In this document: in pieces, positions 1 through 64,000 of the stretch
How positions within the stretch are numbered: the first letter of the stretch is position 1
Layout: every line of letters begins with the position of its first letter
DNA from: Arcticibacter svalbardensis MN12-7
GTDB lineage: Bacteria > Bacteroidota > Bacteroidia > Sphingobacteriales > Sphingobacteriaceae
Assembly: GCF_000403135.1 (NCBI RefSeq)
Contig: NZ_AQPN01000078.1
Coordinates: forward strand, 1 to 64,000
Direction: 5' to 3'
Length of the DNA: 64,000 nucleotides
Program-made: the position numbers and the translations under genes
Notes under the pieces: model-generated
What the model saw: only the letters and a program-made list of their open reading frames with translations
Database searches by the model: none
What the model was told of the DNA's origin: nothing

Positions 1-123
1 TTTAGAATATCCACGGCTGATGCAAAACTATTGATTTTAATACGCTTTTAGTCATAATGCACCTTTAACACTTGTTATCCTATATAAGGGATGGCTGATA
101 TGCTAAAATATCATTACTATTTC

Positions 124-131
124 TTAATTTG
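124..131 (+). promoter_or_regulatory. -7 promoter element for holB
   Basis: TTAATTTG matches the Bacteroidota -7 consensus TAnnTTTG at 7 of 8 positions and ends four bases before the ATG at 136. Transcription would then begin at or beside the start codon, so the message would be nearly leaderless. This also favours the ATG at 136 over the upstream in-frame ATG at 91. Confidence 0.4.
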
Positions 132-135
132 CACG

Positions 136-1280
136 ATGCTGTTTAGTGAAATTGTAGGACAGAAGGAAATTAAGCAACAGTTAATACAGACAGTTGCGGA
201 GCAGAGGGTGAGCCATGCCAGATTGTTTCTGGGTCCTGAAGGATCTGGGAGTCTTGCACTTGCGCTTGCTTATGCGCAATATGTTTCCTGTGAGAACCGC
301 AGTCCGGAAGATAGTTGTGGGGTCTGCGCTTCTTGTCGGAAGTACAGTCGTCTCATCCATCCGGATCTTCACTTTTCGTATCCCTTCTTCGCCAAGAAGC
401 CAGACGAAACAGCGCTTAACTTTATTCAGGAATGGCGCGAAGCTTTTCTTAAAAACCCGTATCTGAATCTGGATGAGTGGCGTCATCAGCTTGATGCGGA
501 AAATAAACAGGCAAATATTAATATTGCGGAATGCCATCAGATTATTCGGAAGCTGAGTTTAAAACCCTTTGAATCGGAATATAAGGTGCTGATCATGTGG
601 CTTCCTGAGTATCTGGATAAGGAAGGAAATGCACTACTGAAGGTGATTGAGGAGCCGCCACAAAAGACACTTTTTTACTGGTAGCTCAAAATCAGGATCA
701 GATTTTAAATACAATCCTCTCCCGTACTCAGCTGATGAAGATTAACCGCCTGAGCGATGAGGAAGTGAAACACCATCTGGTTGATCAGATGCAGGTGCCT
801 GAATTGCAGGCCTCGCGGATCGCTTATTTAAGTGAAGGAAATATACAGATGGCTCTGCAGTTGAGCAAAGAGGATAATGGCAATGCTTTTGGCGACTTTA
901 CAGCATGGCTAAGAAACAGCTTTGCGAATAATATGATTGCGCTGATTGATTTTTCGGATGCCGCAGCGAAATGGGGAAGAGAAAATCAGAAGAACTTTTT
1001 GCGGTATGGTACCAAGTTATTACGGGAGGTGATGATGGAATTATCCGGAGCGGATAACCTGATTCATTTGCCACCTAATGAAAAAGAGTTTGTGGTTAAA
1101 TTCAGCAAGAGTGCGACGCTGGCCCAAACTGAAGCTTTAATTAATGAGGTCGAAAAGGCTCATTATCATATTGAACGCAATGCAAACGCTAAAATTTTAT
1201 TTTTAGATGTATCTTTGCAGTTTACTAGAATTCTCAAATTTAAAACGCTCCCTAAGGGGACTCACTATATATATCAATAA
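136..1280 (+). pseudogene. holB: DNA polymerase III delta' subunit (HolB), interrupted by a one-base frameshift
   Basis: This is the clamp-loader delta' subunit, an AAA+ protein that helps load the beta clamp during replication. The first part reads MLFSEIVGQ, a degenerate P-loop (GPEGSG) and a four-cysteine zinc module (CENRSPEDSCGVCASC). The reading frame stops at 682-684 just after the sensor-like segment EEPPQKTLF. The downstream frame, open from about 675 to the stop at 1280, continues with LLVAQNQDQILNTILSRTQ, exactly the expected continuation. Adding one T to the T6 run at 671-676 restores a protein of about 381 residues, a normal family length. The gene is essential in bacteria that have been studied, so a sequencing error, a recent mutation or transcript slippage must be considered. 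ricT begins immediately after its stop codon. Confidence 0.85.
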
Positions 1281-2735
1281 ATGGGATGTGGATCATGTTC
1301 AACGGGTGGCGGCTGCACGCCAGGTGGTTGCAAAAGTAACGGCTCTTGCCTTACAGGTGGATGCAGTAAATTAGACGTATACGATTGGCTATCACATATG
1401 GATTTGCCAACTAACTATAAACCATTTAATATACTTGAGATCAAGTTTAAAGGCTCAAGGAAAGACTTTTATATCAACCACGATAACGCATATCTGGAGA
1501 TGGGAGACCTTGTTGTTGTGGAAACGACTACTGGGGGATACGATGTCGGCCACATATCTTTAACGGGTGAATTAGTCCGTATGCAGATCAAAAAGAAGCA
1601 TACAAAGATGGAGGAAATAACCCGCAAGGTGATTAGAAGGGCTACTCCTGCTGATGTGGACAAATGGAAAGCGGCCAAAGACATGGAGTGGGAAACGATG
1701 CATAAAGCACGTACACTGGCATTAACGCTGGGCCTTTCCATGAAGATCAGTGATGTGGATTACCAGGGGGATAAAACGAAAGCTACTTTCTACTATACTG
1801 CAGAAGGGCGTGTTGACTTCAGGGAACTGATTAAAAAAATGGCGGAGAGCTTCCGGATTCGCATTGAAATGCGACAGATTGGAATGCGTCAGGAAGCAAG
1901 CAGGCTTGGCGGATTGGGTTCATGCGGACGCGAATTATGCTGCAGTACCTGGCTTACGGACTTCAAAACGGTTTCTACATCGGCTGCCCGTTACCAAAAT
2001 TTATCATTAAATACATTGAAACTGGCTGGTCAGTGTGGTAAACTTAAATGTTGCCTGAACTACGAGCTGGATACTTATATGGATGCGTTGAAGGATATTC
2101 CTGAGGACGTAGAACGCCTGGAAACATTGGTAGGAGTGGCTCGTTTGCAAAAAACGGACATCTTTAAAAAGCTGATGTGGTTTAGTTATCCGAATCAGGA
2201 AAGCTGGATTCCAATTGAAATTTCAAGGGTTAAAGACATTCAGAAATTAAATAAAGAGGGTATTAAACCTGATGATTTAAAAGACGAAGCAGCAGAGCTG
2301 GAAACGACTCCTGTGGCTAAGGTGCTCGATTATGAAAACGTGGTAGGGCAGGATAGCATTACCCGTTTGGACGAGCGACAGGCTAAAAAGAAGAAAAAGC
2401 GGACGAATAAAAACAAGCCAAAGACTGAGGGTGATGCCGGAGTAACGGCTGAGGGTACTCCTGCACCTGTTGTGCAGCGTGCGGTTCAGAACAACCCCCG
2501 ACAACCTGCAAAACAGGGCAATCAACAAGGGCCTAAAAAGGTTGAACCGCAAGGCAATACGCAACCTGCAGGCACTCAACCTCCTCATACAACTAAACCT
2601 GTTGTGGTTTTAAAGAAGGAGCAACCGGCTGGAGAGCCTGTTGAAAAGACTGCGGAAACTAAGAAAGCAAATGCAAACCGTCACTTCCGAAGGAATAAAA
2701 ACAGTAATAACAAGCCCAGGCCTAATGCAGAATAA
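1281..2735 (+). CDS. ricT: PSP1-domain protein, RicT (YaaT) family
   Basis: This belongs to the PSP1/RicT family; in Bacillus RicT is part of a Fe-S-binding complex that acts with RNase Y on mRNA maturation, and the role in Bacteroidota is not settled. The first 28 residues form an unusual Gly/Cys-rich head. The conserved core holds the two cysteine motifs CGRELCC (about residue 214) and CGKLKCC (about residue 255), which are likely metal or Fe-S ligands. The last 120 or so residues are a Lys/Asn/Pro/Gln-rich, probably disordered tail. The start codon directly follows the holB stop, and the end overlaps gldH by 11 bases, so the three genes look like one operon. The family assignment is firm; the function is inferred. 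Confidence 0.88.
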   Translation: MGCGSCSTGGGCTPGGCKSNGSCLTGGCSKLDVYDWLSHMDLPTNYKPFNILEIKFKGSRKDFYINHDNAYLEMGDLVVVETTTGGYDVGHISLTGELVRMQIKKKHTKMEEITRKVIRRATPADVDKWKAAKDMEWETMHKARTLALTLGLSMKISDVDYQGDKTKATFYYTAEGRVDFRELIKKMAESFRIRIEMRQIGMRQEASRLGGLGSCGRELCCSTWLTDFKTVSTSAARYQNLSLNTLKLAGQCGKLKCCLNYELDTYMDALKDIPEDVERLETLVGVARLQKTDIFKKLMWFSYPNQESWIPIEISRVKDIQKLNKEGIKPDDLKDEAAELETTPVAKVLDYENVVGQDSITRLDERQAKKKKKRTNKNKPKTEGDAGVTAEGTPAPVVQRAVQNNPRQPAKQGNQQGPKKVEPQGNTQPAGTQPPHTTKPVVVLKKEQPAGEPVEKTAETKKANANRHFRRNKNSNNKPRPNAE

Positions 2736-3210
2736 AGGATGGCGCCTATATGCAGTCCTGATTTTTATATGTTTATCGGGTTTGCAGGGTTGTGAAGAAA
2801 ATGCGGTGGTCGATGTCAATACAAGTATGGATAATGGATCATGGGGTTATGATAAAAAGATTAATGTGCCGGTGCAGATTACTGATGCATCAAAGTTATA
2901 TAACCTGTATTTTAATTTAAGGCATACGAGTAATTACCAGTATTCGAATATTTTTGTGCTGATCCACCAAAAGGCAAAGGGATTAAAGACGATTACAGAG
3001 CGCAAGGAGTTTAAACTGGCCTACCCCGACGGGGAATGGCTGGGAAGTGGTACAGGTAATTTTTATTCGTATCAGCTCCCTTTTAGAAAGGATTACAAAT
3101 TCCCTTCCGCTGGAACGTATGTGTTTGAAATTGAACAAAATATGCGCGACAATCCCCTCAAAGAAATTATCGATGTGGGGTTGCGGGTAGAACCGGTAGC
3201 TGCAAATTAA
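2725..3210 (+). CDS. gldH: Gliding motility lipoprotein GldH
   Basis: The protein has 161 residues. A lipoprotein signal peptide ends in LQGC, with the lipidated cysteine at residue 23, so the mature protein is membrane-anchored. The rest resembles GldH (NVPVQITDASKLYNLYFNLRH and a C-terminal IEQNMRDNPLKEIIDVGLRVE segment). GldH is needed for gliding in Flavobacterium and is also kept in many non-gliding Bacteroidota, so motility cannot be concluded. The ATG at 2725 was chosen because it starts the signal peptide; the longer frame back to 2641 would lie inside ricT and bury the signal sequence. The order holB-ricT-gldH is common in the phylum. Confidence 0.85.
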   Translation: MQNKGWRLYAVLIFICLSGLQGCEENAVVDVNTSMDNGSWGYDKKINVPVQITDASKLYNLYFNLRHTSNYQYSNIFVLIHQKAKGLKTITERKEFKLAYPDGEWLGSGTGNFYSYQLPFRKDYKFPSAGTYVFEIEQNMRDNPLKEIIDVGLRVEPVAAN

Positions 3211-3224
3211 TGTATTCTTAAAAT

Positions 3225-3240
3225 TGTGATCACTATCACT
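3225..3240 (+). promoter_or_regulatory. CRP-like palindrome upstream of yifB
   Basis: TGTGA-N6-TCACT is one base away from the CRP/FNR-family half-site pair TGTGA-N6-TCACA. It lies 50 bases before the yifB start. Whether a CRP-family regulator of this organism uses such a site is unknown. Confidence 0.25.
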
Positions 3241-3290
3241 TTTCTTATAATTCCAACATTGTAGATTTACCCGGCATACCCAATTATACC

Positions 3291-4829
3291 ATGCCGATAA
3301 AAACCTTTTCAAGTGCTGTCTTTGGAATAGAGGCTACAACTATAACTATTGAAGTCAATATTACCAGTGGAACCCGTTATTATATAGTGGGTCTCCCAGA
3401 TACGGCTGTGCGGGAGAGTCTGCTTCGCATAGAAAGTGCTATTGTTACCAGTGGATATCGCATGCCGAGGCAAAAGATCCTGGTTAATATGGCCCCTGCT
3501 GATATTCGTAAAGAGGGTTCTTCCTATGATCTGGCCATTGCTGTTGCCATCCTATGTGCTTCTGAACAAATCGACGCGAGCTTGCTTGATCAGTATATGA
3601 TTCTGGGTGAGCTTTCCCTAGATGGCGCTATTCAACCGATCAGAGGTGCATTGCCTGTTTCTATTCAGGCCAGACAGGAAGGATTTAAGGGTTTGATCCT
3701 TCCTAAATTAAATGCCAGGGAAGCGGCTATTGTGAATAATATAGATGTGCTGGGGGTGAATAACCTGACTGAGGTTCTTGACTTTTTGAAAGGCTCGCTT
3801 TTGTTGAAGCCTACTGTAGTAGATACGAGGGAAGAGTTTTATAATAACATTTGCAATTATGAGTCTGACTTTTCGGATGTAAAAGGACAGGAAAATATTA
3901 AAAGAGCATTGGAAATTGCTGCTGCCGGTGGTCATAATGCGATCTTAATTGGTCCCCCGGGATCAGGGAAAACCATGCTGGCTAAGCGGTTGCCCAGTAT
4001 ATTGCCTCCGTTGAATCTTCAGGAAGCTCTTGAAACTACGAAAATTCATTCAGTGGCTGGTAAACTTGCTGCTGCTGATTCTTTAATCACTGTAAGGCCT
4101 TTCCGCTCGCCTCATCATACGATTAGTGATGTGGCATTGGTTGGTGGGGGCGCTTATCCGCAACCGGGAGAGATTTCCTTATCGCATAATGGTGTGCTGT
4201 TTTTGGATGAACTTCCTGAATTTAAGCGTTCGGTGCTTGAAGTGATGCGACAGCCGCTGGAGGAACGTAAAGTAACGATATCCCGTTCGAAGCTTTCGGT
4301 GGAATATCCGGCTAGTTTTATGCTTATCGCTTCAATGAACCCCTGCCCATGTGGGTTTTATAATCATCCTGAAAAGGAGTGTACTTGTCCGCCAGGTGCT
4401 GTTCAGAAATACTTAAGTAAGGTATCGGGACCATTGCTGGATCGGATTGATCTGCATGTGGAGGTTACTCCTGTTAATTTTACGGAACTGGCATCGGAGA
4501 GTAAAGCGGAAAGCAGTGCGGAGATTAGGCAACGCGTGATTAAAGCGCGAGAGATTCAGGAAATCCGGTTTAAGGAGATCCCAGATGTGTATTGCAACGC
4601 GCAGATGGGATCGAAAACGGTGAGGAAGCTTTGTAAAATAACGGAAGCTGGACAGCTTTTACTCAAAAAGGCGATGGAAAAACTGGGCTTATCAGCCAGG
4701 GCTTACGACCGGATTTTGAAGGTTTCGAGGACTATTGCGGATCTGGCGGGTTCGGAGGAGATTCGGATAGAACATCTGGCGGAAGCAATCCATTACAGGA
4801 GTCTGGACCGGCAGGGTTGGGCGGGGTAA
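3291..4829 (+). CDS. YifB/ComM family Mg-chelatase-like AAA+ ATPase
   Basis: The protein has 512 residues, the normal family length. An N-terminal Lon-protease-like/ChlI fold (about 1-170) is followed by an AAA+ module with Walker A GPPGSGKT at about 221-228 and Walker B GVLFLDELPEF near 303. A cysteine cluster (CPCG...CTCPP) lies near 350, and a C-terminal Mg-chelatase helical domain ends the protein. In Haemophilus and Vibrio, ComM is a helicase that promotes branch migration during natural transformation; the role here is not known. The frame overlaps the extreme 5' end of the open msrA frame, but the preferred msrA start lies beyond its stop. Confidence 0.9.
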   Translation: MPIKTFSSAVFGIEATTITIEVNITSGTRYYIVGLPDTAVRESLLRIESAIVTSGYRMPRQKILVNMAPADIRKEGSSYDLAIAVAILCASEQIDASLLDQYMILGELSLDGAIQPIRGALPVSIQARQEGFKGLILPKLNAREAAIVNNIDVLGVNNLTEVLDFLKGSLLLKPTVVDTREEFYNNICNYESDFSDVKGQENIKRALEIAAAGGHNAILIGPPGSGKTMLAKRLPSILPPLNLQEALETTKIHSVAGKLAAADSLITVRPFRSPHHTISDVALVGGGAYPQPGEISLSHNGVLFLDELPEFKRSVLEVMRQPLEERKVTISRSKLSVEYPASFMLIASMNPCPCGFYNHPEKECTCPPGAVQKYLSKVSGPLLDRIDLHVEVTPVNFTELASESKAESSAEIRQRVIKAREIQEIRFKEIPDVYCNAQMGSKTVRKLCKITEAGQLLLKKAMEKLGLSARAYDRILKVSRTIADLAGSEEIRIEHLAEAIHYRSLDRQGWAG

Positions 4830-4891
4830 AAAGGTTACATTATCCTGATTTTGGCGCAACAATGTTTTATTTTTTTCAACGTTTAACCATC

Positions 4892-5530
4892 ATGAACGTC
4901 ATTAAATTAGCAATCGCAACCCTGGCATTTAGTTCTATGCTGGCATGTAATTCCTCCGGCCAGCAGAAGGGTACTACGGAGATCAAGGTGAAGGATGGAA
5001 AAGCGAAATCAGTTGCTGCATTTGCAGAGGGATGCTTCTGGTGCTCTGAGCATATTTTCGAAGAGCTGGCAGGTGTGGATTCTGCCGTTTCAGGTTATGC
5101 AGGGGGACATACCAAGAACCCAACTTATGAAGAGGTTTGTACCGAGAAGACCGGACATGCTGAAACAGTGCTTGTTTATTTTAATCCTAAAATCATTTCT
5201 TACTCACAGCTTCTGGATGCCTTTTTCCAGTCGCATGACCCTACTACTTTAAATCAACAGGGTCCTGATGTGGGTCCTTCTTATCGCTCCGCTATATTTT
5301 ATACCGATAAAGAACAGGAAATACAAGCCACAGAAGCCATTAAAAAGTGGACTCCTAAGTTCGAGAAAACGATCGTAACAGAGGTGGCACCACTAACTAC
5401 TTTTTACAGGGCGGAAGAGTATCATCAGAACTATACTTCAGAGAACCCCTATAATTCATATGTGAGGGCTGTTTCATTACCCAGGTTTGACAAGTTTCAG
5501 CGGGCCTGTAAGCTGAAAATGAAGAACTAG
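4892..5530 (+). CDS. msrA: Peptide-methionine (S)-S-oxide reductase MsrA, predicted lipoprotein
   Basis: The enzyme reduces methionine-S-sulfoxide in proteins. The active-site motif GCFWC lies at about residues 46-50, followed by YAGG and the EYHQNY segment near the C-terminus, all hallmarks of MsrA. The N-terminus reads as a lipoprotein signal (hydrophobic stretch ending SSMLAC), so the enzyme is probably exported and membrane-anchored, repairing envelope proteins. The ATG at 4892 was chosen because it starts that signal; in-frame ATGs at 4817 and 4862 would place about 10-25 extra residues before it. No MsrB domain is fused. Confidence 0.9.
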   Translation: MNVIKLAIATLAFSSMLACNSSGQQKGTTEIKVKDGKAKSVAAFAEGCFWCSEHIFEELAGVDSAVSGYAGGHTKNPTYEEVCTEKTGHAETVLVYFNPKIISYSQLLDAFFQSHDPTTLNQQGPDVGPSYRSAIFYTDKEQEIQATEAIKKWTPKFEKTIVTEVAPLTTFYRAEEYHQNYTSENPYNSYVRAVSLPRFDKFQRACKLKMKN

Positions 5531-5544
5531 GCATTTTATTTTCT

Positions 5545-5552
5545 TACATTTG
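5545..5552 (+). promoter_or_regulatory. -7 promoter element for the M16 peptidase gene
   Basis: TACATTTG is a perfect TAnnTTTG match and ends seven bases before the ATG at 5560. The transcript would have almost no 5' untranslated region. No clear -33 TTTG is visible. Confidence 0.5.
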
Positions 5553-5559
5553 CCTGTTC

Positions 5560-6792
5560 ATGGACTACGAGGTTTTTACACTGCCCAACGGCATCAGGTT
5601 ATTATTTAAACCAACTGTTTCTTCTGTATCACATGCCTGTATTATTATTAATACTGGCTCAAGGGATGAGCCGGAAGAGAAAGATGGTCTGGCACATTTC
5701 ATTGAGCATCTGCTGTTTAAAAAAACAGAGAAAAGAAGCACTAATCAGATTCTGAATTATCTGGAAGCTGTTGGTGGCGACTTAAATGCGTATACAACTA
5801 AAGAATATACCTGCATTCATGCTTCATTTCTTATTCCGTATTTAAAAAAGGCACTTGATCTTTTTGAAGATCTGGTATTTCATTCGCTCTTTCCGGTAAA
5901 GGAAATGGAAAAAGAAAAGGGAGTGATCATGGATGAAATTGCATCGTACCAGGATCAACCAGAGGAAGCCATACAAGATGACTTTGAAGATTTGTTATTT
6001 TCGGGTCATTCGTTAGGAAGAAATATTCTGGGTTCTGCTGAATCGGTTACTGCTTTTCAACAACAGGATATATTTTCATTTTTAACGGCTAATTACAACA
6101 CGGAAGAAATTGTAGTTGGTGTAAATGGAAACTATACGTCTAGAGAGGTTCAGAAATTATTCATTTCGCTTTTTGAAAACATTCCGGCCAATCGCAATAA
6201 ACCTTGCAGGGTGACACCAAATTATACTCCGCTGACTAAAACGGTCGAAAAATCTATTGCTCAAACACATTGCGTTCTAGGCAACCAGGCTTATTCAATT
6301 CATGATTCAAAAAAAACAGGCTTGCTTGTATTGAATAATATTTTAGGAGGCAACGGAATGAGCTCGATACTTAATTTAATTATCAGAGAAAAGTATGGCA
6401 TTGCTTATACCATTGAATCAAATTTTACGCCGATGTGTGATAGTGGAATATTCTCTATTTACTTCGGTACCGATGCGGAGAAATCGGATAAAGCCCTTAA
6501 ACTGGTGTATAAGCAACTTGCGCTGTTAAGAGACAACAAAATGACTGATCTAAATCTGAGCCGTGCAAAGAAAAAAATAAATGGTCAGATTGCCCTTGGT
6601 GAGGACAACCGTATGGGTCTGATCATCGGAATGTGTAAGAGTCTGATCGATCATGGCAGGGTTGAATCGATTGAAGAGGTCTTTGCTAGGATCAACGCCA
6701 TCACATCCAATGAACTTCTAGAAATTGCAAACGAAATTTTTAACCCGGCAACCATGAGCACACTCACTTTTGTGCCCGATGAGGCTGAATAA
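5560..6792 (+). CDS. M16 family zinc metallopeptidase (pitrilysin-like)
   Basis: The protein has 410 residues. It carries the inverted zinc motif HxxEH as HFIEH at about residues 46-50, followed by a downstream glutamate-rich helix (EKGVIMDEI) that supplies the third ligand. This size fits the single-chain processing-peptidase-like members of the M16 family, which usually dimerise. There is no signal peptide, so it is probably cytoplasmic. Its substrate is unknown. It sits 17 bases before def and may be cotranscribed with it. Confidence 0.88.
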   Translation: MDYEVFTLPNGIRLLFKPTVSSVSHACIIINTGSRDEPEEKDGLAHFIEHLLFKKTEKRSTNQILNYLEAVGGDLNAYTTKEYTCIHASFLIPYLKKALDLFEDLVFHSLFPVKEMEKEKGVIMDEIASYQDQPEEAIQDDFEDLLFSGHSLGRNILGSAESVTAFQQQDIFSFLTANYNTEEIVVGVNGNYTSREVQKLFISLFENIPANRNKPCRVTPNYTPLTKTVEKSIAQTHCVLGNQAYSIHDSKKTGLLVLNNILGGNGMSSILNLIIREKYGIAYTIESNFTPMCDSGIFSIYFGTDAEKSDKALKLVYKQLALLRDNKMTDLNLSRAKKKINGQIALGEDNRMGLIIGMCKSLIDHGRVESIEEVFARINAITSNELLEIANEIFNPATMSTLTFVPDEAE

Positions 6793-6797
6793 TTTAG

Positions 6798-6805
6798 TAA
6801 TTTTA
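6798..6805 (+). promoter_or_regulatory. -7-like element for def
   Basis: TAATTTTA matches TAnnTTTG at 7 of 8 positions and ends four bases before the def ATG, the same geometry seen at other leaderless candidates in this window. It may give def a promoter of its own. Confidence 0.3.
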
Positions 6806-6809
6806 CATC

Positions 6810-7373
6810 ATGAAAATACCTATAGTAGCATATGGCGATCCTGTTCTTCGCAAGAAGGCAGTAGAAATTTCAGCAGATTATCCTAATCTGGGGGAACTCA
6901 TTTCAAATATGTTCGAGACCATGTATAATGCCAGTGGGGTTGGATTAGCTGCGCCACAGGTGGGTCTGTCTATCCGCTTGTTTGTAATTGATCTTTCTGA
7001 TAAAGATGATCCTGGGTATGAAGACTTTAAAAAGGTTTTTATAAATGCAACGATCGTAGAAGAAAAGGGTGTGATCTGGGAATTTAATGAAGGATGTTTG
7101 AGTATTCCTGATATCAGGGAAGATATAAAAAGATTGGATACCGTGACTATATCTTATTACGATGAAAACTGGCAGTTGCGGAATGAAACGTATGACGGAC
7201 TGGGTGCCAGGGCAATACAGCATGAATTCGACCACATTGAAGGAAAGCTTTTTATCGACAAACTAAGTCCGCTTAGAAGAGCGATGTTAAAAAGCAGGTT
7301 TGATGCGATCAAAAAAGGAGCTATTGACGTGGATTATAAAATGAAGTTTCCTATGGCTTCTAAGAGGCGTTAA
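6810..7373 (+). CDS. def: Peptide deformylase
   Basis: The enzyme removes the formyl group from the N-terminal methionine of new proteins. All three family motifs are present: GVGLAAPQVG (about 43-52), EGCLSIP (about 94-100, with the metal-binding cysteine) and QHEFDHIEG (about 136-144, two metal-binding histidines and the catalytic glutamate). The length of 187 residues is normal. Its stop codon abuts the stop codon of the convergent gene at 7374 with no bases between them. Confidence 0.95.
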   Translation: MKIPIVAYGDPVLRKKAVEISADYPNLGELISNMFETMYNASGVGLAAPQVGLSIRLFVIDLSDKDDPGYEDFKKVFINATIVEEKGVIWEFNEGCLSIPDIREDIKRLDTVTISYYDENWQLRNETYDGLGARAIQHEFDHIEGKLFIDKLSPLRRAMLKSRFDAIKKGAIDVDYKMKFPMASKRR

Positions 7374-8009
7374 TTAATTGTTTCCCTTGCCCTTATCTCC
7401 GTTGATGATTTGTTGAATAAAAGAACCCCAGGCAAAAGGATTGAGAAGCGGATTAGCCATCCGCATATTCATCGCTTTATTGGTTAACGCAATATGATTA
7501 TTCTGGAAATTTACTCCCCGCATTTCCTGTCCATCACGCGGTAAATTCTTTGCCATAGCCATCAGGGAAGAGCGGGTAACATTTTTCTTAGCGATTTCAA
7601 GATCGTCATCTGCAAACTTCAGCGACATGAATTCTTTGGTAAATTCATCCACACTTGCCCAGGGAAGTACGGTTACCATAGGAAGATTGACGACTTCAGC
7701 TTTCATTTTTACAATCACGGTATAACTTTTATCTTCTCTACCTGGGGGAATAACAAGGGCTTCGCGACGGTAACCTACTGAACTAAAAACGATTGTATCA
7801 CCCTCATTTGCAACGAATGAAAAATACCCCTGAAAATTAGCAGAAACCATTTTGTTTTGTTTTGATCTATTCGTAACGGTGACATAGGGAACCACTACAT
7901 TTGAATCTATATTATAGATTATACCAGAAAACTGCACCAGTGGCTTCTCCTGTGCTTGTGTGTAACCGGTTATGAATAATATGATTACTGCGGTGAATAT
8001 TATTTTCAT
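7374..8009 (-). CDS. Exported carboxypeptidase-regulatory-like domain protein
   Basis: The protein has 211 residues with a clear signal peptide (MKIIFTAVIILFITGYTQA). Residues about 25-105 form a carboxypeptidase D regulatory-like beta-sandwich: FSGIIYNIDSN, then TVTNRSKQ, then FQGYFSFVANEGDTIVFSSVGY, the pattern also found at the N-terminus of SusC receptors. The C-terminal half (about 110-211) has no motif I recognise. It is probably periplasmic or surface-exposed. A direct GTTAA repeat lies about 34 bases upstream. The function is unknown; the domain call is good. Confidence 0.8.
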   Translation of the reverse strand: MKIIFTAVIILFITGYTQAQEKPLVQFSGIIYNIDSNVVVPYVTVTNRSKQNKMVSANFQGYFSFVANEGDTIVFSSVGYRREALVIPPGREDKSYTVIVKMKAEVVNLPMVTVLPWASVDEFTKEFMSLKFADDDLEIAKKNVTRSSLMAMAKNLPRDGQEMRGVNFQNNHIALTNKAMNMRMANPLLNPFAWGSFIQQIINGDKGKGNN

Positions 8010-8042
8010 TGATGTAAACGTATCAATAATTGTGCTATATAT

Positions 8043-8062
8043 TCGTTAAATACTGTTAAAAA
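8043..8062. promoter_or_regulatory. GTTAA direct repeat, candidate response-regulator box
   Basis: Two GTTAA half-sites spaced ten bases apart lie here. The 20-mer TCGTTAAATACTGTTAAAAA is identical to one at 60492-60511 in front of the DUF4270 genes. Direct repeats on a 10-11 base period are typical of OmpR/PhoB-family operators. It lies upstream of the reverse-strand gene at 7374-8009. Confidence 0.4.
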
Positions 8063-8066
8063 CCAA

Positions 8067-8099
8067 AAAAAGCGAAACATGTTACATGATTCGCTTTTT
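8067..8099 (-). terminator. Terminator of the mrp-nifU operon
   Basis: Ten-base perfect arms (AAAAAGCGAA and TTCGCTTTTT) enclose a second CATG/CATG pairing. On the reverse strand the hairpin runs into a T tract, so it fits an intrinsic terminator 20 bases after the NifU-like gene. Confidence 0.75.
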
Positions 8100-8118
8100 A
8101 TCCATAGCTTAAATTGTG

Positions 8119-8388
8119 CTAATTTGGCATTACAGCATTAGGATCATCCACATCTGTCAAATTTATAGCTTCTATACCTACAATTTCAGGCACAGATCGC
8201 AGTATTGCTTGCTCTATTCCAGCTTTTAAAGTCATCAGGCTCATCGGACATGAACCACATGATCCGAGTAACCTAAGTCTAACGATATTGTCCGGAGTAA
8301 TTTCTTCAACTGATACATTGCCCCCATCTGCTTCCAGATAAGGCCGGATGCTATCTAATGCGTTTTCTACTCTTTGCAATAAATCCAT
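8119..8388 (-). CDS. NifU-like C-terminal domain protein (Fe-S scaffold)
   Basis: An 89-residue protein made only of the NifU C-terminal/NfuA domain, with the cluster-binding CxxC in GSCGSCPMS at about 41-49. Such proteins accept a [4Fe-4S] cluster and pass it to target enzymes. The open segment DSIRPYLEADGGNV is diagnostic. It follows mrp by 35 bases on the same strand and precedes a strong terminator, so the two Fe-S genes form an operon. Confidence 0.92.
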   Translation of the reverse strand: MDLLQRVENALDSIRPYLEADGGNVSVEEITPDNIVRLRLLGSCGSCPMSLMTLKAGIEQAILRSVPEIVGIEAINLTDVDDPNAVMPN

Positions 8389-8423
8389 AATAATATTTTT
8401 ATAAAATTAAAAAAAATCTTCCA

Positions 8424-9494
8424 TTAAACCGAAACAGGCTTGGCGTTTTGTATCGCAACCTGTTGCGCAACCCTTTCTGCCACTTGAAGAAAAGCCAGAG
8501 CTATTGGATGATCGGTTTGCATTATAATTGGTTCTCCTCCGTCTCCTGCTTCACTGATGGATTGAACTAAAGGTATCTCGCCTAAAAAAGGAACATTAAG
8601 CTTCTCTGCCAGGGACTTGCCGCCACCTTTACCAAATATATAGTATTTGTTATCGGGAAGTTCAGCAGGACTAAAATAAGACATGTTTTCAACAATACCT
8701 AAAATAGGTACATTGATTGCATTCATCATAAACATACCAATACCCTTTTTTGTGTCAGATAACGCTACTTTTTGTGGGGTAGTAACGATTACTGCACCTG
8801 CCACCGGATAGGTCTGAGTAAGCGTAATGTGAATATCACCTGTACCTGGAGGAAGATCCACAATGAGATAATCCAGTTCGCCCCAATCGGCATCGTTAAA
8901 CAGCTGTTTCACTGCATTAGAGGCCATTGGGCCTCTCCATGGAATAGGTTGCTCGGGATCGGTAAAGAAGCCGATAGAAAGTAGCTTTATTCCATATTTT
9001 TCAATTGGCTGGATCCGTGTTTTACCTTCAGGGCTTGCTTTAGCCTCCGGTTTCGCGTCTTCTACTCCAAACATAATCGGGATTGATGGTCCATAAATAT
9101 CTGCATCTATCAACCCTACCCTTGCGCCTTTCCTTGCTAAACCTAAAGCAATATTGGAAGCAACGGTAGACTTACCTACCCCTCCTTTACCTGAAGCTAC
9201 CACTATTATATTACTGATATTATTTAATGGCTGATTTTTTTGTGTGGTGACCCTTGAAGTCATTTTTACTTCAACTGCTACATCAGGACTGATGAAATGG
9301 GATATAGCATTCCGACAGGCATTTTCAATAAACCCTTTTAAAGGACATGCCGGAGTTGTTAAAATCACAGTGAATATCAGGTGATTCCCTTCAATTAATA
9401 TATCCTCAATCATGTTTAAGGTAACCAGGTCTTTTTTAAGATCCGGCTCTTCCACATGGCTCAAGGCATGTAGTACTTGTTCCTTTGTAATCAT
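8424..9494 (-). CDS. mrp: Mrp/ApbC-type P-loop ATPase, Fe-S cluster carrier
   Basis: The protein has 356 residues. An N-terminal MIP18/DUF59-like domain (about 1-85) precedes a ParA/Mrp ATPase with the deviant Walker A GKGGVGKST at 102-110 and the switch region DLPPGTGD. Mrp/ApbC proteins carry Fe-S clusters to apoproteins. In E. coli ApbC a CxxC follows the segment equivalent to NMSYF; here that stretch reads NMSYFSPAELPDNKYYIFG with no cysteine, so cluster binding must use other residues or a partner. The downstream NifU-like protein could be that partner. Confidence 0.92.
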   Translation of the reverse strand: MITKEQVLHALSHVEEPDLKKDLVTLNMIEDILIEGNHLIFTVILTTPACPLKGFIENACRNAISHFISPDVAVEVKMTSRVTTQKNQPLNNISNIIVVASGKGGVGKSTVASNIALGLARKGARVGLIDADIYGPSIPIMFGVEDAKPEAKASPEGKTRIQPIEKYGIKLLSIGFFTDPEQPIPWRGPMASNAVKQLFNDADWGELDYLIVDLPPGTGDIHITLTQTYPVAGAVIVTTPQKVALSDTKKGIGMFMMNAINVPILGIVENMSYFSPAELPDNKYYIFGKGGGKSLAEKLNVPFLGEIPLVQSISEAGDGGEPIIMQTDHPIALAFLQVAERVAQQVAIQNAKPVSV

Positions 9495-9513
9495 CTGTTG
9501 TGTATTAAAAACA

Positions 9514-9521
9514 CAAAAATA
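9514..9521 (-). promoter_or_regulatory. -7 promoter element for mrp
   Basis: On the reverse strand TATTTTTG is a perfect TAnnTTTG match, 19 bases upstream of the mrp ATG. Confidence 0.45.
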
Positions 9522-9631
9522 TGAAACCTACACGCTAAAGTCCTTGTTTACGTTATGTTTTTGCAGATATTTACACTGTGGAAACTAATCGTTTGATTTC
9601 GCGTTTCCAGTTAAGTCTCAAAAACATAAAT

Positions 9632-11764
9632 ATGTCCGAATACATGCGTATTCCTCTCCAGTACAAAAAATACCTTAAAATCGCTGGCATTGTACTAGGG
9701 GTTTTATTAATCCTCTCTGTAATTGCAGGCGCTATTGCTTATTCTAAAAGGGAAGCTATCCTAAAGGAACTTATCCAAAAAGCAAAAGTTAAGGCTAAAC
9801 GTGATTATAACTTGAATTTAACGATCAATAACCCTCATTTTGAGGGATTACGAACTATCGCTTTCTCGGATGTCGCTATTGTACCCGAGAACAGGGATAG
9901 TTTGCTTTTGATCCGTGACCTGCACATTGGTGTAAAATTAATGCCCCTTTTATTTGGCGATATTAAATTATTGGGATTAAAGGTAAGTGAAGCCCGGGTA
10001 AATTTAGTAAAGCGTGATTCGCTGCGCAACTATGACTTTTTATTTAAAAAGAAGAAAACAGATTCAACTGAACGGGGAAAAGCGGATTATGCTGAACTGG
10101 CTAATAATCTATTAAATCAGCTTCTTTATAAGATTCCGGATGAAATGGATGTGCGGAATTTCAAATTAACCATAATCAGGGATGCTGAGCAGTTTAATTT
10201 TAATACCACATCGGCAATCATCAAGGATGGGGAATTGAAGTCGCGGATCCTCATTAATGGTAACGAATCGATATGGCATCTGGATGGACTGGTCGAAGCA
10301 TCTGACCAAAAGCTAGACATTAAGCTATATGCTGAGAATAAAAAAGTGGAACTTCCTATATTGGAAAAGAAGTTTGGTGTCAAGATCAACTTTGACACGG
10401 TATATACGCAGTTAAAGAACACTCGAAAAGATGGTGAGGAGTATCATATTTATGGTTCATGGGCCATCAGGAATCTCTTGATCAATCATCCAAAGATTGC
10501 TGCAAACGACATCATTATTCCAAGTGGTTCTATCGATGCGGATATCCTGATTGGCAAGAATTACCTGGCAATTGACAGTTCTTCTGTGATCCACTTAAAG
10601 AATATTGAAGCCCGGCCTTTTATTAAATATACGTTAGGGACTTTTAAAAAGTACGAATTGAAGCTTAAAACTGACGATCTTGACGCCCAGGAGTTATTTA
10701 ATTCATTCCCTACCGGTTTATTTGAGTCGTTGGAAGGAATAAAAGTAGCCGGGAAACTCCGCTATGATCTTGACTTTTCTCTTGATACCAGAAATCCGGA
10801 TAGTGTCAGGTTTAGTTCATCTCTTAATTCCTCAGGGTTCAGGATCGTTCAGTGGGGCAAAACTAATCTGGCGAAAATTAACAGCCCTTTTGTGTACACT
10901 CCTTACGAGTTTGGAAAGCCCATGCGGGATATTATAGTCGGGCCAAAGAATCCTGATTATACACCTATTAACGAAATCTCACCGGATCTACGCCATGCAC
11001 TGCTGACCTCAGAGGATCCATCTTTTTACTCGCATCGAGGATTTGTGGAAAGTTCTATTCGCCGTTCTATTGCAACCAATTTTAAAGAAAAGGCTTTTAT
11101 AAGAGGTGGAAGTACAATATCCATGCAATTAGTGAAGAACGTTTTTCTGATCAGACAAAAAACACTAGCACGTAAAATTGAAGAAATTCTGATTGTATGG
11201 CTGATTGAAAACAATCATGTATCTACGAAAAATCGCATGTATGAAGTTTACCTGAACATTATTGAATGGGGTAGAAATGTATATGGTATAGGGGAGGCAG
11301 CTCGTTATTATTTCAGCAAAAAACCTTCCGAATTAAGTATAGGCGAAAGTATCTTTCTGGCTAGTATTGTACCACGACCGAAATCATCACTATACTATTT
11401 CCTGTATGATGGCAGCCTGCGTAACAGTTTAAGAGGTTATTTCAGGTTAATAGGTAATTTAATGGCTGAAAGGGGTTATACTATGCGAGATTCCAGTGCA
11501 TACGGATTTTACAATGTCAGGCTACGTGAAAGCCTCCGTCCTGAAGCACCTGTTGATACGATGCAAGTAGATTCCTTGTTTGAATTCCAGGATATGGATG
11601 AAGGAGGAATATTGAGGGATATTTTTAAAATCCCAAAGAGAGATACCGTCCGCCATGAAGAAGAAATTAAAAAAGCGATATTGGCTGATACTACGTTAAC
11701 ACGTTCGGAAAAAAGGAAACTTAAACGAGACATGAAACGTTTGGAGAAGGAAAAAGATAATTAA
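9632..11764 (+). CDS. Peptidoglycan glycosyltransferase (GT51) with N-terminal AsmA-like region
   Basis: The protein has about 710 residues. One transmembrane helix (about 15-37, IAGIVLGVLLILSVIAGAI) is followed by a long AsmA/DUF748-like beta-rich region (about 45-420), then a GT51 transglycosylase domain. GT51 motifs are clear: EDPSFYSHRG at about 459-468, with the catalytic glutamate, and GGSTISMQLVKN at about 491-502. No transpeptidase (penicillin-binding) domain follows, so this is a monofunctional glycan-strand polymerase. The C-terminal 70 residues are charged. An in-frame GTG at 9578 would add 18 residues; the ATG at 9632 was preferred for its A-rich context. The pairing of the two regions is unusual outside Bacteroidota. 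Confidence 0.85.
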   Translation: MSEYMRIPLQYKKYLKIAGIVLGVLLILSVIAGAIAYSKREAILKELIQKAKVKAKRDYNLNLTINNPHFEGLRTIAFSDVAIVPENRDSLLLIRDLHIGVKLMPLLFGDIKLLGLKVSEARVNLVKRDSLRNYDFLFKKKKTDSTERGKADYAELANNLLNQLLYKIPDEMDVRNFKLTIIRDAEQFNFNTTSAIIKDGELKSRILINGNESIWHLDGLVEASDQKLDIKLYAENKKVELPILEKKFGVKINFDTVYTQLKNTRKDGEEYHIYGSWAIRNLLINHPKIAANDIIIPSGSIDADILIGKNYLAIDSSSVIHLKNIEARPFIKYTLGTFKKYELKLKTDDLDAQELFNSFPTGLFESLEGIKVAGKLRYDLDFSLDTRNPDSVRFSSSLNSSGFRIVQWGKTNLAKINSPFVYTPYEFGKPMRDIIVGPKNPDYTPINEISPDLRHALLTSEDPSFYSHRGFVESSIRRSIATNFKEKAFIRGGSTISMQLVKNVFLIRQKTLARKIEEILIVWLIENNHVSTKNRMYEVYLNIIEWGRNVYGIGEAARYYFSKKPSELSIGESIFLASIVPRPKSSLYYFLYDGSLRNSLRGYFRLIGNLMAERGYTMRDSSAYGFYNVRLRESLRPEAPVDTMQVDSLFEFQDMDEGGILRDIFKIPKRDTVRHEEEIKKAILADTTLTRSEKRKLKRDMKRLEKEKDN

Positions 11765-11831
11765 AAACAGTAGTACCAGGCATCTGCATAGCTTATGCTT
11801 GTGACATCGCCTGAAATTAAAATCATTCAAT

Positions 11832-12386
11832 ATGAAAATCCAGATTGAGGATAAAGAATTTAGCTGTTTCCTGGAGTATGAACAGATAAAAAAGAGAACA
11901 AGATTGCTTGGAATTCAAATGAATGTGGATTATGAGGACAAGCTTCCTGTTGTCATTGCAGTGCTTAATGGAAGTTTCCTTTTCATGGCAGACCTGGTAA
12001 AAGAGCTTACTGTACCCATTGAAGTCTCTTTTGTGAAACTATCTTCCTACCATGGAGGTGAATCAAGTAGTGGCGTAGTTAAAGAAATAATTGGGCTGGA
12101 CATTGACTTACAGAACCGGGATGTCATTATTGTAGAAGATATAGTGGATACTGGCAACACGATTACGCATGTATTAAAGCAAATAAAAGAATATAATCCT
12201 GCATCTGTAGTAGTGTGTACTTTGCTCCTGAAACCTGATGCACTTCAGGTAGAAGTGCAGGAGATTGCTTATGTGGGATTTGAAATTCCAGATGAATTTG
12301 TAGTCGGCTATGGACTTGATTACAAAGGCTTAGGAAGAAACTTGAAGGATATTTATCGGGCAATCAGTCTTCCTTCGGAAACTTAA
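11832..12386 (+). CDS. hpt: Hypoxanthine phosphoribosyltransferase
   Basis: This purine-salvage enzyme converts hypoxanthine or guanine plus PRPP to IMP or GMP. The PRPP loop VIIVEDIVDTGNT lies at about 98-110, and VLNGSFLFMADL and the SSYHGG flexible loop match the family. The length of 184 residues is normal. It lies 39 bases before psd on the same strand; the two functions are not obviously linked. Confidence 0.93.
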   Translation: MKIQIEDKEFSCFLEYEQIKKRTRLLGIQMNVDYEDKLPVVIAVLNGSFLFMADLVKELTVPIEVSFVKLSSYHGGESSSGVVKEIIGLDIDLQNRDVIIVEDIVDTGNTITHVLKQIKEYNPASVVVCTLLLKPDALQVEVQEIAYVGFEIPDEFVVGYGLDYKGLGRNLKDIYRAISLPSET

Positions 12387-12425
12387 AGACATTTTTAGCA
12401 TATTTGCGTTAAAAAATAATCATAA

Positions 12426-13094
12426 ATGACAATCCATAAAGAAGGTTATACTTCAATAGCGCTTACCGTTCTACTGATATTTATTATGAATGCGTTAGCT
12501 CATTACTATTTGCCTAACCAAACTGTAATTAAGTGGATCATTTATTGCTTTTCCTTGGCTATTTTTATCATAGTAGTTCAGTTTTTTAGACACCCTACCC
12601 GCCAAACAACGGTCAATGTAGAACATGTTATTTGTCCGGCTGATGGTAAAGTAGTCGTAATTGAGGAAACAGAAGAGACTGAATATTTTAAAGGCAGACG
12701 TTTGCAGATTTCTGTGTTTATGTCGCCAATCAATGTACATGTGAACCGAAACCCTATATCAGGAATCGTAAAATACTTTAAGTACCATCCGGGTAAATAT
12801 CTGGTTGCATGGGATCCTAAGTCGTCCACAGATAATGAACGTACCACAGTGGTAGTAGAGGACAGCAATGGCATAGAAATACTATTCAGGCAGATTGCAG
12901 GTGCACTAGCGAGAAGGATTGTTTGTTATGTTAAGGAAGGCGATCATGTGGAGCAAGGAGAGCAATTTGGATTTATAAAGTTTGGCTCCAGAGTAGACGT
13001 ATATTTACCTATTGGAACCGAAGTAAAAGTTAATTTAGGTGATATAGTGAAGGGCGGAGTTACTGTACTAGCCGACATTTCTAATCCTTCATAA
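12426..13094 (+). CDS. psd: Phosphatidylserine decarboxylase family protein (short form)
   Basis: The enzyme makes phosphatidylethanolamine from phosphatidylserine. Two hydrophobic helices at the N-terminus (about 10-50) anchor it in the membrane. The family motifs CPADGKVVVIEE, FMSPINVHVNRNP and the self-cleavage region FGSRVDVYLP (about 186-195) are present; cleavage at Gly-Ser would create the pyruvoyl group. The length of 222 residues fits the short archaeal/Bacteroidota type. A CATATTTG -7-like box lies at 12399-12406. Confidence 0.9.
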   Translation: MTIHKEGYTSIALTVLLIFIMNALAHYYLPNQTVIKWIIYCFSLAIFIIVVQFFRHPTRQTTVNVEHVICPADGKVVVIEETEETEYFKGRRLQISVFMSPINVHVNRNPISGIVKYFKYHPGKYLVAWDPKSSTDNERTTVVVEDSNGIEILFRQIAGALARRIVCYVKEGDHVEQGEQFGFIKFGSRVDVYLPIGTEVKVNLGDIVKGGVTVLADISNPS

Positions 13095-13551
13095 GTCAAT
13101 TCCATATAATAACCTTTCCTTAAAGTAGATTACAGAGCCAACTGAGCTCTTTTCTTCCTCCCATGGACATTATCCTACTTCCCTCCTTAATTGCAGTCTC
13201 TATGCTTTTAAAGAAGATTTGAAATAAGGATTTCGATCTTCCTGATACAGGTAAATACATAATCAAATCACCATTATACCTGTTTTATAACTAAAGTCCC
13301 TTTTTATATGGAGAACTCATTAAATAATTAAGTTTCTCAATCCCTCTAACTTCCTTAAGTTATAGTTTGACTGCAGCAATAAATTATAAGGGAATGGAGT
13401 AAAGGTATGTTTTGAATGACAAGCAATATAGGGGATGCAAGGAAAGTGTCGGCTACATGGATTATAGCATCAGATTCAGGTCAGTTTGAATACTCGTGAA
13501 TAAATATTCCTTTAAAATCTTAATAAATAGCAGCAGAACTTGCTATAAACT
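13095..13551. other. Gene-free interval between psd and rplS
   Basis: No convincing gene is seen. A weak hairpin (ACAGGTA 13247-13253 and TACCTGT 13277-13283 followed by TTTTAT) could end psd transcripts. The rplS terminator occupies the right edge. I see no tandem repeat or conserved RNA here. Confidence 0.5.
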
Positions 13552-13583
13552 AAAAATCCTGTTCGCGAATCATCACGAACAGG
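13552..13583 (-). terminator. Terminator of rplS
   Basis: Perfect eight-base arms CCTGTTCG (13558-13565) and CGAACAGG (13576-13583) form a hairpin. On the reverse strand it is followed by ATTTTTAG. It lies 27 bases after the rplS stop codon. Confidence 0.75.
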
Positions 13584-13610
13584 ACTAGAATGTCTTTCTG
13601 TTAAAAGAAC

Positions 13611-13961
13611 TTATCTGGTTCTCTTAGTCTTAATTCTGGCAGCTTTACCAGTTAAGGCGCGTAGGTAGAACAATTTGGCTCTGCGAACTTTACCAATACT
13701 ATGTACTTCTATTTTAGCAATATTAGGTGAGTTGATTGGAAAAATACGCTCAACCCCAATACCGTTAGATACTTTTCTTACAGTAAATGTTTCATTGTTT
13801 CCAACACTATTGCGTTGAAGAACAACTCCTTGATAAATCTGGATACGCTCTTTGTTTCCTTCGCGGATTTTATAGTGCACACTTACTGTATCGCCAGATT
13901 TGAATGCAGGCACTTCTTTCCTGGCTACAGCCTGCTCTTCAACAAATTTTACTAAATCCAT
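13611..13961 (-). CDS. rplS: Large ribosomal subunit protein bL19
   Basis: The protein has 116 residues and lies at the subunit interface. [25 protein letters not shown] and the C-terminal [11 protein letters not shown] segment are typical of L19. It belongs to the usual rpsP-rimM-trmD-rplS set, but here a 436-base gap separates it from trmD and it has its own terminator, so it may be transcribed separately. Confidence 0.96.
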
Positions 13962-14134
13962 GCTTTATTATTTATTAAACGGCATTATACCTTAATATCC
14001 GCTCCTGTTTTTCGGAGTGCAATGTTAGGCATAATTTTTTACAAAAGAAAGAATAATTGCAAATAAACATTTCTGGAAGAGCATAAATAAGGAAATAGTG
14101 TAGTACTAAATTTAACACTTACCAAACAAGGAAC

Positions 14135-14344
14135 TTAGAGACTAAGTTTAAGCAGAAAAAACAACAGGATATTGAACTAATCATTAATTAATGAAGCAGC
14201 TAAAAGACCAGGCCTAATTAAAGAAATTAGCATGGTGCAAAACGTACTACTCAATAAAAAGCTGGGCTTAATCAAATAAAATGATGTGGTACCAAATGTA
14301 ATAATAAAAATGAGTAAGCTAAAAGGCCATGCCTAATCAGAGAA
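14135..14344. repeat. Degenerate tandem repeat, about 60-bp period
   Basis: Three recognisable copies start with an AGCT at 14198, 14260 and 14317 (spacings 62 and 57). Copies one and three share AGCTAAAAG-CCA-GCCTAAT-AGAA with few changes; copy two is AGCTGGGCTTAATCAAATAAA. A fourth, more decayed copy may begin near 14135. The period is not a multiple of three, so it is unlikely to be coding. Confidence 0.55.
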
Positions 14345-14368
14345 GTTCTATATTATTCAATATAGAAC
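14345..14368. repeat. Perfect ten-base inverted repeat downstream of trmD
   Basis: GTTCTATATT and AATATAGAAC enclose the loop ATTC. It lies 30 bases after the trmD stop and may end or stabilise the trmD message, although no strong T tract follows on the reverse strand. Confidence 0.6.
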
Positions 14369-14397
14369 GCTAAAATCCCAACATCTCTTTCTTCAAA

Positions 14398-15072
14398 TTA
14401 CTTCAACAAATCGGGACGGCGTTCTGTAGTTCGCTCTAAGGCTTTTTCGTGTAGCCAGTTATGTATTTTAGCCTCATCACCGCTTAATAAGATCTCAGGA
14501 ACCTTTAATCCTTTCCAATCAGCAGGTCTGGTGTATACTGGAGCATCAAGCAGGTCGTCCTGAAAGGAGTCAGACAGCGCAGATGTTTCATCGGATAAAA
14601 CGCCAGGAATTAAGCGCACAATGGAATCTACCAGTATGGCAGCCGGAAGTTCCCCTCCCGATACCACATAATCACCGATTGATATTTCGCGGGTAACATA
14701 AAGATCCCTAATCCGCTGATCGATACCTTTATAATGACCACAAAGGATCAGTATATTTTCACCCAGAGAAAGTTCATTTGCAGTAGATTGATTAAGCGTC
14801 ACACCATCAGGAGTCATAAAGATCACCTCATCGTACTTCCGCTCAGCTTGCAGGCTTTCAATGCAGGCGGCAAAGGGTTGAATAGACATCACCATTCCAC
14901 TTCCACCTCCGTAAGGATAGTCATCTACGTTCCTGTGTTTGTTGGTCGAGTAATCCCTTAGGTTATGAACAACGATCTCCACTAACCCTTTTGTTTGTGC
15001 ACGCTGAAGGATAGAATGAGCAAAGGGACTTTCTAAAAGGCCCGGAAGAACAGATATGATATCAAATCTCAT
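14398..15072 (-). CDS. trmD: tRNA (guanine-N1-)-methyltransferase TrmD
   Basis: The enzyme methylates G37 of tRNAs using S-adenosylmethionine, which prevents frameshifting. The N-terminal trefoil-knot SPOUT fold is seen in [30 protein letters not shown] and [11 protein letters not shown], followed by [12 protein letters not shown]. The length of 224 residues is normal. It starts six bases after the rimM stop, so the two are cotranscribed. Confidence 0.96.
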
Positions 15073-15078
15073 GATGTT

Positions 15079-15603
15079 TTAGCTTTTGTAAATATCGGTT
15101 AATCCATCCGGAAGGTCAACATGCAAAGTTTTTGCTTCTTCATCAATCGATATGATCAGGTCATCATTCAACGGGAACATAATTTCATTTGATTGATAGG
15201 CCACCACTGCTATAAATTGTTGCGGGTATTCATGAACGTCAAGAATTTCACCAAGCTCACCCAGCTTTTCGTCAAAAGCTATAAAACCTTTCAGATCGGT
15301 GTAATAAAACTCGTCGTCTGTTCGCTCCGGTTTTTTAGAAAGGGGCAGATAAAGCTTTTTCTTAAGCAATTTTGCCGCTTTTTCAATCACATCGATATCT
15401 TCAAAGTAAAAATACCCTGTAGAGTTGGGATGAATTTTATAAGATGATATAAAATAAGGGACTAACTTTTTATTTATTTCGACAAATACAGATTCAAACT
15501 CCAGCTCCTCATAATCATCACATTCAAAATAAACCTGAACTTCGCCTTTCAGCCCCTTGGTCTTGGTAATATAACCGATGTAAAAGCTTTCTTCGATCGT
15601 CAT
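15079..15603 (-). CDS. rimM: Ribosome maturation factor RimM
   Basis: RimM binds uS19 and assists 30S maturation. The N-terminal RimM barrel starts with FYIGYITKTKGLKGEVQVYF and the C-terminal PRC-barrel contains LGELGEILDVHEYPQQFIAVV and IMFPLNDDLI. The ATG at 15603 gives a protein of 174 residues that begins just before the conserved domain; an ATG seven codons upstream is possible. It overlaps no neighbour and is tightly followed by trmD. Confidence 0.92.
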   Translation of the reverse strand: MTIEESFYIGYITKTKGLKGEVQVYFECDDYEELEFESVFVEINKKLVPYFISSYKIHPNSTGYFYFEDIDVIEKAAKLLKKKLYLPLSKKPERTDDEFYYTDLKGFIAFDEKLGELGEILDVHEYPQQFIAVVAYQSNEIMFPLNDDLIISIDEEAKTLHVDLPDGLTDIYKS

Positions 15604-15614
15604 TTCTTTAAATA

Positions 15615-15681
15615 AAAATGTCATTTCAACAAATTAGAATATCTGATATCAGATAATTCGAATCTGCCAAAATGACATTTA
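15615..15681. repeat. Nested palindromes in the rpsP-rimM gap
   Basis: A perfect 16-base palindrome TATCTGATATCAGATA at 15640-15655 is bracketed by inverted arms AAATGTCATTT-like (15615-15626) and AAATGACATTT (15670-15680). The whole gap can fold into one structured element. It may be a processing or attenuation signal between the two genes. Confidence 0.6.
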
Positions 15682-15697
15682 GTGTTTTTTTGAAAAA

Positions 15698-16231
15698 TTA
15701 TTCAGGATTTTCAGAAGCTTCTTCAGTAGCTGCATCTTCAGCAACAGGTTCTTCTGTTACTTCAGGTGCTGGAGGAGTATTTTTGATTGCTATTGCAGCC
15801 GCTCTATCTTCCTTCTTTTTAGCTTCAGCTAATAAAGCCGCTTTTCTAACAGCATCTTTATTTGTGTTGAAATCTTCTTTTTTACCTAATACCTTTTCTT
15901 GTTTACTCTGTACCCATTCATTAAACTTTGATTGAGCTTGTTCAGCAGTAAGTGCGCCTTTCGCGATACCACCTTCAAGGTGTTTCATGAAAAGAACTCC
16001 CTTGTCTGAAAGAAGTGTACGGACAGTATCTGTAGGTTGTGCTCCTTTATTGATCCAGTCCAGTGATCTTTCGAAGTTTAAATCGATTGTTGCTGGATTA
16101 GTGTTTGGGTTATAAGAACCTAAACGTTCGATAAAGCGGCCATCTCTTGGTGCGCGTGAGTCTGCTACGATTACATAGTAAAAAGGTTTTCCTTTTTTAC
16201 CGTGTCTCTGCAGTCTGATTTTAGTTGCCAT
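15698..16231 (-). CDS. rpsP: Small ribosomal subunit protein bS16 with C-terminal extension
   Basis: The bS16 core occupies about residues 1-85 ([40 protein letters not shown]). A further 90 residues form a charged extension ending in an Ala/Glu/Pro-rich tail; the total of 177 residues is about twice the E. coli protein, as is common in Bacteroidota. The ATG at 16231 was chosen because it begins the conserved core and lies behind a perfect -7 box; the open frame continues upstream to 16345 without homology. Confidence 0.94.
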
Positions 16232-16289
16232 TGTTTTGTTTTGTTTTATGTATTCAACATAGTTCCCGGAGTGTCCTTCTGCGGGGATG

Positions 16290-16297
16290 CAAAGATA
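16290..16297 (-). promoter_or_regulatory. -7 promoter element for the rpsP operon
   Basis: On the reverse strand TATCTTTG is a perfect TAnnTTTG match, 58 bases upstream of the rpsP ATG. It would drive rpsP-rimM-trmD and confirms that the longer rpsP frame is not used. Confidence 0.6.
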
Positions 16298-16371
16298 GCA
16301 ATTATGACAACATAAAAAACTTATTAGGCTGTTTTTTAAGGACAAAGGAGAAATTGCATCAAAAATAACGC

Positions 16372-16938
16372 TTACAGGTGACGCTCTACATAGTCTATCA
16401 GCGAATGAATCACTTTAATATGAATCTCCTGGGCCCTATCTGCATAGTTTGATTTTGGTGCTCTAACTTCAACATCACACAATGAAGCCATTTTGCCTCC
16501 ATCTTTTCCCGTCAATCCAATCACTTTCAATCCTTTTTCTTTCGCAGCAAGAATTGCCTGGATCACGTTCTCTGAATTTCCGCTCGTACTGATTGCAAAT
16601 AAAACATCACCCGGTTGCCCAATAGCTTCCACCATTCTTGAAAAGACAAAATTATAACCATAATCATTGCCCACACAAGAGAGGTGCGAAGGATCAGATA
16701 TAGACAAGGCAGCCAGAGCTTTACGATCATTTCGGTAACGGCCGGACAGCTCTTCAGCAAAATGCATCGCATCGCACATAGAACCTCCATTGCCACATGA
16801 AATTATTTTATTACCTGTTGCAAGCGCATCAGATAATAATTTTCCTGCATCTTCAATCTTTTGAAAATTCGAATCATCAGCCAAAAAATCTATTAATACA
16901 GACTGTGCTTCTATAAAATGTTGTTTTACTGAACTCAT
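16372..16938 (-). CDS. gmhA: Sedoheptulose-7-phosphate isomerase (SIS domain)
   Basis: The protein has 188 residues. [26 protein letters not shown] and [16 protein letters not shown] are the sugar-phosphate-binding loops of a SIS domain, and the overall pattern matches GmhA, which makes D-glycero-D-manno-heptose 7-phosphate for lipopolysaccharide or S-layer sugars. Neighbouring heptose genes are not seen here. It starts 33 bases after the pfkA stop. Confidence 0.88.
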
Positions 16939-16971
16939 GATATCGATTTTACAAAATGCTAGGAGAAGAAA

Positions 16972-17943
16972 CTAAGAAAGGATTCTTACTATTTTAAGTA
17001 AATTAGGATCTGCTTCAGACAGATGTTTGATCGCATTATCAAAATGAGTGTAAACCACATTCTGGTTCATTAAACCAACCATCATGCATTTTTTGCCATT
17101 TAAAAGAGCCTCAACTGCTGCAACACCTAGCCTACTTGCTAGAACCCTGTCTGCGCAACTCGGACGGCCTCCACGTTGAATATGTCCAAGAATAGATAAC
17201 CTGGTATCATAATTAGGAAACTTTTCTTTAACCAGCTCCGCAATTTCAAAACCTCCAATTTCTTCTCCTTCAGCAACGATTATTATTTTAGATGCTTTAT
17301 CTTTTCTGCCACTAGAAAGGGTGTTGAATAAAACTTCAACATCAGTCTTTGATTCTGGGATCAGAATTGCTTCAGCTCCTACACCAATACCACTTCTCAA
17401 AGCGATTAAGCCTGAATCGCGGCCCATAACTTCTACAATGAACAAACGGTCGTGCGATTCGGCAGTATCCCTGATTTTATCAACAGCATTAATAACGGTA
17501 TTCGTTGCTGTGTCATAACCAATTGTATGGTCAGTACCGATCAGGTCGTTATCGATCGTACCAGGCATTCCAACGATTGGTACATTGAATTCCTTTGCAA
17601 AAATATTTGCACCTTTAAACGTTCCCTCTCCACCAATAGCTACCAGCGCATCAATATTATTTCGCACAAGGTTATCGTAGGCAATTTGACGACCTTCTTT
17701 TGTTAAGAATGCGTCACTTCTGCCCGTCTTTAAAATAGTACCACCCCGCTGAATGATATTAGCAACAGATTTACTGTTCATGGGCATAAAGTCGCCAGTG
17801 ATAAGGCCTTCGAAGCCTTTCATGATACCGGTGACTTGTATATCATAATGCAATGCAGTTCTAACAACGGAACGAATAGCGGCATTCATACCCGGTGCAT
17901 CACCTCCTGAGGTAAATACCCCTATATTTTTAATCTTATCCAT
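16972..17943 (-). CDS. pfkA: ATP-dependent 6-phosphofructokinase
   Basis: This is the committed glycolytic enzyme making fructose 1,6-bisphosphate. GVFTSGGDAPGMNAAIR (about 8-24) binds ATP, GTIDND holds the catalytic aspartates, and EVMGRDSGLIAL and GHIQRGGRPSCADR match the family. The length of 323 residues fits group A prokaryotic PfkA. Confidence 0.95.
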   Translation of the reverse strand: MDKIKNIGVFTSGGDAPGMNAAIRSVVRTALHYDIQVTGIMKGFEGLITGDFMPMNSKSVANIIQRGGTILKTGRSDAFLTKEGRQIAYDNLVRNNIDALVAIGGEGTFKGANIFAKEFNVPIVGMPGTIDNDLIGTDHTIGYDTATNTVINAVDKIRDTAESHDRLFIVEVMGRDSGLIALRSGIGVGAEAILIPESKTDVEVLFNTLSSGRKDKASKIIIVAEGEEIGGFEIAELVKEKFPNYDTRLSILGHIQRGGRPSCADRVLASRLGVAAVEALLNGKKCMMVGLMNQNVVYTHFDNAIKHLSEADPNLLKIVRILS

Positions 17944-18419
17944 GCTTGATTTATTCAGGCGCTAATTTCGCTTTTAAGTTTTAACCTTTAAAATTATATT
18001 TACATATAATTATCTGATATAACTCATTAATTGCTCAATATTAAAAAAAACAGGAAAGAATAATTAGAAGACAGTAAATCCGGTTACTAAAAAAAGTAAA
18101 TTTTACCTGCATTCATTTCTTTTTATATTTCAGATGTTCTTCATAATAAGCAATGTTACAAAAGCAGTAAACCCCTATCACACATTTAACATCTGCACTC
18201 CGGAATTACACTATACTTCTAGTTACCATTTATTCAAATGACAGGCAACTAACTCGCACCTAATTCGCTTTCCGAGCGGACAAGGTGCGGAGAAGCTGCG
18301 AAGGAGGTGGGTAGAAAGTGCGCCACAATTAATAACATGTCTCGTCCTGATATAGCTATACTTAGTCCTGAATTAATAATACTCCTTTTGAAATCTTCAA
18401 AAAGCCACATTGGTTTTGT
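17944..18419. other. Gene-free interval between pfkA and birA
   Basis: No gene is seen. Most of it is AT-rich. A GC-richer patch at about 18250-18330 folds into a hairpin (listed separately). The pfkA promoter must lie at the left end, but I could not pick a clear -7 box. Confidence 0.45.
18255..18289. other. Possible structured RNA or operator hairpin
   Basis: Perfect seven-base arms CGCACCT (18255-18261) and AGGTGCG (18283-18289) enclose a second helix CGCT/AGCG (18266-18269 and 18275-18278) across a symmetric four-by-four internal loop. The patch is richer in G+C than its surroundings. No T tract follows on either strand. Confidence 0.35.
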
Positions 18420-19184
18420 TTACAAATATTTAACTTCTTTGAGTGAAAACGATTTCACTTCGTCACCAACAGTTATTTCTAGCTGCCCTTCCGGCTTAAT
18501 ATTGGTAATTCTCCCTTCGAAAGGAATTCCATTTGACTCATAAGCATGCATACTTTGATACCTATAGAGGTTTTTTTTATACTCTTCGATGTGATTTTCA
18601 AAATCATTACCCTTTAATTGATTGTATCTGTTGTTGATTGAAGAAGACAAAGCAGACAAAAGTGTATCAAGCGCTAGTTCTTTACCTATAATAGCAGACA
18701 GGGAAGTAATATTTTTGATACGGTCATCAAATTGAAGCTGATTTACATTTATTCCGATCCCTACAATGGCATATTTCCACTTCGATCCTTGTAAAATATT
18801 CTCAATTAAAACTCCGCCAATTTTTTTATCTTTAAAGTAAATATCATTTGGCCATTTAATCTTACAATCACAGCCAATAAAAGAGGTTATTGTATCGTTA
18901 ATAGCTAAACTTACAGCTATATTTAACAAAAATTGTTTAAGAGGAGCTAAAAAAACTGGAAATAACAGAATGCTGAACGTTAAATTTTTGCCTGGCTGGC
19001 TTAGCCATTTATTCTCAAACTGGCCTCTGCCTGCAAATTGGTCTTCTGCCAATATAACAGTACCTTCAGGCAATGGCTTAGATTTTGCCAATTGATTCTT
19101 TAAATAATTGTTGGTAGAATCGACACTCTTCAGAGAGATAAGATTTTGACCTATAAATAATCCTGAAATTGTGTTATTTTGCAA
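18420..19184 (-). CDS. birA: Biotin--[acetyl-CoA-carboxylase] ligase, monofunctional
   Basis: The enzyme attaches biotin to carboxylase carrier domains through biotinyl-AMP. GRGQFENKWLSQPGKN is the adenylate-binding loop, and IKWPNDIYFKDKKIGGVLIE carries the catalytic lysine. At 254 residues it lacks the N-terminal DNA-binding domain of E. coli BirA, so it should not act as a repressor. It is divergent from rsfS. Confidence 0.92.
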   Translation of the reverse strand: MQNNTISGLFIGQNLISLKSVDSTNNYLKNQLAKSKPLPEGTVILAEDQFAGRGQFENKWLSQPGKNLTFSILLFPVFLAPLKQFLLNIAVSLAINDTITSFIGCDCKIKWPNDIYFKDKKIGGVLIENILQGSKWKYAIVGIGINVNQLQFDDRIKNITSLSAIIGKELALDTLLSALSSSINNRYNQLKGNDFENHIEEYKKNLYRYQSMHAYESNGIPFEGRITNIKPEGQLEITVGDEVKSFSLKEVKYL

Positions 19185-19197
19185 AATGTTTAAAGAC

Positions 19198-19205
19198 TAA
19201 TATTG
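19198..19205 (+). promoter_or_regulatory. -7-like element for rsfS-ftsH
   Basis: TAATATTG matches TAnnTTTG at 7 of 8 positions, 19 bases before the rsfS ATG. It is adjacent to the opposite birA element in a 40-base divergent region. Confidence 0.35.
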
Positions 19206-19206
19206 C

Positions 19207-19214
19207 CAAACTTA
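19207..19214 (-). promoter_or_regulatory. -7 promoter element for birA
   Basis: On the reverse strand TAAGTTTG is a perfect TAnnTTTG match, 22 bases upstream of the birA ATG. Confidence 0.45.
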
Positions 19215-19224
19215 ATTTTTTTTA

Positions 19225-19599
19225 ATGATAAAAAACAAAGGAGTTAACGAATCTACTTACATTTCAGAACTGGCCATATTTGGAATTCAGGAAAAAAAAG
19301 GAAATCAAATAGTAAGATTAGATTTAAGAAATATTAATAGTTCTGTTGCAGATTATTTTGTAGTCTGCCATGCGGAATCAACCACCCAGGTTAAAGCAAT
19401 CACAAAAAGCATTGAAGATGAGGTCTATAAAGTGACCGGTGAATGGCCCTTAAGAGTTGAAGGCCTTCAACATGGCGAATGGATCCTTTTGGACTATGTG
19501 GACGTAGTTATACATGTTTTTAAAACTGATAAACGCGAATATTACGGTATCGAAGAGTTGTGGGGAGATGCTGAGACTATGCACTATCAAAGTGCCTAA
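19225..19599 (+). CDS. rsfS: Ribosomal silencing factor RsfS
   Basis: RsfS binds uL14 and blocks subunit joining when nutrients are scarce. The 124-residue protein has the family landmarks NSSVADYFVVCHAESTTQVKAI, GEWILLDYVDVVIHVF and YYGIEELWGDAE. It precedes ftsH by 24 bases on the same strand, an arrangement common in the phylum. Confidence 0.95.
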   Translation: MIKNKGVNESTYISELAIFGIQEKKGNQIVRLDLRNINSSVADYFVVCHAESTTQVKAITKSIEDEVYKVTGEWPLRVEGLQHGEWILLDYVDVVIHVFKTDKREYYGIEELWGDAETMHYQSA

Positions 19600-19623
19600 A
19601 ATTTGTTTAAATAATATTCAAAA

Positions 19624-21744
19624 ATGAAAGACGTAAATACCGATAATAAAAAAGGGTTTATCAAAAAGACAGGAAAGAAATTAGTTCCTAAACCACCGCG
19701 GTTTAATATCATGTGGGTATATGCAGGAATTATTCTGCTTCTTTTTGTTGTACAATGGTTTTTTAATAGTCAGACTATTAAAGAAATCAGTTACCAGCAG
19801 TTCGAAACAGAGTACCTTAAACCAAGGGACGTAGAAAGAATTGAGGCATATAAAAGCAATGACTATGTTGTTGCCGAAGTTTTTATCAAACCAGACAGGC
19901 TAAAAGAGGCTAAGTACAAAGATGTCCGCCCTCAGGATAATCTTAGTATGAAAAATACCGCTGCAACTCCTCAGTATAAGTTTACTGACGGTTCGTTTGA
20001 CGGACTTCAAGCCAAATTAAAAGAAGCCGAAAAAGATTTGCCAGCCAATCAACGTACTCCGCTGAAGTTTAGCACACGTGAGAATTTCTGGGCAAGTTGG
20101 TTTATGTCCATCATTCTTCCGGTTTTATTACTAATTGGATTCTGGATCTTTATTATGCGCCGTATGGGCGGTGGTGCAGGTGGTGGTGCAGGTGGTCAGA
20201 TTTTCAATATTGGAAAATCAAAAGCGACCCTGTTCGATAAAGAAGCACAAGTATCTGTTACCTTTAATGATGTTGCAGGTCTTGAAGAAGCGAAACTTGA
20301 AGTCATGGAAATTGTGGATTTCCTAAAGAATCCTCAGAAATACACTAACCTAGGGGGTAAAATACCTAAGGGAGCACTTTTAGTAGGTTCACCAGGAACT
20401 GGTAAAACGCTACTAGCTAAGGCTGTAGCAGGAGAAGCACAGGTTCCTTTCTTTTCTCTATCCGGATCAGATTTCGTTGAAATGTTTGTAGGGGTTGGTG
20501 CTTCCAGAGTACGTGACTTATTTAAACAGGCTAAAGAAAAGGCACCATGTATCATCTTTATTGATGAAATTGATGCTATTGGCCGTGCCAGAGGGAAAAA
20601 CAACATTGTTGGGGGTAATGATGAGCGAGAAAATACACTGAATCAATTGTTGGTTGAAATGGATGGTTTTGGTACCGATTCGGGGATCATAATCCTTGCA
20701 GCTACCAACAGACCTGACGTGCTTGACTCCGCTCTATTGCGCCCAGGACGTTTTGACAGACAAATATCTATTGATAAACCCGATTTAGTTGGTCGTGAAC
20801 AAATATTTAAAGTTCACCTTGGCCCTCTTAAACTAGCCGAAGAAGTAGACCCTAAAAAGCTCTCTGCACAAACACCAGGTTTTGCGGGAGCTGAAATTGC
20901 GAATGTTTGTAATGAGGCTGCCTTAATTGCTGCACGTAGAAACAAAACAGCGGTGGACATGCATGATTTTCAGGATGCAATTGACCGTGTAATTGGTGGG
21001 TTAGAGAAAAAGAACAAGATCATCTCTCCAGAAGAGAAGCTTATTGTTGCTTATCATGAAGCGGGACATGCTATTGCAGGATGGTTCCTTGAGCATGCCG
21101 ATCCATTGGTTAAGGTATCTATTGTTCCTCGTGGTGTTGCTGCCTTAGGTTATGCGCAGTATTTACCAAAAGAACAGTTCCTTTATACCACAGAGCAGCT
21201 TACAGATAGCATGTGTATGACACTTGGTGGTCGTGTAGCTGAGGATATTGTATTCAACAAGATCTCTACTGGTGCTCAGAATGACCTGGAACGGATCACT
21301 AATCTGGCTTACGGAATGGTATCTGTTTATGGTATGAATGAAAAAGTAGGTAACATTTCATTTAATCACCAGGATCAGCAGTTTATCAAACCGTATTCTG
21401 AAACTACAGGTGAGCTGATAGACTCTGAAGTTCGTATCCTAATTAAGTCAGCTTATGACAGAACGAAAGATTTGCTTGTTGAGAAACGCGAAGGACTAGA
21501 AAAACTGGCTAGTAAATTACTAGAAAAGGAAATTTTATTCCAAAGTGATTTGGAAGAAATTTTAGGAAAAAGACCTTTCAGCAGCAGAACAACATATGAT
21601 GAATTTGTGAATGGAGATGATACCGGCGACCAGACTTTGGTAGCGGAGAACTTACATCCTGAACCTTTTGGAGATTCAACACAACCACTTCAAAAAACAG
21701 ATTCAAACAATTCGGCTGTTTTAAAACCAGATGAAGCATCTTAG
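19624..21744 (+). CDS. ftsH: ATP-dependent zinc metalloprotease FtsH
   Basis: A membrane-anchored AAA+ protease that degrades misfolded membrane proteins and regulators. Two transmembrane helices lie at about 29-49 and 161-181, around a periplasmic domain. The AAA module has Walker A GSPGTGKT (about 255-262), Walker [14 protein letters not shown] and the second region of homology [19 protein letters not shown]. The zinc site HEAGH lies at about 478-482. The length of 706 residues is normal for Bacteroidota. A very long hairpin follows the stop codon. Confidence 0.97.
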
Positions 21745-21788
21745 TATGTAATTATAAAAGGAGGCTTGTTTTTACATGCATTCTTTTG

Positions 21789-21846
21789 AAATTTAAATAA
21801 ATAAGGGTTGTTTCGAATACGAAGCAACCCTTATTTATTTAAATTT
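21789..21846. terminator. Very long terminator hairpin after ftsH
   Basis: Perfect 22-base arms (21789-21810 and 21825-21846) continue inward as TTTCG/CGAAG with one G-U pair, giving a stem of about 27 pairs capped by AATA. The AT-rich outer arms supply the T tract on either strand. It lies 44 bases after the ftsH stop and 43 bases before the LUD gene. Confidence 0.8.
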
Positions 21847-21888
21847 TATCTGCCTATATTAAAATTATATTGATCTTCGTAGCACCAA

Positions 21889-22527
21889 ATGAAAGAGACT
21901 ACTTCTAAAGAAAAAATGCTCAAGAAAATACGGAAAGCTTTGCTTGAAAAGCGGGATAATCCGTATCCAACTCTTGAAGATACTTCTGTATATGAACCTT
22001 ATACCGACTATCTTGATGTCTTATTTGCTGAACAACTTAGCTTGGTAGCAGGAAAGTTTGTTTTCTGCGAAGATGAACTGCAGTTTGTTGAAAACTTACT
22101 TTTGCTAGCAGACGAAAAAGGCTGGAGAAAAATATATTGCTGGGAACCGCCTCTTCAAAAAGTACTTGAACACTTTGAATTTCCGTTTTACAGTACCGAT
22201 ACTGACTTTATCGCTCAGGCGGAAGTAGGGATCACTTTATGTGAATCTTTGGTTGCAAGAAACGGAAGTGTAATTGTATCCAACGGAAATGCAGCAGGAA
22301 GAAGATTGAGTATTTATCCGCATTGCCATATTGTTGTGGCCTATACTTCGCAGCTGGTGTTGGACCTTAAAGATGCCTTTAAGCTACTTAAAACAAAGTA
22401 TGACACGGATCTTCCTTCCATGATATCGGCAGTTACAGGACCAAGCCGTACGGCCGACATTGAAAAAACATTAGTATTAGGAGCACATGGTCCTAAAGAG
22501 TTAATCGTATTTCTGCTGGAAGGGTAA
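21889..22527 (+). CDS. LUD domain protein (LutC/YkgG family)
   Basis: The 212-residue protein belongs to the LUD (DUF162) family. LutC is part of a lactate-oxidation complex in Bacillus, but no lutA or lutB gene is nearby here, so lactate use cannot be claimed. Typical segments are AEVGITLCESLVARNGSVIVSN and the C-terminal GPSRTADIEKTLVLGAHGPKELIVFLL. It follows ftsH, a pairing seen in many Bacteroidota. Confidence 0.85.
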   Translation: MKETTSKEKMLKKIRKALLEKRDNPYPTLEDTSVYEPYTDYLDVLFAEQLSLVAGKFVFCEDELQFVENLLLLADEKGWRKIYCWEPPLQKVLEHFEFPFYSTDTDFIAQAEVGITLCESLVARNGSVIVSNGNAAGRRLSIYPHCHIVVAYTSQLVLDLKDAFKLLKTKYDTDLPSMISAVTGPSRTADIEKTLVLGAHGPKELIVFLLEG

Positions 22528-22530
22528 AAG

Positions 22531-22558
22531 CTCATGAGAACCATAAGGTCCACATGAG
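22531..22558. terminator. Hairpin between two convergent genes
   Basis: CTCATG (22531-22536) and CATGAG (22553-22558) enclose an inner ACC/GGT pairing. It lies between the converging LUD and aminotransferase genes. The T tract is poor, so termination is only suggested. Confidence 0.35.
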
Positions 22559-22567
22559 TTAATATAG

Positions 22568-23824
22568 TTATTTCAATTTCAATAATGCTTCTTTTACACG
22601 GGGAAGCATTTCATTGATATCAGTTAAAGAGCAAGCACCTATAGAAGCTCTGAACCAGTTCACAGAGCTGTCGGCACCAAAGGCGGAGAAGGGAACGAAA
22701 GCGGCTTTAGCTTCTTTAATCAGGTAGAAATTGATGTCCTCACTATCTTTTAGCACCTTACCATCAGGGGTGGTCTTACCTGCATAATCGATCTTTAGGG
22801 TTAAGTATATCGCTCCCATCGGTTCAATTACATCTACATTCAACCCATCTTCCTTGAATTGCTTAAAGGCAGTATAAATCGTATTTAAGCTATCCTGAAT
22901 CTTTAGTTTAAAGCCTAATAGAAACTCTTGTACCTTTTCTTTATTCTGTAAAAATGCAGCCATTGCAAATTGCTCAGGCTTAGGAGCCCACGCGCCCATG
23001 TGCATCACCAGGATTTTCATCTTTTCAATTACTTCGGCAGGACCAAAGCCCCAACCTACACGCACGCCTGTAGAGGCAAAACATTTAGAGGCACCATCTA
23101 CATAGATCACATAGTCCTTCATTGCCGGCCGTAAAGAAACTGGATCATAATGAACATGTTTCCCAAAGGTTAGCATCGAATAGATTTGGTCATAAATTAC
23201 ATACAAAGGTTTTGTACCTGGCTCACGCTGACTATTTTCCTCTAATACAAGATCACAAATCTCTTCCAGATCCTTTTTAGTAAACATGGTTCCTGTTGGA
23301 TTTAAAGGAGAGCATAATGCCAGTAAGGTAGCACCCTTTACATGAGGACGAAGATCTTCGGCTGAGGGCATGAAATTATTGTCGGGACTAGTAGTCACAG
23401 CAACAGGTACAGCGCCAACCAGGGAACTATAATGATCATTGTTCCATGATGGAGCTGGATAGATCACCTTATCACCCGGATCAACCAAAGCCATATAAGC
23501 CGAATAGATGAGCGGACGAGAACCACAGGAAACAAGAATTTGATTGATATTGAAATCTAATGCATACGTATTCTTCAGGTAACTGCTGATATTTTCCCTT
23601 AAAGGCAGAATTCCATCAGCGGGAGGATAATTGGTATTATGCTCATCGTAAGCCTTTTTAATGCCATCCTTCAGTGCTTCAGGAATAGGGAAAAGAGAAG
23701 GATCAAAGTCGCCAATAGTTAAATTAGCGATCTTTTGCCCTTGCTTTTTAAGTTCATTGATCTCTCCTGCAATTTTAATAATTTCTGAGCCTTTTAATTT
23801 TTTTGCTAAACGTGATACACTCAT
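22568..23824 (-). CDS. Pyridoxal-phosphate aminotransferase, class I/II
   Basis: The protein has 418 residues with the fold-type I aminotransferase pattern: NLTIGDFDPSLFPIP, the cofactor-binding CGSRP, ALCSPLNPTG with the substrate-contacting Asn, and the Schiff-base lysine in VDGASKCFASTGVRVGW. It is probably an aspartate or aromatic aminotransferase; the amino donor cannot be read from the sequence. It starts 18 bases after the argH stop, so it may belong to the arginine operon, where it could supply aspartate for ArgG. Confidence 0.85.
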   Translation of the reverse strand: MSVSRLAKKLKGSEIIKIAGEINELKKQGQKIANLTIGDFDPSLFPIPEALKDGIKKAYDEHNTNYPPADGILPLRENISSYLKNTYALDFNINQILVSCGSRPLIYSAYMALVDPGDKVIYPAPSWNNDHYSSLVGAVPVAVTTSPDNNFMPSAEDLRPHVKGATLLALCSPLNPTGTMFTKKDLEEICDLVLEENSQREPGTKPLYVIYDQIYSMLTFGKHVHYDPVSLRPAMKDYVIYVDGASKCFASTGVRVGWGFGPAEVIEKMKILVMHMGAWAPKPEQFAMAAFLQNKEKVQEFLLGFKLKIQDSLNTIYTAFKQFKEDGLNVDVIEPMGAIYLTLKIDYAGKTTPDGKVLKDSEDINFYLIKEAKAAFVPFSAFGADSSVNWFRASIGACSLTDINEMLPRVKEALLKLK

Positions 23825-23842
23825 TATAGATGATATATTTGG

Positions 23843-25174
23843 TTAAGATACAAGGGCTTTAATGGCCGCTTCTACTTTGGTAAAGTTAAAATTTGCTACA
23901 ACAGCATGAAATGAATCTGTAATTTCCTGATTACATAAATTGCCAATGCTTCCTTCATGGACATGCTTAACGGATGCCGGGGCTTTAAAATTACCACTTT
24001 CAATCGCTAAACCCACTTTTTTATATGCTTCGCGGAAGGGCATTCCATTTAGAACTTCCTCATTCACGGCATCGACACTAAAAAGGTAGGCATATTTAGG
24101 GTCTTCAAGAATATCTGCTTTTATGGTGATATGCTTCAACATAAAAGCGGTCATTTCGAGGCATTCATTCAAAGAAATAAAAGCAGGGAAAAGACTTTCC
24201 TTTAATAACTGAAGGTCTCGGTGGTAACCTGAAGGCAGGTTAGTCGTCATCATTGCAATCTCATTCGGCATGGCCTGAATCTTATTACAACGGGAACGAA
24301 TGAGTTCGAATACATCAGGATTCTTTTTATGGGGCATAATGCTCGATCCTGTTGTCAGTTCATCCGGGAATTTAATAAAACCAAAATTCTGATTGATAAA
24401 CAGGCAAACATCCATGGCAAGTTTAGCCAGTGTAGCGGCAACAGAAGACATCGCCTGAGCGAGGATCCGTTCCGTTTTACCTCTACCCATCTGTGCATAA
24501 ACAACATTATAGTTCATGGAATCAAATCCGAGAAGTTTTGTTGTCATGGTACGGTTCAGTGGAAAGGAAGATCCATATCCGGCAGCAGAGCCTAAAGGGT
24601 TTTTATTGCAGATTTTCCAGGCAGCAAGCATAAGCTCCATATCGTCGGCCAGACTTTCTGCATAGGCACCAAACCACAAGCCAAAAGAAGAGGGCATAGC
24701 GATTTGAAGGTGTGTATATCCGGGTAAAAGTTTTTCTTTATGTGTCTCGCTTAACTCGATCAGTAAATTAAATAGAAGAGTGGTATTATCTACCATATTC
24801 CTAATTTCGGAACGGAAATACAGCTTTAGATCCACTAACACCTGGTCATTTCTTGAACGGCCACTATGGATTTTCTTACCCGCATCACCAATGTGTTTGG
24901 TAAGTTGTAGCTCTACCTGAGAATGCACATCTTCAACACCTTCCTCGATAGTAAACTTGCCGTCCTGAATATCCTGATAGATAATTTTAAGTCCTTTTTG
25001 AACAGCATCCAGGTCTTCTTTGTTAAGGAGGCCAATACTTTCCAGCATTCTGGTATGTGCCAGCGAACCCAGCACATCAGCTTCTGCCAGGAATTGATCT
25101 AATTCGCGGTCTTTGCCTACCGTAAACTTCTCTACCGATCCGGACACTTCTTTATCTTTCTGCCAAAGCTTCAT
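23843..25174 (-). CDS. argH: Argininosuccinate lyase
   Basis: The enzyme splits argininosuccinate into arginine and fumarate, the last step of arginine synthesis. The fumarase-superfamily signature GSSIMPHKKNPD is clear, with SGRSRNDQV and GYTHLQIAMPSSFG upstream. The length of 443 residues is normal. It lies 43 bases after the M20 deacylase gene. Confidence 0.95.
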   Translation of the reverse strand: MKLWQKDKEVSGSVEKFTVGKDRELDQFLAEADVLGSLAHTRMLESIGLLNKEDLDAVQKGLKIIYQDIQDGKFTIEEGVEDVHSQVELQLTKHIGDAGKKIHSGRSRNDQVLVDLKLYFRSEIRNMVDNTTLLFNLLIELSETHKEKLLPGYTHLQIAMPSSFGLWFGAYAESLADDMELMLAAWKICNKNPLGSAAGYGSSFPLNRTMTTKLLGFDSMNYNVVYAQMGRGKTERILAQAMSSVAATLAKLAMDVCLFINQNFGFIKFPDELTTGSSIMPHKKNPDVFELIRSRCNKIQAMPNEIAMMTTNLPSGYHRDLQLLKESLFPAFISLNECLEMTAFMLKHITIKADILEDPKYAYLFSVDAVNEEVLNGMPFREAYKKVGLAIESGNFKAPASVKHVHEGSIGNLCNQEITDSFHAVVANFNFTKVEAAIKALVS

Positions 25175-25217
25175 CTAGTCTATTATTTTGTTAAGTAATG
25201 TATATTAAAAATCCTTA

Positions 25218-26279
25218 TTAGTATATTATTTTATTTAATAAGGCTATATATAGTGCAATTCCCTCTTCGATCTCCTTGGCAAAAATATATTCGTCTGCCA
25301 TGTGGGAGCGTCCAGAATCACCTGGTCCTATCTTAAGCGATGGAATATTTAGTAATGCCTGATCGCTTGTTGTAGGGGATCCGTAGGTTTCTCTACCAAG
25401 ATCAATACCTGCCTGTACAATAGGGTGGCTTTTATCAATTGATGAAGGCTTAAGTCGTAAAGATCTGGCTTTTACGGTACAAGAAACATGAGATCTGATG
25501 ATTTCCAATACCTCTTCCATGGTATAAACATCTGTAACCCGCACATCAACAGTAAAGGTACAAGTAGCAGGTACAACATTATGCTGAGAGCCTGAATTGA
25601 TGATCGTTACCGACATTTTAACAGGACCAAAAACATCCGACTCTAAAGGGAAGCGAAATGTGCGAAACCATTCAATATCTTTAAGGGCCTTGTAGATCGC
25701 ATTATCGCCCTCTTCTCTTGCGGCATGCCCTGCTTTACCAGTTGTTGTACAATCGAGTACCATCAATCCCTTTTCCGCAATAGCCAAATGCATTTGTGTT
25801 GGTTCGCCAACCAGAGCAAAATCAAGCTTACCTAAATCAGGGATAATCAATTCAATTCCGTTAAGTCCCGAAATTTCTTCCTCTGCAGTTGCAGCCAGAC
25901 AAAGGTTATAACGTAAGCCTGTTTCAGTATAGAAATGCCTGAATGCAGCTATTAGGGATACTAATGCCCCTCCAGCATCATTACTTCCCAGTCCATACAA
26001 TTTTCCATCTTCTACATCTGCAGAAAAAGGATCCCTGTTATAACCCATATTAGGTTTCACCGTGTCATGATGTGAGTTAAGTAGTATGGTTGGTTTTAAA
26101 GGATCGAAGTGAAGGTTATAGGCCCAAATGTTGTTTACTTTCCTTTGAAATGGAATGGAATGCGATAAAAAAAAACCTTCAAGCAGAGCTGCAGTGCCTT
26201 GTTCCTCTTTGCTTAAAGAGGGAATTGCAATCAGCTCTTTGAGTAAGCTTATACTTTCAGACCCAAGTTGATTAACCAT
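25218..26279 (-). CDS. argE': M20 family deacylase, probable N-acylcitrulline deacylase
   Basis: This zinc peptidase-like enzyme has the M20 metal ligands in LLNSHHDTVKP, GLGSNDAGGALVS and TAEEEISG, and a dimerisation segment HAAREEGDNAIYKA. Within this cluster, and beside an ArgF' carbamoyltransferase rather than a normal OTCase, it most likely removes the acyl group from N-acylcitrulline, not from acylornithine. The ATG at 26279 starts one base after the proC stop; an in-frame ATG at 26294 would overlap proC by 14 bases. Acetyl versus succinyl preference is inferred from ArgF'. Confidence 0.82.
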   Translation of the reverse strand: MVNQLGSESISLLKELIAIPSLSKEEQGTAALLEGFFLSHSIPFQRKVNNIWAYNLHFDPLKPTILLNSHHDTVKPNMGYNRDPFSADVEDGKLYGLGSNDAGGALVSLIAAFRHFYTETGLRYNLCLAATAEEEISGLNGIELIIPDLGKLDFALVGEPTQMHLAIAEKGLMVLDCTTTGKAGHAAREEGDNAIYKALKDIEWFRTFRFPLESDVFGPVKMSVTIINSGSQHNVVPATCTFTVDVRVTDVYTMEEVLEIIRSHVSCTVKARSLRLKPSSIDKSHPIVQAGIDLGRETYGSPTTSDQALLNIPSLKIGPGDSGRSHMADEYIFAKEIEEGIALYIALLNKIIY

Positions 26280-26280
26280 C

Positions 26281-27102
26281 CTACTTACTTTCAATATATA
26301 GTTCTCCGGCTTTAACTGCGGAAAGTTTTATTCCCTTGATTAGCGAGGAACTAAATCCCTGATGTTCCATTTCGTTCAATCCGGCTATTGTACATCCCTT
26401 AGGAGAGGTTACCTTATCAATTTCCTGCTCAGGGTGACTGTGATGTTGCAATAACAAATCGGCAGCACCCTTAGCGGTCTGAACCGCCATCTTCAAGGCT
26501 ATATCTGCATGAAATCCAATCTCTACCCCGCCTTGCGATGCTGCCCTTATCGCTCTCAAAAAGAAAGCGATACCACAAGCGCACAATGCAGTTGCTGAAG
26601 TCATCAGGTCTTCATTAATAACCACTACAGAACCTACGGTTTCAAACATGCTCTGCACTAATGCAACCTGCTCTGTTGATGCATTATCAGAAGCAATACA
26701 GGTCATAGACTGTCCGATTGAAATGGCCGTATTGGGCATAACCCGTACAACCTGTACATCGTGACCTAACTTTGCTTTAATATCTTTACAGCTCACTCCT
26801 GAAATAACAGAAATAACAAGGTGTTTGCTTGCATCAATTACGGGCTGAATTTCATGTAAAAGGCCATCCAACTGTTGTGGCAGAACCGCAAGGATCACAA
26901 TAGAGGCATTTTTTACTGCTTCTGGATTATTAGCAGAAACCTGATAACCCATTTGAGCCTGCTCTGTGAGGTGAGAGACATTCCGTCTGGTTAATAATAT
27001 AGATGCTGCATCCTGGTAATCTGCTTTCACTAAGCCATAAGCAAGTGAAAGACCTATATTTCCACTTCCTAGTATTGCAATGTTTCCATGTATATTTTTC
27101 AT
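26281..27102 (-). CDS. proC: Pyrroline-5-carboxylate reductase
   Basis: The enzyme makes proline from pyrroline-5-carboxylate. The Rossmann start IAILGSGNIGLSLAYGL, the VVRVMPNTAISIGQSMT segment and the C-terminal VTSPKGCTIAGLNEMEHQGF signature are typical. The length of 273 residues is normal. It lies inside the arginine cluster between argB and the deacylase, which links proline and arginine synthesis. A degenerate tandem array lies directly upstream. Confidence 0.93.
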   Translation of the reverse strand: MKNIHGNIAILGSGNIGLSLAYGLVKADYQDAASILLTRRNVSHLTEQAQMGYQVSANNPEAVKNASIVILAVLPQQLDGLLHEIQPVIDASKHLVISVISGVSCKDIKAKLGHDVQVVRVMPNTAISIGQSMTCIASDNASTEQVALVQSMFETVGSVVVINEDLMTSATALCACGIAFFLRAIRAASQGGVEIGFHADIALKMAVQTAKGAADLLLQHHSHPEQEIDKVTSPKGCTIAGLNEMEHQGFSSSLIKGIKLSAVKAGELYIESK

Positions 27103-27560
27103 CAGACTATATTATTAAATATTGATACTTTTCTGAGCCGTTTTAATTGCTTTGCGTTTACTGAATTTTATTACATTTTGATGTTTATCTGAGCAGTTGT
27201 AATTGCTTAGATATTAACTTATTACTTTTTGTAATGATGCCTTTCTGAGCAATTGCAATTACTTAGTAATCAACCCATTATTCCTAATACGGATGTCTAT
27301 CTGAACTATTGCATTGATTATACTAAATTGCTTCTGTTAATATGCCATTCTAATCAGTTAACTGCATTGATTTTGTTGAATTGCCTCTATTAACCTTGAT
27401 GCTATCCTAAACTTTTCAATTGCTGAATAAACAGTGAAATTATTTCTAAGTATGGATATCTTTCTAAGTAGTTTCAATATCTAAAATATTTTCTTTGTCC
27501 GCGTATTCAAAAGGCAATCATAATTTAATATTTTCATTCCATAATGGCTGTATCAGCAAT
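27103..27560. other. Gene-free interval splitting the arginine cluster
   Basis: No gene is seen in any frame. The interval is almost filled by the tandem array listed separately. The last 50 bases before the argB stop hold no recognisable terminator. Confidence 0.6.
27124..27510. repeat. Degenerate tandem array, about seven 56-bp units
   Basis: Units begin near 27124, 27180, 27236, 27292, 27341, 27398 and 27455 (spacings 56, 56, 56, 49, 57, 57). Each opens with GATGYYTWTCTGA-like sequence. The first four units align without gaps: CTGAGCC, CTGAGCA, CTGAGCA and CTGAACT at 27133, 27189, 27245 and 27301. A 22-base near-palindrome beginning CTGAGC and ending TTAG, with AATTGCAATT at its centre in unit three, recurs, so the array could form a row of hairpins. 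The period rules out a coding repeat. Confidence 0.75.
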
Positions 27561-28346
27561 TTAAGCGAATAACCGAGTGCCGAATGATTCTTTTCCCAGC
27601 AATTGAAGCTCATCCGATTTCCCTATATAAACTTCAGTCACTCCTTTCTCAATGGCCTGAAAAGCATTATGAAGCTTAGGCAACATACCCCCGGCAATCA
27701 CATTATCTTCTTTAAGTTTTTTGAATTCAGCTGTATTAATCTCTCTTAAAACCGAAAGATCATCATCCACATCTAAAAGTACACCCTTTTTCTCAAAACA
27801 GTAAACCAGGCTCACCTCATATAAAGAGGATAGCGCTACAGCCAAAGCAGAAGCAATTGTATCTGCATTGGTATTCAGCAGCTGGCCTTCTCCATCATGC
27901 GTAATGGCAGAAAAGACAGGAACAATACCTGATTTCAATAAAGTACTTAATTTCTCCTCATCAACTGAGGTATCAGATAAATCGCCTACGAAACCATAGT
28001 CAATATCTTTAACGGGTCTTTTCGTCGCTTTAATCAAATTGGCATCCGCTCCGGTTAGTCCTATTGCGTTGCAGGAATAGCGTTGAAGTTGTGCCACAAT
28101 GTTTTTATTGATCAGTCCAGCATAAACCATCGTCACCACCCGTAACGTTTCAATATCTGTTATCCTTCTGCCATCCACCAGTTTAGGCTCAATACCCATG
28201 CTATGAGAGAGGTCTGTTGCAATTTTTCCTCCTCCATGAACAAGAATCTTATACCCCTTTAGAGCAGAAAAGTCTTTCAGAAAATGATGCAGGTTCTCGG
28301 AGTTGTCAATTACATTGCCCCCTATCTTGATAACATATAATTCCAT
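27561..28346 (-). CDS. argB: N-acylglutamate kinase
   Basis: An amino-acid kinase that phosphorylates acylglutamate. VIKIGGNVID at the N-terminus and LVHGGGKIATDLSHSMG bind the substrates, and NADTIASALA and GGMLPKL complete the site. The ATG at 28346 starts just before the conserved beta strand and eight bases after the argF' stop; the open frame extends 18 codons further into argF'. The protein has 261 residues. Confidence 0.93.
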   Translation of the reverse strand: MELYVIKIGGNVIDNSENLHHFLKDFSALKGYKILVHGGGKIATDLSHSMGIEPKLVDGRRITDIETLRVVTMVYAGLINKNIVAQLQRYSCNAIGLTGADANLIKATKRPVKDIDYGFVGDLSDTSVDEEKLSTLLKSGIVPVFSAITHDGEGQLLNTNADTIASALAVALSSLYEVSLVYCFEKKGVLLDVDDDLSVLREINTAEFKKLKEDNVIAGGMLPKLHNAFQAIEKGVTEVYIGKSDELQLLGKESFGTRLFA

Positions 28347-28354
28347 TAGCCGAT

Positions 28355-29314
28355 TTACAAAGAGGTTAAAAGGTTCTTTAATACCGTTTGTGCTGCCCAT
28401 AGGCGGTTTCCTGCTTCCTTGATTACCAAAGATTCAGCGCTATCCAGGATTTCTGATGAAAGTTCCAAATCTCTTCTTACCGGCAAACAATGCATTACTT
28501 TAGCCTGATTGGTTATTTTAAGGCGTTCTAAATCTAACATCCATCCCTCACCACCTGGTAAAATCTTACCATAGTCCTGATAGCTGGACCAGTTCTTCAC
28601 ATATATAAAGTCCGCATCTTTCAATGCTTCATCCTGATCGTAAATAATCGTTGCATTAGGCGTAAACTCTTCTGCCAGTTCATATCCCCTGGGATGAGTG
28701 ATGACAAAATCTATCATTCCTTCTGCTTCAGCACGACACATCCATTCGGCAAAGGAATTAGGTACAGACTGAGGCAAAGGTTTAATATGAGGAGCCCAGG
28801 ATAATACTACCTTAGGACGAGCCGTTTTTTTATATTCCTGAATAGTGATCAGGTCAGCAAAACTCTGAAGGGGGTGACGAGTAGCACTTTCCAGACTTAC
28901 CACAGGAATGTTGCTGTATTTAATAAACTTATTGAAGATGTCTTCGCTATAATCTGCTTCCCGGTCCTTTAAAGTAGGAAAAGAGCGAAGACCCATGATA
29001 TCGCAATACTCACCAATCACAGCTGCAGCTTCACGGATATGCTCCACTGTAGTACCATTCATGATTACTCCATCCCTTGTTTCCAATGCCCAGCCTTCCT
29101 TATCCATATTCATCACCATCACATTCATCCCCAGGTTCATAGCCGCTTTTTGAGTACTCAAACGGGTACGTAAACTAGGATTTAAAAAGATAAGTCCTAA
29201 AGTCTTATTCTTTCCAATATGTTGTAGTGCATAAGGATCAGTTTTTAAAGAAAGAGCTTCTTTAACAAGCTCGTCTACATTGGGAACATCATGAACGGAA
29301 GTAAATAATTTCAT
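28355..29314 (-). CDS. argF': N-acylornithine carbamoyltransferase (ArgF' type, probably N-succinyl)
   Basis: This 319-residue transcarbamylase joins carbamoyl phosphate to an N-acylated ornithine. The phosphate loop reads NPSLRTRLST instead of the STRTR of ordinary OTCases, and ESATRHPLQSF and MHCLPVRRDLEL match the Bacteroides/Xanthomonas ArgF' group. From recalled structural work, a glutamate near residue 92 of the Xanthomonas enzyme selects N-acetylornithine, while a small or hydrophobic residue there selects N-succinylornithine. The aligned residue here is Val90 (in GTTVEHIREA), which favours the succinyl substrate. The family is firm; the acyl choice is inferred. Confidence 0.87.
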   Translation of the reverse strand: MKLFTSVHDVPNVDELVKEALSLKTDPYALQHIGKNKTLGLIFLNPSLRTRLSTQKAAMNLGMNVMVMNMDKEGWALETRDGVIMNGTTVEHIREAAAVIGEYCDIMGLRSFPTLKDREADYSEDIFNKFIKYSNIPVVSLESATRHPLQSFADLITIQEYKKTARPKVVLSWAPHIKPLPQSVPNSFAEWMCRAEAEGMIDFVITHPRGYELAEEFTPNATIIYDQDEALKDADFIYVKNWSSYQDYGKILPGGEGWMLDLERLKITNQAKVMHCLPVRRDLELSSEILDSAESLVIKEAGNRLWAAQTVLKNLLTSL

Positions 29315-29352
29315 TTTAAAAGAGTAATTGCCTTAAGCAGCAAAATGAATAA

Positions 29353-30486
29353 TTAAGCGTTTAATACCTGGCCAAATGCATCAAGAAATTGATCCGCATG
29401 AGCTTTAGTTAAATTCAGAGCAGGCAATAAACGGATTACATTAGGTTTAGCCTCTCCTGTAAAAATATGATGTTTAAATAATAATTCCTTCTTCACATGA
29501 GAAAGCTCTTCAGGAAGATCAATGCCGATCATTAATCCCCGGCCTCTTACTTCTCTTACCTGCTTGAACTTATTTAATTCTTCGGTAAGGTATGCCCCTA
29601 TTGAAGCGGCGTTTCCCATCAGATGATCCTGCTCAATAACTTCCAGAACAGATAGCGCTGCAGCACAGGCCAAATGATTACCACCAAAAGTAGTACCCAG
29701 CATGCCATGCCATGGTTTAAACTTAGGCGCAATAGAAATACCCGCAACCGGAAAACCATTGCCCATACCTTTAGCCATCGTATATACATCAGCATTTACT
29801 CCTGCATAATCATGAGAATAGAATTTACCTGAACGGCCATAACCACACTGTACGGAATCAGCAACATATACCGCATTGTACTGATCACATAAAGAACGGA
29901 TTAATTGCAAAAATTCATTGGTGGCAGGTCTGATCCCTCCAACGCCCTGAATACCTTCTATTAAGACGGCACAGATTTCGTTTCCATAGGTAGTAAAAGC
30001 ATCCTGCAATGCTTCCAAGTCGTTATGTGGCAAAAACACCACATGATCGGTTTCGTTCACAGGTGCAATGATCTTCGGATTATCTGTACAGGATACAGCT
30101 AGTGAAGTCCGCCCATGAAAAGCTCCTTTAAATGCAATAACCTTTTTTCTTCCATTATAAAACGAAGCCAGCTTTAGCGCATTCTCATTTGCTTCCGCTC
30201 CTGAATTACATAAAAAAAGTTGATAATCAACCTTTCCAGAAACATGACCAAGCTTTTCTGCTAATTCTTCCTGTCCTCTGATACGAATAGAGTTGGAATA
30301 AAAGCCAATTTTATTCAGCTGATCGGTAAGTCGTTCTACGTAATGCGGATGCGTGTGACCAATTGATATAACCGCATGACCACCGTAAAGGTCAAGGTAC
30401 TCTTGCCCATTATTATCCCATACCAGGCTTCCTTTGCCTTTTACAATTTCAATAGGGTTTAATGGATATACGTCGAATAATTTCAT
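29353..30486 (-). CDS. argD: Acylornithine aminotransferase
   Basis: A class III PLP aminotransferase that converts acylglutamate semialdehyde to acylornithine. FLCNSGAEANENALKLA and FHGRTSLAVSCT are typical, and the PLP lysine lies in YTMAKGMGNGFPVAG (about residue 238). The length of 377 residues is normal. It lies 38 bases upstream of argF' and ten bases after the argC stop. Confidence 0.94.
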   Translation of the reverse strand: MKLFDVYPLNPIEIVKGKGSLVWDNNGQEYLDLYGGHAVISIGHTHPHYVERLTDQLNKIGFYSNSIRIRGQEELAEKLGHVSGKVDYQLFLCNSGAEANENALKLASFYNGRKKVIAFKGAFHGRTSLAVSCTDNPKIIAPVNETDHVVFLPHNDLEALQDAFTTYGNEICAVLIEGIQGVGGIRPATNEFLQLIRSLCDQYNAVYVADSVQCGYGRSGKFYSHDYAGVNADVYTMAKGMGNGFPVAGISIAPKFKPWHGMLGTTFGGNHLACAAALSVLEVIEQDHLMGNAASIGAYLTEELNKFKQVREVRGRGLMIGIDLPEELSHVKKELLFKHHIFTGEAKPNVIRLLPALNLTKAHADQFLDAFGQVLNA

Positions 30487-30496
30487 CTCTCAATAT

Positions 30497-31483
30497 TTAA
30501 AAAGCTGCTGCTTTTAACTTTAATCCGGCCTGTTCATCCAGTCCGAAAATAAGATTCATGTTTTGAACCGCCTGTCCTGATGCTCCTTTTAACAGATTAT
30601 CAATAATACTCACAATCAATAACTTGTCGCCATGTTTCTCTACATACAGGAAACATTTATTGGTATTGACTACTTGCTTCAAATCAATATTCTTTTTCAA
30701 CAAATGTGTAAAGGGATGCTCTTTGTAGTACGACTCAAAAAGGTTTACTGCCTCTTCTTGTGTTAAAGAACACTTGGTATATACAGATGCGATGATCCCT
30801 CTTGGAAAGTCACCCCGATAAGGAATAAAGTTAAGTTGATCTTTGTTTAGTGATGACCCTGCCTGTTGAAGCGATTGCGTAATTTCATTTAAATGCTGAT
30901 GTTCGAATGCTTTATAAACGGAAGCATTATTGTTCCTCCAGCTGAAATGGGTAGTCTGACTTAAACTCTGACCCGCACCTGTAGACCCTGTAGTAGCTGA
31001 AATATGCACCTCATCGGTCAACACACCTGCAGCAGCTAAAGGCAGTAAAGCCAGCTGAATACAAGTAGCAAAACATCCCGGATTAGCAATATGTTGTGCC
31101 TTTTTAATAGCATCACGTTGCAGTTCAGGGAGTCCGTAAACGAATTCACTTCCTTTATAAGTTGCATTGTTGCTCAACCTGAAATCCTGACTTAAGTCAA
31201 TTAAATGAATATTACTGTGTATCTCATGGCTCTCCAGAAACTTCCTTGCATCACCATGACCTACACATAGAAAAAGAACATCAATTTCTTGTGTGAGCTC
31301 CTGAGTAAACACCAGGTCAGTATCGCCTGTAAGATCAGTATGCACATCCGAAATAAGGTTCCCAGCATTACTGTTGCTATGTACGAAAGTGATTTCCACT
31401 TGGGGGTGATTGACCAGTAAACGGAGAAGTTCTCCCCCTGTATAGCCGGCACCACCGACAATTCCGGCTTTAATTTTCTTCAT
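30497..31483 (-). CDS. argC: N-acylglutamyl-phosphate reductase
   Basis: The enzyme reduces acylglutamyl phosphate with NADPH. IVGGAGYTGGELLRLL is the nucleotide-binding start and the catalytic cysteine is in NPGCFATCIQLALLPL. The length of 328 residues is normal. It lies 22 bases after the argG stop. Confidence 0.95.
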   Translation of the reverse strand: MKKIKAGIVGGAGYTGGELLRLLVNHPQVEITFVHSNSNAGNLISDVHTDLTGDTDLVFTQELTQEIDVLFLCVGHGDARKFLESHEIHSNIHLIDLSQDFRLSNNATYKGSEFVYGLPELQRDAIKKAQHIANPGCFATCIQLALLPLAAAGVLTDEVHISATTGSTGAGQSLSQTTHFSWRNNNASVYKAFEHQHLNEITQSLQQAGSSLNKDQLNFIPYRGDFPRGIIASVYTKCSLTQEEAVNLFESYYKEHPFTHLLKKNIDLKQVVNTNKCFLYVEKHGDKLLIVSIIDNLLKGASGQAVQNMNLIFGLDEQAGLKLKAAAF

Positions 31484-31505
31484 TCTTCTATCTTAAGCCT
31501 GTCAA

Positions 31506-32702
31506 TCAGGAATTGGAGGCATTTACTTTATGCCAGATCGATACCTGGTTACCAAATATTTTAGAAAATCCCTTTACGTCATCTCCGGTATAACCTTCAT
31601 TCATTTCACCATAACTACCGAACTTACTGCTCATTAAATCATTATCTGATTCAATTCCCAGCACAACAAAGCGGTAAGGCAATAATTGAATAAATACTTT
31701 TCCGTTAACCGTCTTTTGTGAGTTGCTCAGGTAAGCTTCAATATCACGCATAACAGGGTCATGAAACTGACCTTCATGCATCCAGTTGCCATAAAACATC
31801 GACAACTGATCTTTCCAGCTTAACTGCCACTTGGTTAAAGTATGTTTTTCCAGAGCATGATGCGCTTTGATAATGACCATTGGGGCAGCGGCTTCAAAAC
31901 CAACACGTCCTTTAATTCCAATAATGGTATCTCCTACGTGTATATCACGACCTATTCCAAATGGAGCCGCAATAACCTGTAAAGCCTGAATAGCCTGCAC
32001 CGGATGATCGTAATGTACGCCATTGACAGATGTAAGCTCACCCTTAATAAATTCCAGCTCCAGGTTCTCTGCATCTGTTTTAGTAACCTGAGTAGGCCAT
32101 GCTTCTTCAGGCAACATGCCGTTTGATGTCAAGGTTTCTTTACCCCCAACAGATGTTCCCCAAATCCCTTTATTAATTGAATATTTAGCCTTTTCCGCAT
32201 TGATCTCTACACCATGACGATGCAAATACTCAATCTCCTCATCACGGCTTAACTTCAAGTCACGAATCGGTGTAATAATACCCACTCCAGGAATCAGGAT
32301 ATTGAAGATCATATCAAAACGAACCTGATCATTACCTGCACCTGTACTTCCGTGAGCAACAAAGTCTGCATGAACATCTTTCGCATAATTTGCTATAGCA
32401 GTGGCCTGCGTAACCCTTTCAGCACTTACAGAAAGTGGATAGGTGTTATTTTTCAATACATTACCATAAATTAAATAGCGCAATGAACTGTTATAATAGC
32501 CTTCAACTGCATCTACTGCATGGTGAGAAGTCACACCTAGAGCATAAGCCTTTTTTTCAATCAGATCCAGTTCTTCCTTGTTAAAACCTCCGGTATTTAC
32601 AATAACCGAATGTACTTCAAGGTCAAGATCGCGGGATAAATAAATAGCACAGTATGAAGTATCTAATCCACCACTAAAGGCTAAAACAACTTTCTTTTTC
32701 AT
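31506..32702 (-). CDS. argG: Argininosuccinate synthase
   Basis: The enzyme joins citrulline and aspartate using ATP. The P-loop-like start VVLAFSGGLDTSYC and the GSTGAGNDQVRFD segment are diagnostic. The length of 398 residues is normal. It lies 47 bases after the GNAT stop and heads the enzyme genes of the cluster. Confidence 0.95.
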   Translation of the reverse strand: MKKKVVLAFSGGLDTSYCAIYLSRDLDLEVHSVIVNTGGFNKEELDLIEKKAYALGVTSHHAVDAVEGYYNSSLRYLIYGNVLKNNTYPLSVSAERVTQATAIANYAKDVHADFVAHGSTGAGNDQVRFDMIFNILIPGVGIITPIRDLKLSRDEEIEYLHRHGVEINAEKAKYSINKGIWGTSVGGKETLTSNGMLPEEAWPTQVTKTDAENLELEFIKGELTSVNGVHYDHPVQAIQALQVIAAPFGIGRDIHVGDTIIGIKGRVGFEAAAPMVIIKAHHALEKHTLTKWQLSWKDQLSMFYGNWMHEGQFHDPVMRDIEAYLSNSQKTVNGKVFIQLLPYRFVVLGIESDNDLMSSKFGSYGEMNEGYTGDDVKGFSKIFGNQVSIWHKVNASNS

Positions 32703-32749
32703 TTCAGTAATTTATATGATCATGATGTCTGCAACTGACACCCAATACG

Positions 32750-33433
32750 TTAAGAATGAAGAACAGCGGTATACAGCATCTTTGCCGATCCCTTTAGTTT
32801 TTCTTCTATACGTTCAAATAACGACGACTTGCGCGTTACCTTATTTAGCTTTTCGTCTTGCAACCTTTGCTTTTCTTCAAGCTCTTTCATTTTTTCCACA
32901 GGATCATAAAGCATTGCTGTACACAGACAATTCTTTCTTTCCTTCATGGTTAGAATATCAAAATTCACACAACTCTTGCAGCCACTCCAAAATTTCTCAT
33001 CTTGTGTAAGTTCGGAATAAGTTACCGGTTCATACCCAAGTTCTGAGTTAATTTTCATTACAGCAAGACCGGTAGTTAAACCGAAGATCTTAGAGTCAGG
33101 GTATTTTTCCCTTGAAAGTTTAAATATTCTATTCTTTATGGCTTTAGCTAGGCCACATTTACGGTAAGGGGGATTGACAATCAAACCTGAGTTGGCCACA
33201 AATCCTTCATGTCCCCAAGTTTCGATATAACAAAACCCAGCCCATGTACCATCCTGATGAATCGCGATGACAGCTTTTCCTTCACGCATTTTATTGGCCA
33301 CGTATTCGGGACTTCTACGTGCTATTCCGGTTCCACGAGCTTTCGCGGATTCTGCCATTTCATCACATATCTGTTCGGCATAACTGGTATGCAATTCAGA
33401 AGCTACTATTACAGAGAAATCTTTTTCGTTCAT
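32750..33433 (-). CDS. GNAT acyltransferase, probable N-acylglutamate synthase
   Basis: The 227-residue protein has a GNAT core: IAIHQDGTWAGFCYIETW, then NSGLIVNPPYRKCGLAKAIK, which is the acyl-CoA loop, then MKINSELGYEPV. A cysteine-rich segment follows (SGCKSCVNF ... KNCLCTAML) and a charged helical tail of about 55 residues ends the protein. The cluster has no argA or argJ, so this gene, upstream of argG on the same strand, is the best candidate for the first step: acylation of glutamate. I recall a similar GNAT beside argG in Bacteroides with such a role. The acyl donor is not known. Confidence 0.75.
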   Translation of the reverse strand: MNEKDFSVIVASELHTSYAEQICDEMAESAKARGTGIARRSPEYVANKMREGKAVIAIHQDGTWAGFCYIETWGHEGFVANSGLIVNPPYRKCGLAKAIKNRIFKLSREKYPDSKIFGLTTGLAVMKINSELGYEPVTYSELTQDEKFWSGCKSCVNFDILTMKERKNCLCTAMLYDPVEKMKELEEKQRLQDEKLNKVTRKSSLFERIEEKLKGSAKMLYTAVLHS

Positions 33434-33863
33434 TTTATGAAAATCCGCTCTTCACGGATGAAGACTATGACGTCTTTAGTTTTTCAGAAAAATTGTTAAT
33501 TGAATTCTGCGGGAAGCAGAATCTAGAGAGGGGGAATTCATTATAGTTTTCAAACCCTTGGCATAAAGGGTCGTCGGTGTCTGAACACCAACTTTGCATT
33601 GATATTCTTTTCACCTATCACAACAGTAACATGCCCAATCATAGCTGGGGATGCCGTAGTAATGTTAAAAAGAGACTTGTTCATTTCGATATGACTTACT
33701 TGGTAAAACTTATTAATACCATACAAAATTATTGATTTTAATTTTAGTATCATATAATCATTCGTGTTTTTATTCATCTGCAAGTCAATAAACAACGAAA
33801 TGTGGGATCAAGAAATTGAACACAAAGGGCAGATTATCATATTTCTACCCTTTATGCTTGCTT
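33434..33863. other. Gene-free interval between the GNAT gene and ssb
   Basis: Three short hairpins occur: ATTCTGC/GCAGAAT (33504-33522), ACCCTT/AAGGGT (33554-33571) and GGTGT/ACACC (33576-33589). A reverse open frame of 81 codons (33550-33795) covers two of them but has no recognisable homology or signal, so I do not call it a gene. The promoter of the arginine cluster should lie at the left end. Confidence 0.4.
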
Positions 33864-34301
33864 TTAGAAGGGTAAATCATCCGAAGTATCAGGAGCGAAA
33901 TCTACTGCTGGTTCCTGGTGATTAGAGGTGTTCTTCTCATCAGTACTATTAGATTGTTCATCTCCAGAGCTACTCTTTTTGCCCAACATGGTAAAATTAT
34001 CGGCTACAACTTCTGTCTGATAACGCTTAACTCCATTCTTATCATCATAAGAGCGGGTTCTAAGTTTACCTTCCACATAAATCAATTCACCCTTCTTCAG
34101 GTATTTTTCTGCTACATCTGCTAAACCCCTCCAAACTACAATATTATGCCATTCGGTTTGTTCAACTTTCTTGCCATCTCTCGTATAATTTTCCGAGGTC
34201 GCTAAGGTAAAACTAGCCACACTTGTCCCATTTTCTAAATGCCGGACCTCAGGATCTTTACCCAGATGTCCAACCAATATTACTTTATTTACTCCCGCCA
34301 T
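33864..34301 (-). CDS. ssb: Single-stranded DNA-binding protein
   Basis: The OB-fold domain covers about residues 1-110 (VNKVILVGHLGKDPEVR, TEWHNIVVWRGLADVAEKYL). A Ser/Asn-rich linker leads to an acidic C-terminal tip ending DDLPF, which recruits replication and repair proteins. The length of 145 residues is normal. It lies 23 bases after the mutY stop on the same strand. Confidence 0.96.
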   Translation of the reverse strand: MAGVNKVILVGHLGKDPEVRHLENGTSVASFTLATSENYTRDGKKVEQTEWHNIVVWRGLADVAEKYLKKGELIYVEGKLRTRSYDDKNGVKRYQTEVVADNFTMLGKKSSSGDEQSNSTDEKNTSNHQEPAVDFAPDTSDDLPF

Positions 34302-34324
34302 AATTTAATTTTTTATTAGTCGCG

Positions 34325-35374
34325 TCAATGTACTAAGTTTCTTAGAAAGGAGAAAATTATTTTTGGTTGAGCCATCTTTTCCAAATCATCAAAACGGATA
34401 TACGACCAGTTTACTTTCTGCGCTAGTGTTAAGTTAAAATCTTGAATGACAATAAATTGAGCATATATAGTTTGATGGCTCAAGAGATGTTTTGCCGAGC
34501 GATATACCGATTCTGGCCTAACATTCGCACCAAAGATTTCTACAAATTCGGGCAAGGCTAAAACAGCAGGAGCATCAAGAGCAGTATCCGTTTCAAACAA
34601 AGGAAAATCGTATAGATTCTCCCAGATATCCTTAGGTCCCCTTTTATTCATCAGCACCGCGTTATCCTTCAAAACAACCACATAATTGAAATACCTCGAG
34701 CGGGAACTGCCACCTTTCTTTTTTACAGGAAGATTTCCAATTTCGCCCTGTTTCAAGGCATAACAATCCTGGTTAAGCGGACAAATTACACAATCAGGAG
34801 ATTTAGGTTTACACACAAGAGCACCAAATTCCATCATCGCCTGGTTGCTTAACCCAGGTTGCTCTTTATTCATGACCTCATTGGCCAGTTGAGTAAATAT
34901 TTTCTTACCCTGGGAACTATTAATCACCTCTTTAATGCCAAAATAACGAGAAAGGAGTCTAAAAACGTTTCCATCAACAACCGCTCTGGGCTCATTGACA
35001 GAAAAAGACGATATGGCAGCAGCCGTATATTCTCCAATGCCCTTCAATTGAATCAAATCATCATACCTGGTTGGGAAAAGCCCCCCATGATTTTCCATCA
35101 CAAGCTGTGCCGTAGCATGCATATTTCTTCCTCTGGAATAATAACCAAGTCCCTGCCAAAGATTCAAAATATCATTTTCTGCAGCACCAGCAAAATCAGC
35201 AACCGCAGGATATTTCTCCTGAAAACGATTAAAATAAGGCATACCCTGCTCTACACGGGTTTGCTGAAGGATGATTTCAGAGAGCCAAATCACGTAAGGA
35301 TCACTGGTATTTCGCCATGGAAGATCACGTTTATTCTGCTGATACCACCCCATTATTTCATCAATAAACTGCAT
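34325..35374 (-). CDS. mutY: Adenine DNA glycosylase MutY
   Basis: The enzyme removes adenine mispaired with 8-oxoguanine. The start QNKRDLPWR, ILQQTRVEQG and the helix-hairpin-helix LIQLKGIGEYTAAAISSF lead to the catalytic aspartate in VDGNVFRLLSRYFG. The [4Fe-4S] cysteines are spaced Cx6Cx2Cx5C. A C-terminal NUDIX-like domain (about 230-345) recognises 8-oxoguanine. The ATG at 35374 lies four bases after a -7-like box, which supports it over the open frame back to 35434. Confidence 0.93.
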   Translation of the reverse strand: MQFIDEIMGWYQQNKRDLPWRNTSDPYVIWLSEIILQQTRVEQGMPYFNRFQEKYPAVADFAGAAENDILNLWQGLGYYSRGRNMHATAQLVMENHGGLFPTRYDDLIQLKGIGEYTAAAISSFSVNEPRAVVDGNVFRLLSRYFGIKEVINSSQGKKIFTQLANEVMNKEQPGLSNQAMMEFGALVCKPKSPDCVICPLNQDCYALKQGEIGNLPVKKKGGSSRSRYFNYVVVLKDNAVLMNKRGPKDIWENLYDFPLFETDTALDAPAVLALPEFVEIFGANVRPESVYRSAKHLLSHQTIYAQFIVIQDFNLTLAQKVNWSYIRFDDLEKMAQPKIIFSFLRNLVH

Positions 35375-35378
35375 TATG

Positions 35379-35386
35379 CAAAGGTG
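35379..35386 (-). promoter_or_regulatory. -7-like element for mutY
   Basis: On the reverse strand CACCTTTG matches TAnnTTTG at 7 of 8 positions and ends four bases before the ATG at 35374, implying a leaderless message. Confidence 0.35.
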
Positions 35387-35684
35387 ATAAAAAGTATCAA
35401 AATTTAAATGAGACATCAGGAATCTGACGTCCAATCAATCAAAATTGGAAATTTGCCACCGACATGAGCAGGATATTCAGGTGTTTGAAAGAAATAACAA
35501 TAAAAATACAAATATCACATTTGCAGCAATATAAAGTGCTCAAAAGTGCACAGAACACAGATATACAGACTATTTAACCTAAATTAGCAAAATAAAAACA
35601 CGATTTATTCGTGGTATGTATCTGGCATTTTAGAAGTTAAAAGAAAAATAAATGTTTTTATTTTATGATTACGAATTAAACTAA

Positions 35685-35692
35685 TACTTTTG
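35685..35692 (+). promoter_or_regulatory. -7 promoter element for the HU gene
   Basis: TACTTTTG is a perfect TAnnTTTG match and leaves a leader of about 45 bases before the ATG at 35742. Confidence 0.55.
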
Positions 35693-35741
35693 CAACCCCA
35701 AAACAATTAAGAGTTTACGTAAAAAGTTAACATAATAAGAT

Positions 35742-36074
35742 ATGACTAAAGCAGAAATTATCGCAGAGATATCCACCAAAACCGGAATCGAAAAGCTAGA
35801 TGTGCAGGAAGCGGTAGAAGCATTTTTTAAAGTAATTAAAAACTCTATGGTAAATGGAGAAAATGTGTATGTACGAGGCTTTGGGAGCTTTGTTGTGAAA
35901 AAAAGAGCAACAAAGACAGCGCGTAACATTTCAAAGAACACAGCCATCATTATTCCTGAGCATTATGTACCAAGCTTCAAACCAGCAAAAGTATTTGTTG
36001 AAAAAGTAAAAAACGGTAATGTAACCAAACTTGCAGCAGCAGCTGAAGAAGCAAAATCAGCAGCAGAAGCATAA
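35742..36074 (+). CDS. HU family DNA-binding protein
   Basis: The 110-residue protein has the HU/IHF fold: MTKAEIIAEISTKTGIEK, the VYVRGFGSFVVKKRATKTARN beta-arm region and the FKPAKVFVEKV C-terminal helix. About 18 extra Ala/Glu-rich residues extend the usual length. HU bends and compacts DNA. It precedes the TPR gene by 10 bases and may be cotranscribed with it. Confidence 0.92.
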   Translation: MTKAEIIAEISTKTGIEKLDVQEAVEAFFKVIKNSMVNGENVYVRGFGSFVVKKRATKTARNISKNTAIIIPEHYVPSFKPAKVFVEKVKNGNVTKLAAAAEEAKSAAEA

Positions 36075-36084
36075 TTTCTGAAGA

Positions 36085-36930
36085 ATGATAAAAGGAAAGC
36101 AGATAGCTGTAATTGGTTTAGTGGTGGTGTTAATGGGACTTCTGCTCTCATTAGACATTAAGGGGCTTAAAAAAGGAAACGAGGGACAACATTCTGGCGA
36201 AGCAGCCGAAAAAGCGTCTCAACTTCCATTAGTAAGCGTCGAAAGTGTTTCTACTACTGCTAAGCAAGCGTTAAATGCTAACCTATCAGATCAGATATCT
36301 TCTCTGGAATCCTCCATTAAATCTGCCGGAGAGCCAGAGAGGTTTAGCCTTCTTAAACAAATTGCTCAAAAATGGGATGATGTAAATCAACCCGCTCCAA
36401 GTGCTTTTTACAATGAACAAATTGCTGAAAAGGAAAACACGCTTTCTGCATGGCTTAAAACTGGTGATCTATTTACCAGCGCATATAGCTCAACGAAAGA
36501 TACCTTAATTCAACCTGCATTGGTTGCCAAAGCACTTGTTTCTTATCAGAAAGCACTGGATTTAAATCCAAAAAGCTTAGATGCTAAAACAGGATTAGGT
36601 GTAGCTTATGTAAGCGGCACCCCTGAACCAATGAAAGGTATTACCCTCTTATTGGAAGTGGTTAAGGAAGATCCAAAAAATGTTAAAGCGAATTTAAACC
36701 TCGGCCTGTTCTCGATCAAATCAGGCCAGTTCGACAAAGGTGTTATTCGATTTAAGAACGTTCTGGAAAAACAACAACTTCCCGATGCCTGGTTTTATTT
36801 GGCCACATGTTATGAAAACCTGGGACAAAAAGAGGAAGCCATACAGGCCTACGAAACAAGCAAGACTCTTGCTGCTGATCCAGGATTCAGCACGTATATA
36901 GACCAACGTATTCAAACCTTAAAAAAGTAA
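36085..36930 (+). CDS. Membrane-anchored tetratricopeptide repeat protein
   Basis: The protein has 281 residues. One N-terminal transmembrane helix (about 6-23, IAVIGLVVVLMGLLLSL) is followed by a charged linker. At least three TPR units lie between about 140 and 281: VSYQKALDLNPKSLDAKTGL, then DPKNVKANLNLGLFSIKSG, then DAWFYLATCYENLGQKEEAI. TPRs mediate protein binding. The partner is unknown. The order HU-TPR-small basic protein-rng recurs in Bacteroidota, which hints at a link with ribosome or RNA metabolism. Confidence 0.85.
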   Translation: MIKGKQIAVIGLVVVLMGLLLSLDIKGLKKGNEGQHSGEAAEKASQLPLVSVESVSTTAKQALNANLSDQISSLESSIKSAGEPERFSLLKQIAQKWDDVNQPAPSAFYNEQIAEKENTLSAWLKTGDLFTSAYSSTKDTLIQPALVAKALVSYQKALDLNPKSLDAKTGLGVAYVSGTPEPMKGITLLLEVVKEDPKNVKANLNLGLFSIKSGQFDKGVIRFKNVLEKQQLPDAWFYLATCYENLGQKEEAIQAYETSKTLAADPGFSTYIDQRIQTLKK

Positions 36931-36965
36931 TTAATTAACAATAAAAACATTTTAAACTAAAAACT

Positions 36966-37055
36966 ATGCCAAGCGGTAAGAAAAGAAAGAGACATAAAAT
37001 GGCTACCCACAAACGTAAAAAACGTTTAAGAAAGAACAGACACAAGAAAAAGTAG
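36966..37055 (+). CDS. 29-residue basic protein, AURKAIP1/COX24 (bS22/mS38-like) type
   Basis: The open frame encodes 29 residues, 17 of them Lys, Arg or His, beginning MPSGKKRKRHKMATHKRKKR and ending HKKK. This resembles the AURKAIP1/COX24 domain found in mitochondrial mS38 and in the tiny actinobacterial ribosomal protein bS22, which sits in the decoding region of the small subunit. It lies 35 bases after the TPR gene and just before a hairpin. The family match is by recalled pattern; no search was run. Ordinary gene callers miss it because of its length. Confidence 0.75.
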   Translation: MPSGKKRKRHKMATHKRKKRLRKNRHKKK

Positions 37056-37082
37056 TCTAACTAATATAATTTAGTTCAAAAG

Positions 37083-37108
37083 ACCTCCACGCTTACGCGA
37101 ATGGAGGT
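37083..37108 (+). terminator. Hairpin after the small basic protein gene
   Basis: ACCTCCA (37083-37089) and TGGAGGT (37102-37108) pair, with further CGC/GCG pairing inside. The following TCTTGTGTT is a weak T tract. Confidence 0.5.
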
Positions 37109-37177
37109 TCTTGTGTTATGAATCAATTCTTGTGTCATACATTGGCGGCCCAATAAGTCGCCACTAAAAGAGGTAGC

Positions 37178-38728
37178 TTGGTAAAGGAATTAATAATAAA
37201 TTCGGCCCCTAATGGGGTAACTATAGCTTTACTGCAAGATAAGCAACTCGTAGAACTTCACACAGAACATATTAACAACAATTATGCAGTAGGAGACATT
37301 TACCTTGGGAGGGTTAAAAAGATCATGCCCGGGTTAAATGCCGCCTTTGTTGATGTTGGTTATGAGAAGGACGCTTTTTTGCATTATCTTGACCTGGGGC
37401 CTCAGGTACAGTCACTAGTAAAGCTGACGAAGATCGTAAAGAACGGCAGTTATAAAGAAAAATTGCTGAATAATTTTAAGCTGGAAGAGGATATCAATAA
37501 ATCCGGTAAAATTTCTGAAGTACTGAACCGCAATATGTTATTGCCCGTTCAGATTGCCAAAGAACCTATTTCAACTAAAGGCCCACGTTTAAGTTCTGAT
37601 CTTTCTATTGCAGGAAGATTTGTAGTGCTGGTACCCTTTTCGGAATCCATCTCTATCTCTAAAAAGATAAAAAGTAATACCGAAAGAACCAGGCTAAAAA
37701 AGATTGTTGAAAGTATAAAACCTAAGAACTTTGGGGTAATAATACGTACCGTATCCGAAGGAAAAGGTGTATCTGAATTGCAAAAAGACCTGTTAGATCT
37801 GATCGCCCGTTGGGAACTCATCAATACAAGACTGGAAGCTACAGAGCCTTCAAAGAAAATACTGGGAGAAATGGGCAGAACGTCCACTATCCTGCGTGAT
37901 CTTTTAAATGCTGACTTCACCAATATCCATGTTAACGACACGGTTATTTATGAAGAGATCCGCATGTATGTAAAAGACATTTCGCCTGAGTTGGAGAAAA
38001 TTGTAAAGCTTTACAAACACAAAGAGTCCATTTTTGAACACTTTGGCGTAGAAAAGCAAATCAAATCGACCTTTGGACGAACCGTTAACCTCCCTGGAGG
38101 TGCGTACCTTGTGGTTGAGCATACAGAAGCATTACATGTTATTGATGTCAACAGCGGAAACAGAACAGCAAGTCCGGAAAACCAGGAAGAGAATGCTTTC
38201 ATGGTCAATAAGGAAGCTGCCAAAGAAATCGCCAGACAATTGCGACTGAGAGATATGGGTGGTATTGTGGTAGTCGATTTTATCGACATGCATAAGCCCA
38301 ACAACAGGAAAGATCTTTTTGATTACCTGAAGCAACAAATGGCACTTGATCGTGCAAAACATACGATTCTCCCACCTAGTAAGTTTGGACTGGTACAAAT
38401 AACCAGACAACGTGTACGTCCGGAGATGAACATTGTAACGAACGAGAAATGCCCTGCATGCGGAGGTACCGGAGAGATTAAGGCCAGTATTGTATTGATG
38501 GATGACATTGAAAACAATCTGAACTATATCTTAAACGAGCAGAATGAAAAAAGTGTAGCGCTCTCTGTGCACCCGTACATTGCAGCATACATTAAAAAAG
38601 GATTCATTACCCGTCAATGGAAATGGTTTTTTACCTATGGGAAGTGGATTTCAGTTAAATCTTCTCCTTCCTACTATCTGACAGAATTCCATTTTACGAA
38701 TTCTAAAGAGGAAGAAATTAAATTATAA
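37178..38728 (+). CDS. rng: Ribonuclease E/G family endoribonuclease
   Basis: An endoribonuclease for rRNA and mRNA processing, 516 residues long. The start VKELIINS and the S1 RNA-binding region IYLGRVKKIMPGLNAAFVDVG are followed by the catalytic acidic residues in HVIDVNSGNR and VVVDFIDMH and the zinc-link CPACGGTGE. There is no long C-terminal degradosome tail, so it is RNase G-like. The start codon is TTG at 37178, after an AGAGG that could act as a rare Shine-Dalgarno; no ATG fits the conserved N-terminus. Confidence 0.93.
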   Translation: MVKELIINSAPNGVTIALLQDKQLVELHTEHINNNYAVGDIYLGRVKKIMPGLNAAFVDVGYEKDAFLHYLDLGPQVQSLVKLTKIVKNGSYKEKLLNNFKLEEDINKSGKISEVLNRNMLLPVQIAKEPISTKGPRLSSDLSIAGRFVVLVPFSESISISKKIKSNTERTRLKKIVESIKPKNFGVIIRTVSEGKGVSELQKDLLDLIARWELINTRLEATEPSKKILGEMGRTSTILRDLLNADFTNIHVNDTVIYEEIRMYVKDISPELEKIVKLYKHKESIFEHFGVEKQIKSTFGRTVNLPGGAYLVVEHTEALHVIDVNSGNRTASPENQEENAFMVNKEAAKEIARQLRLRDMGGIVVVDFIDMHKPNNRKDLFDYLKQQMALDRAKHTILPPSKFGLVQITRQRVRPEMNIVTNEKCPACGGTGEIKASIVLMDDIENNLNYILNEQNEKSVALSVHPYIAAYIKKGFITRQWKWFFTYGKWISVKSSPSYYLTEFHFTNSKEEEIKL

Positions 38729-38737
38729 TATAAAAAG

Positions 38738-38780
38738 AGGTTCAAGCAGGTTATTATACCTTTTGCTTGAACCTTTTTTT
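38738..38780. terminator. Strong terminator after rng
   Basis: Eleven-base arms AGGTTCAAGCA (38738-38748) and TGCTTGAACCT (38764-38774) are followed by seven T. The A-rich upstream flank lets it work on both strands. Confidence 0.85.
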
Positions 38781-38874
38781 TGTCTTGATAACCCTCTATC
38801 CCAAACACATCATAATAATTGATCTTTTTGTCTGATCATGTTGTATTTTCGTACGCAATACAAAGAAAATCAAA

Positions 38875-40263
38875 TTGGCTAAAATTAAATCAGCATATTT
38901 CTGTCAAAGCTGTGGTTACGAATCAGCAAAATGGCTTGGCAAATGTCCTTCCTGCAATCAATGGAATACTTTTGTAGAAGAAATTATTCAAAAGCCCAGC
39001 GCTGCTGTACCCGAATGGAAAGGTCCCGGAGGTACATCCAGAGTTGCAAAACCATCTGCCATCCATGAAATAGCCTATACCGAAGAGAGCCGTTTAGCCA
39101 CTCCTGACCATGAATTCAACCGGGTATTGGGTGGTGGCATTGTTCCTGGTTCATTAGTACTGATAGGCGGAGAACCGGGTATTGGAAAGTCCACACTCAT
39201 GCTGCAACTCGCCCTCAATTTAAAAGGGAAAAAGATCCTCTACGTTTCAGGAGAAGAAAGCGAACAGCAGATCAAAATGAGGGCCGAAAGACTCTCTCAA
39301 GCCGAACCTGCTAAAGATGGAACCGGTGTATTTATTCTCACCGAAACCTCCACCCAAAATATATTCAAGCAAATAGAAATCCTTGAACCCGATTTAATCA
39401 TCATTGATTCGATCCAGACCCTACATTCTGCACATATCGATTCTACACCCGGCAGTGTATCTCAGGTACGCGAATGCGCTGCAGAATTGATGCGCTTTGC
39501 AAAAGAAACCGCTACCCCAGTCTTCCTGATTGGACATATTACCAAAGACGGATCTATAGCCGGACCAAAGATTCTGGAACATATGGTTGATACGGTACTT
39601 CAATTTGAAGGCGACCGGCATCATGTATATCGGATCCTCCGGGCAGTAAAGAACCGATTTGGTTCTGCCTCAGAGCTAGGAATTTATGAAATGCAGGGCG
39701 TAGGCCTTCGCGAAGTCTCTAACCCCTCAGAAATTCTCCTTTCACAGCGGGATGAAGAACTTACTGGCATCACCATTTCGGCGATGTTAGAAGGCGTCAG
39801 ACCCATGCTCATCGAAACACAGGCACTCGTAAGTGCTTCCGCCTATGGCACTCCCCAACGTTCTGCTACCGGTTTCGATACAAAAAGAATGAATATGCTG
39901 CTGGCTGTACTCGAAAAACGATGCGGTTTCCGCTTAAGCGCAAAAGATGTATTTTTAAATATTGCTGGTGGATTACGTGTGGAAGACCCTGCTGTTGATC
40001 TGGGCATTATAGTAGCCATAATATCTTCCCATGAAGATATATCCGTTTCATCGAAGATTTGCTTTGCAGCAGAAGTAGGATTATCAGGCGAAATAAGAGC
40101 AGTAAACCGAATTGAACACCGCATTGCTGAAGCTCAAAAACTAGGTTTCGAACAGATCTACATCTCCAAATACAATCAAAAAGGTATTGATCCTACCCGA
40201 TATACCATTGAAATTAAAACTTCCTCTAAAATAGAAGATGTCTTTGCTTCGCTTTTTGGATAA
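38875..40263 (+). CDS. radA: DNA repair protein RadA
   Basis: RadA is a RecA-like branch-migration factor. The N-terminal zinc finger reads CQSCGYESAKWLGKCPSC, followed by Walker A GGEPGIGKST (about 98-107), the RadA-specific KNRFG motif and a C-terminal Lon-like domain (about 330-462). The length of 462 residues is normal. The start codon is TTG: the conserved N-terminus MAKIKS begins exactly there and no ATG is available in frame close by. Confidence 0.95.
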   Translation: MAKIKSAYFCQSCGYESAKWLGKCPSCNQWNTFVEEIIQKPSAAVPEWKGPGGTSRVAKPSAIHEIAYTEESRLATPDHEFNRVLGGGIVPGSLVLIGGEPGIGKSTLMLQLALNLKGKKILYVSGEESEQQIKMRAERLSQAEPAKDGTGVFILTETSTQNIFKQIEILEPDLIIIDSIQTLHSAHIDSTPGSVSQVRECAAELMRFAKETATPVFLIGHITKDGSIAGPKILEHMVDTVLQFEGDRHHVYRILRAVKNRFGSASELGIYEMQGVGLREVSNPSEILLSQRDEELTGITISAMLEGVRPMLIETQALVSASAYGTPQRSATGFDTKRMNMLLAVLEKRCGFRLSAKDVFLNIAGGLRVEDPAVDLGIIVAIISSHEDISVSSKICFAAEVGLSGEIRAVNRIEHRIAEAQKLGFEQIYISKYNQKGIDPTRYTIEIKTSSKIEDVFASLFG

Positions 40264-40655
40264 TAAACTTAAAAAATTAATTTATCTACTTGTATATTCT
40301 AATTATTATAGATTTTGTAAAGATAAATTATATTTTCTGTTTGACATATTTCCATAAATCCATCTTTTAAAATCCATCACAAGGTCTAATAATCAATTCA
40401 TTAGCTAATTTTTTTATTTTGACCTAATAGTGTGATCCAAGCGTATTACATATTAAAATTGATATTCATAAATACTTAATAATCAACGTATTTAGATCTG
40501 TTTCCGGTGCTACTAATGCGTATTTTTAAAATCTTAACATATTGAATATCAAATATTAATGCTAAAATATTTGATATTCAATATTTATCTCTCCATCTTT
40601 ATCGCAGAATCATAACCAGTTTATTCTAAATTCTTACATCTATAACCAACAAATC
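40264..40655. other. Gene-free control region upstream of susC
   Basis: Three inverted repeats occur: TAATTTATCT/AGATAAATTA (40278-40287 and 40321-40330), ATCACA/TGTGAT (40376-40381 and 40431-40436, with GGTC/GACC inside) and the long 19-base repeat listed separately. No regulator gene (sigma, anti-sigma or hybrid sensor) is adjacent to the susCD pair, so these sites are the main clue to its control. Confidence 0.55.
40539..40584. repeat. Perfect 19-base inverted repeat upstream of susC
   Basis: The arms at 40539-40557 and 40566-40584 are exact reverse complements, separated by eight bases. They are made almost only of A and T around TTGATATTC. The right arm ends 71 bases before the susC ATG. 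It may be an operator for a dimeric regulator or a leader hairpin. Confidence 0.75.
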
Positions 40656-43600
40656 ATGGGAAGAAAGTTTACATTTTTTATTGTATTCCTGTTCATGTGC
40701 ACTTTACATTCTTTTGCACAAGAGAGAACAATAAGAGGAATCGTTAAAGACAAAGGAGGTATCCCGATCCCGGGAGTATCTATCAAAGTAAAAGGAACCA
40801 CTCAAGGAATTTCAACAGGAGCAAATGGCGATTTTCAAATCCCAGTTCCAGCAAATGGAGTTCTTGTATTTAGCAGTGTCGGATTTAATACACTAGAGCA
40901 AAGTGTAGGGAGCCGATCAGAAATCAACATTACGCTAACAGAAGACACCAAACAGCTAGATGAAGTGGTGGTGATCGGTTATGGAACTGCCACTAAAAAG
41001 GATGTCACAGGTTCCGTATCAAGTGTAAAGGCAGCTCAACTGGAGAATGAAAATCCACAGAATGTCACCGACCTGCTGAGAGGAAATATTCCAGGTCTGA
41101 ATGTTAGTCTCAATACCAGTGCTAAAGGCGGTGGTGATCTACTTGTCCGCGGAAAAACATCTCTAAGTGCCAGCACATCCCCTTTAATTGTACTTGATGG
41201 GGTAATCTATTCCGGTGACCTATCCGATATTAATCCAAATGATATTGAATCAGTTGACGTATTGAAAGACGCCAGTTCGCTTGCTGTCTTTGGCGCAAAG
41301 GCCGCGACAGGAGTGATAGCCATCACTACAAAAAAAGGAAAAACCGGACCACCTACAATCTCCATTAATACGAATATTGGCATTGCAAAGCTAGCTCGTA
41401 ATCAGGCCGTTTATGACGGCCCCGGCTTCTTAAATTGGCGCGCAGACGTTATGAGAAGTGGAGGAGCTACTGCATCCTACCTCTATGACAACCCTGATAA
41501 TCTTTCTGAAGGAGTGACTTTAACCCAATGGCTCAATGGACAATCCGGAGATCCGCAGGATCTGTGGCTCAATAGACTGGGCCTGGTGGCCAATGAGAAA
41601 ACCAACGTCCTGAATGGAAAAGTAGTAAACTGGTATGATGAAATATTCCAAACCGGATTGCGTCAGGACCATACTTTAAGTATGTCAGGAAAAAAGGAAG
41701 AAGTTTCCTATTATATGTCCCTTGGCTATCTTAAAAACGAAAACCTGATAAAAGGAGGCGAATTCAGCACATTCAGAGCTCGTGTTAATTTGGAAGGTAA
41801 AGCCGCCAAATTCTTAACCGTTGGTATAAACCTTCAATATGCAGATAGGGATGAAGGAGCAATTGAAGCCGATTGGTCTCAACTGACCGCATTATCCCCT
41901 TATGGTGACATGTATAATGCAGACGGAACATTACGCAGAATTCCTACTGACGACAATGGATTAAATGCAAGAAATCCTTTTCTTGACATGACTTATAACT
42001 CCAGGTTTAATAGGCAAAACACTCTTTTTGGAAGCATTTATTCTAAAGTAAATTTACCCTTTGGTATTACTTACCAGTTAAATTTCAGTCCTGGTATTGA
42101 TATGTACCGCACCTTTAATCATTTGTCTTCATTAAACCCCAACGTTACGACACCAGGTGGCTCAGTGACCCGTGCAAACGAAACAAGATACAATTGGCAG
42201 GTAGATAACTTGTTGAAGTGGAATAAAACATTCAACAAGATCCATACTCTCGATGTAACTCTTTTAGCTAACGCAGAAAAATATCAAACCTGGTGGACAC
42301 AAGGTGGAAATGAAGGCTTTGTTCCCGGAGATTTTCTAGGTTATCACAATCTTGCAAGTGGTATTAAACCTACTGTAAATAGCGATGATAAAGTCTATAC
42401 AGGCGATGCTTTAATGGGAAGATTAAATTATAGCTTATTACAACGCTATAACTTGACTTTATCTGTTCGTAGAGACGGTTACTCTGTATTTGGCGAAAAC
42501 AATAAGAGAGCACTGTTTCCAGCAGCAGCCTTTGCATGGAGTTTCACAGAAGAACCATTCTTTAAATCAATCAACTGGTTAAGCTATGGTAAACTCCGTG
42601 TATCTTATGGTATTAATGGTAACCGTGATCTACGGAATCCTGATAATAATACCGTTGACCCTTATGCTGCATTAACCCAGTTAACTATTGGAAAATATCA
42701 ACTGGTCAATTCTAGCGGAGCAGCTTCCGAGGTAAACACGCTGATCATTAATAACAGAATTGGCAATGATAATCTGAAATGGGAACAAACAAAATCTTTC
42801 AATGCAGGTCTTGATTTTTCATTCCTAAATGACAGATTAAGCGGCTCAATAGATGTCTACGACAAAAGGACAAACGATTTACTGATCAGACAAACACTTA
42901 CAACCGTATCAGGATACGTAAATGTAAATTCAAATCTAGCCAAGGTAACGAACAAAGGATTTGAAATAAGTCTGAACAGCAGAAACATTAAATCCGATAA
43001 ATTCAGCTGGAATTCCTCAGTAAATTTCTTTCTTAACCGAAATACAATTAATGCACTTGCAACCCCTGCCAATGATCTTGGTAATGGATGGTTTATTGGA
43101 AAAGACATCAATGTAATCTGGGACTATAAAATCTTGGGAGTATGGCAAGAAAGTGAAATGGAAGAAGCGTTGAAGTTTAACAAAGGAATAAAAGCCGGCG
43201 ACTTTAAACTGGAAGATAAAGACGGAAATTATCTCTATAATGATGAGGACAAACAATTCCTCGGTTATACTACACCACGATTTACCTGGGCACTTCGAAA
43301 TGAATTCAACTTTTTAAAGAGTTTTGACTTCTCCTTTCAGCTTCTATCCAACTGGGGACAGAAAAAACAATTTAACCAGGCAAAACATCAACCCGGTGGC
43401 GTAGGCTTAGGCCGCACAAGCTCTTATGCAATTCCTTACTGGACTGCGTCTAACCCAATTAACGATTATGCACGGCTCAATTCCGGAACAAGCGGATCAA
43501 CCTTTAATGTGTTCAGAGATAACTCCTTTATCAGACTGAATACAGTTGCACTTGCTTATTCCGTACCACAAGAATTGTCTAACAGACTTAAAATGAAGAG

Positions 43601-43724
43601 TACTAAAATATATCTGAATGTGAATAATGCAGCCGTGTATTCCCCTACCTGGAATTACTGGGATCCTCAAAATGATGGCCCAACACCTGTATATTATACA
43701 CTAGGACTTAATATTTCACTGTAA
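40656..43724 (+). CDS. susC: SusC/RagA family TonB-linked outer membrane receptor
   Basis: The protein has 1022 residues. A signal peptide (about 1-21) is followed by a carboxypeptidase-regulatory-like domain (RGIVKDKGGIPIPGVSIKVKG), the TonB-box region DEVVVIGYGTATKKDVTGS and a plug domain with DLLRGNIPGLNV and VLKDASSLAVFG. The remaining 750 residues form the beta-barrel. It imports a large substrate, usually a glycan fragment, together with its SusD partner. There is no N-terminal STN domain, so sigma/anti-sigma signalling through this receptor is unlikely. The substrate cannot be told: no glycoside hydrolase gene is adjacent. Confidence 0.95.
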   Translation: MGRKFTFFIVFLFMCTLHSFAQERTIRGIVKDKGGIPIPGVSIKVKGTTQGISTGANGDFQIPVPANGVLVFSSVGFNTLEQSVGSRSEINITLTEDTKQLDEVVVIGYGTATKKDVTGSVSSVKAAQLENENPQNVTDLLRGNIPGLNVSLNTSAKGGGDLLVRGKTSLSASTSPLIVLDGVIYSGDLSDINPNDIESVDVLKDASSLAVFGAKAATGVIAITTKKGKTGPPTISINTNIGIAKLARNQAVYDGPGFLNWRADVMRSGGATASYLYDNPDNLSEGVTLTQWLNGQSGDPQDLWLNRLGLVANEKTNVLNGKVVNWYDEIFQTGLRQDHTLSMSGKKEEVSYYMSLGYLKNENLIKGGEFSTFRARVNLEGKAAKFLTVGINLQYADRDEGAIEADWSQLTALSPYGDMYNADGTLRRIPTDDNGLNARNPFLDMTYNSRFNRQNTLFGSIYSKVNLPFGITYQLNFSPGIDMYRTFNHLSSLNPNVTTPGGSVTRANETRYNWQVDNLLKWNKTFNKIHTLDVTLLANAEKYQTWWTQGGNEGFVPGDFLGYHNLASGIKPTVNSDDKVYTGDALMGRLNYSLLQRYNLTLSVRRDGYSVFGENNKRALFPAAAFAWSFTEEPFFKSINWLSYGKLRVSYGINGNRDLRNPDNNTVDPYAALTQLTIGKYQLVNSSGAASEVNTLIINNRIGNDNLKWEQTKSFNAGLDFSFLNDRLSGSIDVYDKRTNDLLIRQTLTTVSGYVNVNSNLAKVTNKGFEISLNSRNIKSDKFSWNSSVNFFLNRNTINALATPANDLGNGWFIGKDINVIWDYKILGVWQESEMEEALKFNKGIKAGDFKLEDKDGNYLYNDEDKQFLGYTTPRFTWALRNEFNFLKSFDFSFQLLSNWGQKKQFNQAKHQPGGVGLGRTSSYAIPYWTASNPINDYARLNSGTSGSTFNVFRDNSFIRLNTVALAYSVPQELSNRLKMKSTKIYLNVNNAAVYSPTWNYWDPQNDGPTPVYYTLGLNISL

Positions 43725-43738
43725 TCAGATTAATAATT

Positions 43739-45616
43739 ATGAAAACCTTGAATAAGAAATTACCCCTATTACTGATTTTGGCGATTTTGCTGGGAACTAA
43801 CGGATGTAAGAAAGATTACCTTAAATCAGATCAACTATCCTCCTATTCCCCAGAAACATCATTGATCAACGTTGCTGCGATGAAAGCGGCCCTTAATTCG
43901 CTGGGTGCGAATATGAGACAGGAATATTTTGGAGACGCCGCACCAATACTTACAGAATCAATCTTTTCAGATGTAGCAGTAGACGGAACCACCGACAAAA
44001 GCACCTCCGCACAGGATTTGATTACACGTATCACACCCGACGCTGAGTTAAATAACACCGATTTTAATAAGATCGGTTGGTATTGGCTTGAAGAGTACAG
44101 AGGCGTTCGATATGCCAATACGATCATCACTTATATCGATAATGTAAAATATACTTCTGAAGCAGAACGTAATTCGATCCTAGGGTCCGCATATTTCTAT
44201 CGAGCATACCATTACTACCGTTTAGTAAATCAGTTCGGAGATGTTCCTTTTCCACTTGTTGATATCGTAGCACCCAAAGATGACTACTACTCTACAAAAC
44301 GCGATGTAATACTTCAGAAAATAAAAGAAGACCTATTATTCGCTCAAACCTGGGTATTAGACAATGTAAACAAAGGAGAAGTTACGAAAGGTGCTGTAAG
44401 CCATTTACTAACAAAAGTAAACCTGGCTTTAGGCAATTTTGATGACGCAATTGCATCAGCAAGCAATATCATTAACGGAACGCAGTATGCCCTGATGAAA
44501 ACACGCTTTGGAAGTACTGCTGCAGATGCCAGCAAAAATGTTATCTGGGATCTTCACCGCATGGACAATAAAGCACTTTCTAGTAACAAGGAAGCATTAT
44601 TACTAGTGATAGACCGCGATAACCTGGCTAGTGGCTTTACTGCTTTTGGATCGCAGGTGATGCGTAACTGTGTACCTGCATGGCATTTTGCAAATGTGAA
44701 AACTCCATCTGGTGCAACAGCTATAACAGATGCGGTTACCGCTGAATTTCCACTTACCAGATGGTATGGTAGAGGCATTGGCCGCTATAGAGGTACACCC
44801 TACAGTACTAAATATATATGGACTGATAATACCGATTTTAGACATGCACCCGGCATGTGGATGAACATGACCGATTTGGTTTATAACAATCCGGCTCTAA
44901 AAAACTCTAGCAATGCAGCAGATAAAGCCCTTTACGGAAAACCTCTTCAGGAATACAACAGTTCTAATGTAGCCGCACGATTTACAAACGGTGCACTGGA
45001 TACGATCCGTCATTGGTTTGGATGGCCACATTATAAGGTTTTCATCAATTCGACAAACCTGATTGCCAATGACCCTTACTGGACTCCACCAAGAGGAACA
45101 AACACAGATTGGTATGTATTCCGTATAGCTGAAACTTATTTACTCCGCGCTGAAGCTTATTACTGGAAAGGTGACCTTGCATCTGCAATGGCAGATATTA
45201 ACCAAGTCCGCTCTCGTGCAAATGCACAATTATTGACTAATTCTGCTGCCATTACTATTGGCACGATACTCGATGAAAGAGCCCGCGAACTTTATTGGGA
45301 AGAGCCCCGTAAAACAGAACTAACCAGGATAGCTTATATTTTTGCCAAGACAGGAAAGACCGCGTATAATGGTAAAACTTATAATTTAGCTTCTTTCTCA
45401 GAGAACAATTTCTTCTATGACCGCATCATTGAGAAGAATGACTTTTATAGGAATCAAGTTCCTACTGTAATGGGAGTAAATTATAAAATTGCTCCTTACC
45501 ACGTGCTTTGGCCAATTCCTGCATCAGCACAGCGGTTTAACGCAAATGGTCGGATTAACCAGAATAAAGGATATTCCGGTTATGAAAACAATGTAGAAGC
45601 ATTGGATAAATACTAA
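43739..45616 (+). CDS. susD: RagB/SusD family surface lipoprotein
   Basis: The protein has 625 residues with a lipoprotein signal ending GTNGC (cysteine at about 23). The SusD N-terminal region includes LGSAYFYRAYHYYRLVNQFGDVPF and the TPR-like helices, and the C-terminus has LDERARELYWEEPRKTELTRI and the usual WPIPASAQRFN...NQNKGY ending. It caps the SusC barrel and binds the substrate at the cell surface. It starts 14 bases after susC and is followed by a terminator. Confidence 0.95.
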   Translation: MKTLNKKLPLLLILAILLGTNGCKKDYLKSDQLSSYSPETSLINVAAMKAALNSLGANMRQEYFGDAAPILTESIFSDVAVDGTTDKSTSAQDLITRITPDAELNNTDFNKIGWYWLEEYRGVRYANTIITYIDNVKYTSEAERNSILGSAYFYRAYHYYRLVNQFGDVPFPLVDIVAPKDDYYSTKRDVILQKIKEDLLFAQTWVLDNVNKGEVTKGAVSHLLTKVNLALGNFDDAIASASNIINGTQYALMKTRFGSTAADASKNVIWDLHRMDNKALSSNKEALLLVIDRDNLASGFTAFGSQVMRNCVPAWHFANVKTPSGATAITDAVTAEFPLTRWYGRGIGRYRGTPYSTKYIWTDNTDFRHAPGMWMNMTDLVYNNPALKNSSNAADKALYGKPLQEYNSSNVAARFTNGALDTIRHWFGWPHYKVFINSTNLIANDPYWTPPRGTNTDWYVFRIAETYLLRAEAYYWKGDLASAMADINQVRSRANAQLLTNSAAITIGTILDERARELYWEEPRKTELTRIAYIFAKTGKTAYNGKTYNLASFSENNFFYDRIIEKNDFYRNQVPTVMGVNYKIAPYHVLWPIPASAQRFNANGRINQNKGYSGYENNVEALDKY

Positions 45617-45674
45617 GATGATCTTGAAAAAAGTTTATTCGGATAACTAGTAAATAGATTACATTTTAAGATAG

Positions 45675-45710
45675 CAGGCTGCCTCTTCCAAAGAGACAGC
45701 CTGTTTTTTT
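45675..45710 (+). terminator. Terminator of susCD
   Basis: CAGGCTG (45675-45681) and CAGCCTG (45697-45703), plus inner CTCTT/AAGAG, form a stem with one mismatch, followed by seven T. Confidence 0.85.
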
Positions 45711-45810
45711 ATGTAAAAAATAAAGGTTATTTTACATCATTAAGGTAAGTAAGCATAATACTAAAACATACCCTTTCTATAGATAGATTATTATTGAAAC
45801 TACATTGATA

Positions 45811-45878
45811 CTAGGTTGAGTCCATGTTAAGTCCATGTATTTACGTAAAAACATGGACTTAACACGGACTCAACCTAG
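45811..45878. repeat. 68-bp near-perfect palindrome built of 11-bp units
   Basis: The arms at 45811-45838 and 45851-45878 match at 27 of 28 positions (the mismatch is at 45865), and the centre TTTACGTAAA is itself a palindrome. Each arm contains two 11-base units of the form GTTRAGTCCAT. The whole element could extrude as a cruciform or fold as a very stable RNA hairpin. It lies between two terminators and so is probably not part of either message. Confidence 0.85.
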
Positions 45879-46022
45879 ATTCATTATACAATTAATAACT
45901 ACCAGACTATAGGATGATATCTTTTTACCTCAATCATAAAGGCACATCCAACCCTCATAAACCCAAGCAAAATAAAAGCCATTTTTTATGCCATAACCCA
46001 ATAAAACAAACTCAATACCAAC

Positions 46023-46054
46023 AAAAAAGCCTGACTCAAATAGAGCCAGGCTTT
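46023..46054 (-). terminator. Terminator of carB
   Basis: AAAGCCTG and CAGGCTTT arms, with inner CTC/GAG and one mismatch, are followed on the reverse strand by TTTTTTG. It lies 55 bases after the carB stop. Confidence 0.8.
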
Positions 46055-46109
46055 ATAATAACCTAAAAGAATAAAAATCCACTCCAATTCTGAAGCAGCC
46101 CTTATCTCT

Positions 46110-48926
46110 TTATTTACTTAAATACATTGATTTCTCTTTGTACAATCTCACAAAGTAAGGATCATTCAGATCTTTAATAAAGCGAATCGCTTCTCCGGTA
46201 GACTTCATTTCAGGTCCCAGTTCCTTTTCTACTTCAGGGAACTTATCATAGGAGAAAACAGGTTCCTTAATCGCAAAGCCGATCAATTTACGCTCAATCT
46301 TAAAGTCTTTCAACTTATTTGCGCCAAGCATGATCTTAGTGGCAATATTGATATAAGGCACGTCGTAGGCTTTTGCAATGAAAGGAACCGTACGGGATGC
46401 CCTTGGATTCGCTTCAATTACATATACCACGTTCTCCTTTATAGCAAACTGAATATTCAGCAAGCCTCTTACCTCAATCGCCTTTGCCAGTTTAATGGTG
46501 TATTCTTCCATTAAATCAGTGACATGTTTGGATAAATTAAAAGGAGGCAAGATGGCATTGGAGTCACCCGAATGAATTCCGGCAGGCTCTATATGCTCCA
46601 TTAAACCGATGATATGCACATCCTCACCATCGCAGATGGAGTCAGACTCCGCTTCTTCCGCACGGTCGAGGAAATGGTCAATCAATACCCGGTTACCAGG
46701 AAGATCACCCAACAGTTTAACTACTGCCTTTTCCAGATCCTCATCGTTAATAACGATACTCATACCCTGTCCACCCAATACATAACTCGGGCGAACCAAT
46801 ACTGGATAACCGACATGATGTGCTACTTCAATAGCCTCTTCAGCATTTTCTGCCACACCATATTTTGGATAAGGAATGTCAAGCTCTTTCAGCAAATCGG
46901 AGAAGCGACCTCTGTCTTCAGCAATATCCATGCTGTCAAAAGAAGTACCAATGATCTTAATACCTAGCGCATGCAGCTTTTCCGCCATTTTAAGCGCAGT
47001 TTGACCACCTAGCTGAACAATGACACCTTCAGGTTTTTCAAGCTCAATGATCTCACGTACGTGCTCCCAGAATACCGGCTCGAAGTATAGCTTATCAGCC
47101 ATATTGAAATCGGTAGATACTGTTTCGGGATTACAATTGATCATAATGGACTCATAACCGGCTTCTTTAGCTGCCATCAGACCATGAACACAAGAGTAAT
47201 CAAACTCAATTCCCTGACCGATACGGTTAGGTCCGGAGCCTAATACAATAATCTTTTTCTTTTCGGATGGAATGGATTCATTTTCATCTTCGAAGGTAGA
47301 GTAGTAATATGGTGTTTTAGCCTGGAATTCTGCAGCACAGGTATCTACCATTTTGTAGACCCGGTTAATGCCCAATTCTTTTCTGCGGTCATATACCTCA
47401 TCCTCAGTTACGTTACCCAGGAGCCAGGAAATCTGAATATCAGAATATCCTTTTTGCTTTAAGGTAAGGAAGAAGTCTTTGGGTATATTTTTAAGCGAAT
47501 AGCGTTTGATTTCTATTTCCAGATTAACCAATTCCTGAATCTGGATCAGGAACCATTTATCGATACGGGTAGCCTTGCGGATAGACTCCAAAGGCACACC
47601 CATACTCATGGCATCTTTGATGAGGAACAACCTGTTCCAGCTTGGATGCTCAAGACCATACATAATCTCGTCGAGGTTACGTTTTTGTCTCCCGTCGGCA
47701 CCTAAACCAGAACGGCCAATTTCAAGACTCTGTGTTGCTTTTTGAAGTGCTTCAATGAAAGTACGGCCAATGGCCATTACTTCACCTACCGACTTCATCT
47801 GCAAGCCCAGCTCCATGTTGGCACCCTTAAACTTATCGAAGTTCCATCTGGGTATTTTCACGATCACGTAATCGAGCGTAGGCTCAAAATAAGCGGAAGT
47901 GGTTTTAGTAATTTGATTTTCTACTTCATCCAGGTTGTAACCTATAGCTAGCTTAGCAGCAATTTTAGCAATCGGATAACCTGTTGCTTTTGATGCTAAA
48001 GCGGATGAACGCGATACACGTGGATTAATTTCAATGGCAATGATCGATTCGTCGGCAGGATTTACTGAAAACTGAACATTACAGCCTCCGGCAAAGTTAC
48101 CGATAGCACGCATCATTTTTATAGCCTGATTACGCATGTCCTGGTAACAACGGTCACTCAGGGTCATTGCTGGAGCCACCGTAATGGAATCACCAGTATG
48201 AACGCCCATTGGATCGAAGTTTTCGATAGAGCAGATGATGATCACATTATCCTTACTGTCCCTTAATAGCTCAAGTTCAAACTCTTTCCAGCCCAGTACC
48301 GCTTGCTCTACCAAAACTTCATGAGTAGGTGATGCTTGCAAACCGCGACTTAAAGCTGCGTCAAACTCTTCTTTTTTGTGGACAATACCACCTCCGGTAC
48401 CACCAAGGGTATAGGAAGGGCGGATAACAAGAGGGAAACCAATTTCCTGAGCTGCTTCTTTTCCTTCGAGGAAGGAATTGGCAATCTTAGATTTGGCAAC
48501 ACCCACATTGATATCTACCATCAACTGGCGGAATGCTTCCCGGTTTTCAGTCTTCTCGATAGCAGCGACATCCACTCCGATCACTCTTACATGATACTTT
48601 TCCCAGATACCTCTCTCTTCAGCTTCTTTACAAAGATTTAAGGCTGTTTGTCCACCCATTGTAGGCAGTACAGCATCAATTTTTTGTTCCTGAAGGATTT
48701 GTTCAAGGCTTTCGCATGTTAGAGGGAGAAGATAAATATGATCACCGATCACTTTATCTGTCATAATGGTAGCCGGATTGGAATTAATAATGGATACTGC
48801 TATCCCTTCATCTTTAAGAGATAAAGCAGCCTGTGAGCCTGCGTAATCAAATTCGCAAGCCTGACCGATAATAATGGGTCCTGAACCAATGATCAGGACT
48901 GATTTGATGGACGAATCTTTTGGCAT
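46110..48926 (-). CDS. carB: Carbamoyl-phosphate synthase large subunit, lacking the MGS domain
   Basis: The protein has 938 residues. Two ATP-grasp halves (about 1-540 and 550-938) each carry the usual motifs: GSGPIIIGQACEFDYAG and PSYTLGGTGGG in the first, GSGPNRIGQGIEFDYSC and PSYVLGGQGMS in the second. It makes carbamoyl phosphate for arginine and pyrimidines. E. coli CarB has about 1073 residues; the missing C-terminal 130 residues are the MGS-like domain that binds UMP, IMP and ornithine, so those allosteric controls should be absent. The short form is common in Bacteroidota. carA is not in the window. Confidence 0.95.
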   Translation of the reverse strand: MPKDSSIKSVLIIGSGPIIIGQACEFDYAGSQAALSLKDEGIAVSIINSNPATIMTDKVIGDHIYLLPLTCESLEQILQEQKIDAVLPTMGGQTALNLCKEAEERGIWEKYHVRVIGVDVAAIEKTENREAFRQLMVDINVGVAKSKIANSFLEGKEAAQEIGFPLVIRPSYTLGGTGGGIVHKKEEFDAALSRGLQASPTHEVLVEQAVLGWKEFELELLRDSKDNVIIICSIENFDPMGVHTGDSITVAPAMTLSDRCYQDMRNQAIKMMRAIGNFAGGCNVQFSVNPADESIIAIEINPRVSRSSALASKATGYPIAKIAAKLAIGYNLDEVENQITKTTSAYFEPTLDYVIVKIPRWNFDKFKGANMELGLQMKSVGEVMAIGRTFIEALQKATQSLEIGRSGLGADGRQKRNLDEIMYGLEHPSWNRLFLIKDAMSMGVPLESIRKATRIDKWFLIQIQELVNLEIEIKRYSLKNIPKDFFLTLKQKGYSDIQISWLLGNVTEDEVYDRRKELGINRVYKMVDTCAAEFQAKTPYYYSTFEDENESIPSEKKKIIVLGSGPNRIGQGIEFDYSCVHGLMAAKEAGYESIMINCNPETVSTDFNMADKLYFEPVFWEHVREIIELEKPEGVIVQLGGQTALKMAEKLHALGIKIIGTSFDSMDIAEDRGRFSDLLKELDIPYPKYGVAENAEEAIEVAHHVGYPVLVRPSYVLGGQGMSIVINDEDLEKAVVKLLGDLPGNRVLIDHFLDRAEEAESDSICDGEDVHIIGLMEHIEPAGIHSGDSNAILPPFNLSKHVTDLMEEYTIKLAKAIEVRGLLNIQFAIKENVVYVIEANPRASRTVPFIAKAYDVPYINIATKIMLGANKLKDFKIERKLIGFAIKEPVFSYDKFPEVEKELGPEMKSTGEAIRFIKDLNDPYFVRLYKEKSMYLSK

Positions 48927-49007
48927 AGGTTGTTTAAAGTCAAAAGTTTAAAATTAAAAATTTTAAGACTTCTTAATCAGCGAGATTTCCTATGCTGTTA
49001 ACTGAAA

Positions 49008-49029
49008 ATCCCGACCTGATTGTCGGGAT
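49008..49029. promoter_or_regulatory. Eight-base inverted repeat at the carB transcription start
   Basis: ATCCCGAC and GTCGGGAT enclose six bases. It begins two bases downstream of the carB -7 box, so it covers the likely start site and first bases of the leader. It could be an operator or a 5' stabilising hairpin. Confidence 0.5.
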
Positions 49030-49030
49030 G

Positions 49031-49038
49031 CAAAGGTA
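49031..49038 (-). promoter_or_regulatory. -7 promoter element for carB
   Basis: On the reverse strand TACCTTTG is a perfect TAnnTTTG match. The leader would be about 100 bases. Confidence 0.55.
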
Positions 49039-49229
49039 CATAATTCTAGTACTTCTGCTAATTAAAATTAGAAAAGTTTTTAAGAGGCGTTCCGTGTAGG
49101 ACTAAGAAACAAGGTTTTAGCGATATTTTAACGCATTTAAGCAGATAGTAATAGTGATTCCTTGAAATTTAGTTGTAAAAATTGGCTGAATAGAAATACA
49201 CTATCCCATCCCTTATCTGTTATTTTAAT

Positions 49230-49237
49230 TAAGTTTG
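49230..49237 (+). promoter_or_regulatory. -7 promoter element for pnuC
   Basis: TAAGTTTG is a perfect TAnnTTTG match and ends three bases before the GTG at 49241. An in-frame TTG at 49235 lies inside the box, so it cannot be on the message made from this promoter. This decides the pnuC start. Confidence 0.5.
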
Positions 49238-49240
49238 TAT

Positions 49241-49858
49241 GTGATCATCTGCGAAGCTTCATTTGGACAATTATTCCTAAACCAACTCCTTCAAACATCG
49301 GCATTGGAATGGCTGGGTACTATAACCGGTTTTTTATGCGTGTATCTGGCAGCTAAACAGAATATTTTAAACTGGCCGATATCCATTATTAGTGTTGCCG
49401 CCTATGCTTTGCTATTTTATGACTACCATCTTTTTGGAGACGCTGTTTTACAACTTTACTTCTTAGCAACAGCTATATATGGTTGGTATTACTGGGCAAA
49501 AAACAAGGAAGAGCATCAAAAGCCCATCGCATCATTAGATAGAAAGGGTTACATGGTGGCCATTGGAGCAGTGCTCATATTATCTGTTGTATTAGGACTT
49601 TTTCTGGATCATTTTACCCCATCTGATGTTCCATACCTTGATGGCACCTGTACCGCTATGAGTTTTGTGGCCCAGATCATGATGACCAGGAAGATTCTGC
49701 AGAACTGGACGCTGTGGATCCTGGTTGATGCCATCTATGTGCCCCTCTATTTATATAAAGAACTGGCTCTTACTGCAATATTGTATCTTCTGTTTCTGGG
49801 GATAGCAGTAATGGGTTACAATGACTGGAATAAAACATGGATCGCTACAAGGAAATAA
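49241..49858 (+). CDS. pnuC: Nicotinamide riboside transporter PnuC
   Basis: An inner-membrane carrier of about 205 residues with some seven hydrophobic helices. The segments LEWLGTITGFLCVYLAAKQN, WPISIISVAAYALLFYDYHLFGD and YGWYYWAKN match PnuC, including the aromatic residues that stack on the nicotinamide ring. The GTG start was chosen from the promoter position; there is no ATG near the conserved N-terminus. It overlaps the next gene by 22 bases, so uptake and phosphorylation are coupled. Confidence 0.9.
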   Translation: MIICEASFGQLFLNQLLQTSALEWLGTITGFLCVYLAAKQNILNWPISIISVAAYALLFYDYHLFGDAVLQLYFLATAIYGWYYWAKNKEEHQKPIASLDRKGYMVAIGAVLILSVVLGLFLDHFTPSDVPYLDGTCTAMSFVAQIMMTRKILQNWTLWILVDAIYVPLYLYKELALTAILYLLFLGIAVMGYNDWNKTWIATRK

Positions 49859-50385
49859 AAAAAATAGCCGTCGTTGGACCTGAATCTACAGGTAAATCAA
49901 CCATTTCGGCTGAGTTAGCATTACATTATAATACGGTATGGGTGCCTGAGTATTCCCGCGAATATTGCAGTAAGCTCACGGAACCTTGTAGTTGGCAGGA
50001 TGAAATCAATATGTTTAAAGGACAGATTGATCTGGAGAATCAGTTAATCCCTCAAGCCAATGGAATCTTAATTTGTGACACCACTTTTATCACAGTAAAG
50101 ATCTGGAGCGAATATATGTTCGGCAAAGCGCCTGAAGAAGTGCTATCCGAATTATCAAAGCGTCCCTACGATTTTTATTTATTAATGGACATTGATTTGC
50201 CCTGGCAAGAGGATCCTTTAAGAGATTTCCCACATTTGAGGGAGCACTTTATGAATATATGGCATAAAGAATTGCAAATGCTTCATGCGAACTACCAAGT
50301 TATTTCAGGTTTAGCATCATTAAGAAAAGAAAATGCTATTATAGCAATTAACAATTACTTAACATATTTTGACACAATATCTTAG
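49837..50385 (+). CDS. NadR-like nicotinamide riboside kinase (P-loop ATPase)
   Basis: The 182-residue protein has a P-loop GPESTGKST at about 14-22 and the segments VPEYSREYC and PWQEDPLRDFP that characterise the kinase domain of NadR. It lacks the NMN adenylyltransferase and DNA-binding domains of E. coli NadR. It probably phosphorylates nicotinamide riboside to NMN as it enters through PnuC, whose gene it overlaps. Confidence 0.87.
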   Translation: MDRYKEIKKIAVVGPESTGKSTISAELALHYNTVWVPEYSREYCSKLTEPCSWQDEINMFKGQIDLENQLIPQANGILICDTTFITVKIWSEYMFGKAPEEVLSELSKRPYDFYLLMDIDLPWQEDPLRDFPHLREHFMNIWHKELQMLHANYQVISGLASLRKENAIIAINNYLTYFDTIS

Positions 50386-50395
50386 AATGTTTTTT

Positions 50396-50403
50396 TATTT
50401 TTA
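50396..50403 (+). promoter_or_regulatory. -7-like element ahead of the terC leader element
   Basis: TATTTTTA matches TAnnTTTG at 7 of 8 positions. A start about six bases downstream would coincide with the first base of the 11-base stem at 50410. Confidence 0.35.
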
Positions 50404-50409
50404 CAACAT

Positions 50410-50543
50410 AATATTAACACCACGTAACTAGCCATTCCGAGTAATGACTATTTACATTGAGGCACAGTTGGAGAGGCGGAATTTGAGAAGTATTATATTG
50501 ATAGTGTTAATATTTTTTAGCTTTTGACTTAGCTCTCCTAAGT
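50410..50543 (+). ncRNA. Candidate structured leader RNA (riboswitch-like) upstream of terC
   Basis: Four helices can be drawn. P1 pairs AATATTAACAC (50410-50420) with GTGTTAATATT (50504-50514). Inside it P2 pairs ATTCCG (50434-50439) with CGGAAT (50477-50482), and P3 pairs AATG with CATT (50443-50446 and 50455-50458). Downstream P4 is a hairpin ACTTAG/CTAAGT (50527-50543) whose loop CTCTC is complementary to GAGAG at 50471-50475 inside P1. A terminator follows at 50569, then terC. The layout is that of an aptamer plus expression platform. The GGGGAGUA motif of the manganese yybP-ykoY riboswitch, common before terC genes, is absent. It could instead be an independent small RNA. Confidence 0.45.
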
Positions 50544-50568
50544 ATACGTTCTTTTTAATTAATGATTA

Positions 50569-50598
50569 AAAACCTTCTGCCCCTCAGAAGGTTTTTTT
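50569..50598 (+). terminator. Intrinsic terminator 40 bases before terC
   Basis: AAAACCTTCTG (50569-50579) and CAGAAGGTTTT (50585-50595) form a perfect stem with a five-base loop, followed by a run of T. It lies between the structured leader and the terC start, where it could gate terC expression. Confidence 0.85.
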
Positions 50599-50637
50599 GT
50601 TTCATAAGCATTATATTAGAGGCATCAACTTGTAACT

Positions 50638-51426
50638 ATGGAATTTCTTTCAAATCCAGAGATCTGGATCTCCCTTTTAACTCTTACTGTTTTAGAAATT
50701 GTACTAGGTATCGATAACATTATCTTTATCTCGATACTATCTGGCAAACTTCCTGTAAATCAACAGAAAAAAGCCAGACAGTTGGGTTTAGGTCTGGCTA
50801 TGATTACCCGGGTCCTCTTATTATTGTCCTTAAGCTGGGTGATGACGTTGACCTCCGCATTGTTTAACATGGGCGATTGGGTTGGCGTTACAAATCCTGA
50901 TTTACTGGAAAAGCTGGCTATCTCAGGAAGAGATTTAATCTTACTGATAGGGGGGTTATTTTTAATATATAAGAGCACATCCGAGATTCACGACAAACTG
51001 GAGGGTGAGGACCATATTACAGAGAATAAAAAGGTACATTCATTTGTGGGTGTACTAGCTCAGATCCTGATTCTGGATGTGGTATTTTCTCTGGATTCTG
51101 TGATTACCGCTGTTGGTATGGCCGATCATGTAGAGGTTATGATTGCTGCTGTGATCCTGGCGATAGTAGTTATGCTTTTCTCTGCTGATGCAATCAGTGG
51201 CTTTGTGAATGAGCATCCAACAGTTAAAATGCTGGCCTTATCGTTTTTATTATTGATTGGGGTTTCTCTTCTTGCTGAAGGCTTTGATCAGCATATTCCT
51301 AAAGGGTATATCTATTTTGCTATGGCCTTCTCTGTGCTTGTAGAGATGCTGAACTTAAAATTGAGGAAAGCTAGTACGGAAAAGCCTGTTCATTTAAGGA
51401 ATTTCCCAGAAGAGGAAAAGAAGTAA
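50638..51426 (+). CDS. TerC family integral membrane protein
   Basis: The 262-residue protein has seven to nine hydrophobic helices. The two TerC repeats carry acidic residues in the membrane: EIVLGIDNIIF near residue 21 and DVVFSLDSVITAVGM near 145. Some TerC proteins (Alx, MeeF/MeeY) export manganese and may load it onto secreted proteins; others were linked to tellurium resistance. No ter operon is nearby, so a metal-ion role is more likely. The start ATG lies 40 bases after a strong terminator. Confidence 0.9.
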   Translation: MEFLSNPEIWISLLTLTVLEIVLGIDNIIFISILSGKLPVNQQKKARQLGLGLAMITRVLLLLSLSWVMTLTSALFNMGDWVGVTNPDLLEKLAISGRDLILLIGGLFLIYKSTSEIHDKLEGEDHITENKKVHSFVGVLAQILILDVVFSLDSVITAVGMADHVEVMIAAVILAIVVMLFSADAISGFVNEHPTVKMLALSFLLLIGVSLLAEGFDQHIPKGYIYFAMAFSVLVEMLNLKLRKASTEKPVHLRNFPEEEKK

Positions 51427-51566
51427 TTTTGCAAAAGGGAGTTACGGTATCCTACTTCCATCTAGCTTAGTAGTATTTTCAATTCAGTAATAAAAAATGA
51501 GGCTGTTTCATAAGTCAAAATCAAGATTCACAAACAGAAGTAATTTTGGTAAACTTTACTAAAGAA

Positions 51567-51607
51567 TAAAAAACGGCAATTTTCAAATTGAAAATTACCG
51601 TTTTTTA
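51567..51607. terminator. Bidirectional terminator between terC and the methyltransferase gene
   Basis: AAAAAACGG (51568-51576) and CCGTTTTTT (51598-51606) form the base of a stem that continues as AATTTTC/GAAAATT with one mismatch. Both strands have a T tract. The rest of this 298-base interval shows no gene. Confidence 0.85.
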
Positions 51608-51724
51608 GTATAAATGAAGCCCTCTTTAAAAATTAATTTCAGTGGGTTAAGGCCAAAATTAAGTTATTAGACTACCTAAAATTTATCACTGCTAAACGGT
51701 ATCCCTAAAATTCAATATTGTCCT

Positions 51725-52912
51725 TTATACCACCCGACAAAGCAATCCTTTTAAATATTCCCCTTCAGGAAAAGAGGAGCGTACAGGATGGTCTTCTGGC
51801 TGACAAAACTGATAGATATACTGAATTTCTTTTCCGGCATCTAATGCTGCCCAGGCAAGAATCTGTTTAAAGTGACTGATATCAACAGCGCCTGAACAAG
51901 AAAACGTTGCAAGGATGCCTCCGCTATTTAAAAGCCCCATAGCCATCCGATTCAGGTCCTTATACGCTCTTGATGCTTTATCAAGGGATGACCGTGATGG
52001 AGCATATTTAGGCGGATCCAGAACGATAACATCAAACTTCTCATTTCCCTCCTTTAATACCCGGAGATATTTATTTACATCGGATTGGATAGCCTGATAC
52101 TGACTGGCATCAAAACCATTCAATACAATATTCTGGTTCATCGTTTCGATAGCAAGTGCCGAACTGTCCACACTGACTACAGACGACGCCCCATATTTTA
52201 ATGCATTCAATGTAAATCCACCAGAATAAGAAAAACAATCCAATACTCTTTTACCCTTTGCATGCTGTGCTACGATCCGGCGGTTATCCCGCTGATCACA
52301 GAAGAAACCTGACTTCTGACCTGCAGCTATATTAATCAGGTATTTAACATCATTTTCAATTACTTCTACAAATTCAGGGGGCTCTGCACCATAAAGGATC
52401 CCAAAGGATGCTTCCATTCCGTCATGAGCTCTCGCAGAGGCGTCACTCCGGTCAAAGATCCCTTTCACCTGGAGTAAAGTCACCAATTCATCTACAATGA
52501 CGTCTTTAAGCTTTTCTATACCTGAAGTGAGGAGTTGAAGAGAAAGATAATCACCATAACGATCTACAATTAATCCGGGAAGAAAATCTGCTTCACTAAA
52601 TATAAGCCTGTAGGTGTTGGTATGAGTAGAATCTAAAAGGCTCTGACGAGCAGAAACAGCCTTTTTAATTCGGGCTCTCCACCAGGTTTCATCTACAACC
52701 ACATCTTCATTCCACTCTAATATTCGAACTGCCACACGTGACTGGTCATTAAAAAAACCTCTTGCCAGAAATGCTCCTGAATGATCTGTTACGTCAACAA
52801 TTTCCCCATTCTCCGGCTTACCTTTGATGTTTTCTATTGCACCTGAAAATATCCATGGATGCAATTGGCGAACCGCTTTTTCTTTACCTTTTTTTAAACT
52901 AACCTGTGGCAT
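51725..52912 (-). CDS. Class I rRNA (cytosine-C5) methyltransferase, RlmI-like
   Basis: The protein has 395 residues. An N-terminal PUA domain (about 1-75, HPWIFSGAIENI) is followed by a Rossmann methyltransferase with the SAM motif VLDCFSYSGGFTLNAL (about 222-237) and the catalytic-region motif DVIVLDPPKYAPSR. This is the layout of RlmI, which makes m5C1962 in 23S rRNA. Target identity is inferred. The ATG lies five bases after a perfect -7 box, so its message is probably leaderless. Confidence 0.88.
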   Translation of the reverse strand: MPQVSLKKGKEKAVRQLHPWIFSGAIENIKGKPENGEIVDVTDHSGAFLARGFFNDQSRVAVRILEWNEDVVVDETWWRARIKKAVSARQSLLDSTHTNTYRLIFSEADFLPGLIVDRYGDYLSLQLLTSGIEKLKDVIVDELVTLLQVKGIFDRSDASARAHDGMEASFGILYGAEPPEFVEVIENDVKYLINIAAGQKSGFFCDQRDNRRIVAQHAKGKRVLDCFSYSGGFTLNALKYGASSVVSVDSSALAIETMNQNIVLNGFDASQYQAIQSDVNKYLRVLKEGNEKFDVIVLDPPKYAPSRSSLDKASRAYKDLNRMAMGLLNSGGILATFSCSGAVDISHFKQILAWAALDAGKEIQYIYQFCQPEDHPVRSSFPEGEYLKGLLCRVV

Positions 52913-52917
52913 ACGCG

Positions 52918-52925
52918 CAAAGATA
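52918..52925 (-). promoter_or_regulatory. -7 promoter element for the methyltransferase gene
   Basis: On the reverse strand TATCTTTG is a perfect match and ends five bases before the ATG at 52912, a leaderless geometry. Confidence 0.55.
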
Positions 52926-52949
52926 TAGTTTCAGTTGTTCGCTTTTGTC

Positions 52950-52957
52950 TAATTTTG
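52950..52957 (+). promoter_or_regulatory. -7 promoter element for tadA
   Basis: TAATTTTG is a perfect TAnnTTTG match in the divergent region, about 78 bases before the tadA ATG. Confidence 0.45.
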
Positions 52958-53035
52958 CTACATAAAGGATTTAAAATTATATTCTTAAAGGTATTAAATT
53001 TTGAATTTTAAAGGAATTAAAGGATTTTAGGAACA

Positions 53036-53506
53036 ATGAGATACTACAACTTTACAGCGGAACCATCGCAATCTGCTGATGACTTCTTTATGAATGAAGC
53101 CATTAAAGAAGCAAAAATAGCCTTAAGTCTCGATGAAGTTCCTATTGGTGCGGTCATAGTCAGCAACGGAACGATCATAGGAAAAGGGCATAATTTAACT
53201 GAACAACTCAATGATGTAACCGCACATGCTGAAATGCAGGCCTTTACAGCGGCAGCAAATTATCTGGGTGGTAAGTATTTAAAAGGCTGCACTTTATATG
53301 TCACCATAGAACCTTGCGTCATGTGTGCAGGTGCCTCCTACTGGACACAAATAAGCCGTATTGTCTATGGGGCTAAGGATGAAAAGAGAGGCTTTAGTTT
53401 GGTGAAATCCATGATCACACATCCTAAGACTGAAATAGTATCCGGAGTGAAGGAATCAGACTGTGCATTGCTGATTAAAAATTTCTTTTTGAGCAAAAGA
53501 AAGTAA
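53036..53506 (+). CDS. tadA: tRNA-specific adenosine deaminase (TadA-like nucleoside deaminase)
   Basis: The enzyme converts A34 of tRNA-Arg(ACG) to inosine. The zinc-site motifs HAEMQAF (with the catalytic glutamate) and PCVMCAGA are at about 62-68 and 92-99. The length of 156 residues is normal. A free-nucleoside deaminase is the main alternative, but VPIGAVIV and the C-terminal FFLSKRK tail fit TadA. Confidence 0.88.
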   Translation: MRYYNFTAEPSQSADDFFMNEAIKEAKIALSLDEVPIGAVIVSNGTIIGKGHNLTEQLNDVTAHAEMQAFTAAANYLGGKYLKGCTLYVTIEPCVMCAGASYWTQISRIVYGAKDEKRGFSLVKSMITHPKTEIVSGVKESDCALLIKNFFLSKRK

Positions 53507-53544
53507 AGTTTACATAGCGCTGAACAAAATCTTCACACATAAGT

Positions 53545-53552
53545 TATCTTTG
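53545..53552 (+). promoter_or_regulatory. -7 promoter element for the superoxide dismutase gene
   Basis: TATCTTTG is a perfect TAnnTTTG match, 34 bases before the ATG at 53587. Confidence 0.55.
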
Positions 53553-53586
53553 TAGAACTTAAATTTTAACTTAAAAACTTAATATT

Positions 53587-54189
53587 ATGGCTTTTGAACT
53601 TCCTGCGTTAACATACGCAACTGATGCCCTGGAACCTTATATCGACAAAGCGACAATGGAAATCCATCATGGGAAACACCATCAAGCTTATGTAGACAAT
53701 TTAAATAAAGCGATCGCCGGTACTGCAGGTGATGGTAAAACTATTGAAGAAATTTTAGCTAATATTTCTTCATACCCAGCCCCTGTACGTAACAATGGTG
53801 GCGGACACTTCAACCACAGTTTATTCTGGACTGTTATCGGTCCTAATGGTGGTGGAGAACCTACTGGTGAACTTGCAGAAGCAATCAAATCTGCTTTCGG
53901 TTCATTTGAAGATTTCAAAAAGAAGTTTGCTGAAGCTGGTGCCACTCGTTTTGGATCAGGTTGGGCATGGTTAACTGTTTCTGCTGATGGTGCTCTTCAG
54001 GTATCATCTACTCCAAATCAGGACAATCCATTAATGGATGTTGCGGATGTTAAAGGAACACCAATTTTAGGATTAGATGTTTGGGAACATGCTTACTACT
54101 TAAAATACCAAAACAAACGTCCTGATTACATTGCAGCTTTTTGGAATGTGGTGAACTGGACTGAAGTTGCAGCACGTTTTAAAAAATAA
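53587..54189 (+). CDS. Superoxide dismutase, Fe/Mn family
   Basis: The enzyme converts superoxide to hydrogen peroxide and oxygen. The metal ligands are seen in [13 protein letters not shown] (His), FNHSLFW (His) and [13 protein letters not shown] (Asp and His). The length of 200 residues is normal. The metal (Fe, Mn or either) cannot be decided with confidence. It sits upstream of oxyR and catalase, so the locus handles both superoxide and peroxide. Confidence 0.95.
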
Positions 54190-54210
54190 TTTTCTTTAAA
54201 AACTTTTGTT

Positions 54211-54246
54211 AAAAAGTAGTGTACTTAAGAGTATACTACTTTTTTT
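54211..54246 (+). terminator. Terminator between sod and the small lipoprotein gene
   Basis: AAAAAGTAGT (54211-54220) pairs with ACTACTTTTT, and TACT/AGTA pairs inside. The T run ends at the very base before the ATG at 54247, so read-through or a hidden promoter is needed to express the next gene. Confidence 0.8.
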
Positions 54247-54414
54247 ATGGGAAAGAAACTATCTTATTTAGCTGTATTTTTTTTAATCAGCATGTTATCA
54301 AGTTGCCAGGCTATAGGCGACATATTTAAGGCAGGTTATTACGTAGGCATATTTGTTGTAATAGCTGTGTTAGTGTTGATCTTTTGGCTGTTTAGCCTTT
54401 TTAGAAGAAAATAA
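54247..54414 (+). CDS. 55-residue predicted lipoprotein
   Basis: The frame encodes a signal peptide ending MLSSC (cysteine at 20), a short linker QAIGDIFKAGYYVG, one transmembrane helix (about 33-50, IFVVIAVLVLIFWLF) and a basic tip FRRK. The pattern SCQAIGDIFKAG recurs in small Bacteroidota proteins that databases sometimes label phosphatidate cytidylyltransferase; nothing here supports an enzyme of that kind at this length. The function is unknown. It lies directly after the sod terminator and converges with oxyR. Confidence 0.75.
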   Translation: MGKKLSYLAVFFLISMLSSCQAIGDIFKAGYYVGIFVVIAVLVLIFWLFSLFRRK

Positions 54415-54431
54415 TAGCTACTGGAGGGAAT

Positions 54432-55373
54432 CTACATGAAGCCCTCCAGTATTTCTTTTTTCGTACTTGCTTTCATTTCATCTGTTAGCGAATCTAAAAT
54501 TTCCTTTTCAAGAGCAGTTATAATACTTCGTTTCAAGAAATTACGATGCGTTATAATGCTTATTTCCCTTGCCGGCACAGGGTCTTTAAATCGCCTTACC
54601 CGTTTAAGTTGTTCTTTACTCAGGTCCGAAAGGCTCAATTCAGGCAAAATAGTTATTCCTGAATTCAAATCAACCATCCGCTTGAGGGTTTCTACACTCC
54701 CAGTATTGTATTCAAAGAGCTTAAGTTTGTTCAGCTCGGCTTTTTTACTGCAAAGATTCAGCACCTGATTTCGCATACAATGCCCTTCATTAAGTAACCA
54801 CAGGTCTTTAATTTCAATATTCTCTGCCACGATACTCTTTCTTTTCAATACCGGATTATCTTTTGAAGCATACAAGGCAAAAGGTTCATAAAACAAGGGA
54901 AGCTCATTCAACGTCTTGTCATCCAATGGAGTGGAAACAATTCCGCAATCCAACAATCCCACCTTTAGCTTTTGAACAATTTGCTCCGTTGTAAACTCCC
55001 ATATCAACAGCTGTACCTTTGGATATTTAGAGGTGAAGCTTAAAATAATCTTAGGGAGCAGATAGGGTGCAACAGTGGGAATTACGCCTATTTTAAGCGT
55101 ACCACTAAGCTCTTTTTTAAAGGAATGGATAATTTCATTCAAATTATCAGCTTCTGCCAGAACAAGTCGCGCCTGATCAATCACCTGTACACCGATCTCA
55201 GTTGGCACCACGGGTTGCTTACTCCGGTCAAATAAAATTACTCCTAAATTATCTTCCAGCTTCTGGATCTGCATACTTAAGGTGGGCTGCGTTACGCAAC
55301 ACTTATCAGCCGCCTGCACAAAGTTGCGGAGTGTGTCTACCGCTACAACATATTCTAATTGAACAAGAGTCAT
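54432..55373 (-). CDS. oxyR: LysR-type hydrogen peroxide sensor OxyR
   Basis: The N-terminal winged helix (about 1-60, TLVQLEYVVAVDTLRNFVQAADKCC and TQPTLSMQIQKLED) binds DNA and the C-terminal domain senses peroxide. The two redox cysteines are in GHCMRNQVLNLC, spaced exactly as Cys199 and Cys208 of E. coli OxyR. The protein has 313 residues from the ATG at 55373; the open frame continues to a TTG at 55400. It is divergent from catalase, the usual OxyR target, and converges on the small lipoprotein. Confidence 0.93.
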   Translation of the reverse strand: MTLVQLEYVVAVDTLRNFVQAADKCCVTQPTLSMQIQKLEDNLGVILFDRSKQPVVPTEIGVQVIDQARLVLAEADNLNEIIHSFKKELSGTLKIGVIPTVAPYLLPKIILSFTSKYPKVQLLIWEFTTEQIVQKLKVGLLDCGIVSTPLDDKTLNELPLFYEPFALYASKDNPVLKRKSIVAENIEIKDLWLLNEGHCMRNQVLNLCSKKAELNKLKLFEYNTGSVETLKRMVDLNSGITILPELSLSDLSKEQLKRVRRFKDPVPAREISIITHRNFLKRSIITALEKEILDSLTDEMKASTKKEILEGFM

Positions 55374-55392
55374 ATAGTTAAAATCTATATTA

Positions 55393-55423
55393 GATAACAA
55401 ATATCGATTTTTTACTGCGATAT
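55393..55423. promoter_or_regulatory. Candidate OxyR binding region between oxyR and catalase
   Basis: ATATCG (55401-55406) and CGATAT (55418-55423) form a dyad with an 11-base spacer, overlapped by GATA-N5-TATC (55393-55405). LysR regulators bind T-N11-A dyads, and its place between the regulator and catalase fits. Confidence 0.4.
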
Positions 55424-55474
55424 ATTAAGATGATATTTATACAAGATTTCAAACGGGAATAAACCCTTGTAATT

Positions 55475-56968
55475 ATGACGATCAATAAACAAAAGCTCAC
55501 TACCGCTTCAGGAATGCCTTATACGGAAGATGAGAACTCAATGACTGCTGGGCCAAGAGGTCCAGTTCTGTTGCAGGATTTTATACTTCATGAAAAGATG
55601 GCTCATTTTAACCGTGAGCGCATCCCTGAACGTGTAGTTCATGCAAAAGGGTCTGGAGCATTCGGAAAGTTTACGGTAACACATGATATTACACAATATA
55701 CAAAAGCTAAAATATTTAATAAAATAGGGAAAGAAACCCCAATGTTTACCCGCTTTTCTACAGTAGGTGGCGAAAAAGGATCTGCAGATACCGAACGCGA
55801 TCCTCGTGGTTTCGCTATGAAATTTTATACGGAAGATGGTAACTGGGACCTTGTGGGTAACAATACACCTGTTTTCTTTATCAAAGACGCCAAAAAATTT
55901 TCTGACTTTATCCATACCCAGAAGAGAGACCCGCGTACCAATTGTAAAAGCGCTACTATGATGTGGGATTTCTGGTCACTGAACCCGGAAAGTTTACATC
56001 AGGTAACGATATTAATGTCAGATCGGGGCACTCCATACTCCTTCAGGCACATGCACGGTTTTGGAAGTCACACCTTCTCCTTAATAAATGAAAAAGGCGA
56101 ACGCAACTGGGTGAAATTCCACTTTAAAACCCAGCAGGGGATTAAGAATTTTACCGATGCTGAAGCTGGATTAAAAAGAGGTACAGATCCTGATTGGGCT
56201 CAACGCGACTTGGTTCAATCCATAGAAAGAGGAGATTTCCCTAAATGGGATTTAAAGATCCAGCTGATGTCCGAAACACAAGCAGCTAAATTCAGATGGA
56301 ACCCTTTTGATTTAACTAAAGTATGGCCTCAGGGTGAGTTTTCTTTAATTGATGTAGGGGTACTGGAACTCAATCGCATCCCTGATAACTACTTTGCTGA
56401 TGTGGAACAGGCAGCATTCGCTCCTGCACATGTAGTAAGCGGAATCAGTTATTCACCCGACAAAATGCTTCAGGGAAGAATATTATCCTATCCGGATGCA
56501 CAACGTTACAGACTGGGTACTAATTACGAATATATTCCGGTAAATCAATGTCCTTTCATGGTGAGCAACTATCAACGTGACGGTGCAATGCGTGTAGATG
56601 GAAATGGCGGATCGAATCCTAATTATTTCCCTAACAGCTTTGATAACATTGAAGCAGATGCAAAGTATAAGGAACCAGCTATGGCCCTTGATTCATCCCT
56701 TGCTGATTGGTATGACAGGAATGCAGAAGGTGAAAATGACCACTATACACAACCAGGCGATCTTTACCGTTTAATGGATGCTCAAAATAAGGCACATCTG
56801 ATTGCCAATATTGCAAGCTCCATGAGTGGAATTGAGGGACCTAGAAAAGAAGAAATTGTGAATCGCCAGCTCTGCCATTGGTTTAGAGCAGACTTAAGTT
56901 TAGGAATTGGGGTAGCTAAGGCATTAAGTGTTGACATGGAAAAAGCCATGCAGCAGATGCCCGCTTAA
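55475..56968 (+). CDS. Catalase (heme, small-subunit clade)
   Basis: The enzyme destroys hydrogen peroxide. The distal histidine is in [14 protein letters not shown] (about 54-67), the asparagine in [10 protein letters not shown], and the heme-ligand tyrosine in [12 protein letters not shown]. The length of 497 residues is typical of small-subunit (clade 3) catalases. It is divergent from oxyR and probably controlled by it. There is no signal peptide. Confidence 0.95.
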
Positions 56969-56985
56969 TTATATATATCATTATT

Positions 56986-57031
56986 AAATAAAGAAGCCCT
57001 GGTTGATCTTATCAACCGGGGCTCTTTATTT
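56986..57031. terminator. Bidirectional terminator between catalase and glmS
   Basis: AAATAAAG (56986-56993) and CTTTATTT (57024-57031) bracket AGCCC-GGTTGAT and ATCAACC-GGGCT arms, with two mismatches and a three-base loop. T tracts occur on both strands. Confidence 0.85.
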
Positions 57032-57064
57032 ATATCAAAAGTAGTTCCCTTCTAAAAGGGATTT

Positions 57065-58897
57065 TTATTCTACAGTTACTGATTTAGCCAGATTTCTAGG
57101 CTGATCTACGTTACATCCCCTTAATACAGCGATATGATAAGATAATAGTTGAAGAGGAATAGTAGCCAACAAAGGCAAAAATGCTTCATTAGACTCCGGA
57201 ATTTCAATCACATAATCGACCATATCCTTCACTATTTTATCACCTTCGGTCACAATAGCGATTACCTTTCCTTTTCTAGCCTTTACTTCCTGGATATTAC
57301 TAATTACTTTCTCGTAAGAAGAGTTTTTAGTAGCTATAAAAACTACAGGCATATCTGCATCAATCAATGCAATAGGACCATGTTTCATTTCAGCCGCAGG
57401 ATACCCTTCAGCATGAATGTAAGAAATCTCTTTCAGTTTCAATGCGCCTTCAAGGGCAACAGGGAAACCACTTCCTCGTCCCAGGAACAAACAGTTAGGT
57501 GAATCCTTAAATTTTTCAGCGATTAAAGCAATCTTCTTATCTTCTTTAAAACACCTTTCAATTAGTGCTGGAATTTCATCCAGTTCAGTAAGCAGGTTAA
57601 CCAACTTGGCATTGTTAATCGTTCCTTTTAGCTGAGCGATATATAAAGCCATTAAGGTTAACACAGTAACCTGTCCGGTAAACGCCTTAGTTGAAGCTAC
57701 TCCTATTTCCGGACCAGCATGTGTATATACCCCAGCATGTGTAAGTCTTGGAATGGATGAACCCACTACATTACAGATCCCGAATATGGTTGCACCCCGT
57801 TCTTTTGCCAGTTCAATTGCAGCAATAGTATCAGCGGTTTCACCAGACTGAGAAATAGCAATTACAATATCTTTTTCAGAAATGATTGGATTCCGATACC
57901 TGAATTCCGAAGCATATTCTACTTCTACCGATACGCGCGCAAATTCTTCTATCAGATATTCACCTACCAATCCTGCATGCCAGGATGTACCACAGGCAAT
58001 GATTACAATCCGTTCTGCGTTCTTTAACTTTTCCGCATAGTCTTTGATTCCACCTAAGCGAACCATGCCCTCAATCGGATAGATACGACCACGCATACAA
58101 TCCCTAACAGATCGTGGTTGTTCGTAAATCTCTTTCAGCATAAAATGCTCAAAGCCGCCCTTTTCAAGCATTTCCAACTTTAAAGAAAGTTCCTGGATAT
58201 AGGGAGTTTGAATAATATTATCAATGGATTTAACGATCAGCTCATCGCGTTTTAACAGCGCAATCTCTAAATCTTTAAGGTAGATCACATTCTTGGTATA
58301 CTCCACAATAGGAGTTGCATCAGAAGCAATGAAATACTCACCTTCGCCTACACCAATAACCATTGGACTACCCTTACGTGCTGCAATTAGCTGATCAGGG
58401 AAATCCTTGCTCATAACTACAATTGCGTAAGCACCAATCACCTTATTTAAAGCTAAACGTACTGCCTCTAATAAATCTACAGAATCAGTCTGAATTTCTT
58501 CAATTAAATGAATAAGAACTTCGGTATCGGTATCACTTTTAAAAACATGCCCTTTAGCGATTAAGGCTTCCTTAATTACAGCATAGTTTTCAATGATTCC
58601 ATTATGGATGATAGAAAGCTTTCCATCTCCGGATTGATGGGGATGGGAATTACGGTCTGATGGTTCTCCATGAGTTGCCCATCGGGTATGTCCCATTCCG
58701 GTAGTACCTGTTTTATCTGCATCGACAGCAAATGCTTCTAAGTCGCTTACCTTTCCTGCTTTTTTTAGAATTTTTAATCCCCCATTCATCAAGGCAACTC
58801 CCGCACTGTCGTAACCCCGGTATTCTAACCGATGAAGTCCCTTAATAACAATATCCCAGGCACTACGATAACCTATATATCCAACAATTCCACACAT
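57065..58897 (-). CDS. glmS: Glutamine--fructose-6-phosphate aminotransferase (isomerizing)
   Basis: This enzyme starts amino-sugar synthesis for peptidoglycan and lipid A. The mature N-terminus is Cys2 (MCGIVGYIGYR), the glutaminase nucleophile. The glutaminase domain covers about 1-220. Two SIS domains (about 285-420 and 455-590) follow, with IACGTSWHAGLVGEY and LGRGSGFPVALEGALKLKE. The length of 610 residues is normal. No glmS ribozyme is seen upstream; the DUF4270 gene ends... upstream on the same strand 64 bases away, so they may be cotranscribed. Confidence 0.96.
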   Translation of the reverse strand: MCGIVGYIGYRSAWDIVIKGLHRLEYRGYDSAGVALMNGGLKILKKAGKVSDLEAFAVDADKTGTTGMGHTRWATHGEPSDRNSHPHQSGDGKLSIIHNGIIENYAVIKEALIAKGHVFKSDTDTEVLIHLIEEIQTDSVDLLEAVRLALNKVIGAYAIVVMSKDFPDQLIAARKGSPMVIGVGEGEYFIASDATPIVEYTKNVIYLKDLEIALLKRDELIVKSIDNIIQTPYIQELSLKLEMLEKGGFEHFMLKEIYEQPRSVRDCMRGRIYPIEGMVRLGGIKDYAEKLKNAERIVIIACGTSWHAGLVGEYLIEEFARVSVEVEYASEFRYRNPIISEKDIVIAISQSGETADTIAAIELAKERGATIFGICNVVGSSIPRLTHAGVYTHAGPEIGVASTKAFTGQVTVLTLMALYIAQLKGTINNAKLVNLLTELDEIPALIERCFKEDKKIALIAEKFKDSPNCLFLGRGSGFPVALEGALKLKEISYIHAEGYPAAEMKHGPIALIDADMPVVFIATKNSSYEKVISNIQEVKARKGKVIAIVTEGDKIVKDMVDYVIEIPESNEAFLPLLATIPLQLLSYHIAVLRGCNVDQPRNLAKSVTVE

Positions 58898-58961
58898 AAT
58901 TTTATGATCGAAAGCAGCGAATTTATAAAAAATTGAGCCACATTAGGAAAAACTTAAGATA

Positions 58962-60335
58962 TTAATCCGGACGGGTATAGTAAATATTCAGTTTAATCTT
59001 CATATCTGAATTATTTTCTCCGGCCAAAGCAGTCCTTCCTGCAGTAGATAAAACCGGACTAATATTCGCAGTCGTAGTACTTAAAAACTTTTCATCCAAT
59101 GGAGCTAAGTAGGTATTGTACTGATCAGACTTACCATTAATAAGCCGCTGTACATACGTACTCACATTAAATATATATCGCTTATTCGTCTTATCATAAG
59201 GTACTCCTAAATAAGAAACCTGATCAACCACTTGTCGTTGTCCGGCAATATCTGTCGTATATAGAGCCAATCTGGGGAAATTCTCAATTATGGATGTTTC
59301 ACTTTGATTTTCAACATAAATCACCAACTCCGCTTTATTGATTGCTATTTTCCCAAGCGCTCTAATCTGTTCTAAACTAGGCATGGTAATTTTAGTTCGA
59401 AGACCACCCATTGGCTGTGTATAAACAGTGCTGAATGACTGACTGGGGTAGTCAAGCTGCGTTTTAACAGGAGTGCCGGTATAGTCATGTTTAATACTGG
59501 CAGAAGTTGTCGTATTGCTTATTGCAAATGTAACTTTGGTCGTATCAAGTGTTGCACTAGTATTTGTTGACCTATAGTATAATTCTAAACCACTTACACC
59601 AGTAGTCGCAAGGTCAAAGAAAATAACCCCACCCTTACCATCAGCCTGTTCCTTTTTCACGGTTACATAGAGTCCCTGTATATACTTTTTAAAAGCTGCA
59701 TCGGTTAAAAAATTTGAAGGGTCAGCATTAAGAAAATGAGTTTCCATAAATGTTCTATCCATTGGAATCCGCAACTGAGGCTGAACTTTTAGCAAAGTAT
59801 CAGCAGCTCCCTTGATAATCTGTCTTACAAAGACGCTATCATTCCATGTGAAATGTCTCACATTTGATAAGGATCCAATCACTTCTGTACTTTTATATTT
59901 CCAGTTTCTAGTGTTAAAATATTGCGAAGATGGCTTATATTCTTCATCTAACTGATGAACAGTAACACTATAGGTTGAATTAATAGAGTCTCCAAAAAAT
60001 TCCTTTCCATATTTCAGTACCAGAACTCCTGAATCCAATTGGGGACTTGTTCCAAATGTTAATGCCGTAGAAGGTAAGGCAAGACCAACAGCTATATCTG
60101 ATTGTGTTCTACCAAAAATAGGATCAGTTAAAAGTCCTACCGGAAATTGTGCCAGGTTGTATGCAAGCACACTATCTTCTCTTACAGTTACAGTGCCGAT
60201 GTTATACTCTTCCAGATAGCTACTGTTAATAGTATCTTGTGGATCAATGTCCAATCCTATATTATCCGTTTTCTGGCAGCTGCTCAATGCAAAGAAGCTT
60301 ACCAGAATGAATAAGCTCCTGCTTAAATAGTTCAT
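58962..60335 (-). CDS. DUF4270 family lipoprotein
   Basis: The protein has 457 residues with a lipoprotein signal ending FALSSC (cysteine at about 20). The mature part begins NIGLDIDPQD and has the beta-rich repeats of DUF4270, such as LLTDPIFGRTQSDIAVGL, LDSGVLVLKYGKEFFGDS and INKAELVIYVENQSETS. The family is specific to Bacteroidota and has no known function; it often lies beside glmS. The ATG at 60335 starts the signal; the open frame extends eight codons upstream. A second family member is divergent from it. Confidence 0.85.
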   Translation of the reverse strand: MNYLSRSLFILVSFFALSSCQKTDNIGLDIDPQDTINSSYLEEYNIGTVTVREDSVLAYNLAQFPVGLLTDPIFGRTQSDIAVGLALPSTALTFGTSPQLDSGVLVLKYGKEFFGDSINSTYSVTVHQLDEEYKPSSQYFNTRNWKYKSTEVIGSLSNVRHFTWNDSVFVRQIIKGAADTLLKVQPQLRIPMDRTFMETHFLNADPSNFLTDAAFKKYIQGLYVTVKKEQADGKGGVIFFDLATTGVSGLELYYRSTNTSATLDTTKVTFAISNTTTSASIKHDYTGTPVKTQLDYPSQSFSTVYTQPMGGLRTKITMPSLEQIRALGKIAINKAELVIYVENQSETSIIENFPRLALYTTDIAGQRQVVDQVSYLGVPYDKTNKRYIFNVSTYVQRLINGKSDQYNTYLAPLDEKFLSTTTANISPVLSTAGRTALAGENNSDMKIKLNIYYTRPD

Positions 60336-60405
60336 ATGTTTATTATAGATCTTTATCATTCAAATATTTGGCGCTAAGATAAAGAAATAACTTTTTCTTT
60401 TGCAG

Positions 60406-60511
60406 CAATGTTAAATGTTGTTAAATACAGGTTTATCCTTTGTTCCGCTATGTTAATGACTGTTAATTAAACATGCTCAATGTCTATCGAATCGTTAAAT
60501 ACTGTTAAAAA
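60406..60511. promoter_or_regulatory. Three GTTAA direct repeats between the DUF4270 genes
   Basis: Pairs of GTTAA on a ten-base period occur as GTTAAATGTTGTTAAATACA near 60410, GTTAATGACTGTTAATTAAA near 60453 and TCGTTAAATACTGTTAAAAA at 60492-60511. The last is identical to 8043-8062. Such repeats fit an OmpR/PhoB-type operator. Confidence 0.5.
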
Positions 60512-60535
60512 TTGCCTTTAAACACACCTAAAGGC

Positions 60536-60543
60536 CATATTTG
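60536..60543 (+). promoter_or_regulatory. -7-like element for the second DUF4270 gene
   Basis: CATATTTG matches TAnnTTTG at 7 of 8 positions, 26 bases before the ATG at 60570. Confidence 0.3.
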
Positions 60544-60569
60544 CAAGACAGAATATACTTTATCATACG

Positions 60570-61931
60570 ATGCGTCGATCCATTAACGGACTATTTAAAA
60601 TAAAAGTCTACAAAGCACTCCTCCTATTTTCATGTTTACTATTTCTCTTCTCTTGTAGTAAAAACGATATGGTAGGTTTAAATCAAGATGAATTACAAGG
60701 AGTAATTATTTCGGACACCTTTAATGTCAAAACATCCACTTTACTTTTGGATTCGTTACCGACTGCAGGAAAAGGGGTTCTATTAGCTGGAACGATTTCA
60801 GATCCCGATCTGGGTATAATTACAGCCGCATCTTACTTTCAAATTTCGCCTACAGATCTTAGCGGGATTACTTTACCCGATGATGCTAAGTTTGATTCCA
60901 TACGGCTCAAGCTCCAGTATTCGGGGTACTATTATGGGGATACCACAGTTAAACAAACCTTATCAGCACACCAGTTAACAGACCGCATTGTAATTGAAAC
61001 AAAGCCCGGATATCTGGAGCCAGAAGAACAGAACGTGTTTTCGTCCACGGCAACCTTCTACAACCGGAGCAAAGTAAATTACAATACAACTCCGCTAACT
61101 TCGAAAACACTTTCCCCACGACCAGCATCCGGAGACAGTATCATGATGGCTCTTCCCAATAGTCTAGGCAAAGAACTTTTCTCTATGATCCAAACTAGTA
61201 ATACAAAAATCAGCAATACCGAAGAGTTCCTGGATTACTTTAATGGCATTGTGCTCAAGGCAGATGGAAATGCAGTTATAGGCTATAAAGATACGGCTGA
61301 AGTTAAAATCTACTATTCCTATACAGGCACAAACGGATTAAAAATAAAAAACGAACTTAAATTCAGTCTCTACGACAACAGTTATCAGTTCAATAGCATC
61401 ACTGCCGACAGAAGTAACACCGCACTAAAAGACATCAGTTTGCAAAACAAACAGATCGCTTCAGCCATAACTGGCAATAAAACATATATCCAGGGCGGAC
61501 TGGGTTTGGTTACTAAAATTGAGTTTCCAACAATCAGCTCCATTGTTGGCAATGAAACTATTTCCATAAATAAGGCGGAGCTTATTATTCAAAGCACCAA
61601 AGCCTCCGATAAGCCCTATAAGCTACCCTCGGAACTCATTTTGCTAGTCGCCAACCAACACGATCAGCCCCAGTCAACCCTCACAGATGCAGCCGCTGGT
61701 ACCTCAAGTATCTATTTAAGGAATACGGATGATGGAATAGCAAAAGCCTCGTACAATTACCCTATTACAGATTATATCAACAGTTATGTTAAATCCTATA
61801 CCAATACTTCTTTACTGCTCAGTCTGCCTATAAGCGACTTACAAAACACGTTAACCCGGCTTGAGCTAGGTTCACAAGACAACTCTTCCACGAAAATTAA
61901 ATTAATAATTACTTACACTAAACTTTTATAG
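60570..61931 (+). CDS. DUF4270 family lipoprotein, second copy
   Basis: The protein has 453 residues with a signal ending FLFSC (cysteine at about 29). The mature region follows the same plan as its divergent neighbour: NDMVGLNQDELQG, GTISDPDLGIITAASYFQI, FDSIRLKLQYSGYYYGDT and ISINKAELIIQST. The two proteins differ widely in sequence, so the duplication is old. It is followed after two bases by the kelch lipoprotein gene, so the two are cotranscribed and may act at the same surface site. Confidence 0.85.
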   Translation: MRRSINGLFKIKVYKALLLFSCLLFLFSCSKNDMVGLNQDELQGVIISDTFNVKTSTLLLDSLPTAGKGVLLAGTISDPDLGIITAASYFQISPTDLSGITLPDDAKFDSIRLKLQYSGYYYGDTTVKQTLSAHQLTDRIVIETKPGYLEPEEQNVFSSTATFYNRSKVNYNTTPLTSKTLSPRPASGDSIMMALPNSLGKELFSMIQTSNTKISNTEEFLDYFNGIVLKADGNAVIGYKDTAEVKIYYSYTGTNGLKIKNELKFSLYDNSYQFNSITADRSNTALKDISLQNKQIASAITGNKTYIQGGLGLVTKIEFPTISSIVGNETISINKAELIIQSTKASDKPYKLPSELILLVANQHDQPQSTLTDAAAGTSSIYLRNTDDGIAKASYNYPITDYINSYVKSYTNTSLLLSLPISDLQNTLTRLELGSQDNSSTKIKLIITYTKLL

Positions 61932-61933
61932 TT

Positions 61934-62971
61934 ATGAAAAAACTATTCTCATGTATTTCTTTTTTATTCCTTGTCATTTTTCTAGCCGGATGTTCTTCCA
62001 ATAGTGATGACGATGATTTGGCTGGTGACTGGACAAGACAATCAGATTTTGAAGGCGTTTCCAGAAGTGATGCTGCCTCTTTTGTTATTGACAATATTGC
62101 CTATTTAGGCACAGGATTTACTTCAGCAACATCAACTGAGACTAGATTAACAGATTTTTGGAAATACGATCCCACACAGGACAACTGGTTCTCTATTGCC
62201 GCTTTCCCAGGAACAGCAAGAAATAAGGCAGTAGCTTTCACAGCAAATGGAAAAGGATATGTAGGTCTGGGTACAGACGGAACAAATGTGCTGAAGGATT
62301 TCTGGGAATACACTCCAGGAACCAACACATGGAAACAAATTGCAGACTTCCCTACTACTAAGGGCAGATATGGAGCAGTCGCTTTTGCTATAAACGAAAG
62401 CGGATATGTAGGTTGCGGAAACGATGGCGACAATGATCAACAAGATTTTTACCGTTATAACGTAACCAGCAATACCTGGACACAGGTATCCAGTATGAAA
62501 TCAAAAAGGATTAACCCATTTGTATTTGTAATCAACAACGTTGCATATGTTGGAGGAGGATCCAACAATGGATCAATGGTATCTTCATTTTATGCATTTA
62601 ATCCTACAGCAAACACCTGGGATAGAAAAACCTCCCTGTATCCACAAGCGACCGATTCAGAAGATAGTGAGGAGATTCAGGATAATGACAATTACGACTA
62701 TAATCTTCAACGCACATCACCAGCTACATTCGTTATTGATGGACAAGGTTATATTACTACCGGAACAAATAGTTCGGTGCTGAATACAACATGGCAGTAC
62801 AATCCTTCAACAGATTTCTGGACTGAAGTCGATGTATTTGAAGGAGTATCACGTGAAGGAGCAGCAGGTTTCACTTTAAATAACAAAGGATATGTTGCAA
62901 CTGGAAGATCAGGAGCAACACGTCTTGATGATCTTTGGAAATTTGATCCAAATACATCAGATGACGATTAG
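61934..62971 (+). CDS. Kelch-repeat lipoprotein
   Basis: The protein has 345 residues with a signal ending IFLAGC (cysteine at about 20), an acidic linker (SNSDDDDL) and six kelch blades. Each blade carries a GYVG-like core, for example AYLGTG, GYVGLG, GYVGCG, AYVGGG, GYITTG and GYVATG, followed by a W-x-Y/F-x-P-x-x-x-x-W pattern such as FWEYTPGTNTWKQI. Kelch propellers bind proteins or glycans. There is no catalytic signature. It is translated right after the DUF4270 gene. Confidence 0.88.
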   Translation: MKKLFSCISFLFLVIFLAGCSSNSDDDDLAGDWTRQSDFEGVSRSDAASFVIDNIAYLGTGFTSATSTETRLTDFWKYDPTQDNWFSIAAFPGTARNKAVAFTANGKGYVGLGTDGTNVLKDFWEYTPGTNTWKQIADFPTTKGRYGAVAFAINESGYVGCGNDGDNDQQDFYRYNVTSNTWTQVSSMKSKRINPFVFVINNVAYVGGGSNNGSMVSSFYAFNPTANTWDRKTSLYPQATDSEDSEEIQDNDNYDYNLQRTSPATFVIDGQGYITTGTNSSVLNTTWQYNPSTDFWTEVDVFEGVSREGAAGFTLNNKGYVATGRSGATRLDDLWKFDPNTSDDD

Positions 62972-62992
62972 TATCCCTCAATAATAAGACAA

Positions 62993-63068
62993 ATCGAGTA
63001 GGAAGATAGCCATTATTTGGCTATCGGTCCTCTCACACCACCGTACATACCGTTCGGTATACGGCTCC
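62993..63068 (-). mobile_element. 3' end of a group II intron (domains V and VI), truncated
   Basis: Read on the reverse strand, GAGCCGTATACCGAACGGTA and the following TGTACGGTGGTGTGAGAGG have the layout of group II intron domain V (compare GAGCCGUA ... UACGGUUC of Ll.LtrB). A domain VI hairpin GATAGCC/GGCTATC follows, then CCTACTCGAT, a common 3' boundary ending in AT. No reverse transcriptase or maturase lies upstream, so only the tail of the intron remains. Confidence 0.65.
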
Positions 63069-63206
63069 AATCAAAAGCAAAAAAACTAAACCTATCAAGA
63101 CATCACTTAAATTAAACGGATTAAGATAAGGGATGTTTATCTCATACCCTGATTTCGCGTTTAAAAAGGGGGTCTTTAGGTTTTCTAGTCGTATAAAATT
63201 TAGTTT
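63069..63206. other. AT-rich gap inside the mobile-element graveyard
   Basis: This stretch would belong to the intron body or ORF if the element were whole, but no maturase sequence is recognisable in any frame. It seems to be decayed or replaced DNA. Confidence 0.35.
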
Positions 63207-63533
63207 TCATACGATTATAAATTTAGGAAATTGGGTCTTTGCTAAAATTAGTGAATTGATTACTGGTATTATAGCTATAAGATGCAGTTTAAGAGCAATT
63301 AGCATAAAAGGATTATAGAAAATTGCAACTAGATTAACCAAGTCTCTTAGCGGGCTGCCGAGACGATCCAATTTCCAAACAATCTGATCGCCTTTTCTAA
63401 ACTTTTTGAGAAGTTTTTTAAGTTCCGGTCTATCTGTATTCTTTCCGGAAATCTTTTCTTGGTAGATATTTGTGCAACCAAATTCAGTCAGCGCATTTTC
63501 AATCCTATGCGTTAATCCATGCTCTAATAACAA
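63207..63533 (-). pseudogene. Serine recombinase (resolvase/invertase) remnant
   Basis: The middle of the frame reads ALTEFGCTNIYQEKISG, KNTDRPELKKLLKKFRKGD and VWKLDRLG, the standard core of the serine recombinase catalytic domain. The start, with the catalytic serine (YxRVS), is missing. One of the two valines usual before WKLDRLG is lost, the arginine after LGS is replaced by proline, and after DLVNLV the sequence decays to unrelated hydrophobic residues with a faint LAKTQF echo of the usual LAQFE. No DNA-binding domain remains. It cannot be active. Confidence 0.8.
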
Positions 63534-63894
63534 AGAAAAAGAGACTTTAGGTTGTGTATATGTTTACAATCCACCTGTCCTTAACTTTCAAGTCATCAAT
63601 CAGACAAATAATGATGATTTCTTTTTTTCTTCTCCTTTATATTCCCCCTCATCAGATATTAAGGTATATTTTAGAAATGGCATCAATAAATTAGATTCAA
63701 TTACGCCGCCAGTAATAATAAACGACTCAAAGAAGTACTTTTCCTTCTCTACTTCTTCGTCAAAAGCCAGTGATACTTGTTATGTTAAAATAAAAAATCT
63801 AAAAGTGGATACATTAGTTTATGCCGTATCAATACCTGATGACTTTTGTCCGCAACCTTATATCAGTAGGATAATTATTAATAAATCCCAATGA
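63520..63894 (+). pseudogene. Remnant of a lipoprotein gene, signal peptide lost
   Basis: The frame from Cys63520 on (CSNNKEKETLGC ... ) reads like the mature part of a Bacteroidota lipoprotein of about 125 residues, with VYVYNPPVLNFQVINQ, YSPSSDIKVYF and a C-terminal LVYAVSIPDDFCPQPYIS. The bases before it are the reverse complement of the recombinase remnant rather than a signal sequence, so the gene appears to have been cut at its lipobox. The open frame can be traced to an ATG at 63472 but that stretch looks foreign. The family is not recognised. Beyond it, an ATG at 63969 may begin another gene cut by the window edge. Confidence 0.45.
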
Positions 63895-64000
63895 ATACTA
63901 CAACAACTGCTGTCATAAAAATAGAAAAATAGTAAGAGACAAAAGCTAATGATCATTTCGTATTCAACATGACTGAACGACTAACATTTCTAAATTTTCA

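Follow-up and report, generated by a model that had tools for sequence, protein, structure and literature searches.

The near-perfect palindrome at positions 45811-45878 of the window, the 64,000-nucleotide stretch of the Arcticibacter svalbardensis MN12-7 genome analysed here, is probably a solo, non-coding copy of a hairpin of approximately 120 bp that forms a cognate pair with a protein-coding gene, the hairpin-gene unit being mobile and the solo hairpins being non-autonomous. We found that the hairpin carries compensatory changes, is dispersed, lies 5′ of the genes of one family and comes in types that match the protein types. The hairpin-gene unit is itself mobile, because near-identical copies of it occupy unrelated loci and one empty site was found. 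Among the observations that count against our explanation as a whole are that the family protein carries no enzyme signature, that no target-site duplication was seen and that some of the stems are short.

Anatomy and dispersal of the hairpin

Aligned with its reverse complement, the 68-bp segment 45811-45878 shows 94% identity; folded as single-stranded DNA it reaches -30.2 kcal/mol, compared with -5.8 ± 2.1 in shuffled sequences (z = -11.75; 0/200 shuffles). An RNA fold over 45780-45910 gave a z score of -10.8, and a search of the window against Rfam matched no known RNA element. The motif TTRAGTCCAT occurs three times in the window, where 0.34 occurrences are expected, and all three lie within the palindrome. 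The earlier note, made from the letters of the window, had described a near-perfect palindrome with two 11-bp units in each arm, which holds with one mismatch in the last unit. It had also placed the element between two terminators and outside genes, in agreement with what we see: the palindrome is intergenic between convergent neighbors, of which one is presumably SusD-like and stops at 45616 and the other is carB-like and stops at 46110, each followed by a terminator-like stem, the first recognized by eye (Table 1). No family gene is present on this contig, making the copy in the window a solo.

The copies of the hairpin align without gaps about a 30-nt core, AGTCC-N20-GGACT. Among 14 related solo copies the information content falls to background beyond about -44 and +76 of the core, and the element is therefore about 120 bp long, consisting of the core flanked on each side by about four 11-bp units in inverse orientation. 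The same edges, -44 and approximately +76, were found in window-type solos, in solos of the second type described below and in gene-linked copies. Thus, the palindrome of the earlier note is real, while its 68-bp extent was too short, the information profile placing the element at about 45786-45903. The spacing of 11 bp that it had read is the dominant period of both arms: in 16 solo copies the self-identity of the arms at lag 11 was 0.53, compared with about 0.28 after shuffling for the left arms and 0.23-0.34 at the other lags tested.

Covariation was evaluated in 18 copies. Both sides had changed in 12 of the 25 stem pairs, 87.8% of the cells were paired, and the number of covarying cells was 35, compared with 16.7 in shuffles (0/500); as the set includes orthologues, these cells are not independent events. 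The covariation score was 0.223, against 0.122 when shuffled (0/500) and 0.03-0.09 when the partner was slid, a control that preserves the relatedness of the copies. In some gene-linked copies the stem is short (approximately 5-7 bp). Two hairpins, L134 (in genome G055) and L168 (in A. eurypsychrophilus), are very long, with three perfect 11-bp units per arm (GTGAGTGCACG and AGTGATGCCAC, respectively); their sequence is unrelated to that of the window type, yet the spacing of the 30-nt core is identical.

Table 1. Coordinates of the hairpin element and of its neighbors in the window.
Feature	Position	Strand	Basis or remark
Whole hairpin element	45786..45903	.	approximately 118-120 bp; four 11-bp units, 30-nt core, four inverse units
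Near-perfect palindrome	45811..45878	.	self-reverse-complement and DNA fold
30-nt core AGTCC-N20-GGACT	45830..45859	.	spacing equal to that found 5′ of family genes
11-bp unit GTTGAGTCCAT	45815..45825	+	
11-bp unit GTTAAGTCCAT	45826..45836	+	
11-bp unit of inverse arm; top strand ATGGACTTAAC, read inversely GTTAAGTCCAT	45853..45863	-	
11-bp unit of inverse arm, one mismatch; top strand ACGGACTCAAC, read inversely GTTGAGTCCGT	45864..45874	-	
Left arm, outer decayed 11-bp units	45786..45814	+	lag-11 self-identity and information profile
Right arm, outer decayed 11-bp units	45875..45903	-	lag-11 self-identity and information profile
Flanking gene, presumably SusD-like (context)	43739..45616	+	ORF
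Flanking carB-like gene (context)	46110..48926	-	ORF; the same gene adjoins hairpin L075 in A. eurypsychrophilus
Terminator-like stem and T-run past the SusD-like gene (context)	45676..45711	+	by eye; absent from the scanner's output
Terminator-like stem past the carB-like gene (context)	46026..46054	-	terminator scan

The palindrome is not a single copy lacking relatives in sister genomes, the result that the earlier note had named as speaking against it. The A. svalbardensis genome (4.69 Mb in 149 contigs) holds at least 36 hairpins of two sequence types, and sister species are equally rich. The type of the window, AGTCCRTGT-N(4-18)-ACAYGGACT, was found in nine places, all intergenic, with none in the reversed control; two of the nine (on contigs C63 and C140) are at family genes and seven adjoin unrelated genes. 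The genome count proposed in the earlier note gave a divided answer, as GTTRAGTCCAT alone is not enriched (10 occurrences, 9 in the reversed controls) whereas the palindromic pair is (9 versus 0). The second type, AGTCC-N15-AAGTYGGACT, occupies 27 distinct places (control, 1). Twelve of these are at family genes, and the other 15 are solos between unrelated genes, whose arrangement is convergent, tandem or divergent.

Outside A. svalbardensis, window-type hairpins were counted nine times in A. eurypsychrophilus MJ9-5 (G041), four times in G107, which belongs to another genus of Sphingobacteriaceae, three times in G055 and twice in G020, the carriers, related bacteria from soil and glaciers, being in all 8 of 301 genomes of the family; a search of named genomes returned A. 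eurypsychrophilus MJ9-5 and Pedobacter hiemivivus. G055 also has a third hairpin type, private to it, in seven places, six of them at family genes. At least five hairpin sites, including that of the window (L075, beside the carB-like gene), are common to A. svalbardensis and A. eurypsychrophilus. For most site pairs between these two genomes synteny is kept on at least one side and is often broken near the hairpin. In the pairs L052/L076, L054/L071, L056/L072 and L058/L206 the synteny breaks or insertions often lie within approximately 50-150 bp of the hairpin.

A linked gene family and its mobile units

The genes linked to these hairpins form one paralogous family, found in 28 of 296 sampled Bacteroidota genomes, with 23 matches in A. 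svalbardensis, 20 in G020, 19 in G055, 9 in G107 and 27 in A. eurypsychrophilus MJ9-5, in which there are at least 47 hairpins. We examined the linkage in the 48 family genes of A. svalbardensis and A. eurypsychrophilus. An exact AGTCC-N20-GGACT core was present within 600 bp 5′ of 40 of these genes, and all 48 had a core in the 450 bp ahead of the start codon (40 exact, six with one mismatch and two with two mismatches). AGTC-N22-GACT was present in none of the 48 either within 600 bp on the 3′ side or within the first 600 bp of the gene, and the best matches to the core on the 3′ side, in the gene interior and in shuffled sequences had two to four mismatches. The core lies on the strand of the gene, approximately 70-440 bp and mostly 175-440 bp ahead of the ATG, distances based on simple ORF and start calls in which starts may be misplaced, e.g., for L112 and the genes of 406-407 aa. 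In further genomes, the window type was found 5′ of family genes in 3/3 (G055), 2/4 (G107) and 2/2 (G020) cases. In G055 each of the three copies precedes the same 314-aa gene by approximately 250 bp, within repeats of 1.3-1.4 kb that are 95-98% identical.

Protein subfamily and hairpin type correspond, similarity between proteins being correlated with similarity between their hairpins (Mantel r = 0.66; 0/2000 permutations). Hairpins of the AGTCCATG type go with the L054/L057/L170 subfamily, AGTCC...AAGTCGGACT hairpins with the 321-aa subfamily and GTGAGTCTACC...GGTAGACTCAC hairpins with the 361-aa subfamily of G055, while the triplicate 11-bp hairpins (GTGAGTGCACG, AGTGATGCCAC) go with the 280-282-aa genes L134 and L168. 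Such a correlation is expected if the two are inherited as one unit; it demonstrates that gene and hairpin travel together and does not by itself imply that they interact. Outside Sphingobacteriaceae no strong hairpin was found upstream of most family members. One exception is L193 (in G574, from another family of the class), where a family gene is preceded at 162 bp by an imperfect hairpin whose 11-bp direct repeats contain AGTCC, suggesting that the association reaches past Sphingobacteriaceae. The genome of G574 does have Y1 transposases.

Near-identical hairpin-gene units of 1.2-1.5 kb with sharp ends were found at unrelated loci. In G055, L140 and L142 share 1512 bp at 99.3% identity, from a left end at CTAAACTGTACC to a right end at the stop codon, with no target-site duplication visible; other units of this genome share approximately 1.3 kb at 96-98% between unrelated flanks. 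Further pairs are L061/L063 of G107 (approximately 1.2 kb, 94%) and L064/L066 (approximately 1.3 kb, 97.6%). In the G055 and G107 subfamilies similarity stops at the stop codon or within a few bases of it. The exceptions to this end point are L064/L065 and the 406-407-aa group, with at least 100 bp in common past the stop; in the 321-aa subfamily of Arcticibacter similarity can extend approximately 60 bp past it. Among close relatives the stop codon varies: in the 361-aa subfamily of G055 the same position holds TAG, TGA or TAA. This suggests that the unit may take its final bases from the flank. In A. svalbardensis, the ORFs of L118 and L124 run 8-9 codons beyond the usual conserved C-terminus, as if the flank had supplied the stop. 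The unit at L116 of A. svalbardensis has an empty counterpart in A. eurypsychrophilus, with flanks otherwise 90-92% identical, the difference also taking in approximately 235 bp beyond the stop codon. For solo hairpins, no clean empty site with both flanks was obtained. Movement appears to be slow or old, since several solos, including that of the window, are common to two species at the same locus.

To characterize the family protein we compared it with sequence and structure collections. It had no match in Pfam, NCBIfam, PHROG or PADLOC, and no relative in the PDB by sequence. A family borne by plasmids or phages was rejected, as tblastn against plasmid and phage collections gave no match. 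For a compact member, AlphaFold2 predicted (pLDDT 88.6) an N-terminal part with strands and helix and a C-terminal beta-sandwich. In a fold search, the C-terminal half gave weak resemblances to C2, FnIII and GH2 beta-sandwiches (best Z 6.8 over 104 residues, rmsd 3.5), which may reflect merely a common arrangement; Foldseek against the PDB returned nothing with E below 1e-3. Transposase folds were not among the matches listed in this weak fold search, which could miss one, and the protein does not look like a known transposase. An HUH motif is absent: any H-x-H was found in only 2 of 30 members, in unrelated places, and there is no conserved H column. DUF6266 (PF19781) resembles the family in being multi-copy in A. 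svalbardensis (seven copies, some in tandem) and, by eye, in a GxxGxV...P N-terminal pattern. The two differ in that the PF19781 model matched none of 30 family members, while it matched seven other genes of the same genome. On contig C43 of this genome (146232-147701) a family gene directly adjoins a DUF6266 gene.

Related systems and alternative explanations

The nearest likeness is to REPINs and RAYTs, described as the one case known in prokaryotes of an intragenomic sequence population that is stably maintained (PMC8049555). Both systems have dispersed, intergenic, imperfect palindromes capable of forming hairpins, a palindrome at the edge of the gene of a cognate protein (here 48/48, on the 5′ side only and with another protein family), and several types of palindrome within a genome, matched one by one with protein subfamilies. 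The elements themselves differ, REPs being 20-40 bp long and tagged with GTAG or CGTC, and the present one combining AGTCC-N20-GGACT with 11-bp arrays within approximately 120 bp. RAYTs are single-copy, vertically inherited genes (PMC8049555), and transposition of REPtrons as whole units is reported not to occur (PMC6006769); the present partner, which is no Y1/HUH protein, exists in many copies as part of a unit that moves. Given this copy number and mobility, the lack of a GTAG/CGTC tag and the absence of Y1 transposases from all six genomes searched in the genus, the hairpin system is not a member of the REPIN-RAYT family. The proposal of the earlier note that the palindrome is a REP-like mobile repeat finds support in outline, from the dispersed intergenic copies, the covarying hairpin, the cognate gene family and the relatives in sister genomes, and fails with regard to a RAYT partner, for which it had suggested looking.

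That a RAYT or another Y1 (HUH) transposase nevertheless mobilizes the hairpin as a REP/REPIN family seems to us quite improbable. The anatomy is alike, with a dispersed intergenic palindrome and a cognate gene that has the palindrome at its edge, and Bacteroidota do possess Y1 transposases, those of subclass 2.6, flanked by 'atypical secondary structures' (PMC6006769). These share with the present system the phylum and the flanking structures with copies elsewhere in the genome; they differ in that their gene is a Y1 transposase. Against this reading, Y1_Tnp is absent from the A. svalbardensis genome and five other genomes of the genus (0/6), while control genomes were matched; the cores begin with AGTCC and not with GTAG or CGTC; and RAYTs are single-copy and vertical (PMC8049555), whereas four genomes here have 19-27 copies of the gene. 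There is a similarly slim chance that the hairpin and its 11-bp iterons are a rolling-circle-type origin or a transposon end, on which some unrelated HUH Rep or Y2 transposase would act in trans. The lack of a visible target duplication at L140/L142 fits such an end, as does the origin of pMV158, where RepB binds three 11-bp direct repeats and nicks the adjacent hairpin (PMC9943647), making it a useful mechanistic analogue. The present arrays, unlike those of pMV158, lie on both sides of the hairpin in inverse orientation, and the elements are chromosomal and multi-copy, with no RepB-like partner identified; in addition, a survey placed no genes of A. eurypsychrophilus MJ9-5 in its category of phages, prophages, transposable elements and plasmids (PMC5435697).

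The main rival, which we consider unlikely, is a regulatory element, where the hairpin would be an operator or structured leader of each family gene, possibly bound by the family protein, and the solos would be remnants of lost genes or sites serving their neighbors. The strictly 5′, same-strand placement approximately 70-440 bp before the ATG speaks for it, as do the matched hairpin and protein types and the 11-bp phasing, which sets the units on about one face of the DNA. A length of 11 bp is also one turn of A-form RNA. However, in A. svalbardensis 15/27 copies of the second type and 7/9 of the window type adjoin unrelated genes, whether convergent, tandem or divergent, similarity among solos stops at both edges of the hairpin, unlike what gene remnants would leave, and the variable distance to the ATG is ill-suited to an operator tightly coupled to one promoter. 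The abundance of solos with symmetric ends argues against regulation as the explanation. A bidirectional transcription terminator or a nucleoid or segregation site, the latter having been suggested in the earlier note, has next to no likelihood. The convergent position in the window and the long, stable stem would suit these roles, but no T-run follows the stem on either strand, the terminator scan did not list the hairpin, copies also lie between divergent and tandem genes, and along complete chromosomes they are spread out (in G107 at 0.18, 0.49, 1.81 and 3.71 Mb of 4.64 Mb) and bound to one gene family. We therefore rejected both terminator and segregation site on context and distribution.

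Among known mobile elements, MITEs are likewise short, non-coding, dispersed and capable of forming hairpins, and stand beside a longer, gene-bearing relative. The partner here is not a known transposase, and two further points may set the present elements apart from MITEs: no target-site duplication was visible at L140/L142, and the hairpin corresponds to the 5′ end of the gene units, whose 3′ end bears no inverse copy.

Proposed mechanism and significance

Our preferred explanation, a mobile hairpin-gene pair with non-autonomous solos, can be put as follows. Each subfamily-specific hairpin forms the 5′ end of a unit with a single gene, composed of hairpin, leader and an ORF of 250-410 aa, which is present in many copies and has been inserted at many loci. 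The solo hairpins would be its short, non-autonomous counterparts, standing to it as REPINs do to RAYTs. By analogy with REPINs, the hairpin element probably operates in a comparable manner, its structure being recognized when single-stranded or extruded. We infer that it acts as single-stranded DNA or as a cruciform, that its 11-bp-phased units allow a recombination enzyme to recognize it, and that copying would take place when the structure is exposed, e.g., in replication. The candidate actor may be the family protein itself or another enzyme acting in trans. A bolder version, which we regard as doubtful, is that a beta-sandwich protein unrelated to any known transposase, recombinase or HUH nuclease recognizes the 11-bp-phased hairpin and spreads both units and solos, which would define a new class of mobile elements.

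A literature search, covering few subscription journals, found no description of this hairpin-gene system. It looks like a second, independent system on the REPIN-RAYT plan, with another partner protein and in a genus without RAYTs. Mobile DNA is shown in A. eurypsychrophilus, although the survey recorded no genes in its phage and transposable-element category (PMC5435697). Finally, an unclassified protein family of Bacteroidota, found in 28/296 genomes and in up to 27 copies per genome, gains a cis-partner and therefore a testable function.
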